From Terriglobia bacterium (lineage in GTDB: Bacteria > Acidobacteriota > Terriglobia > Acidiferrales > UBA7541), in contig JAIQGC010000051.1 in assembly GCA_020072805.1 (NCBI GenBank), forward strand, positions 1 through 32,197: a stretch of DNA of 32,197 nucleotides. The letters are read 5' to 3'. The position numbers were made by a program, and so were the translations under genes. Positions 1 to 32,197 of the stretch are shown piece by piece. The notes beneath the pieces are model-generated. The model searched no databases and had not been told where the DNA came from. It saw only the letters and a list, made by a program, of their open reading frames with translations. Within the stretch, counting starts at the first letter, position 1; every line of letters begins with the position of its first letter.

Positions 1-501
1 CTTGAGGCAGGTCAAGGTCCTCATCACAAATTTCAACGAGACATCACAGCAGCGCCGCAGGCGGCGTTGACGATTACAGGCAGACACATGCATAGATTGA
101 TTCTATCGAGCCTTGTCGCAATTGCAGCGCTGGGCGCGGCCCCGGCCGTGATGCGTCCGCCCTTCGGCTTTCGCGGCCCGTTTCTCGATGAGGTTGCGCG
201 CGCTTCCGGCATTCACGACGTGGTGATGTGGACCACCATTCCCGGCGACTGGTGGGTTCAGCCCCCCGAACGGCTCATCCGCCGCATGAGCGGCATTGCT
301 GCGCGCGCGGAAAAAGCCCGTGGTGGCGCTCCCGTGCGTGCCGGGGGCGACGTGCTCTGCCTGCATGACGGCGACGCTCGGCGGCTCGGCGGCGACCGCC
401 GCCACACCCTCGCGGCCCTGGAATACTGGCTTCCGCGCTGGCGCGACCTGGGCCTGGAATTTGTTACAATTGGTTCCGCGGCGGGAGAAGGGCCGCGCTG
501 A
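1..501 (+). CDS. Polysaccharide deacetylase family protein, C-terminal part (5' end cut or decayed)
   Basis: The frame is open from base 1 and ends with TGA at 499-501. From about base 110 the translation matches the C-terminal half of NodB/CE4 polysaccharide deacetylases: an RPPFGFR motif (codons from 154), a conserved MWTTIPGDW stretch, and the late DVLCLHDG motif whose His is part of the active site, ending in a WLPRWRDLGLEFVTI strand. The early metal-binding motifs (Asp-Asp and HxxxH) are not visible. In family members the HxxxH lies about 40 residues before RPPFG, yet bases 1-105 show nothing like it in any forward frame and are less GC-rich than what follows. The gene may therefore be broken here, not just cut by the window edge. 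An internal ATG at 90 would give a protein lacking the catalytic base and metal site. The family call is fairly safe; integrity is doubtful. Confidence 0.6.
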   Translation, partial: LEAGQGPHHKFQRDITAAPQAALTITGRHMHRLILSSLVAIAALGAAPAVMRPPFGFRGPFLDEVARASGIHDVVMWTTIPGDWWVQPPERLIRRMSGIAARAEKARGGAPVRAGGDVLCLHDGDARRLGGDRRHTLAALEYWLPRWRDLGLEFVTIGSAAGEGPR

Positions 502-502
502 T

Positions 503-817
503 ATGGACAACCGCGCCTTTTACACCGAAAAGGAAGAAACCAAAAAGCAGAAGCTCGTCTGCCCCCACTGCCGCAAGGATTTCGAATTCCCCGTGCGCTG
601 GAAGGTCTGCACGAAAAAGAAAGAGCTTCCTCGCGGCGCCGGGGAGGAAGACAAGAGAAACTTTGCCAAAGCCACCTCCTTCATGGTCCGCCTCGACGAC
701 CTCGCCGCCTGCTACAAATGCCGCAAGCGCTTCGAGCTGACTGGCCAATCCACCGTGCTCATCAGCGACACCCTGGGCGATCCCAGCGCCGACCCGGAAA
801 ACTTCGGCAACCGCTGA
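503..817 (+). CDS. Small zinc-ribbon protein (two CxxC knuckles)
   Basis: This 104-residue protein starts at ATG 503, two bases after the upstream stop, with a purine-rich GGGAGAAGG stretch about 10 bases before it, so it is probably cotranscribed with the deacetylase. It carries CPHC near residue 20 and CYKC near residue 73, the pattern of a four-Cys zinc site with a charged insert (KKKELPRGAGEEDKRNF) between the two knuckles. It has no signal peptide or membrane segment, so it should be cytosolic. No enzymatic domain is recognisable. Such proteins usually bind nucleic acid or protein partners, but nothing here shows which. Confidence 0.75.
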   Translation: MDNRAFYTEKEETKKQKLVCPHCRKDFEFPVRWKVCTKKKELPRGAGEEDKRNFAKATSFMVRLDDLAACYKCRKRFELTGQSTVLISDTLGDPSADPENFGNR

Positions 818-824
818 AGCTTTT

Positions 825-1043
825 CTAGTCCGGATTTCTTACCCGCAAAGCTCTAATTCCAGCGTCCGTATCCTCGCGCTTGTCATCCTGAGCGAAGCGA
901 AGGATCTCAGATGATCCACACCTCGTCGTAAACAATCAGTTGAGATCCTTCGGGTCCGGCTTCGTCGAACCCGAAGGATGACAGGGCCTGGGAGGGTAGT
1001 TGACACGGTTCGGAGTGAGGAGGTGGTGAGAAATCCGGGCTAG
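825..1043. repeat. MITE-like element, copy 1 (219 bp, inverted ends at CTAG)
   Basis: The left end CTAGTCCGGATTTCTTAC (825-842) and the reverse complement of the right end at 1026-1043 agree at 16 of 18 positions, and both ends sit on CTAG. The interior holds a second large palindrome (881-983). Related ends bound the elements at 2256-2455 and 7691-7908. The copy lies between the convergent ends of two genes and has no coding capacity of its own. Confidence 0.65.
881..983. repeat. Internal imperfect palindrome, TGTCATCCT...AGGATGACA
   Basis: The outer arms TGTCATCCT (881-889) and AGGATGACA (975-983) are exact reverse complements. A second pair, AGGATCTCA (901-909) and TGAGATCCT (941-949), lies inside. 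The right arm contains its own hairpin, TTCGGGT paired with AACCCGAA around 949-975. The opening words resemble the shorter TGTCATTCCGA-type repeats elsewhere in the window. It could fold into a long branched RNA stem and may act as a bidirectional terminator between the convergent genes. Confidence 0.6.
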
Positions 1044-1058
1044 GCACGCAAAGCCCGC

Positions 1059-1259
1059 TCAAATTTCCGGATAAAAATCGAAAAACGCCCCGATGGACTG
1101 CCGGAACGCCGTCTCTATCTCTTCCTTGCTTCCCTCAATCAAGTGCAGCGTCACCCGCGCCGTCCGCCCGTTTTTCAGCGTCACCGTCGCTTCCTTCACC
1201 TCTCCCAGTTCCTCCGAGGGAAAAAGCCGCATCCCGTAAACCAGCGCCAGCTTGGCCAT
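1059..1259 (-). CDS. Small conserved hypothetical protein, 66 aa
   Basis: ATG at 1257-1259 is preceded by AGGAG seven bases upstream, a strong ribosome binding site. The 66-residue product is acidic to neutral, begins MAKLALVYGMRLFPSEELGEV and reads like a small beta-rich cytosolic domain (KEATVTLKNGRTARVTLHL). It has no signal peptide, cysteines or membrane segment. I do not recognise the family. Good SD spacing and protein-like composition support it as real. It stands alone, convergent with the zinc-ribbon gene and divergent from the secreted protein gene at 1404. Confidence 0.7.
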   Translation of the reverse strand: MAKLALVYGMRLFPSEELGEVKEATVTLKNGRTARVTLHLIEGSKEEIETAFRQSIGAFFDFYPEI

Positions 1260-1403
1260 CTTCTTTCTCCTGTCTTTTCCGCCTCAGCCTATCCCGCGCC
1301 CGCTCCGCCGTAAACGTCTATCTTGCTCCCGGCACCAGCGGGCGTATACTGCGGGCATCCAGGGCTCGGCTAGCTGCATCGCACCAGTGACAAGGAGTTG
1401 ACG

Positions 1404-2249
1404 ATGATCACCGCACGCGCCGTTTCGTTTTTTTTCGCCGCGCTTCTGGCCCTGGCCGCCACCGCGGCGCCTCTTCCCGCGCAGCAGGCTCCCGGCCCGC
1501 AATCCGATCCGCCTCCCGCGGTCGAGCCCGCCCCGGCCCCCGCCCCGCCCGCCACCGGTGAAAAAATCACCGTCCCTGCCGGAACCAAGCTGCTGCTCAT
1601 CCTCGAAAACGGCATCTCCACGCGCACCGCCAAGCCCGGCGACTCCGTCTATTTCCGCACCTCGTTTCCCGTCGCCCAGGACAACCGCATCGTCATTCCC
1701 GTGGGCTCCTATCTGCGCGGCGAAATTCTCGCCTCCAAGCGACCCGGTCGCGTCAAGGGCCGCGCGGAACTCCGCCTGCGCCTGGACACTCTGATTTTTC
1801 CCGGAGGATATTCGATCGACTTGAACGCTTCTCCTTCCAGCGCCGACACCGGCGGCAACGAGAAGGTGGACCGCGAGGGAAAAATCGAAGGCGATAGCGA
1901 CAAGGGTCACGATGCCGGAACCGTTGCCACCACCACCGCACAGGGCGCTTCCGTTGGCGCCATTGCCGGCCGCAGCGCCAAAGGCGCGGGCATTGGCGCG
2001 GGCCTCGGCGCCGCCGCCGGCCTGGCCGCCGTCCTGCTCACCCGCGGCCCGGAAGCGCAGCTTCCCCGCGGCTCCAGCATCGACGTCGTTCTCGAACACA
2101 GCCTGACGCTCAATGTGGACCAGCTTCACTTCGACGAAAACGCTCCCGCTTCGCGCCCGGACCCGCAGCCCAACCGGCGGCAGTCCGCGAACCGCCCCGT
2201 GCGTCGCCGCCTGCCAATGCCTTTCCCTCTGCCGCCTCTGATTCCCTGA
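1404..2249 (+). CDS. Secreted glycine-zipper protein with a VirB10/TrbI-like beta segment
   Basis: The ATG at 1404 is chosen over the TTG at 1398 because AAGGAG (1392-1397) touches the TTG but is ideally placed six bases before the ATG. The 281-residue product starts with a Sec signal peptide ending near APLPAQQ. A Pro/Ala-rich linker (about residues 28-50) follows. Next is a beta-rich domain (VPAGTKLLLILENGIST...GSYLRGEIL) reminiscent of the C-terminal barrel region of TrbI/VirB10, then a Gly/Ala zipper (about 190-220: GASVGAIAG...GIGAGLGAAAG), a final LPRGSSIDVVLEHSL strand and a basic, Pro-rich tail. No other secretion genes are nearby, so a structural envelope role is more likely than type IV secretion. 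The exact function is unknown. Confidence 0.75.
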   Translation: MITARAVSFFFAALLALAATAAPLPAQQAPGPQSDPPPAVEPAPAPAPPATGEKITVPAGTKLLLILENGISTRTAKPGDSVYFRTSFPVAQDNRIVIPVGSYLRGEILASKRPGRVKGRAELRLRLDTLIFPGGYSIDLNASPSSADTGGNEKVDREGKIEGDSDKGHDAGTVATTTAQGASVGAIAGRSAKGAGIGAGLGAAAGLAAVLLTRGPEAQLPRGSSIDVVLEHSLTLNVDQLHFDENAPASRPDPQPNRRQSANRPVRRRLPMPFPLPPLIP

Positions 2250-2255
2250 GTGAAT

Positions 2256-2455
2256 TTAACCCGGATTTCTCACAAGACTCGCCCAGCAGTGGCGGAGCTT
2301 GCCTGCCCCGGACAGCAGCCGGGGCTCCGCCCGCTGTCCCAGAAGCACAATTGCTCGTTCAACTCCCCCGACTTCTGTAGCCGCCCTCTTCAGAGGGCGG
2401 GCCTTTCCATCCCGGCCGCGCAGACCTGTCCTTCCTCATGCGAAAGGCGGGCTAA
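2256..2455. repeat. MITE-like element, copy 2 (200 bp)
   Basis: The left end TTAACCCGGATTTCTCAC (2256-2273) is nearly identical to the left end of copy 3. The right end (2438-2455) is a degenerate inverted version finishing GGCGGGCTAA, which abuts the thiO stop codon. Interior blocks GCGGAGCTTGC, CTCCGCCCGCTG, TTCTGTAGCCGCCCTCTTCA and CCGGCCGCGCAGACCTG recur in the same order at 7691-7908. It fills the gap between two convergent genes. Confidence 0.65.
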
Positions 2456-3580
2456 TCAGTATGATGTTGCGGAACAATTTCGAAACCGCAACGGGCTGAG
2501 CCGCTCGGCGTCCCACGACGGCGCTTCGTTCTTCACCCATTCCCCCATCAACCGCGCGGTCAGCGGCGCCAGCAGTATTCCGCTGCGGAAATGTCCCGTG
2601 GCCATTAGCAGCCCTTCGACATCCGTGGGGCCCAGAATCGGCAGGTGATCCGGCGAATCCGGCCGCAGCCCGCACCAGCTCTCCACCAGTTCCGCTCCGC
2701 GCAGCCCTGGAACCAGTTCCATCGCGCCATCCAGCACGGAATGAATCCCTCCCGCCGTCAGCGCCTTTTCGAAACCCGCATATTCGATCGTCGCTCCCGC
2801 GATCACCCGCCCATCATCGCGCGGCACCAGATAAATCCGCTCCGACCACAGCACGCGCTCGATCTGCACGCCCGCCCCGCGCAGCGCCACGATCTGCCCG
2901 CGCGCCGGACGCACCGGCGCATACGCCTCCGTGCCGTGAATGCCCCCCGAAAAACACCCCGCGGCGATCACCGTGCTCCCCGCCGCGATTTTCTCCCCCC
3001 GCGCAATCACTCCCCGGCAGCGCCCGCCTTCTTCCCAGATCGCTTCCACTCCGCTTCCCGCAAAAAATTCCGCTCCACTGCGCCGCGCCGCTTCCAGCAC
3101 CGCCCGCGTCAGCAGCCGGTTGTCCACGCAGGCCTCTTCCGGCCGCAGCGCGCACGCGCGCACTTCCGCGCTGAGCGACGGCTCCATCTCCCGCGTTTCT
3201 TCAGGATCCAGCGCCTCGCACGCCAGTCCCAGCCCGCGGTGCAGACCCACCACCGTGGCCAGTTCCTCCATCGCGTCGCTTGCAAACAGCGCCTGGATCG
3301 TTCCTTTCGGCCGGTAGCCCGTGCGCAGCCCGCTGGCCTCTTCCACCTGCTCGATGAATCGCGGATAGAGCTTCGCGCTCGCTTTGCCCAGTTCCACAAC
3401 TGGAATCATGCTCTGGTTTTCCGGCGCCGGGGAAATGATCCCCGCGCTGGCCCACGACGCTTCCCGCCCCGGCTCCTGCCGGTCGAATACCGCCACGCGC
3501 AGCCCGGCCCGCGCCAGTTCGAACGCAATGGCGCCCCCGATCAGCCCCCCGCCCGCGATCACCGCATCGTATGTTTTCAC
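2456..3580 (-). CDS. thiO: Glycine oxidase ThiO (FAD-dependent)
   Basis: This is a 374-residue DAO-family flavoenzyme. The N-terminus has the Rossmann dinucleotide motif GGGLIGGAIAFELARAG, an acidic residue at the end of strand 2 (VFDRQ), and the EASWASAGIISP segment typical of ThiO and other D-amino-acid-oxidase relatives. The C-terminus has CGLRPDSPDHLPILGP and GHFRSGILLAP, the usual second FAD-binding stretch. ThiO oxidises glycine to iminoacetate for the thiazole ring of thiamine. The reading starts at a GTG (3578-3580). No other thiamine gene is nearby, so the specific assignment rests on sequence; a related glycine/D-amino-acid oxidase is the alternative. The stop codon touches the end of the repeat element at 2256-2455. 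Confidence 0.85.
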   Translation of the reverse strand: MKTYDAVIAGGGLIGGAIAFELARAGLRVAVFDRQEPGREASWASAGIISPAPENQSMIPVVELGKASAKLYPRFIEQVEEASGLRTGYRPKGTIQALFASDAMEELATVVGLHRGLGLACEALDPEETREMEPSLSAEVRACALRPEEACVDNRLLTRAVLEAARRSGAEFFAGSGVEAIWEEGGRCRGVIARGEKIAAGSTVIAAGCFSGGIHGTEAYAPVRPARGQIVALRGAGVQIERVLWSERIYLVPRDDGRVIAGATIEYAGFEKALTAGGIHSVLDGAMELVPGLRGAELVESWCGLRPDSPDHLPILGPTDVEGLLMATGHFRSGILLAPLTARLMGEWVKNEAPSWDAERLSPLRFRNCSATSY

Positions 3581-3639
3581 ACCGGCATCTTAGCGCATCT
3601 CGCCTCTCTGCGGAATTCTCCGCAGCGCACTGAGACCCA

Positions 3640-3712
3640 CTGTCATTTCGAGCGCGGCGCTGATCGTTCTTATCGGCCCGCAGTCGAGAAATCTCTCTTC
3701 GTCCTGTTTAGG
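3640..3712. repeat. Dispersed repeat of the TGTCATTTCGA...GAAATCTCTCTTC type
   Basis: The gap between thiO and the lipoprotein gene holds a unit that begins CTGTCATTTCGAGC and ends GAGAAATCTCTCTTCGTCCTG. The same start and end words occur at 8762-8822 and around 16031-16065, each with a different middle. No ORF is credible here. It is likely a non-coding interspersed repeat. Confidence 0.5.
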
Positions 3713-3721
3713 GGATAATTT

Positions 3722-4306
3722 CTAAAGCGTGCTCACCAGTTCCTGCGACAGCAGTTGCGCCTTCTCCGCCAGGTTCCGCGCGCGCATCCAATCGCCTTCC
3801 CGCGCCGCCGCCCGCGCATCTCTCGCGAACCCTCGGATTTTTTCCGCCAGGTCCGCCTGCTCGGCGGAAAGCGTCCGTCCCCGCGTCCGGCTCAGAATGC
3901 GCTCAGCCATCGCGAGGTTTTGCCGCGTCTCCCGCTGCGCCTCCGCGGATTCCTGCTCGCTGATTTCCGGCGCTATCGCCGGCGTTTCCATGGGCGGCGC
4001 CGGCGGAGCCGCTACGCTGCGCGGCCGCACCGGCCCTTCGGTTTCGATCACGATGAACGGACCCAGCGGCGCCTCCAGTTCCAGCGCCGGCTCCTCCGCC
4101 GCGGCCGCTACGGTCCTCTCCGCCACGCGCGGCCGCGCGATCGTCACTTGGCTCCAGTCGGCCGCCGGCCCGCTGCGGTGCCGGTGCAAAGGAATGCGGA
4201 TGCAGCCGCCCGCGAACACCGCAATCGCGCAGGCCAGCGCCGCCGGCGCACGGCCTCGCAGCCATGCACCGCGCTTCTTCCGGGCTGGGGCTGCGGTTCG
4301 CGCCAT
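3722..4306 (-). CDS. Small lipoprotein downstream of a two-component pair
   Basis: This 194-residue protein has a basic N-terminus (ARKKRGAWLRGR), a hydrophobic stretch and the lipobox FAGGC near residue 35, so it should be lipidated and exported. A Pro/Ala/Glu-rich disordered linker follows. The last 80 residues are a charged helical region (ETRQNLAMAERILSRTRG...AREGDWMRARNLAEKAQLL) that resembles a TPR-like or coiled helix pair. Its ATG lies three bases after the stop of the histidine kinase gene, which argues for one transcript and possibly a role in signal sensing or output. I do not recognise a named family. Confidence 0.75.
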   Translation of the reverse strand: MARTAAPARKKRGAWLRGRAPAALACAIAVFAGGCIRIPLHRHRSGPAADWSQVTIARPRVAERTVAAAAEEPALELEAPLGPFIVIETEGPVRPRSVAAPPAPPMETPAIAPEISEQESAEAQRETRQNLAMAERILSRTRGRTLSAEQADLAEKIRGFARDARAAAREGDWMRARNLAEKAQLLSQELVSTL

Positions 4307-4309
4307 GCT

Positions 4310-6166
4310 TCAGGATGCCAGCGGCAATTCGATCTGAAAACTCGTGCCGCGTCCTTCCTCGGAGGTGAAGCTTATCGAACCATTGTGCAACTGCACAATC
4401 CGGAATGTGCTGGCCAGTCCGATGCCGCTGCCCCCCGGCCGCGTTGTGAAAAAAAGCTGAAAAATCTTTTGCCGGTGCTCCGCCGCGATCCCCTGCCCGC
4501 TGTCGCTCACCATGATTTCCGCCATCTCCCCGCGCCGTTGCAGTCCCACGCGCAAATCTCCCCCGTTGGGCATGGCTTCCGCCGCGTTCAGCACCAGGTT
4601 CAGCACCGCCTGTTTCAGCAGCGCCCGGTCCGCGTACACTTCCGGCACGTCCTCCGCCAGCATTTCCGTCGTGCGGATCCGCGCTTTGCGCAGCTGCGGC
4701 CCGGCCACTTGCAGCACTTCCCGCAGCAGTCCCGCCAGTTGCGTCGCTTCCAGGTGCACCTCCGTCGGCCGCGTGAAATCCAGGAAGCGCTTGACCACCG
4801 TATCCAGCCGGTCAATCTCCTTGTCCAGCACGTTCACCGCGGCCATCGCTCCCGCCTCGCGCCCCGGCAGCGACTCCTTTAAATTCTCCAGCCACAGCCT
4901 CATCGAGTTCAGCGGATTCTTCACCTCGTGCGCCACGCCCGCGGTGATCCGCCCCAGCGCCGCCAGCCGCTCGCTCACCTGCAACTGCGTGCTGATGTTC
5001 TCGATCGAATCAAGATCCCGCAGCGTCATCAGCGCTCCCCGCCGCTCGCCATTTTCCTCAATCTCCTGCACGCTCACCCGCACCCGCCTGCGCCCTTCGC
5101 TCGTCTCCAGTTCCGTTTCCGCCGTCACTTCGCCCAGCTCTTCTCCGTCCAGGCGCAGCGCCGCGCGCAGCGCATGCCCCGGAGGAAATATCTCGCTGGC
5201 GCGCCGTCCCAGCAGCTGCTTTCCCGAAGCCGCCAGAAATTTTTCCGCCGCTGGGCTGACCATCACCGCGCGGGCGTCGCGCGAGAACAGCAGCAGCCCG
5301 TCCTCCAGCCCGGACATCATCTGATCCATGTTTTCCCGCAGCGTGCTGAAGATCTCATGCACCCCGCGCAGTTGCTGGCCCACCTTGGTGATTTTCCGGC
5401 TTACCTGCCCCAGTTCGTCGCCCGTTTCTCCGCTCGCTCCCGCGCCCGCCGCACCCGTGTCAAACTCCCCCGCCGTGATCCGGTCCAACTGCTCGGAGAT
5501 CGCCGCCAGCGGCCGCAGCGTTGCCCAGCTCACCGCCGCCGCCAGCGCCAGAGTGAACACCAGCGCGCCCAGCACGAAAATCTCCAGCCTCTTCAGTCCC
5601 GGCGCCATGCTCTTGCGCAAAAATGCCGTCGTGACGCGCAGCCGCACGTCCCCGAACGGACGACCGCCCATCGTGAACCCGTAACTCACTTCGTAGTTGC
5701 GCGGCGGGCCGTAGATTGTTTTGATTTGCGTGAAAAAATTCTGGCTCAACAGCTCCGTCAGGGGCGGCCTCCGCGGCACCACGTGTCCCGGCAGGCTCGC
5801 ATCGCTCGAGAGGAACGCCACACCCGCCACGTCCGCGATGGTCACTTCGTCGATATTCGGCGAATAGGCCAGCACCGATTCGATTTGCGCGTGCAGCCCC
5901 GAATGCACTTCCAGCGCACGCTGCACATAGTCCCGCAAATCCTCCGCGCTCTGGCTCCGCGGACGCACATCCTGCTCCGGCGCGTCCCGCAGCGACTGCC
6001 GCGTCTGCGCGAACACCTGCCGGCCGACGAACTCCGCCTGCTCGTTGGCCTGCTCCAGCGCCTCCACCGTGATCTGCGCCACGAACACCAGCGACAGCGC
6101 CGCCACCACCACCAGCACCAGCCCGGTGATCACCAGCGTCAGTTTGGTTCGCAGACGGAGCTGCAT
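4310..6166 (-). CDS. Membrane sensor histidine kinase (HAMP-PAS-HisKA-HATPase)
   Basis: The start MQLRLRTKLTLVITG at 6164-6166 gives 618 residues; upstream in-frame codons read through the regulator gene and are not used. Order: first membrane helix (about 9-30), an extracytoplasmic sensor region (31-190), second helix (194-216), HAMP (217-270), PAS (about 283-395), the HisKA H-box HEVKNPLNS with phospho-acceptor His413, and a C-terminal HATPase with an N-box (NLVLNAAEAM), DSGQGI and GGSGIGLA. This is the NtrB/ZraS/AtoS class that pairs with sigma-54 activators, and the adjacent gene encodes exactly such a partner 23 bases upstream. The signal cannot be read from the sequence. The next gene, a lipoprotein, follows after three bases. 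Confidence 0.92.
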   Translation of the reverse strand: MQLRLRTKLTLVITGLVLVVVAALSLVFVAQITVEALEQANEQAEFVGRQVFAQTRQSLRDAPEQDVRPRSQSAEDLRDYVQRALEVHSGLHAQIESVLAYSPNIDEVTIADVAGVAFLSSDASLPGHVVPRRPPLTELLSQNFFTQIKTIYGPPRNYEVSYGFTMGGRPFGDVRLRVTTAFLRKSMAPGLKRLEIFVLGALVFTLALAAAVSWATLRPLAAISEQLDRITAGEFDTGAAGAGASGETGDELGQVSRKITKVGQQLRGVHEIFSTLRENMDQMMSGLEDGLLLFSRDARAVMVSPAAEKFLAASGKQLLGRRASEIFPPGHALRAALRLDGEELGEVTAETELETSEGRRRVRVSVQEIEENGERRGALMTLRDLDSIENISTQLQVSERLAALGRITAGVAHEVKNPLNSMRLWLENLKESLPGREAGAMAAVNVLDKEIDRLDTVVKRFLDFTRPTEVHLEATQLAGLLREVLQVAGPQLRKARIRTTEMLAEDVPEVYADRALLKQAVLNLVLNAAEAMPNGGDLRVGLQRRGEMAEIMVSDSGQGIAAEHRQKIFQLFFTTRPGGSGIGLASTFRIVQLHNGSISFTSEEGRGTSFQIELPLAS

Positions 6167-6189
6167 GCTCCCGATTTCCCCGCTTCCGG

Positions 6190-7614
6190 CTATTCCGTTT
6201 CGGCGTTGCCCGCGCCGTATTCCTTCAGCTTGTTGTGCAGCGTCTTCAGGCTGATGCCCATCAGCTCCGCCGCCTTGGTCTTGTTGTTTCCCGTGGCCTG
6301 CAGCGTCTGCAGGATCAGCTCCCGCTCCACCGCGTCCACGGTCGTCCCCACCGGAAAGCGCATCGACGACAGGTCCCCGGGGCTCTTCAGCGCCGTCCTG
6401 CCGAACTCCTCCGGCAGATGCGCGCGCGTGATCATCTCCCGGTCGCACATGATCGCCGCGCGCTCCAGCACGTTGCGCAGCTCCCGCACGTTTCCCGGCC
6501 ACGTGTGGCTCATGAAGATTTCCATCACCTCCGCCCCGATCCCCCGCACGTGCCGCCCGTGTTTTTCGTTCAGCTCGTGCAGCATGCGCTCCACCAGCAG
6601 CGGAATATCCTCGCGGTGCTCCCGCAGCGGCGGCAGGTGCAGATGAAATACGTTCAGCCGGAAATAGAGGTCCTGCCGCAGTTCTCCGGCGGCCACCGCT
6701 TTCTCCGGATCTTTATTCGTCGCCGCCAGCACCCGCACGTCCACCGGCGTCTCCGCCTTGCTCCCCAGCCGCCGCACCTTGCGGTCTTCCAGCACGCGCA
6801 GCAGCTTGGCCTGCGTCGGCGCGGGCATCTCCCCGCTTTCGTCCAGCAGCAGCGTCCCCCCATCGGCCAGCTCGAAGCACCCGATGCGCCGTTCCGCCGC
6901 TCCGGTGAACGCTCCCCGCTCGTGCCCGAAGATCTCGCTCTCCATCAGCGATTCGGGAATCGCCGAGCAGTTGATGGCCACGAAGGGCCGCTCCGCCCGC
7001 GGCGAGAGCTGGTGAATCGTCCGCGCCACGATCTCTTTCCCCGTTCCCGTCTCTCCCGTGATCAGCACCGAAGCCGAACTCGGCGCGGTCATCTCCACGA
7101 TGCGCATCACCTCCTGCATCGCCTTCGATTCCCCCACCAGCTCGCCCAGCCGACCCTTCTCCCGCAATTGCCTCCGCAGCGCTTCCCGCTCCCGCGCGTT
7201 GCGCGCCGATTCCAGCGCGCGGTCCAGCAGCGCCTGCAAGACCGCCGCCTTCAGCGGCTTTTCGATGTACCAGAAGGCTCCCGCCTCGATCGCTTCCACG
7301 TTCCGCTCGTCGCTGCCCTTGCCCGTAACGATGATCGCCGGAACTTCCCGCAGCTCTGCTCCCAGCTGCTTCAGCAAGCCCAGCCCGTTCATTCCCGGCA
7401 GCTCGACGTCTGCGATGATGGCGTTCGGATGAAATTTCGAAAATTCCGCCAGCGCCTCTTCCGCGCTGCCCACTCCCAATACGCTGTAGCCCCACTTCTG
7501 CAGCAGCGCCTCGTAGCCCTTCCGCGCGTTCTCCTCGTCCTCCACGATCAACACGCGCTCGCGCGGCTCCTCCTTCGGAGCCGTTCTCGCTGCGTTCTTT
7601 TTTTCATGGTTCAT
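6190..7614 (-). CDS. NtrC-family sigma-54-dependent response regulator
   Basis: The start MNHEKKN at 7612-7614 gives 474 residues and leaves a normal receiver N-terminus. The receiver (20-135) has the acidic pocket VEDEE, phospho-acceptor Asp69 in IIADVELPG, and the EKP lysine. The central AAA+ domain has Walker A GETGTGKE (187-194), the sigma-54 contact loop GAFTGA (234-239), Walker B LLLDESGEMP (Ser where Ile/Leu is more usual) and the WPGNVREL region. The C-terminus is a Fis-type helix-turn-helix (TKAAELMGISLKTLHNKLKEY). It should activate sigma-54 promoters when phosphorylated by the kinase encoded next. Targets are unknown. A repeat element (7691-7908) lies just upstream of its promoter region. 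Confidence 0.93.
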   Translation of the reverse strand: MNHEKKNAARTAPKEEPRERVLIVEDEENARKGYEALLQKWGYSVLGVGSAEEALAEFSKFHPNAIIADVELPGMNGLGLLKQLGAELREVPAIIVTGKGSDERNVEAIEAGAFWYIEKPLKAAVLQALLDRALESARNAREREALRRQLREKGRLGELVGESKAMQEVMRIVEMTAPSSASVLITGETGTGKEIVARTIHQLSPRAERPFVAINCSAIPESLMESEIFGHERGAFTGAAERRIGCFELADGGTLLLDESGEMPAPTQAKLLRVLEDRKVRRLGSKAETPVDVRVLAATNKDPEKAVAAGELRQDLYFRLNVFHLHLPPLREHREDIPLLVERMLHELNEKHGRHVRGIGAEVMEIFMSHTWPGNVRELRNVLERAAIMCDREMITRAHLPEEFGRTALKSPGDLSSMRFPVGTTVDAVERELILQTLQATGNNKTKAAELMGISLKTLHNKLKEYGAGNAETE

Positions 7615-7690
7615 CTGGAGCCCTCGACGGGTTGCACGGATCTCTGTGACTGTAACAACTGCACCGCGGAAAGCCAAGCGCGGCCTCCCG

Positions 7691-7908
7691 CTAACCCGGA
7701 TTTCTCACGGGACGCACGATGCAGGGGCGGAGCTTGCTCCGCCCGCTGCGCCATCGGCACGATTGCCTGCTCGGTCGCAAGCTTCACAATGGTTTCTCAT
7801 TGCCCGGCGGAAAATTCCTACGAACTTCTGTAGCCGCCCTCTTCAGAGGACGGGTCTTTTCCCCCCGGCCGCGCAGACCTGCGATTCCTCATGAGAAATG
7901 CGGGCTAG
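7691..7908. repeat. MITE-like element, copy 3 (218 bp)
   Basis: The left end CTAACCCGGATTTCTCAC (7691-7708) and right end ATGAGAAATGCGGGCTAG (7891-7908) form inverted repeats with few mismatches. The interior shares ordered blocks with copy 2, including TTCTGTAGCCGCCCTCTTCA and CCGGCCGCGCAGACCTG. It lies between the uracil-DNA glycosylase stop and the NtrC start, both on the minus strand, so it could affect transcription of the two-component operon. Confidence 0.7.
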
Positions 7909-7935
7909 CCCGCCCGCTCCGCTCACTCTCTCCGC

Positions 7936-8679
7936 TCAAGTAGTTGGATGCCGGCGCCCGGCCGCGGGTTTGGCTGGCGCGTCCGCTTCCTCGGCGAGAA
8001 ATTGCCGGACCCGCCGCAGCACCCGCGCGTACATCGCCGCTGTCAACCGCCCCGTCTGCGTGTTTTGCTGGCTCGGGTGATACACCGCGAAGAGCCGCGG
8101 CAGCCCCCCGGGAAGCTCCGTCTCCGCTCCATGCGAAAACGGAAACTCTCCCCGCTTCTTGATCTCCCCGTGTTGCTGCAGCAGCGTAAGATAGCCGTCC
8201 CAGGCAATCCGCCCCAGCGCCAGGATCGCCTGCGGCTGCAGCAACTCCAATTCGCGCTCCAGATATCCGCGGCACGCGGCGATCTCCCCGGGCAGCGGCT
8301 TATTCTGCGGCGGCGCGCAGCGTATCGTCGCCGCGATATACGCATCCTTCAATCGCAATCCGTCCTCGCGGTGCAGGGAAGTGGGCTGGCTCGCGAATCC
8401 CGCCCGGTGCAGCGCCGCATACAAAAAATCCCCCGAGCGATCTCCTGTGAACATCCGTCCCGTGCGGTTTGCTCCGTGCGCCCCCGGCGCCAGCCCCAGG
8501 ATCAGCAGCCGCGCCCGCGCATCCCCAAATCCCGGTACCGGCCTCCCCCAATACTCCCACTCGCGGTACGCCCGTCTCTTCTCCCGCGCCACCCGCTCCC
8601 GGTACTCCACCAACCGCGCGCACTTCCGGCACTCCGCAATCTCTTCCGCCAGCACCTGCAATCCTTCCGCCTGATTCAT
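7936..8679 (-). CDS. Uracil-DNA glycosylase, family 5 (UdgB type)
   Basis: From MNQAEGLQ the protein has 247 residues. Motif A reads GLAPGAHGANRTGRMFTGD, the form found in family 5 enzymes, which lack the usual catalytic Asp/Asn at this site. The C-terminal motif HPSQQNTQTGRLT also matches that family. Cysteines at CRKC (17-20) and further on (IRCAPP, AACRGYL) are the expected ligands of the 4Fe-4S cluster. It removes uracil, and often hypoxanthine or other deaminated bases, from DNA in base excision repair. An upstream in-frame ATG at 8751 would add 24 residues (MYLLYWLFRSKRQ...) that family members lack, and it reads into repeat-flanking sequence, so the inner start is preferred. Confidence 0.88.
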   Translation of the reverse strand: MNQAEGLQVLAEEIAECRKCARLVEYRERVAREKRRAYREWEYWGRPVPGFGDARARLLILGLAPGAHGANRTGRMFTGDRSGDFLYAALHRAGFASQPTSLHREDGLRLKDAYIAATIRCAPPQNKPLPGEIAACRGYLERELELLQPQAILALGRIAWDGYLTLLQQHGEIKKRGEFPFSHGAETELPGGLPRLFAVYHPSQQNTQTGRLTAAMYARVLRRVRQFLAEEADAPAKPAAGRRHPTT

Positions 8680-8761
8680 TCCGCCCCTGCTGGAAATATC
8701 AATCCCTCCAACCTGCCTCTTCGACCGGAACAACCAATACAATAAATACATCCAAGAAATA

Positions 8762-8825
8762 TTGTCATTCCGACCGGAGGGACGGCGTTTTTTGCCGTCC
8801 CGGAGTGGAGGAATCTCTCTTCTTG
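8762..8825. repeat. Dispersed repeat with a GACGGC/GCCGTC hairpin
   Basis: The unit begins TTGTCATTCCGACC and ends GAGGAATCTCTCTTCTTG, matching the start and end words of the 3640 and 16031 repeats. In its middle GGGACGGC and GCCGTCCC pair around a T-rich loop (about 8779-8801). It lies between two same-strand genes (phosphatase and uracil-DNA glycosylase) and could terminate or stabilise the transcript. Confidence 0.55.
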
Positions 8826-8841
8826 ATTCTGGGAACGTCCG

Positions 8842-9624
8842 TTACCGGAAAAATCCCAAAATCTCCTCGTGCAGCTTCCCGTTCGCGCACAGAAAACTGC
8901 CTCCATAAATGCTGCGCTCTCCCGTAATACTCGTCGCTCGCCCCCCGGCCTCCTCCACGATCAGCAGCGACGGCGCATAGTCCCACGGCTTGCCCTTGAT
9001 ATCCATGGCCGCGTCCACGATCCCTTCCGCCACCAGCATGTGCTGCCAGAATCCTCCCATGCTCCGGCTGCGCCGCGCAGCGTCCTGCACCTTCCGCATT
9101 TGAGCCCGCCGCCCCGCATCGTTCCCCGGCCCGGTCCCCGCCGTAAAGATCATCGCCTCGCTCAGCCGCTCCGTTTTCGAAACGCTCAGCCGCCGCTCCC
9201 CCCGGTACGCCCCCATTCCTTTGTACGCCGACCATCTCTCCCTCAGCGCCGGCGCGCTCACCATCGCCGCCACGATTTCCCCCTCCCGCTCGATTCCCAG
9301 CAGCGTCCCGAACGTCGGTATCCCCCGCGAAAACTCTTCCGTCCCGTCCACCGGATCGATAATCAGCCGCGCCCGCTTTCCCGGCCCCCGTTCGCCGCCC
9401 GCCGCCGTTTCCATCTCTTCTCCCAGCACCTCCAGCGCCAGCCCGCTCGCCGCCACCTTCTTCCGCGCCATCTCCTCGATCCCGCGATCCGCCGCTGTCA
9501 CCACGCTCCCGTCCAGTTTCTTCTCCGTGCGCAAGTCGTTGCTGCGGAAATAGCCCATGGCCATCTCCTCCGCCTCCCCGGCGATCTCTTCCAGCAGCCC
9601 CGCGTACTCTTTCCGAAAATCCAT
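8842..9624 (-). CDS. Inositol-monophosphatase-family phosphatase (possibly histidinol phosphatase)
   Basis: This 260-residue protein belongs to the FIG superfamily of Mg-dependent phosphatases. The metal-binding signature LIIDPVDGTEEFSRGIP is present, a GEE motif (VLGEEME) supplies the first Glu ligands, and the second signature near the C-terminus reads KPWDYAPSLLIVEEAGG. Substrates in the family include inositol phosphates, histidinol phosphate, fructose bisphosphate and PAP; the FSRGIP variant is common in HisN-like members. It is divergent from trpC, across 61 bases, so a role in amino acid synthesis is plausible but unproven. AGAGGAGAGG just before the ATG is a good ribosome binding site. 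Confidence 0.85.
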   Translation of the reverse strand: MDFRKEYAGLLEEIAGEAEEMAMGYFRSNDLRTEKKLDGSVVTAADRGIEEMARKKVAASGLALEVLGEEMETAAGGERGPGKRARLIIDPVDGTEEFSRGIPTFGTLLGIEREGEIVAAMVSAPALRERWSAYKGMGAYRGERRLSVSKTERLSEAMIFTAGTGPGNDAGRRAQMRKVQDAARRSRSMGGFWQHMLVAEGIVDAAMDIKGKPWDYAPSLLIVEEAGGRATSITGERSIYGGSFLCANGKLHEEILGFFR

Positions 9625-9642
9625 CGCCTCTCCTCTTTGCGT

Positions 9643-9671
9643 TTGACACTTTCCCGCCCGCCTCCTAGCAT
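9643..9671 (+). promoter_or_regulatory. Sigma-70-type promoter for the trp/aro operon
   Basis: TTGACA (9643-9648), a 17-base spacer and TAGCAT (9666-9671) sit just before trpC. The -35 box is perfect and the -10 box matches four of six positions. Transcription should begin near 9678, only about eight bases before the ATG at 9686. There is no Shine-Dalgarno sequence, so the message would be close to leaderless and has no room for a leader-peptide attenuator. Confidence 0.6.
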
Positions 9672-9685
9672 ACTCAATTCACCCC

Positions 9686-10492
9686 ATGGCCACCCATAGA
9701 AACACAGGAACCGTGCTGGACAAAATTCTCGACGCCAAACGCGCCGCCATCGAGCACCGCAAGAAAGTTCTGCCTGAAACCGCCCTCAAATACGGCGTCC
9801 AGCACGCTCTCCCCCTGCGCGATTTCTCCGCCGCCCTCTCCCGCCCCGGCCTCAACATCATCGCGGAACTCAAGCCCGCCTCGCCCTCCCGCGGCGTAAT
9901 CCGCGAAAATTTCGATCCCGTTGTCCTCGCCCGCTCTCTCGAATCCGCCGGCGCAGCCGCCCTCTCCGTCCTCACCGAGGAGGAATTCTTCGGCGGCTCC
10001 CTCAAAAATCTCCGCGAAGCCCGCAAATCCACCGCCCTCCCCGTCTTGCGCAAGGATTTCATCTTCGACCCCTGGCAGGTCCTCGAAACCCGGGCCAATG
10101 ACGCCGACAGTTTTCTCCTTATCGTCGCCGCTCTCGACGACTCCCTGCTACGCGCCCTGCTCGCCCAGGGCAGGGAATTGGGTATGGAACCCCTCGTCGA
10201 AGTTCACACCGCCGAAGAGCTTACTCGTGCCCTGGCCGCCGGCGCGCGCATCGTGGGCGTCAACAACCGCAATCTCAAAACCCTCGAAGTCCGCATGCAA
10301 ACCTCGTTCGAACTCGCCGCCCTCATCCCCGACGACTGCATCGCCGTCAGCGAATCTGGCCTGCGCTCCCACGACGACCTCGCCCGCCTCCGTGACGCCG
10401 GCTTTGATGCCTTTCTCATCGGCGAATCCCTCATGCTGGCCCCCGACCCCGCCGCTGCCCTCTCCGCCCTCCTCCTTCCCCCCGCGCCCTGA
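9686..10492 (+). CDS. trpC: Indole-3-glycerol phosphate synthase
   Basis: This 268-residue TIM-barrel enzyme converts carboxyphenylamino-deoxyribulose phosphate to indole-3-glycerol phosphate in tryptophan synthesis. Catalytic landmarks are visible: IIAELKPASPSRG with Glu61 and Lys63, LRKDFIFDPWQV with the general-acid Lys, EPLVEVHT with the Glu, GVNNRNLKT with the Asn, and SESGLRSHDD with the Ser. The phosphate-binding FDAFLIGESLM closes the barrel. It is the first gene of the trpC-F-B-A run and lacks any ribosome binding site, consistent with the very short leader predicted from the promoter. trpF follows after 87 bases. Confidence 0.96.
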   Translation: MATHRNTGTVLDKILDAKRAAIEHRKKVLPETALKYGVQHALPLRDFSAALSRPGLNIIAELKPASPSRGVIRENFDPVVLARSLESAGAAALSVLTEEEFFGGSLKNLREARKSTALPVLRKDFIFDPWQVLETRANDADSFLLIVAALDDSLLRALLAQGRELGMEPLVEVHTAEELTRALAAGARIVGVNNRNLKTLEVRMQTSFELAALIPDDCIAVSESGLRSHDDLARLRDAGFDAFLIGESLMLAPDPAAALSALLLPPAP

Positions 10493-10579
10493 TCCCCCCG
10501 CTGCCACCAAACAACAATTGCCAGCCATCCGCTTTTCCGCGCCCCATTCCCGCCCCATCAGGCTAAAATAGTCCCCACT

Positions 10580-11257
10580 ATGGTCCGCGCCAAAATCTGC
10601 GGCATCACCAACTGGCCCGACGCCCGCGCCGCCTGCGACGCCGGCGCCGACGCGCTCGGCTTCAATTTCTACGCCCCCAGCCCCCGCGCCATCTCGCCCG
10701 CCGCTGCCTGGGCCATCATTCGCCGCCTCCCGCCCTTCGTTGCTCCCGTGGGCATCTTCGTCAATTGGACCTCCGCAGCCGTCCTCTCCCTCGCCTCCGC
10801 CCTGCATCTCGCCGCCGTGCAGCTTTCCGGCGACGAATCCCCACGGGACATCGCCGCCTGCGCCCGCCGCTCCCGCGTCATCCGGGTCGTCCGCGTCGGC
10901 GCAAACTTTTCCCCGGCCCGGCTGCGCCCTTCCGCCGGAGTTGCCGCCTTCCTCCTCGACGCCGCCAAAACAGGCCAATATGGCGGTACGGGAAAAACCT
11001 TCTCCTGGCCCCTCGCTCGCCGCGCGGCCCGCTCGCACCGTATTATTCTTGCTGGCGGTCTTACGCTCGAAAACGTCGCCGAAGCCATCCTGCTCGTCCG
11101 TCCCTATGCCGTGGATGTGGCCAGCGGCGTCGAATCGCGCTCCGCCCGGCACGGAAAAAAAGATCTCGGCAAGTTGCGCGCCTTCCTCGCCGAAGTCGCC
11201 CGCGCCAACCGCCTGCTCGCGGCCGATGCCCGAAAGACTTTGGAGACTGCTTCGTAA
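10580..11257 (+). CDS. trpF: Phosphoribosylanthranilate isomerase
   Basis: This 225-residue protein catalyses the Amadori rearrangement before TrpC. It has the N-terminal KICGIT with catalytic Cys7, VQLSGDE (usually VQLHGDE), FLLDAAKTGQYGGTGKTFSW carrying the general-acid Asp, LAGGLTLENV, and the phosphate site VDVASGVES followed by the GKKD motif. The C-terminus is about 15-20 residues longer than the minimal family length. The ATG follows TAAAAT by 10 bases and no clear Shine-Dalgarno is present, so it may also have its own start site. trpB begins six bases after its stop. Confidence 0.95.
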   Translation: MVRAKICGITNWPDARAACDAGADALGFNFYAPSPRAISPAAAWAIIRRLPPFVAPVGIFVNWTSAAVLSLASALHLAAVQLSGDESPRDIAACARRSRVIRVVRVGANFSPARLRPSAGVAAFLLDAAKTGQYGGTGKTFSWPLARRAARSHRIILAGGLTLENVAEAILLVRPYAVDVASGVESRSARHGKKDLGKLRAFLAEVARANRLLAADARKTLETAS

Positions 11258-11263
11258 AATATT

Positions 11264-12451
11264 ATGAGCACAATTACACAACCCGCTGCCGTTCCCGGCC
11301 GTTTCGGTCCCTACGGCGGCTGCTACGTCCCCGAAACCCTCATGGCCCCGCTCGAAGAGCTCGTCCGCGCCTACGACGCCGCCCAGGCCGATCCCGCGTT
11401 CCGCACCGCTTTCGAATCCCTGCTGAAAAATTTCGCCGGCCGTCCCACGCCCCTCCAGCACGCCGACCGCCTCTCGGCCCATCTCGGCGGCCCCAAAATC
11501 TATCTCAAGCGCGAAGACCTTCTGCACACCGGCGCGCACAAGATCAATAACGCCATCGGCCAGGGCCTCCTCGCTGTGCGCATGGGCAAGCCCCGCATCG
11601 TCGCCGAAACCGGCGCGGGCCAGCACGGCGTCGCTTCCGCCACCGTCGCCGCCAAGCTCGGCCTCGAATGTGTCGTCTACATGGGCACCGAAGACATGGC
11701 CCGCCAGGCCCTCAACGTTTCCCGCATGCGCATGCTCGGCGCGCAAGTCGTCGGCGTCGAATCCGGCAGCCGTACCCTGAAGGACGCCATCAACGAAGCC
11801 ATGCGCGACTGGGTCACCAACGTCCGCACCACTCACTATCTTCTCGGCTCCGTTTTGGGCGCGCACCCCTATCCCACCATGGTCCGCGATTTTCATTCCG
11901 TCATCGGCCGCGAAGCCCGCCAGCAGATACTCGCTGCCGAAAATCGCCTGCCCACGCATCTCTTCGCCTGCGTCGGCGGCGGCTCCAACGCCATCGGCCT
12001 CTTCCACGAATTCCTCGCCGATCGCTCCGTCAAAATGATTGGCATCGAAGCCGGCGGCCGGGGCGCACAGCTCGGCGAACACGCCGCGCGCCTCGCCGCC
12101 GCTCAGGGCTATTCCGGCGCGCGCCCCGGCGTCCTCCAGGGCACCTACACTTATGTCCTGCAGACCGCCGACGGCCAGATCGCCCCCACCCATTCCGTCT
12201 CCGCCGGCCTCGACTACCCCGCCATCGGCCCCGAGCACGCCTGGCTTGCCGACGAAGGCCGCGCCAGCTACTCCGCCGTCAGCGACGCCCAGGCCCTCGC
12301 CGCCGCCAAGCTCCTCGCGCGCCTCGAAGGCATCATCCCCGCCCTTGAAAGCGCCCACGCCCTCGCCGGCCTCATCGAGCGCATTTCCAAATTCGCCAAG
12401 GACGACCTCATCATCGTCAACATCTCCGGCCGCGGCGACAAGGACATGTAG
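11264..12451 (+). CDS. trpB: Tryptophan synthase beta subunit
   Basis: This 395-residue PLP enzyme joins indole and serine to make tryptophan. The cofactor lysine is Lys93 in [13 protein letters not shown]. The catalytic Glu is in [11 protein letters not shown], and the phosphate-binding GGGSNAIG is intact. The N-terminal [16 protein letters not shown] and the overall length identify the classic TrpB1 class that works with TrpA, and trpA follows 36 bases later. The start is only six bases beyond trpF, so they are translated from the same transcript. Confidence 0.97.
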
Positions 12452-12487
12452 ACCTACTCCCGCCTGCTCTAAGGGATTTCCCTGACC

Positions 12488-13333
12488 ATGACCACCGCCA
12501 ACTCCACCACGACTCGCATCTCCCAGCGCTTCGCCGAACTCCGCGCCCGCGGCGAAATGGGCATCGTCGCCTACATCACCGCCGGCGATCCCTCGCTCGA
12601 CGCCACGCTTCGCTTCGTTCTCGCTCTCGCCGAAGCCGGCGCCGACGTCATCGAACTCGGCGTCCCCTTCAGCGACCCCGTCGCCGACGGCCCCACCATC
12701 CAGCGTGCCAGCGAACGCGCCCTGCAAAGCGGCACGACCCTCGCCGGCGTCCTCTCCCTCGTCCGCCGCATTCGCCAAAAGAGCCAGGTTCCCCTGGTCC
12801 TCTTTAGCTACTTCAATCCCATTCTCCAAATGGGCATCGAAAAATTTGCCGCCGAAGCCTCCGCAGCCGGCGCCGACGGCGTCCTCGTCACCGACCTCAC
12901 ACCCGAAGAGTCCGCCGCCTACCGCGGCATCCTCACCGCTCGCGGCCTGGATATGATCTTCCTCGCCGCTCCCACCTCCACCGACGAGCGCCTCAAAAAA
13001 ATCGCCGCCTGCTCCTCCGGCTTTCTCTATCTCATCTCCCGCACCGGCGTCACCGGCGCAAAAGACACTCTCGCCGAAGATCTTCCCGCGCTCGTTCGCC
13101 GCGTCCGCGCCGTCACGCAGCTTCCTCTCGCCGTCGGCTTCGGCATCTCGCTCCCCGGGCACGTCTCCGTTCTCGGCGGCCTCGCCGACGCCGCCGTCGT
13201 CGGCTCCGCTCTCGTCTCCGAAATCGAAAAATCGGTCTCGCCCGAAGCCGCCGCTACCGCGCTCGCCGAACGCATGCGCGCCCTCAAAGCCGCCGGCAAA
13301 AGCGGCCTCAGCCGCCGGGAGGCCCAGCAATGA
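12488..13333 (+). CDS. trpA: Tryptophan synthase alpha subunit
   Basis: This 281-residue TIM barrel cleaves indole-3-glycerol phosphate to indole, which is channelled to TrpB. The catalytic Glu is in VIELGVPFSDPVADGP, and the catalytic Asp is in LVTDLTPEES (usually DLPPEE). GFLYLISRTGVTG and VGFGI give the phosphate loops. The protein is slightly longer than typical because of a C-terminal extension (GKSGLSRREAQQ). Its stop codon overlaps the next start (ATGA at 13330-13333), so translational coupling with chorismate mutase is expected. Confidence 0.96.
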   Translation: MTTANSTTTRISQRFAELRARGEMGIVAYITAGDPSLDATLRFVLALAEAGADVIELGVPFSDPVADGPTIQRASERALQSGTTLAGVLSLVRRIRQKSQVPLVLFSYFNPILQMGIEKFAAEASAAGADGVLVTDLTPEESAAYRGILTARGLDMIFLAAPTSTDERLKKIAACSSGFLYLISRTGVTGAKDTLAEDLPALVRRVRAVTQLPLAVGFGISLPGHVSVLGGLADAAVVGSALVSEIEKSVSPEAAATALAERMRALKAAGKSGLSRREAQQ

Positions 13334-13629
13334 CTCTCGATGACTGGCGCCGCAAAATTGACGAGATCGACCGCAAGCTGGTTGAGCTGCTCAACGAGCG
13401 TTCCCGCTGCGCCATCGAAATCGGCCGCCTCAAGCAGGAAACGAAGATGCCGCTTTACCAGCCCGACCGCGAGCGCGAAGTCATCGCCGGCGCCGAGCGC
13501 GCCAATTCCGGCCCCCTCACCAACCAGGCCATCCGCCGCCTCTTTGAACGCATCATTGACGAAGCCCGCTCCGCCGAGCGCGCCGCCATGCACCCAGCGG
13601 ACCGTTCCGAGGACACCCAAAGGAAATGA
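13330..13629 (+). CDS. Chorismate mutase, AroQ class, monofunctional
   Basis: This 99-residue all-helical protein converts chorismate to prephenate, the branch step for Tyr and Phe. The N-terminus reads WRRKIDEIDRKLVELLNERSRCAIEIGRLK, with the Arg, Asp and Lys pattern of AroQ enzymes, followed by PLYQPDREREVI and a C-terminal helix (IRRLFERIIDEARSAE). It is not fused to prephenate dehydratase or dehydrogenase, but tyrA lies two genes downstream. It overlaps trpA by four bases, physically linking the Trp branch to the competing branch. Confidence 0.92.
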   Translation: MTLDDWRRKIDEIDRKLVELLNERSRCAIEIGRLKQETKMPLYQPDREREVIAGAERANSGPLTNQAIRRLFERIIDEARSAERAAMHPADRSEDTQRK

Positions 13630-13656
13630 TCCATCCGAATCGCAGCTCGCACGCTC

Positions 13657-13724
13657 TTGTAGAGGCCGGGCTTCAGCCCGGCGGGTTTGCAGGAAATTTT
13701 TGTCGTACCGGGACCAAGGTCCCG
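13657..13724 (+). repeat. Two hairpins in the chorismate mutase-aroF gap
   Basis: The 137-base gap holds two palindromes. GCCGGGCTTCAGCCCGGC at 13665-13682 lies in a 26-base word that recurs exactly at 17300-17325. The second, CGGGACCAAGGTCCCG at 13709-13724, is followed by TATTTTTCTCTTT and so has the shape of an intrinsic terminator or attenuator. The aroF ribosome binding site (AGGAG) follows. Either may reduce read-through into aroF and tyrA. Confidence 0.6.
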
Positions 13725-13766
13725 TATTTTTCTCTTTGAATTCTGTAGCGAAGGAAACAGGAGTCT

Positions 13767-14786
13767 ATGGTCATCGTCATGCACGAAGGGGCTACCGAAG
13801 CCCAAATCCAAAACGTCCTTGACCGGCTCATCGCCGCCGGCTTCAACGTCCATCGCTCCACCGGCGAATCCCACACCGTTCTCGGCGCCGTCGGCGTCCA
13901 CCGCGATTTTGACCACCGCGATTTCGAACTTCTCGATGGCGTGCGCGAAGTCATGCGCATCACCCAGCCCTTCAAACTCGCCAGCCGCCAGTTCAAGCCC
14001 GAAGGTACCATCGTGGACGTCGGCCGCGGCGTGCGCATCGGCGGCAATGAAGTCATCGTCGCCGCCGGCCCCTGCTCCGTCGAATCCCGCGAACAGATTT
14101 TCGCCGTCGCCGAATCCGTCGCCAAATCCGGCGCAAAAATCCTCCGCGCGGGCGCCTTCAAGCCGCGCACTTCCCCCTACGCCTTCCAGGGCCTCGGCGA
14201 AAAGGGCCTCCAGCTCATGCGCGAAGCCGCCGACAAATTCAATCTCTGCACCGTCAGCGAAGTCATGGACCCTTCCCAAATCGCCATGATGTCCGGCTAC
14301 GTGGATATGTTCCAGGTCGGTGCCCGCAACATGCAGAACTACCACCTCCTCCGCGCCCTCGGTGAAATCCGCAAACCCGTTCTCCTCAAACGCGGCATGT
14401 CCGCCACCATGGAAGAACTTCTCCTCAGCGCCGAATACATTCTCGCCGGCGGAAATTTCAGTGTGGTCCTCTGCGAACGCGGCATCCGCACGTTCGAAAC
14501 CTACACCCGCAACACCTTCGACATCGCCGCCATTCCCGTCATCCAGAAACTTTCCCATCTCCCCATCATGGCCGACCCTTCTCACGCCACCGGACGCCGC
14601 GATAAAGTCGCCCCCATGGCCCGCGCTGCCGTCGCCGCGGGCGCTGATGGCCTGCTCATCGAAGTTCACAACGACCCCGACCACGCCCTCTCCGACGGCG
14701 CTCAATCCCTCGAACCCGCCCAGTTCGCCCAGCTCATGGCCGAACTCCGCATCATCGCCCCGGCCATCGGCCGCCGCATCTCGTAG
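13767..14786 (+). CDS. aroF: 3-deoxy-7-phosphoheptulonate (DAHP) synthase, type I-beta with regulatory N-domain
   Basis: This 339-residue enzyme condenses PEP and erythrose 4-phosphate, the first step of the shikimate pathway. Residues 1-75 form the ferredoxin-like (ACT-like) regulatory domain seen in Thermotoga-type enzymes, which mediates feedback by aromatic amino acids. The barrel follows: [76 protein letters not shown] and the metal-binding [18 protein letters not shown] before the ATG is a good ribosome binding site. It sits between chorismate mutase and tyrA, so the operon links pathway entry to its branches. Confidence 0.95.
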
Positions 14787-14789
14787 ACC

Positions 14790-15680
14790 ATGCCCGACGC
14801 CGCCCCATTCCGCTCCGCCACCATCCTCGGCACCGGCCTCATCGGCGGCTCCTTCGCCCTGGCCCTGCGCAAGCACGCCCCTGAAATCCACGTCGCCGGA
14901 TGGGACCGCCCCGATACCCTCCGCGAAGCCGCCGCCCTCGGTGCCATCCAGCAATCCTTCACCGGCGATCTCGCCCCCGCCCTCGCCCACGCCGATCTCG
15001 TTTTCATCGCCCTCCCCATCGGCGTCACCATTGACCTTCTCCCCGAAATTCTCCGCCTCTCCCCGTCAAACGCCCTCGTCACCGACGCCTGCAGCACCAA
15101 ACTGCGCATCTGCCAGCGCGCCGAAGAGTTTTTCTCCGCCCACCCCGGCCCGCACCCACTCTTCCTACCCGGCCACCCCATGGCCGGCAGGGAAGTCTCC
15201 GGCATCGCCAGCGCCACCGCCGACCTCTTTCAAAACGCCCCCTACGCGCTCATCTCTGATGAGCCCGGCCTCCCCGCCAAGCAAGCCCCGCGCGTCATGG
15301 CCTTCCTCCATCTTCTCGAACGCCTCGGCGCGCGCCCCCTCTGGCTCGGCGCCCAGCAGCACGACTACGCCGTAGCCCTCTCCTCCCACCTCCCGCAGCT
15401 CGCCGCCGTGGCCCTGGCCTCCTTCCTCCATGACCGCGTCGACGAAAACGGCCTGCCCCTCACCCTCGCCGGCCCCGGCCTCCGCGACACCCTGCGCCTC
15501 GCCGGCAGCCCCTACTCCACCTGGCGCGATATCCTCCTCACCAACCGCGAATTCATCGCCACTTCCCTCGACCTCTTCGCCCGCCACCTCGACGACCTCC
15601 GCGAGCGCCTCTCCTCCCGCGACCTGGAAACCTCCTTCGACGCCGCCAACGAACTCTACAAACTCCTCCGCAGCCTGTAG
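14790..15680 (+). CDS. tyrA: Prephenate (or arogenate) dehydrogenase
   Basis: This 296-residue NAD(P)-dependent enzyme catalyses oxidative decarboxylation toward tyrosine. The Rossmann motif ATILGTGLIGGSFALAL starts the protein, with an Asp ending the second strand (AGWDRPD) that favours NAD. The catalytic region reads LPGHPMAGREVSG (His plus the usual HPMAG core). The helical dimerisation domain (SHLPQLAAVALASFL, GPGLRDTLRLAGSPYSTWRDI) is complete. It has no C-terminal ACT domain. It begins three bases after the aroF stop and ends the operon. Confidence 0.95.
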   Translation: MPDAAPFRSATILGTGLIGGSFALALRKHAPEIHVAGWDRPDTLREAAALGAIQQSFTGDLAPALAHADLVFIALPIGVTIDLLPEILRLSPSNALVTDACSTKLRICQRAEEFFSAHPGPHPLFLPGHPMAGREVSGIASATADLFQNAPYALISDEPGLPAKQAPRVMAFLHLLERLGARPLWLGAQQHDYAVALSSHLPQLAAVALASFLHDRVDENGLPLTLAGPGLRDTLRLAGSPYSTWRDILLTNREFIATSLDLFARHLDDLRERLSSRDLETSFDAANELYKLLRSL

Positions 15681-16277
15681 AGTCTGTGTGGTGACTCCTG
15701 TTTCCCAGGGGGTCGGAGCTTTAGCTCCGACATAAGACATTGTTTTTCAGTGCGGCTTCAGCCGCTGAGGAAATGATTTCGCCGTTATCAGACATCTTCC
15801 CGCGCCTGCTTTTCTCTCTTGTTCCGGTAGGGGCGGGGCTTGCCCCGCCCGTTTTTCCCGCGTCCGCGGTTGGGGCATGGCATGCCTGCCCCGGACAGTT
15901 CACCCCGGATAGCCATCGGGGCAGTCGGAGCCGTGCCCGCTCTTGCTTTTCATTTTTCTTGCTGTCATCTGCTTTTTTCGCATCCCGGATGCTTCTACGG
16001 GACCGACCGCAGTGGAGGGACCTCTTCTTGCTGTCATCCCGACCGCAGTGGAGGGATCTCTCTTCTCCTCCGCGCCACCCGGAACTTATCCCGATTTGAT
16101 TGGCAGGCCGGCATCTTGCTTTTCTTGATTGTGTATCGCCCGGCGGGTCCGCCCGAAAGGGAACTACAACGCATCCGCAAACAACGGCTTTTTCTCAATC
16201 GGTGTTGGTCCGCAAACGGACAGGCATCCTGCGGAACTCAGCCAAGCTTCCGCATCGCCCGCAATTCTTCTTAATCC
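15681..16277. other. Gene-free, palindrome-rich interval after the aromatic operon
   Basis: No credible ORF is present in about 600 bases. It holds GTCGGAGCT-TT-AGCTCCGAC (15712-15731), GCGGC-TTCA-GCCGC (15752-15765), GGGCGGGGC-TT-GCCCCGCCC (15831-15850) followed by GTTTTT, and two direct copies of GACCGCAGTGGAGGGA (16005-16020 and 16041-16056). The word TGCCTGCCCCGGACAG is shared with copy 2 of the MITE-like element. The interval separates two convergent genes, so some of these stems may act as terminators. Confidence 0.7.
15831..15855 (+). terminator. Possible intrinsic terminator of the aromatic operon
   Basis: A perfect 9-bp GC stem (GGGCGGGGC/GCCCCGCCC) with a two-base spacer is followed by GTTTTT. 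It is 150 bases past tyrA. The T run is short and the stem belongs to a repeated palindrome class, so the terminator role is tentative. Confidence 0.35.
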
Positions 16278-17171
16278 CTATTGTGCAAGCTTTTGCAACT
16301 CCGGGTAGGACGCCGCCTCCACGAACGTATTTTCCGGCGGCTGCTTCTGCGTTTCCAGCGCCTGAGCCAGCATCTCCATGGCTCGATCCATCGTCAGCGA
16401 GGTTACCACCGCCGCGGTGAGGCTGCGCCCGTCAACCAGTGTCTTCACCTGGCTGGCGATGCCCATGCCGATGAATGGCAACCCCTGCCACTTCTTCTGC
16501 AGCTCCGCGTTTTCGATTGTTTGGAACGCCCTCCGGGCGCCTCTCACGAATTCAAGAGAGTGTCCCGCCACCAGGTCATACCGCTCCGGTCGGGATGTCG
16601 CCAGCTTCAGCCAGGCGCAGGTGCTCTGGAAAGCGCCCTCTTCTCCCCATTTGCTCCGCAGCGTTGTGAGCTGTAGGTTGCTCGGCCGGATGCGTTCCAT
16701 CCCCTCGGTTCGCTCGGTTGCCACGGTGCTCGAACTGGGCCCCTGGATGTATAAGACCGATCCCCCCTGGGGCAGGAGCGTGGCCATCTGCTTGCCTTGC
16801 AGCCGGCCAATTTCGCGGTGGTCCTGAGAGATGCTGAATACCGGAATCTTCGAGCTAGTGCGCAGCTTGGGCAGATAGTCCACATTGGCGTTGCTCACCA
16901 CCCAGGCCATCCCTGCCTCCACGGCCACTTCCGCGACGCGCCGCAGCCCTGTATGCACCACCGGCTCCACCATAAATGCGCTGGGCCGCGGCTCCGACCG
17001 CGATTGGATGATTTCCAGCAACTGCTGGCTTTGCGTCACCGCGTCATCGTTCGCATGCAGCACAAGCAAGTCGAACCCCAGCCGCTCTCCCGCCCTTTTC
17101 GCTGCCAGCTCCTGCTCATGCAAGTACGCATTGTCATTGGGAAGAGAAACCACCACCCGCGGTTTGGTCAT
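16278..17171 (-). CDS. Periplasmic-binding-protein-fold (sugar-binding type) protein, apparently cytosolic
   Basis: This 297-residue protein has the type I periplasmic binding fold of the RbsB/LacI effector domain: KPRVVVSLPNDNAYLHEQELAAKRAGERLGF at the start, PSAFMVEPVV, ISQDHREIGRLQGKQMA, VLYIQGPSSSTVATERTEGM and a C-terminal VDGRSLTAAVVTSLTMDRAMEML. It has no signal peptide and no DNA-binding domain, so it is neither a standard ABC transporter receptor nor a LacI regulator. There are no permease or ATPase genes nearby. It may be a stand-alone cytosolic ligand sensor; the ligand is unknown. Flanking palindromes on both sides isolate it as a single-gene unit. Confidence 0.75.
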   Translation of the reverse strand: MTKPRVVVSLPNDNAYLHEQELAAKRAGERLGFDLLVLHANDDAVTQSQQLLEIIQSRSEPRPSAFMVEPVVHTGLRRVAEVAVEAGMAWVVSNANVDYLPKLRTSSKIPVFSISQDHREIGRLQGKQMATLLPQGGSVLYIQGPSSSTVATERTEGMERIRPSNLQLTTLRSKWGEEGAFQSTCAWLKLATSRPERYDLVAGHSLEFVRGARRAFQTIENAELQKKWQGLPFIGMGIASQVKTLVDGRSLTAAVVTSLTMDRAMEMLAQALETQKQPPENTFVEAASYPELQKLAQ

Positions 17172-17484
17172 GTCCTGATTCCTAAGGAAAGTTTAATGTT
17201 GGCAGTATAGAGCGCTGGGCCGCCTCCTCTCCGTCTCCGTAACCTCATTGCCGCAAACTAGTTAACCCCGCTAGCGCAAAAACTCTTCCCTCTCCGCGTT
17301 TGTAGAGGCCGGGCTTCAGCCCGGCTCTTGGGTTTCACTGCGGCTCTCTGTGCTTGTCACTCAATTCGCCTGTTCTCTCTGGCTTCCCCTCTACAAGCGC
17401 CACCCTAAAGGGTGGATCGTGCCGAACTTCCCGCTACCCCCTTCTTGCGGTACACTCCCTTCGTTCCTTCGCGGAGCTTCCTCC
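17172..17484. other. Promoter/palindrome interval before scoA
   Basis: This 313-base gap separates the divergent binding-protein gene and scoA. It holds the 26-base palindrome word at 17300-17325, identical to 13657-13682, and CCACCCTAAAGGGTGG at 17400-17415. An open frame running from 17350 into scoA is not needed, because the scoA family start is at 17485. I cannot point to a convincing promoter. Confidence 0.6.
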
Positions 17485-18177
17485 ATGGACAAACGCATCG
17501 CTTCCGCCGACGCCGCCATCGAAAAACTTTTCGACGGTGCCACCATCCTCATGGGCGGCTTCGGCCTCTGCGGCATTCCCGAAACGCTCATCGCCGCCGT
17601 CGCCCGCAAGGGCACGAAAGATCTCACCGTCGTCTCCAACAACGCCGGCGTGGACGACTTCGGCATCGGCATCCTCCTGCAAAGCCGCCAGGTCAAGAAA
17701 ATGATCTCCACCTACGTCGGCGAAAACAAACTCTTTGAAAAACTCGTCCTCAGCGGCGAATTGCAGGTCGAACTCAATCCCCAGGGCACTCTCGCCGAAC
17801 GCCTCCGCGCCGGCGGCGCGGGCATCCCGGCCTTTTTCACTCCCACCGGCTACGGCACCATGGTGGCCGAAGGCAAGGAAGTCCGCGAATTCGAGGGCCG
17901 CAAATGCATCCTCGAACGCGCCCTGCGCGGCGATTTCGCTTTCATCAAAGCCTGGAAGGGCGACCGCTGGGGCAACCTCATCTATCGCAAGACCGCGCGC
18001 AACTTCAATCCCATGATGGCCACCGCCGCCGACTGCGTCATCGCCGAAGTCGAACAGCTCGTGGACACCGGCCAGATCGATCCCGACGAAGTGCACACGC
18101 CCGGTATCTACGTCGACGCCATTTTCCAGGGCACTCAATACGAAAAACGCATCGAACGCCGCACCACGCGAAAGTGA
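17485..18177 (+). CDS. scoA: 3-oxoacid CoA-transferase subunit A
   Basis: From MDKRIASADAAIEKLF the product has 230 residues, the normal length of ScoA/AtoD. The GxGxxG-like CoA site ILMGGFGLCGIPE is near the start, followed by LTVVSNNAGVDDFGIG, ISTYVGENKLFE and the conserved PAFFTPTGYGT. With ScoB it moves CoA between succinyl-CoA and acetoacetate or another 3-oxoacid for ketone-body or branched acid breakdown. GGAG lies upstream of the ATG. Its partner scoB would normally follow at once, but here a foreign-looking gene lies between. Confidence 0.93.
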   Translation: MDKRIASADAAIEKLFDGATILMGGFGLCGIPETLIAAVARKGTKDLTVVSNNAGVDDFGIGILLQSRQVKKMISTYVGENKLFEKLVLSGELQVELNPQGTLAERLRAGGAGIPAFFTPTGYGTMVAEGKEVREFEGRKCILERALRGDFAFIKAWKGDRWGNLIYRKTARNFNPMMATAADCVIAEVEQLVDTGQIDPDEVHTPGIYVDAIFQGTQYEKRIERRTTRK

Positions 18178-18184
18178 GCACCAG

Positions 18185-19012
18185 ATGAAAACGCGTAGCC
18201 TCCCACTGAAGGTCCAAACCTTACAGTGGACTGGAGTGTGTCACCTTGCGATCTGGTTTCCGCCGGTCGGGCTGTCTGCTGCCGCATTAGCTGTTCTTGG
18301 AGCTGTTGTGTCGATTATCGGATTCAAGGGATGGAGAAGGGTTCTATTCGCTTCGCTCTTTGTATTACTGGGCGTTGGAGAAGCCATGTCGATAATTAAG
18401 GCAGATTCGGACCACAAAGAGGAAATACGCGGTTTGAACAGGGCTCTTGATGGAGTTCAAGCTACCTTGACTGCCACTCAGATACAGAGTGCTGCTGACA
18501 TGGGGTTTTTGAAAGGGAGACTAGCTTCCGGAATTGGCCCTGATATTGGCCGACTTGGAGCGGAGATCGCCAGGGAAAACGCTAAAATGATTCAGCAACT
18601 GTCGAAGACCGTCTCTGCTAAGGAATTGAGCAACTCCGCCATTAATCTAGCCCAAAAGATGAGGGAATTTGAGCGCGCGTGGAGGGTGCAAGAACGACTC
18701 GGAGAGGAGCAGCTATGGAATGCTCAGATTGCGGCCAAGACGCCGGACGAGAAAGTGAAGCTACGGAATCAACAGACTGCATTCTATATCCAATCTCACG
18801 CGAACGAAGAAGCTGCTTTTAGGAGCCAGTTATTAGGGCAGGCAATCTATCTAAGAGACCAGCTATTGATGCGTCTTGGGAATCCTGCAATTACTACGCA
18901 GAACCGCATTAAGGAGTTGGCATTTGATGGAATGCTGGCAGGTCCGAGCCCTATTTCCGACGCAGCTGATTACTTGGAGCAATTAGCTAGGCAACTTTCC
19001 CCGAGGCTGTGA
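18185..19012 (+). CDS. Orphan membrane protein inserted between scoA and scoB
   Basis: This 275-residue protein is of no family I recognise. Two adjacent hydrophobic helices (about 29-48 and 53-70) are separated by a basic turn (KGWRR). A long, charged helical region follows (about 75-220, DSDHKEEIRGLNRALDGVQ... AQKMREFERAWRVQERL) that looks like a cytoplasmic coiled coil. Composition differs from its neighbours: two counted 60-base rows are 48% (18541) and 43% (18781) GC against 62% in a scoB row (19141). Codon choice is also unlike the C-ending style of scoA and scoB. The ribosome binding site is weak. It starts eight bases after scoA and is cotranscribed if it is expressed. Horizontal acquisition is the likely origin; its function is unknown. 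Confidence 0.7.
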   Translation: MKTRSLPLKVQTLQWTGVCHLAIWFPPVGLSAAALAVLGAVVSIIGFKGWRRVLFASLFVLLGVGEAMSIIKADSDHKEEIRGLNRALDGVQATLTATQIQSAADMGFLKGRLASGIGPDIGRLGAEIARENAKMIQQLSKTVSAKELSNSAINLAQKMREFERAWRVQERLGEEQLWNAQIAAKTPDEKVKLRNQQTAFYIQSHANEEAAFRSQLLGQAIYLRDQLLMRLGNPAITTQNRIKELAFDGMLAGPSPISDAADYLEQLARQLSPRL

Positions 19013-19081
19013 GGCCCTTGTATCTAATGTTAAGGGAAGCGATTAGTTTCATTACTTGAGACTTTCAACTGAGAACTCAAT

Positions 19082-19753
19082 ATGCCTCTGACCGAAGAAC
19101 AAAAACGAGAACGTATCGCCCGCCGCATCGCCAGCGAACTCCGCGATGGCCACTACGTCAATCTCGGCATCGGCATGCCCACTCTCGTCGCCAACTACGT
19201 TCCCGCCGGCATGGACGTCATCCTGCAATCGGAAAACGGCATGCTCGGCGTCGGCCCCTATCCCCTAGATGCGCAAGTCGACCCCGACCTCATCAACGCC
19301 GGAAAAGAAACCGTCTCCGAACTTCCCGGCTGCTGCTATTTTTCCAGCGCCGATTCCTTCGCCATGATTCGCGGCGGCCACGTGGACCTCACCGTTCTCG
19401 GCGCGCTGCAAGTGGACGAAAAGGGCACTCTGGCCAACTGGGCCATCCCCGGAAAAATGCTCAAGGGCATGGGCGGCGCGATGGACCTGGTCGCCGGCGC
19501 GCGCCGCGTTTTCATCGCCATGGAGCACGCCACCCGCGATAATAAGCCAAAAATTTTAAAGCAGTGCACCCTCCCGCTAACCGGCGTCGAAGTCGTCGAC
19601 CACATCGTCACCGAACTCGCCGTCATTGACGTCATTCAAAAAGGCCTCCTGCTCCGCGAACTCGCTCCCGACACTACTTTCGAAGAGGTGCAATCGCTCA
19701 CCGAACCGAAACTGCTCATTCCTCCCGGAGGCCCCGCGAAAATGCTCATCTAG
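19082..19753 (+). CDS. scoB: 3-oxoacid CoA-transferase subunit B
   Basis: This 223-residue partner of ScoA carries the active-site glutamate in [13 protein letters not shown], which forms the glutamyl-CoA thioester. [14 protein letters not shown] near the start and [20 protein letters not shown] in the middle are family hallmarks. It is complete and of normal length. It begins about 900 bases downstream of the scoA stop, an unusual separation for subunits made in equal amounts. The 69 bases before it show no strong ribosome binding site. Confidence 0.94.
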
Positions 19754-19893
19754 TTATTCCTGTAGCCGTTCCCTGTCCCGGCGGCCAGCCCCGTCACTCT
19801 TTGCTCATCGCCTTCTCTCACGGATGCCGGGATGCGTTAGCCTTGTCGAAAGAAAGCGGAGACTGCGGGAATCGGTATCGCGCAAAGGCAACC

Positions 19894-20202
19894 ATGGAAA
19901 TTCATTCAATCGTGATCGTCAGCCTCACGGCCCCCAAGGAAAAAATCTGGGGCGAACTTCTGGCCATTCATCCCGCGGGCATCACCGTTCGCGGCATTGA
20001 CCTGAACTCCTTCGATCATCTGGTCAGCCAGGTCAACGAACCGGAAGGCGACCGCTTGGGCCTGCCCACGCTCTTTTTTCCGCTCAACCGCGTTGAGCGC
20101 ATCGCCCTGGACGAGCCTTCCGGCTCGATTCCGTCCATGGCCGAAGTGTTCGCGCGCAAGGCCGGGCGCTCGCTTGCGGAATATCTCTCGCAGTTCGCCT
20201 GA
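19894..20202 (+). CDS. Small conserved hypothetical protein, 102 aa
   Basis: MEIHSIVIVSLTAPKEKIWGELLAIHPAG starts at ATG 19894, preceded by AAAGG. The product is a small soluble alpha/beta protein that ends in a short helical tail (SMAEVFARKAGRSLAEYLSQF). FFPLNRVERIALDEPSGSIPS in the middle suggests an Sm/PilZ-like small beta fold, but I would not assign one. It has no signal peptide. pgsA follows after 22 bases, so the two may share a transcript. The family is unknown to me by name. Confidence 0.7.
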   Translation: MEIHSIVIVSLTAPKEKIWGELLAIHPAGITVRGIDLNSFDHLVSQVNEPEGDRLGLPTLFFPLNRVERIALDEPSGSIPSMAEVFARKAGRSLAEYLSQFA

Positions 20203-20224
20203 GTTGCGATAGAATTTAATTCTC

Positions 20225-20776
20225 ATGTCTGGCCGCATCTGGACCGTGCCCAATCAGATCACCCTGCTGCGCCTCGGCTTCCTGCCGTTCTTTCTGATTC
20301 TGATTATTGACGAGCACTACAACTGGGCCCTCGCCGTTCTGGTTCTTGCGGGGCTGACGGATTTTGTGGATGGATTGCTGGCGCGGCGGCTGAACCAGAA
20401 ATCGGAATTCGGCGCTTATCTCGATCCCATCGCCGATAAATTGCTGCTTTCGTCTTCGTTTCTGGTTTTGGCATTCAAGCATAAGATTTTCTGGTGGGTG
20501 GCGATTTTGATTTTTTCCCGGGACATTCTTCTTCTCACGGTCGCCGCGGTGATTATTCTGGTTTCCGGTTACCGGCCGTTTCCGCCGAGTCTTCTGGGCA
20601 AACTGACCACCACGCTGCAAATCATTCTGGTTTTCATGGTGGTGGCTTCGGCGGCGTTTCCCGCGCCATGGATGGCGCGTGCCAACCACGTGCTGATTTT
20701 CGCCGTGGCCGGGGTTACGGTGTTGTCCGGATTTCACTACAGCGTGGTCATCGCCCGCCGGCTGCATTCTGCCTGA
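20225..20776 (+). CDS. pgsA: CDP-diacylglycerol--glycerol-3-phosphate 3-phosphatidyltransferase
   Basis: This 183-residue integral membrane enzyme makes phosphatidylglycerol phosphate from CDP-diacylglycerol. The CDP-alcohol phosphotransferase signature is exact: Asp-x2-Asp-Gly-x2-Ala-Arg-x8-Gly-x3-Asp-x3-Asp, read from DFVDGLLARR through GAYLDPIADK. The N-terminal TVPNQITLLRL is also typical of PgsA. About five hydrophobic segments follow. A related CDP-alcohol transferase is possible, but the length and N-terminus favour PgsA. It is convergent with the rhomboid gene and only 13 bases separate them. Confidence 0.9.
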   Translation: MSGRIWTVPNQITLLRLGFLPFFLILIIDEHYNWALAVLVLAGLTDFVDGLLARRLNQKSEFGAYLDPIADKLLLSSSFLVLAFKHKIFWWVAILIFSRDILLLTVAAVIILVSGYRPFPPSLLGKLTTTLQIILVFMVVASAAFPAPWMARANHVLIFAVAGVTVLSGFHYSVVIARRLHSA

Positions 20777-20789
20777 GGCTGCGCGGAGT

Positions 20790-21698
20790 TCAGCTGTTCA
20801 GCAGCAGATCCTTTACCATCCAACCGAAGCTGCCCAGGAGCACGATTCCCGCGATCCATCCGAGCAGGTAGGCGCGTTTTAATTCCGGCCCTTGCATGGG
20901 CTGGCGGTCGGCAAACAGTTTTCCCAGGGCGAATCCCGCGGCGAGTCCTCCGAAGTGGCCGGCATTGTCCACGATGGGCAACAGGTAGCCGATAACAAAA
21001 ATCGAAACCACCCAGGTGATCAGGCGCGAGCGCAGTTGTTGGATATGCGCGCCGCCGCGTTTGGTGGTGATGGCCAGGAGCAGTCCGACCAGTCCCAGCA
21101 GGGCGGTGCTGGCGCCCACGGAAAAATGGCCGCGCAGGGCACTGAGCAGGAATCCGGAAATGCCGGTGACGGTGTAAAGAAACAGGAAGCGCGCCGAGCC
21201 GTAAACTTCCTCGACTTCCGGCCCAATATTCATCAGTGAAGTCATGTTGAAGGCAATGTGGATCAGCCCGCCGTGCAGGAACATGGCGGTCACCAGTCGG
21301 TACCATTCATTGCCGGTGAAAATCGCCGGGGGATAGCTGCCGCCCAGCTTGAGGAGCGTTTGCCCGTCCATGCTCCAAAGGATGCCCAGGCCGCCGCCTT
21401 GCCCGGCGGTGACCGTGGAGATCCAGGACACGGCGAACATGAAGATATTGGCGAAGAGGAGTGCGGTGGTGACGGGGGCGCGTTCGCCGAAAATGGAGGA
21501 AAGTTTGCGGCTGGCGGCGGCGACGGAAAAGCGCAGGCTGGTGCCGCATTCGTGGCAGCGCGTGGCGGTGATGCCCACGAGGGTGCCGCAGGCGGGGCAT
21601 AGTTTGGGGCGGGGCTGCTCCTGGCCGCCGCCGAAAAAAGAATTCAGAGCGGATTTCCAGCGTTGGACCCGCCACTGCCAGCGGTAGGGAAGCGGCAA
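20790..21698 (-). CDS. Rhomboid-family intramembrane serine protease with N-terminal zinc ribbon
   Basis: This 302-residue protein starts at a TTG (21696-21698) with AAGGAGG four bases upstream, a clear ribosome binding site. Residues 34-51 form a zinc ribbon (CPAC...CHEC). A rhomboid core with six or more helices follows. The oxyanion-site residues His147 and Asn151 are in HIAFNM, the nucleophile Ser197 is in GASTALLG, and the catalytic His248 is in NAGHFGGLAAG. The usual Gly right after the Ser is Thr here. Rhomboids cut transmembrane segments within the inner membrane. The zinc ribbon, which would face the cytosol, may help recruit substrates. Activity is likely but not certain because of the GAST variant. 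Confidence 0.88.
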   Translation of the reverse strand: MPLPYRWQWRVQRWKSALNSFFGGGQEQPRPKLCPACGTLVGITATRCHECGTSLRFSVAAASRKLSSIFGERAPVTTALLFANIFMFAVSWISTVTAGQGGGLGILWSMDGQTLLKLGGSYPPAIFTGNEWYRLVTAMFLHGGLIHIAFNMTSLMNIGPEVEEVYGSARFLFLYTVTGISGFLLSALRGHFSVGASTALLGLVGLLLAITTKRGGAHIQQLRSRLITWVVSIFVIGYLLPIVDNAGHFGGLAAGFALGKLFADRQPMQGPELKRAYLLGWIAGIVLLGSFGWMVKDLLLNS

Positions 21699-21707
21699 CG
21701 TTCCTCC

Positions 21708-21736
21708 TTGCGGCCCTTGGCGCGCGTTCCTATAAT
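21708..21736 (+). promoter_or_regulatory. Sigma-70-type promoter for rlpA
   Basis: TTGCGG (21708-21713), a 17-base spacer and a perfect TATAAT (21731-21736) face the rlpA gene. The start point would be near 21743. This leaves a leader of about 60-90 bases, depending on which rlpA start is used. Confidence 0.6.
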
Positions 21737-21799
21737 ACCGGAATCACGGCGCGAGATAGCGCGTGGTTTCGGTCGGAACAAAATTAAATTGATCGGACT

Positions 21800-22591
21800 T
21801 TGTCCCCGATCCATGAGGCACTTTTTCCTGTGAATCTTGCGCGCGCATTGTGCTTCCATCGTTCGAACATTCGAAACGCCGTTTCCTTTCCCGGCTTGCT
21901 CGCGCTTTGCTGTCTTGCGCTTTTATCCGGCTGCGGCGCGCGGCGAACCGTCGTGGATCGCGGCTCGGTTCCGCCGCTGGGTCCGGCTCCCGCGCCGCGC
22001 GCGGAGGCGCCCGCTGATGTGGAAGAGGGCAACGCCTCGTGGTACGGGCTGCCGTTTAACGGGCGGCGCTCGTCGAACGGGGAAATCTACGATATGAACC
22101 GCATGACCGCGGCGCACCGCACGCTGCCTTTCGAAACTATGGTGCGGGTGACGAATTTGAGCAATGGGCGCAGCGCCGTGCTGCGCATCACCGACCGCGG
22201 GCCGTTTGTGGACAACCGCATACTGGACCTGTCGCTGGCGGGGGCGCGGGAACTGGACATGGTGTCCACGGGAGTGGCGCGGGTGCGCATCGAAGTGATA
22301 TCGCATCTGGACCCGGCGGCGATTGCAGCGGCCTATTTTACGGTGCAGGTGGGAGCGTTCCGCGAACGGGGCAACGCCGAGCGGCTGCGCGACCGGCTGC
22401 TGGATCTTTACCCGCCCGTTTATATTCAGACGTACGATTCGCCCGACGGGACGTTCTATCGAGTGCAGGTGGGACGGGTCAAGGGCGAGGATGCGGCGCG
22501 GCGGTTTGGAGAAACGCTGCGGCAGCGGGAAGGGTTTACGCCGATCGTGCTGCGAGTGGACGAGCCCGCGAAAAGTGGAGGTCAGCCGTGA
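21800..22591 (+). CDS. rlpA: RlpA-like lipoprotein with a C-terminal SPOR domain
   Basis: The open frame begins at TTG 21800; a GTG at 21830 is an equally possible start. Either gives a signal peptide ending in the lipobox ALLSGC, so the product is an envelope lipoprotein. The double-psi beta-barrel domain runs from GNASWYGLPFNGRRSSNG through TAAHRTLPFETMVRVTN, ITDRGPFVDNRILDLS and ELDM. The last 80 residues form a SPOR domain (FTVQVGAFRERGNAERL, FYRVQVGRVKG), which binds denuded peptidoglycan at division sites. RlpA acts as a lytic transglycosylase in some species. The downstream HIT gene overlaps its stop codon. Confidence 0.9.
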   Translation: MSPIHEALFPVNLARALCFHRSNIRNAVSFPGLLALCCLALLSGCGARRTVVDRGSVPPLGPAPAPRAEAPADVEEGNASWYGLPFNGRRSSNGEIYDMNRMTAAHRTLPFETMVRVTNLSNGRSAVLRITDRGPFVDNRILDLSLAGARELDMVSTGVARVRIEVISHLDPAAIAAAYFTVQVGAFRERGNAERLRDRLLDLYPPVYIQTYDSPDGTFYRVQVGRVKGEDAARRFGETLRQREGFTPIVLRVDEPAKSGGQP

Positions 22592-22947
22592 GCCAGGATT
22601 GCTTGTTCTGCAAGATAGCGGCGCGCGAGATACCCGCGAAGCTGGTCTATGAGGACGACGAAGTGTTCGCCTTCGAGGACATCAATCCGCAGGCGCCCAC
22701 GCACATTCTGATTTGCCCGAAAAAACATTTTGCGTCGCTGGATGTGGCCACCCGGGAAGATGAGGCGGTCATCGGGAAGGTGATGCTGGCCGCGGCGCAA
22801 TTGGCGCGGGAGCGCAAGCTGCTGGCCGGGGGGACGTTTTCGGGGTACCGCACGGTCTTCAATACGGGCAAGGACTCCGGGCAGACGGTGTTTCATCTGC
22901 ATTTGCATTTGCTGGGCGGGAGATCGTTTCGCTGGCCGCCGGGGTAG
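22588..22947 (+). CDS. HIT-family nucleotide hydrolase (HinT-like)
   Basis: This 119-residue protein starts at a GTG that overlaps the rlpA stop (22588-22591), with GGAGG just upstream. It has CLFCKIAAREIPAKLVYEDD at the start, HILICPKKHFAS in the middle and the histidine triad HLHLHLLGG at the end. HinT proteins hydrolyse adenosine phosphoramidates in the cytosol. The N-terminal Cys pair (CLFC) matches the zinc-binding form of the family. Cotranscription with rlpA is expected from the overlap, although no functional link is known. Confidence 0.93.
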   Translation: MSQDCLFCKIAAREIPAKLVYEDDEVFAFEDINPQAPTHILICPKKHFASLDVATREDEAVIGKVMLAAAQLARERKLLAGGTFSGYRTVFNTGKDSGQTVFHLHLHLLGGRSFRWPPG

Positions 22948-23195
22948 GCGGGCAGAGGCGAAATTCGAAGCGCGAAACTCGAAACTTTCAGGTTTAACTT
23001 TCAACTGCTCTGCGCCCGCGGTGGCACGTCAGGTCTTTCGGTAAAGGACACCGCCAATACCCCCACGCGTAAAACCGACGCATGGGGCACCCTCGTTTCT
23101 GTACGCCGTGATGTGTTTGGACAGTGGTCTGCTCTCATCGAGGGATGCCGTCATGGAAAAAAGACAGGAAGGACCCTGCGTCACTCGCCTACCAT
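22948..23195. other. Non-coding interval with a short palindrome
   Basis: No credible gene was seen. CCCCACGCGT (23061-23070) and ACGCATGGGG (23078-23087) pair at nine of ten positions around an AAAACCG loop. An A/C-rich stretch of GAAA words (about 22963-23010) resembles one at 28994-29025. The interval separates the HIT gene from the convergent collagen-like gene. Confidence 0.55.
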
Positions 23196-24368
23196 TCACC
23201 ACACGAGAGTCACCGGCTCTTCCTTGAATACCGGCGGAGGGCCACCCGGATTGGAGAGGTGGATGACCGTCAAAAAAGATTTGGATTGCGGATCGTAGGT
23301 CACGGTGATGCTTCCGCCTTTTCCAGGCGATCCGTCAAAGCCGTTTCGTCCGCTGGATCCGTCCCTCCCAGTATTCCCGTTGGGTATTCCCATTCCACCG
23401 GAGCCTCCTCGGCCCCCGCGACCGCCCCTTCCTCCAGAACCGCCCGGACCGCCATCCGTCTTTATCGTGATTGAGCCGCCCTGCGGATCCACCAAGTAGC
23501 GCCTTTCCTGGCCGGCTGCAGTCACAAGCACTTGGAGCAGCGGATGGCTCCCGGATCTGAGTGCCACACGCACTTGCACCGGCGGCGCGTCTCCTCCCTT
23601 TCCTCCATCTTGACCATCCGAGCCATCGGCTCCGTTTGAGCCGTCTCCGCCCGGGGAGGGATTAGTGGGATCGATAGAACCCATGCCGCCGCTAGTGCCG
23701 TCCAATCCGTCGCTGCCGCTCATACCCTCGGAGCCGTTACTGCCGGAGAAGTTCGAGACAAAGTCGTAGGCATAAGTGATGGGAATGTCCAGCTCCGCGC
23801 GGAGGTCCGGATGGCTGGAAACGGTGATGGTGAGGTGTGCCAGCTTCCCGAGGCTGATCCGGGGATCGCGAGGAAGGGTCACAATCCCTTTCTGGTTAAC
23901 GTTCACGATGGTTGGCGTTACCGTAATGTCCTTCCACAGAACCTTCCCCTTGCCTTGCCCTTCCGTTGTTAATACTTTGCCGTCCGGCTGTGTGAATTGC
24001 ACAACCAGCGGAGAGTTCTCTCCCGGGGCGATTGCCGGACCCTTAGACAGGCTGGCATGCAGGGAGGCGACTGGAATTTTATCCAGCTGAACTCTCATTC
24101 CCAGCTTGACCTTCATTGACGTGCAACCACCCAGCGCGACCAGTGAGGCCACCGCCAGGCAGGCCGCCGTGCTTGTGCCGGTCAAAGATGAAATTTTGAT
24201 TTTGGAAAGAAGCCAATTCAGCCGACCGAAACTTCGGGGAGGATGGGAACCTCCTGGAGACCTCGACACGGTTGGACGATGGCATTCGGCGGGGAGATAC
24301 TGTCGCGTGTCATCGTTCAAGCCGCAGACCCCATCGTGTGTTTTAACGGAATGTGAATTGATGGCCAT
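23196..24368 (-). CDS. Collagen-like Gly-rich lipoprotein
   Basis: The ATG at 24366-24368 has GAGGAGG seven bases upstream, a strong site that supports this long N-terminus. The 390-residue protein has a hydrophobic segment ending in the lipobox VALGGC (Cys82), an unusually late position because about 52 residues precede the hydrophobic core. Next is a beta-rich domain (VTPTIVNVNQKGIVTLPRDPRI... AELDIPITYAYDF). Two collagen-like Gly-x-y stretches lie near residues 207-265 (GSNGSEGMSGSDGLDGTSGG) and 308-355 (GGPGGSGGRGGRGGRGG), separated and followed by short beta segments. It is probably a surface lipoprotein. A GC content near 53% in a counted row (23941) and C-rich plus-strand sequence in a G-rich zone suggest later acquisition. 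Role unknown. Confidence 0.8.
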   Translation of the reverse strand: MAINSHSVKTHDGVCGLNDDTRQYLPAECHRPTVSRSPGGSHPPRSFGRLNWLLSKIKISSLTGTSTAACLAVASLVALGGCTSMKVKLGMRVQLDKIPVASLHASLSKGPAIAPGENSPLVVQFTQPDGKVLTTEGQGKGKVLWKDITVTPTIVNVNQKGIVTLPRDPRISLGKLAHLTITVSSHPDLRAELDIPITYAYDFVSNFSGSNGSEGMSGSDGLDGTSGGMGSIDPTNPSPGGDGSNGADGSDGQDGGKGGDAPPVQVRVALRSGSHPLLQVLVTAAGQERRYLVDPQGGSITIKTDGGPGGSGGRGGRGGRGGSGGMGIPNGNTGRDGSSGRNGFDGSPGKGGSITVTYDPQSKSFLTVIHLSNPGGPPPVFKEEPVTLVW

Positions 24369-24554
24369 AGCCGATCCTCCTCGCGATGGAACCGCTTACT
24401 CGGCCGGGTGAAGAACCAGACACGGAAATCCGCGAACTGGCTTGGAAGTCCGATCATGGCGAACCAATACCCATTTATTGGACGTTGCTGTTTGCAGGAA
24501 GGTTACTAGGCTGTTCTCGATAAGAGCAAAGGCGCTGGCAAGAGACACATTCGT

Positions 24555-27002
24555 TCACTCCGTCACGCACAGCAGAGTGGATTGCGGGTCGATGAGGATT
24601 TTGCGCGGGGATGTGGGGGTGGTGAAGCGGAAGGGGGTTTCTTCGCCGGCGGCGACGACGGTTCCGAGCGGGAAAATTTTTCCGGCGGTGGTTTGGGCGA
24701 AGAGGGGAACCGGGTAGGCGAAGCCGCGGGGGACGCCGGTTTGTTTTAGTGTGCCGCGGACCTGGTATCCGCCGGCTTCGTTCTTTTTCGAAGTAAAGTC
24801 CACGCTGTAGCGGGGGATGCCTGTGCCGCGGACCCAATCCTCGAAGAACCACTCCATGGAGTGAGGGCCTTCGAGGCGCATGGACGGGGTCATGACGGCT
24901 TCGATTTCGTGTTGGAAATCTTCGGTGGAGAGGGCGCGGTTGGCGTATTTTTTGGCGAGGGTGTTGAGCAAGGTGATGAAGCGGGCGTCGGGATCGCGCG
25001 TGCCGGGCTGGCGCAACATCATGCGGAGCATGTGGATGACCCAGGCGCCTTTGGCGTAGATGACCGGTTCGTAACCGTCGGGGGATTTGGAATTGCTCAG
25101 GCGATTGCCGAGGACGAGCGGGCCGATGTCCGCCGGTGCGGTCTCTTCGCCGGGCCGTTTTTCGGTCAATTGCTTGCGGTAGCGGATGAGCCAGTCGTTG
25201 AGGGTGCGGCCGGGTTTTTTCCGGCTGTCGGCGAAGAGCAGGGAGAGGTAGGTGGAGATGGATTCGGTGATCCACTGGTCACGATAGCTTTTCCAGCCGA
25301 CGACGTTGCCCCACCACTGGTGGGCGACTTCATGGAAGGGAACCAGCTCGGAAAAAAATTGCTGCCCTTGCGTGTTCAGACCGGCGCGCTGCTGGGCTTC
25401 TTCCGGCAGAAAGGAAAACGTGGAGACGTACAGCAGGCCCGGCCAGCCCTGTCCGAACGTGCCGGGGATCTGCGAGATGTTCAGTTCGCGATAGGGAAAT
25501 TTGCCGCTGTAGGTTTCGTAGAAATGGATGGAGGCGGCAATTTCCCTGGCGAGCTGGCGGAGAGCGTCCGCGGGGCTGGGGGAGATTTCCGGCAGGCCGA
25601 AGGGATCACCCTGTCGGGGAGGAAACGGGGCGCGACCGGGTAGAGGCTCGGGCGGGGCGGCGCTGCGGGTGGCCAGGCGGCTGCGCAGGGATTCCTCGAG
25701 ATTGCGGCTGGCAAAGACGTCGATGCGGTATCCCGGCTCTTTTTCGCCCGCGGATTCGTATTCTCCCAAATTGAAGCCTGCCACGGGGATGGGTTTATCG
25801 GTGCGCCAGCGGCCCGCGCGGAATTCGCCTTCTTCGTGCTCTTCTATTTTTGTGCCGGTGGCGGCGAGGCGCATGTTGCGGGGCCAGCGCAGGGAGAGTT
25901 CATAATCGGCGAAGCTGTCCGGGGCTCCGAGATGGGGATACCAGGTTCCGCGGGAGCCGACGAAGACCACGCCGTTGCCGGCGTCTTCGATGACGCGGCC
26001 GCGGTAGGAGAGGCGCAGGGAGAAAGATTCGCCGCGCTGCGGGGCGCGCGGCAGGATAACGCAGAGGGCGTCATTGCCCCTGCGGCTGCGCTCGCGTTTG
26101 TTCAATCCTTCATTCTGGAAAAAGGGAATTTCCTGTCCCGCCTCGTCTTGCACGGAGCTTACGGCGAGTTCACGGGAGAGTTCGAAGACCAGCATGCCCT
26201 CGCCGGAGCGATTGGCGCGCAACTCGATACGGGTTCTTCCTTCGAGCGAGCGGTCGGGCAGGACGGTGGTTTCGATGGAGTAGCGCAGGGCGCTGTGGGC
26301 GGGTTCCTGCGGCGGCGGGCCGGCGGGGCGGTAGGAAGCCCAAAGATCGTAGAAGGCCGCGCCATTGGTTTTGCTGACTTGCCAGAGGGAAAAGGGTTCC
26401 TCGCGGCGGGGGTCGAGGGTGAATTCAAAGGTGCCGGTGGTCAGGCCTTCGAGCGCGGCGTAGAAATAGGGTTGCGGATTTTCGGAGACGAGATCGAGGA
26501 GCAGGCGCAGGGAATGGGGCGGATTGGCCGGAACGACGACGAGATTCCAGCGGGCGGTAAAATCAAAATCTTCGCGGGGGGAAAGTTTGGACTGGGCGAT
26601 TTGGCTGAGGAGTTCTTGGGCCGTATCGTCGTTGAAGCGGAGGTAGGCGGTACGAAACTCCTGGTCGAGGACGGGAGCGCCGGTGAAGCGGGCCAGTTGC
26701 TGTTTCTCGACGGAGTCGCGGGGAGCGGCGAGGGCGTGGCCGCGGCCGGAAAATACGGCGCCGGTGATGCGTCCGGCGACGGGAGTGAGCAGGGCCAGGG
26801 TGCCTTCCTCGAAGGCCAGGCGCATATCGCCGCGGCGCAATTCGAGTCGCTCGACGGCATAGACGGCGGCGGTGTCCACGCGGATTTTGTTCAGGGCGTC
26901 GTAGATTTCGCGCGGGGAAGAGGCGGAGGACTGGGCGCAAAGAGGAGCGGCGGCGCAGAGTAGGCCGGCGAGAAACATGGCGGGGAAGCGGAAACGGATC
27001 AT
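24555..27002 (-). CDS. M1-family (gluzincin) metallopeptidase, secreted
   Basis: From MIRFRFPAMFLAGLLCAAAPLCAQ, a Sec signal peptide, the protein has 815 residues. The zinc motif HEVAH at 557-561 is followed by QWWGN and, 18 residues later, the third ligand Glu in WITESISTYLS, as in M1 aminopeptidases. The usual GAMEN exopeptidase motif is not seen; in its place stands QIPGTFGQGWPGLLY, so it may not act as a standard aminopeptidase. The first 300 residues are an unassigned region, and the C-terminus ends in a beta domain (PRKILIDPQSTLLCV). It is divergent from the TPR-peptidase gene across 79 bases, so both may answer to shared control. Confidence 0.85.
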   Translation of the reverse strand: MIRFRFPAMFLAGLLCAAAPLCAQSSASSPREIYDALNKIRVDTAAVYAVERLELRRGDMRLAFEEGTLALLTPVAGRITGAVFSGRGHALAAPRDSVEKQQLARFTGAPVLDQEFRTAYLRFNDDTAQELLSQIAQSKLSPREDFDFTARWNLVVVPANPPHSLRLLLDLVSENPQPYFYAALEGLTTGTFEFTLDPRREEPFSLWQVSKTNGAAFYDLWASYRPAGPPPQEPAHSALRYSIETTVLPDRSLEGRTRIELRANRSGEGMLVFELSRELAVSSVQDEAGQEIPFFQNEGLNKRERSRRGNDALCVILPRAPQRGESFSLRLSYRGRVIEDAGNGVVFVGSRGTWYPHLGAPDSFADYELSLRWPRNMRLAATGTKIEEHEEGEFRAGRWRTDKPIPVAGFNLGEYESAGEKEPGYRIDVFASRNLEESLRSRLATRSAAPPEPLPGRAPFPPRQGDPFGLPEISPSPADALRQLAREIAASIHFYETYSGKFPYRELNISQIPGTFGQGWPGLLYVSTFSFLPEEAQQRAGLNTQGQQFFSELVPFHEVAHQWWGNVVGWKSYRDQWITESISTYLSLLFADSRKKPGRTLNDWLIRYRKQLTEKRPGEETAPADIGPLVLGNRLSNSKSPDGYEPVIYAKGAWVIHMLRMMLRQPGTRDPDARFITLLNTLAKKYANRALSTEDFQHEIEAVMTPSMRLEGPHSMEWFFEDWVRGTGIPRYSVDFTSKKNEAGGYQVRGTLKQTGVPRGFAYPVPLFAQTTAGKIFPLGTVVAAGEETPFRFTTPTSPRKILIDPQSTLLCVTE

Positions 27003-27069
27003 GAATTCGACTGTAGCAACTTTCGTCATAGGGCAGCAAGACTGCCGGGTGCGGCCGGGCCGGGGGCTG

Positions 27070-27075
27070 TAAAAT
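27070..27075 (+). promoter_or_regulatory. Possible -10 box close to the TPR-peptidase start
   Basis: TAAAAT lies six bases before the ATG at 27082. If used, transcription would begin at or next to the start codon, giving a leaderless message. No good -35 box is evident. Confidence 0.3.
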
Positions 27076-27081
27076 GAGAGC

Positions 27082-28527
27082 ATGCGCCGCGCCGCCAGCC
27101 GCCTGTTGTTTTTGTTCCCATGGGTACTTCTTTTTGCGGCGGGGCCGCTGATTGCGGACACGATTGTATTGAAAAATGGGCGGCGGATCTGGGCCACGCG
27201 GGTCTTCGAGAAAGACGGCAAGATTGGATACGAAACCGCGACGGGAAGCTTCAGTCTTTCCGCGGTGCTGGTGGATCACATCGATCGCGGCACCGGCGAG
27301 CCGGATTCCGAATTCAGTGCGTCGATTGCGCCGCCTTCGACGGAAGCGGGCCCGGCGCGGGAACTGGACCCCGCGGGTGAAATATCGCGGCGGGCCGTGC
27401 ATGACGGGGCGATCGACCGCGAATACATCGCGATACTGGAAATAGATGCGCGGCAAGGGAAACCGGAGAGCGGGGATGCGGCGGCGATGGCGCATCACGC
27501 CGCGGCGCAATTCGAATTGGGCCGAGGGGATATCGAGAAGGCGCTGGGTGAAGAGAAAGCCGCGCTGATCTACGCGCCGGAGCAGCCCGGGCTGCTGATG
27601 ACCGCGGGCTATCTGCATCTGCGGCTGAGCGAATATAAGCAGGCGCTGAACTATCTGGAAAAGGCGAGGCTTCTGGCTCCGCACTCTCCGGACGTGGCCA
27701 AGCTTGCCGGGTGGGCCTACTACCGGTCGAATAAGATTGAGGATGCGGTGCGCGAATGGAAGCGATCGCTGGCGCTGCGAGCGGACCCCGATGTGCAGGC
27801 GGCGCTGGATAAAGCGCTGCGGGACAAGCAGGAGGAGGCAAACTACGCGGAAAACGAAAGCGCGCACTTCACGCTGAAGTATTCGGGAGAGGCCGCGCCG
27901 GAGCTGGCGCGGGCGGTGTTGCGCACGCTGGAGGGGCATTTTTCATCGGTGGAGGCGGCGCTGAACTACACGCCGCCGGACCGCATCGGCGTGGTGCTAT
28001 ACACGCAGCAGGCGTTCGGGGATATCACGCGGGCGCCGGGCTGGGCCGGAGCGCTCAATGATGGAAGGCTGCGCATCCCGGTGCAGGGACTCAGCAGCGT
28101 ATCGCCGGAACTCTCGCGGGTGCTGAAGCACGAACTGACGCATAGTTTTCTGACGCAGACATCGCGCGGGCTGTGCCCGGTGTGGCTGAATGAAGGGCTG
28201 GCGCAATATCTGGAAGGGGCGCGCAGCGGAATGGAAGCGGCGGCGCTGATCCGGGCCTATGAGGAGAAGCAAGCGAAGCCTCTGAACAGCCTGGAAGGTT
28301 CCTGGATGAATTTGCAGGGCGAGGAAGCGAACTATGCCTATGCGTGGTCGCTGGCCAACGTGGAATATCTGGTGCAGACAGACGGAATGGCCGATGTGGT
28401 GCGGATTCTGGACCGCATCGCCGCGGGGCGCTCCACCGAGCACGCCTTGCGCGACGTGCTGCGCGGGGACTACGGGGATGTCACGGCCGGCGCCGTGGCC
28501 TATCTGCGGCAGACCTACGCTCCGTGA
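27082..28527 (+). CDS. Secreted TPR protein with a C-terminal peptidase-MA-like metalloprotease domain
   Basis: This 481-residue protein starts with a Sec signal peptide (LLFLFPWVLLFAAGPLIA). A small SH3-like segment follows (TIVLKNGRRIWATRVFEKDGKIGYET). Tetratricopeptide repeats occupy about residues 130-250 (HAAAQFELGRGDIEKALGE, GYLHLRLSEYKQALNYLEKA). The C-terminal domain contains HELTH at 350-354 and NEGLAQYLEG about 17 residues later, the zinc-binding pair of the peptidase-MA family. It probably acts in the periplasm. Its divergent neighbour is also a gluzincin, which makes a paired proteolytic function plausible but unproven. The end overlaps the convergent membrane-protein gene by 13 bases. 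Confidence 0.88.
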   Translation: MRRAASRLLFLFPWVLLFAAGPLIADTIVLKNGRRIWATRVFEKDGKIGYETATGSFSLSAVLVDHIDRGTGEPDSEFSASIAPPSTEAGPARELDPAGEISRRAVHDGAIDREYIAILEIDARQGKPESGDAAAMAHHAAAQFELGRGDIEKALGEEKAALIYAPEQPGLLMTAGYLHLRLSEYKQALNYLEKARLLAPHSPDVAKLAGWAYYRSNKIEDAVREWKRSLALRADPDVQAALDKALRDKQEEANYAENESAHFTLKYSGEAAPELARAVLRTLEGHFSSVEAALNYTPPDRIGVVLYTQQAFGDITRAPGWAGALNDGRLRIPVQGLSSVSPELSRVLKHELTHSFLTQTSRGLCPVWLNEGLAQYLEGARSGMEAAALIRAYEEKQAKPLNSLEGSWMNLQGEEANYAYAWSLANVEYLVQTDGMADVVRILDRIAAGRSTEHALRDVLRGDYGDVTAGAVAYLRQTYAP

Positions 28528-28943
28528 GAATGATTTTGCGCGCAGGCAGCTTTGCCGCGGGGAAGCCCGCGCGCAGCTTTTCCCCACGCGGGATATTCGC
28601 CGCGCACCGCCACGTAAATACCCGGAAGGCCAAAGACCAGAAAAGCCAGAGCGGCATGCAGCCAGTGGGGTTCGCCCAGGCCCGGATAGGGACTCCAGGG
28701 CTGGCTGCGAATTTCGATGACCAGATAAGCTAAAGAGAGCAGGGAAGCGGCAAGTCCGATGATGCGCGAGGCGGTCTTGTGCAGAATATCGGAAAAAGAG
28801 GCGGCGGCAATCAGCAGGCAGAAGAAGGGCGGCAGGGCGAGGAGGATGAGCGGCTTGTGCGGGGAACGCAGGGCCAGAAAGAGAAAGAAAGCCGCGAAGA
28901 GCAGCGCGCATCCGCCAACCGTCCACCGGACCCGGCGCCTCAT
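28515..28943 (-). CDS. Small integral membrane protein, 142 aa
   Basis: The start MRRRVRWTVGGCALLF at 28941-28943 gives about four hydrophobic helices: GGCALLFAAFFLFLAL, LILLALPPFFCLLIAAASF, IIGLAASLLSLAYLVI and LHAALAFLVFGLPGIYVAV. The N-terminus is basic and the C-terminal tail is basic and rich in Gly, Ala and Lys. I do not recognise a family. The upstream open frame to 29246 is antisense to the M20 peptidase and is not needed. It is convergent with the TPR-peptidase gene and overlaps its stop. Confidence 0.75.
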   Translation of the reverse strand: MRRRVRWTVGGCALLFAAFFLFLALRSPHKPLILLALPPFFCLLIAAASFSDILHKTASRIIGLAASLLSLAYLVIEIRSQPWSPYPGLGEPHWLHAALAFLVFGLPGIYVAVRGEYPAWGKAARGLPRGKAACAQNHSHGA

Positions 28944-29025
28944 AAGCGGACTATAGCGCCGGGGCGATGGGGCGCGCAAGAATTTCCTGAGAATTGGAAA
29001 CTGAAAACTGAAAATTGAAAACTTG

Positions 29026-30183
29026 CTACAGGCTGGCCAGCAAGGCGGCCAGCAGAGCGGCGCGCTCGGGCATTGTGCGCAGGAGCAGATGTTCATCCGC
29101 GCTGTGCGCGCCGGAGCCGACGGCACCGAGGCCGTCGAGAGTAGGCACACCCAGGCTGGCGGTGATATTTCCGTCCGAACCGCCTCCAACCGAACATTCG
29201 CCGAGGGAGATGCCCATTTGCGCGGCCAGATGGCGGGCGCGGGCAAAAAGCGCCGTGGTCATTTTGCGTTCGAGGGGCGCGCGGCTGGAGCCTTTGCGAA
29301 TTTCGATGCGCGCGCCGCGGGATTCCGGGCGCAGCGCGGCAAGTTGTTTTTCGAGCTTGCGCATGTCGGCGAGGGTAAGCGCCCGCAAGTCGATCATGGC
29401 GCGAACGCGGTCGGGGATGACGTTGGTGCGCGTTCCGCCCTCGATGACGTTGACGCTGGCGGAGATGCCGCGGCGCAGGTCGGTCCATTTTGCGATGCGG
29501 AGAATCTGGAGGGCCATTTCATGAACGGCGTTGACGCCTTCCTCCGGGGCGAGGCCGGCATGCGAGGATTTTCCGTGGACGATCAGTTCCTTGAAGCCCA
29601 CGCCCTTGCGCGAGGTTTTGAGCAGTCCCTTGGGGCCGTAGGAGGGTTCGAGGACCAGGGCGGCGTCGCTGCGCCGGGCCTCTTTCTGGATCAGGCCTTC
29701 CGAGTTTTCGCTGCCCACTTCTTCGTCGGAGGTCCACAGGAAGACGATGCGCTTGCGCAGTCTTACGCGGGCCTGCTGCAGGGCCTCGAGGGCGAAGAGA
29801 GCCTGCACGATTCCGCCCTTCATGTCGAAGGCGCCGGGGCCGTAGGCTTTACCGCCGCGGATGCGGAAGGGCATTTTCCGGAGGGTGCCCGAGCCGTAGA
29901 CCGTGTCGTAATGGCCCAGCACCAAAATTTGGCCGGTGCTTTTTCCCGCGGAGGGCTCGACGACGGCGCGGACATGGTCGCCGCGGGTTTTGGAGCGGAG
30001 CAGTTCCACGCGAGCGCCGCGCTGGCGCCATTCGCTGGAGAGTAGTTGCGCGCAGCGGTCCGCGACGGCCTTTTCCAGGCTGGGGGATTCGGCGACGACC
30101 AGGCGCTGCAGGGTCTGGGTCATTTCCGGCAGGCGGGGAACGAGGAGCTGGAGAAACAGTCGGGGCAAGGGGAGCTCGGACAT
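29026..30183 (-). CDS. M20-family metallopeptidase (carboxypeptidase G2-like)
   Basis: The start MSELPLPRLFLQLLVP at 30181-30183 gives 385 residues. Di-zinc ligands are visible: His91 and Asp93 in LGHYDTVYG, Asp120 in GPGAFDMKGG, and the catalytic Glu pair 154-155 in TSDEEVGS, with a further ligand at HSADEH near the end. The dimerisation lid contains VHGKSSHAG and EGGTRTNVIPD. This arrangement matches the carboxypeptidase G2/Xaa-His dipeptidase branch, which removes C-terminal residues from small peptides or folate conjugates. No signal peptide is seen, so it is likely cytosolic. It stands alone, divergent from the fabZ promoter. Confidence 0.9.
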   Translation of the reverse strand: MSELPLPRLFLQLLVPRLPEMTQTLQRLVVAESPSLEKAVADRCAQLLSSEWRQRGARVELLRSKTRGDHVRAVVEPSAGKSTGQILVLGHYDTVYGSGTLRKMPFRIRGGKAYGPGAFDMKGGIVQALFALEALQQARVRLRKRIVFLWTSDEEVGSENSEGLIQKEARRSDAALVLEPSYGPKGLLKTSRKGVGFKELIVHGKSSHAGLAPEEGVNAVHEMALQILRIAKWTDLRRGISASVNVIEGGTRTNVIPDRVRAMIDLRALTLADMRKLEKQLAALRPESRGARIEIRKGSSRAPLERKMTTALFARARHLAAQMGISLGECSVGGGSDGNITASLGVPTLDGLGAVGSGAHSADEHLLLRTMPERAALLAALLASL

Positions 30184-30264
30184 GACCCCGGTATGGTAGC
30201 AATGGCGGTTGAGGGTGGCAAATCGGCGCGGCGGGCGATGCGGTGCCGAGGCCGGAAGCAGCGT

Positions 30265-30293
30265 TTCCCGTCCAGCCGCTGGTCGCATATAAT
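30265..30293 (+). promoter_or_regulatory. Sigma-70-type promoter for fabZ-lpxA-lpxI
   Basis: A perfect TATAAT at 30288-30293 is preceded, across 17 bases, by TTCCCG, a weak -35. The predicted start lies about 50 bases before the fabZ ATG at 30354. Confidence 0.5.
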
Positions 30294-30353
30294 GAAGCGT
30301 TTGTTCGCGGGCGAGGGGCTGGGTTCAGGTTCGCGCCCAGCGCAGGGGAGAAA

Positions 30354-30809
30354 ATGATTCACGACGTTACGGAAATCCAGAAATTTCTGCCGCACCGCTA
30401 TCCGTTTCTGCTGGTGGACAGCATCGTGGAAATGGAGCGGCTCAAGCGCATCGTGGGCATCAAGAATGTGACCATCAACGAGCCGCACTTTCAGGGGCAT
30501 TTCCCGGGCAAGCCGATCATGCCCGGGGTGCTGATCATCGAAGCGCTGGCGCAGGCAGGGGGATACCTGCTGCTGCAGGAGATTCCCGACCGGGCCAACA
30601 AGCTGATTTATTTCGTGGCGATCGATGGGGCGCGGTTCCGGCGGCCGGTGGTGCCCGGCGACCAGTTGCGGCTGGAAGTGAACGTGCTGAACTGGCGGGG
30701 GGATTTCTGCAAGCTGGAAGGGAAGGCGATGGTCGGCGAGGAAATGGCGGCCGAAGCGACGCTGATGTGCAAGATGGTGGACCGCGATGCGGAGAGCGCG
30801 GGGAAATGA
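30354..30809 (+). CDS. fabZ: 3-hydroxyacyl-ACP dehydratase FabZ
   Basis: ATG 30354 follows AGGGGAG, giving 151 residues. The hot-dog enzyme dehydrates 3-hydroxyacyl-ACP in fatty acid elongation. HRYPFLLVDSI near the N-terminus and GHFPGKPIMPGVLIIEALAQAGG carry the catalytic His49 and Glu63. It is full length and single-domain, not fused to LpxC. Its stop overlaps the lpxA start (ATGA at 30806-30809), the usual coupling of these genes. lpxD, often just upstream in other genomes, is absent here. Confidence 0.95.
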   Translation: MIHDVTEIQKFLPHRYPFLLVDSIVEMERLKRIVGIKNVTINEPHFQGHFPGKPIMPGVLIIEALAQAGGYLLLQEIPDRANKLIYFVAIDGARFRRPVVPGDQLRLEVNVLNWRGDFCKLEGKAMVGEEMAAEATLMCKMVDRDAESAGK

Positions 30810-31591
30810 GCGGCGGGGAAATACATCCGCAGGCGGTGGTGGCCGCGGGGGCGCGGCTGGCGGCGGGTGTGCGCGTGGGAGCGTTTGCGGTGGTGGGGGA
30901 GGGAGTCGAGTTGGGCGCCGGGTGCGTGCTGCATGAGCACGCGGTGGTGAAGGGGCCAGCGCGATTCGGCAAGGAGAATATTTTTCATCCGTTCTGTGCG
31001 ATTGGCGGAGCGCCGCAGGATTTGAAATACAAGGGCGAGCCCACCGAGCTGGAAGTGGGCGACGGAAACACGTTTCGCGAATATGTAACCGTCAGCCGCG
31101 GGACCGTGGGCGGCGGGGGCAAGACCACGATTGGCAGCGGCAACCTCTTTATGGCTTCGGCGCACGTGGCGCATGACTGCCACGTGGGCGATTCGACGAT
31201 TTTCGCCAACGGGGCGACGCTGGCCGGGCACGTGGACGTGCAGGATTTCGCCACGGTGGGGGCGTTCTCTCCGGTGCACCAGTTTTGCCGGATCGGGCGC
31301 TACGCGTATATCGGCGCGTGCACCGTGATCACGCAGGACGTGCCGCCGTTTTCCCTGATTGTCACCGAGCGCGAAACGCAGTGCTTCGGCATCAACGCCA
31401 TTGGGCTGGAGCGCAAAGGATTCGGCGCGGAGCGCATTGCCGCGTTGCAGCGGGCGTTTCGGCTGCTGCTGCGCTCGAAGCTCAACACCACGCAGGCCAT
31501 CGCGGGGATGCGCGGCGAGCTGGCGGGCTCAGCCGACGTGGACGAACTGATCCGTTTCATCGAGTCCGCCAAGCGTGGAATTGTGAAGTAG
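30806..31591 (+). CDS. lpxA: UDP-N-acetylglucosamine acyltransferase LpxA
   Basis: From MSGGEIHPQAVV the product has 261 residues. Hexapeptide repeats build the left-handed beta-helix (GARLAAGVRVGAFAVVGEGVELG and following). The catalytic His123 is in ASAHVAHDCHVGD, and the C-terminal helical region (INAIGLERKGFGAERIAALQRAFR) is typical of LpxA, not LpxD. It transfers a hydroxyacyl chain from ACP to UDP-GlcNAc, the first step of lipid A synthesis. The start overlaps fabZ by four bases. Confidence 0.96.
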   Translation: MSGGEIHPQAVVAAGARLAAGVRVGAFAVVGEGVELGAGCVLHEHAVVKGPARFGKENIFHPFCAIGGAPQDLKYKGEPTELEVGDGNTFREYVTVSRGTVGGGGKTTIGSGNLFMASAHVAHDCHVGDSTIFANGATLAGHVDVQDFATVGAFSPVHQFCRIGRYAYIGACTVITQDVPPFSLIVTERETQCFGINAIGLERKGFGAERIAALQRAFRLLLRSKLNTTQAIAGMRGELAGSADVDELIRFIESAKRGIVK

Positions 31592-31604
31592 GGCGCCTCC
31601 GCCG

Positions 31605-32197
31605 ATGACTTCCCTCGTTCCATCTTCGGACAACGCGGCTTCCGGTTGGGGGCTGATCGCGGGCAACGGGCGATTTCCGTTTCTGGTATTGGAAGGGGCG
31701 CGCAGCCAGGGCATTGAGATGGCCGTGATCGCCATCCGCGAAGAGGCTTCGCCGGAGCTGGAGCGCGAGGCCAAGAGATTCCACTGGGTGAGCCTGGGGG
31801 AACTGAGCAAGGCCATCGAGCTGCTGCAGCAGGAAGGCGTGAAGCAGGCGGTGATGGCCGGGCAGGTGAAGCACAATAAGATTTTCAGCGCCATCCGGCC
31901 GGACTGGCGGCTGGCCAAGCTGCTCTTCACGCTGCCGAGAAAAAATACGGATTCGCTGATCGGCGCGGTGGCCAAGGTTCTCGCCGACGAAGGCATTCAC
32001 CTGGTGGATTCCACGGCGTTTCTGCAGCCGCTGCTGCCCCAACCGGGCGTGCTTACGCGGCGCGCGCCGAACGCGGGCGAAGCGGCGGACATCGCTTACG
32101 GGCTGGGCGTGGCGCGGCAGATTGCCGCGATGGACATCGGTCAGACGGTGGTGATCTCCGATTGCGCTTGCGTGGCCGTGGAAGCCATGGAAGGCAC
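31605..32197 (+). CDS. lpxI: UDP-2,3-diacylglucosamine pyrophosphatase LpxI, partial
   Basis: The frame opens at ATG 31605, 13 bases after lpxA, and runs off the window (197 codons seen). WGLIAGNGRFPFLVLEGARS near the start is the LpxI/DUF1009 opening. MAGQVKHNKIFSAIRPDW and TDSLIGAVAKVLADEGI match the first domain, and a GYGLGVARQIA-like stretch (AYGLGVARQIAAMDIGQTVV) begins the second. LpxI cleaves UDP-2,3-diacylglucosamine to lipid X, replacing LpxH. Its position after lpxA supports the call. Confidence 0.9.
   Translation, partial: MTSLVPSSDNAASGWGLIAGNGRFPFLVLEGARSQGIEMAVIAIREEASPELEREAKRFHWVSLGELSKAIELLQQEGVKQAVMAGQVKHNKIFSAIRPDWRLAKLLFTLPRKNTDSLIGAVAKVLADEGIHLVDSTAFLQPLLPQPGVLTRRAPNAGEAADIAYGLGVARQIAAMDIGQTVVISDCACVAVEAMEG

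Follow-up and report, generated by a model that had tools for sequence, protein, structure and literature searches.

Hotspots of gene acquisition without mobile elements, tied to homologous recombination at the flanking core genes, have been outlined by Oliveira et al. (2017; PMC5635113), in whose outline a hotspot is a spot with acquired genes above a 95% simulation threshold over the genomes' spots. The locus analyzed here lies between scoA and scoB, which encode the two subunits of a 3-oxoacid CoA-transferase, in a genome from a Candidatus Acidiferrum-like genus of Gp2 soil Acidobacteria. The integration of newly acquired genes into operons is considered rare, and a search of titles and the starts of abstracts found no literature on the scoA-scoB locus or on operon insertion in Acidiferrum.

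The window, by which we mean the whole analyzed stretch of 32,197 nucleotides, is one complete contig of a 3.98-Mb draft genome in 157 contigs. On its plus strand, scoA (17485 to 18177, 230 aa) was identified by the NCBIfam model TIGR02429 (288.3 bits against a cut-off of 128.5; E, 3e-86) and scoB (19082 to 19753, 223 aa) by TIGR02428 (322.2 bits against 243.55; E, 1e-96). The 904-base gap between them (18178 to 19081), compared below with those of the genus and of other genera, holds an insert on the same strand. As the original prediction stated, this insert is an 828-base gene, referred to here as the orphan, which runs from an ATG at 18185 to 19012 and encodes 275 aa; the predicted spacer of eight bases after the scoA stop codon measures 7 (18178 to 18184), and 69 bases separate the orphan stop codon from scoB. 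The left break of the insert coincides with the scoA stop codon or lies close to it. In local alignments of the 69-base tail (19013 to 19081) with other gaps, the best scores were 31 (G009), 29 (G023), and 28 (G007, G010, and G030). Its end (19047 to 19081, plus strand), which resembles the scoB leader of congeners with their AACTGA-type heptads, is probably a remnant of the original scoA-scoB junction. Degenerate AACTGNN heptads are found upstream of scoB in many congeners, and runs of three were counted 6 times across 564 kb of the source genome, against none in five shuffles.

The orphan ORF is a credible gene, as judged from a shuffle test and from its GC content by codon position. When the mononucleotides of the 904-base gap were shuffled 2000 times, the longest ORF had 197 codons (mean, 83), against the 275 observed, and the GC fractions of 0.57, 0.43, and 0.51 at the three codon positions follow the pattern of a coding gene. 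Its composition was compared with that of eight metabolic genes of the window (trpC, trpF, trpB, trpA, aroF, tyrA, scoA, and scoB) and is foreign-looking. Overall GC is 0.50 and third-position GC (GC3) is 0.51, against 0.60 to 0.69 and 0.73 to 0.87 in the metabolic genes; third-position GC skew is +0.26, against -0.55 to -0.75 in these C-rich genes; and an index similar to the codon adaptation index (CAI) gave 0.19, against 0.53 to 0.74. The predicted lower GC content and different codon style are borne out. A plain ORF list from the same 564 kb contained 31 ORFs of at least 100 aa with less than 55% GC, and the orphan is the longest of these to be flanked on either side by a same-strand ORF no more than 150 bases away.

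We observed two candidate membrane helices in the product, at residues ∼27 to 46 and 50 to 71 (18263 to 18397, plus strand), in agreement with the prediction of two. Hydropathy windows of 19 residues exceeded 1.4 at starts 17 to 33 and 52 to 55, with one marginal window at 44, and the corresponding helices of a single-sequence AlphaFold2 model, at 32 to 46 and 50 to 73, are of low confidence. The model is all helical (mean pLDDT, 62; the better part being residues 121 to 200), which is consistent with the long helical region that had been predicted; the helical C-terminal region would span residues 119 to 271 (18539 to 18997, plus strand), and pLDDT in blocks of ten ranges from 54 to 89 across residues 121 to 270. 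Fold searches with this model (pLDDT, 62) returned generic helical bundles, with a best E value of 0.19 in Foldseek and a best Z score of 8.9 in VIA, the latter to designed bundles.

Neither Pfam nor NCBIfam profiles matched the orphan at their curated cut-offs, as expected for a gene that the prediction had assigned to no recognized family. The best profile match was PF09534 (Trp_oprn_chp), a membrane protein family that the orphan weakly resembles in its membrane hairpin, over residues 30 to 101 only; at 22.8 bits (E, 9e-5), below the Pfam gathering score of 29.6, membership in this family was rejected. Among the overlapping sets of genomes searched, no homologue was found as a second copy in the source genome, in 60 relatives including 35 congeners at E values of up to 1 (best congener, 0.06), in 95 genomes of the order at 0.01, or in a phylum sample of 396 genomes at 0.001. 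In the search of the 60 relatives, loci outside the window contributed 14 weak matches (E, 0.0057 to 0.65; 12 genomes), and the three whose loci were inspected (L002, L003, and L014) held no convincing relative of the orphan. PHROGs gave only E values of 0.08 to 0.09, PADLOC gave nothing, 50,697 phage records gave no match better than E 1, and 72,556 plasmid records gave none at E 10. Pattern-based scans of genome contigs and viral contigs, which reach close relatives only, found no copy; the best hit among PDB sequences had an E value of 7.4, and Rfam had no match at its gathering score over positions 17000 to 20000. The profile and structure searches returned neither a homologue nor a convincing fold match, and the orphan is a singleton foreign ORFan, which taken alone would be ordinary, if clear.

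Given its two candidate membrane helices and helical remainder, the product is most likely an accessory (passenger) protein that is dispensable, helical, and anchored in the membrane. Nothing was seen that links it to the CoA-transferase, and it is most likely no part of that enzyme. By analogy with the Imm1-like cargo described below, an immunity or defense role is possible for some genes of this site; for the orphan itself, such a role appears doubtful.

We then compared the scoA-scoB junction across the genus and the family. Among 36 genomes of the genus, 34 contained scoB at an E value of 1e-75 or better, and in 31 of these scoA was present upstream on the stretch read; the other three (G005, G021, and G025) were excluded from the gap count because their contigs end before scoA. 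Gap lengths in the genus ranged from 3 to 2238 bases and exceeded 300 bases in 14 of the 31 genomes, whereas in the other genera of the family, where 44 genomes had a match and the gap was measured in 43 of them (G110 was left out), it was at most 210 bases and thus never exceeded 300 (Fisher exact test, p = 5.8e-7, uncorrected for the relatedness of the genomes). Most of the genus gaps of up to 300 bases (14 of 17) measured 3 to 82 bases. The scoA-scoB junction is therefore a repeatedly used insertion site that, within the family, is peculiar to this genus. The premise that CoA-transferase subunit genes are almost always adjacent is borne out in the other genera measured and fails within the genus itself. 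In one of the other genera, scoA and scoB were fused into a single ORF of 456 to 458 codons (five genomes; L091 and L100 to L103), the reverse extreme of a split junction.

The 18 cargo ORFs of the 14 genomes fell into ten unrelated BLAST clusters at an E value of 1e-3. Six genomes carry an M28 peptidase (G010, G015, G017, G018, G026, and G030), and three carry four copies of a small membrane protein (G004, twice; G008; G024). The remaining clusters, assigned by Pfam where a match existed, comprise a DUF7693 protein in G011; a DUF2625 protein and an Imm1-like protein in G006, the latter scoring 22.9 bits where the cut-off is 22.4; in G015, a carotenoid-synthesis protein (PF04240) and an ORF of 76 aa with no Pfam match; in G003, a serine hydrolase (PF00144) encoded on the opposite strand; in G007, an ORF of 86 aa, again with no Pfam match; and the 275-aa orphan of the source genome. 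At least eight arrivals are needed to account for them, a conservative count in which genes of one genome that possibly arrived together are taken as one. No recombinase was found among the cargoes examined. Since most congener genomes are metagenome-assembled, some gap contents could be misassembled.

The cargoes appear to differ in age. The M28 peptidase copies are 71 to 83% identical to each other, compared with 84 to 95% for scoA and 90 to 95% for scoB, and their insertion looks old. Low GC3 beside the genome's own scoA and scoB was seen for the cargoes of G004, G007, G008, G011, and G024, and less so for the M28 peptidase and others. A separate peculiarity of G004 (L075) is a positive third-position GC skew in scoA (+0.53) and scoB (+0.58), which would fit a position of the locus on the other replication strand; this skew was negative in the other 13 cargo genomes (not computed for scoA of G011). 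The original prediction had proposed a recurrent family of cargo genes with operons as their targets, but the orphan was found only once, and it is the scoA-scoB site that recurs instead. Nor did the small membrane protein qualify as such a family elsewhere: its 35 matches in the genus comprise four strong ones, all of them at scoA-scoB (G004, twice; G008; G024), and 31 weak ones (E, 3e-5 to 1e-3), located in open frames of 393 to 448 codons that presumably encode PilC/GspF. A remnant of this cargo in the tail of the window was likewise rejected, as its score was reached by 45 and 56 of 500 shuffles.

As controls, we analyzed four other junctions, each in up to 30 genomes of the genus. The sucC-sucD gap was 8 bases in 29 of 30 genomes and the thirtieth held an apparent second copy of sucC, so that no foreign gene was present. 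At aroF-tyrA, 4 of 30 gaps exceeded 200 bases, and these contained one 225-aa gene without Pfam match, one piece of aroF (split or duplicated), and, in two cases, no ORF of 60 codons. Gaps of more than 200 bases were also found at trpB-trpA (11 of 29; L130 to L151), where nine matched one lipoprotein-like family, and at pheS-pheT (18 of 28; L367 to L390), where 17 matched one methyltransferase family, with many copies seemingly broken. Operons of this genus are thus split more often than expected, and the frequency of long gaps at pheS-pheT and trpB-trpA makes operon splitting partly a habit of the genus. Nevertheless, sucC-sucD has no cargo family, aroF-tyrA has one, and trpB-trpA and pheS-pheT have mainly one each; among the five junctions compared, of which the four controls are a small set, turnover of many families is seen at scoA-scoB only.

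When did the orphan arrive? In a tree built from scoA and scoB, plus trpA and tyrA where available, the source genome stands beside G007 and G009 with a support of 1.0. These closest sampled congeners lack the orphan: the 390-base gap of G007 holds its different 86-aa ORF, and the 165-base gap of G009 holds a palindrome. A similar GC-rich palindrome, of the ggggcggggcttgccccgcc type, is present in the window at 15830 to 15850. On the next branch (G019, G020, G034, and G035), the gap is 61 to 82 bases. By parsimony and at species-level sampling, the simplest history would be a single gain of the orphan on the source lineage after its split from the nearest sampled relatives. Because neither a donor copy of the orphan nor an empty/filled pair within one species was found, we infer the insertion event. 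The prediction of a recent foreign insertion agrees with the composition of the gene, with the lack of a homologue in 35 congeners, with the absence of the orphan from G007 and G009, and with the compact gaps of other genera. Had the gene been an old part of the operon, the original prediction expected all close relatives to carry it with matching composition, a pattern that was not found. An ancestral scoA-X-scoB arrangement from which other species lost the orphan is the kind of history that the M28 peptidase, with its six copies (71 to 83% identical) and its absence from many species, probably had at this very site. For the orphan, it is improbable in view of the lack of a homologue in the 35 congeners, a composition that has not adjusted to the host, and the short or different gaps of the nearest branches. 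Origin de novo from intergenic DNA of the junction, or a chance ORF, would explain why no homologue exists anywhere searched, but we regard it as very improbable: the 275 codons exceed every one of the 2000 shuffles, the codon-position GC (0.57, 0.43, and 0.51) is typical of a coding gene, and 14 of the 17 genus gaps of up to 300 bases, at only 3 to 82 bases, are too short to be its source. An assembly chimera, which a draft genome of 157 contigs might suggest, is hardly credible, given that scoA and scoB bound the insert within one contig, that scoB-leader-like sequence is present on its right side, and that cargo occupies the same place in other assemblies.

The route of entry leaves further readings to be weighed. 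Short foreign genes without relatives are common in mobile elements, and the orphan, being such a gene, could be what a phage, a transposon, or an integron cassette has left behind. We consider this quite unlikely, however, since there was no phage match better than E 1, no plasmid match at E 10, and no close relative in viral contigs. A repeat search over 17900 to 19300 gave only short pairs at chance level, such as the 8-base ACTCAATA at 18133 and 19075; with no terminal inverted repeats or target duplication around the insert, a transposon was rejected. Integron attC core motifs have the form GTTRRRY or RYYYAAC, and the plus strand of 18178 to 19081 contained neither, so that an integron cassette was also rejected; the hairpin of the tail is no more stable than those of shuffles (z = -0.18). 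A different reading takes the 5' end of scoB as an attachment site, at which a site-preferring recombinase encoded elsewhere would insert cargoes near codon 15 of scoB, so that a duplicate of the scoB start would remain upstream of the cargo. In its favor, part of the first 29 to 55 bases of scoB is copied inside 6 of the 17 genus gaps longer than 100 bases (L049, L051, L061, L064, L071, and L075), clearly so in G004, G006, G010, G029, and G030 (scores of 53 to 73, against shuffle maxima of 22 to 30) and marginally in G016 (L061; 30, against a shuffle maximum of 28). In G010 (L064) and G030 (L049), the N terminus of the M28 ORF derives from an in-frame copy of this kind. A motif search for the scoB start in 36 genomes, in which the diverged copies of G016 and G029 go undetected, had matches in 33, all at or just beside scoB. 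No such copy is present in the window gap (score of 25, reached by 2 of 40 shuffles) or in ten others, though; the relics may stem from two or three old events, they would be explained equally well by tandem duplication or by illegitimate recombination assisted by homology, and no recombinase was identified, which leaves this reading with little probability. The same relics also allow the junction to be read as a natural landing pad for single genes, in which the scoB start, copied with the cargo, would serve as a platform for recombination and expression, and unrelated genes would be captured, translated either through coupling to scoA or from a scoB-type start, and in time exchanged for others, with no element of their own; this, too, we think unlikely.

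The probable explanation, in our judgment, is that of a single foreign ORFan at a genus-specific, repeatedly used insertion site, with read-through expression and an accessory product. New genes would arrive on acquired DNA and would probably be joined by recombination at short stretches of homology or at the conserved scoA and scoB flanks, with no recombinase of their own. Cargoes may then persist because a site behind the transcribed scoA would give them read-through expression while scoB remains intact; the arrangement itself was observed directly. In 8 of the 14 genomes, the cargo lies tightly behind scoA, starting at -4 relative to the scoA stop codon, i.e., overlapping it, in G011, G017, G018, and G026, at +1 in G015 and G024, at +7 in the window, and at +13 in G008. 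Such placement fits read-through or coupled expression from scoA. The six looser genomes do not suggest tight coupling, as the first cargo ORF starts at +35 to +144 in G004, G006, G007, G010, and G030 and lies on the opposite strand in G003.

One soil acidobacterial lineage has thus repeatedly taken up genes between two subunits of one enzyme, with sucC-sucD staying closed, and the scoA-scoB junction offers a defined place to study gene capture without mobile elements and the expression of captured genes. In this genus, pheS-pheT and trpB-trpA also carry insertions, which are similar in that a gene divides two subunits of one enzyme; they differ in that each involves mainly one old family (methyltransferase or lipoprotein-like, respectively) that is common to many species and often decayed. 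With ten clusters in 14 of 31 genomes, set against the four control junctions, scoA-scoB shows the turnover of a hotspot of horizontal gene transfer. It resembles the hotspots of PMC5635113, as they are outlined there, in that unrelated genes turn over between conserved neighbors without recognized integrases. In the same outline, those comparisons are made within species, whereas ours is between species of one genus, and, unlike the hotspots outlined, the scoA-scoB site accepts one to three genes and separates the two subunits of one enzyme. Such an intraoperon site between the subunits of a single enzyme is a variant of the hotspot that is worth reporting.
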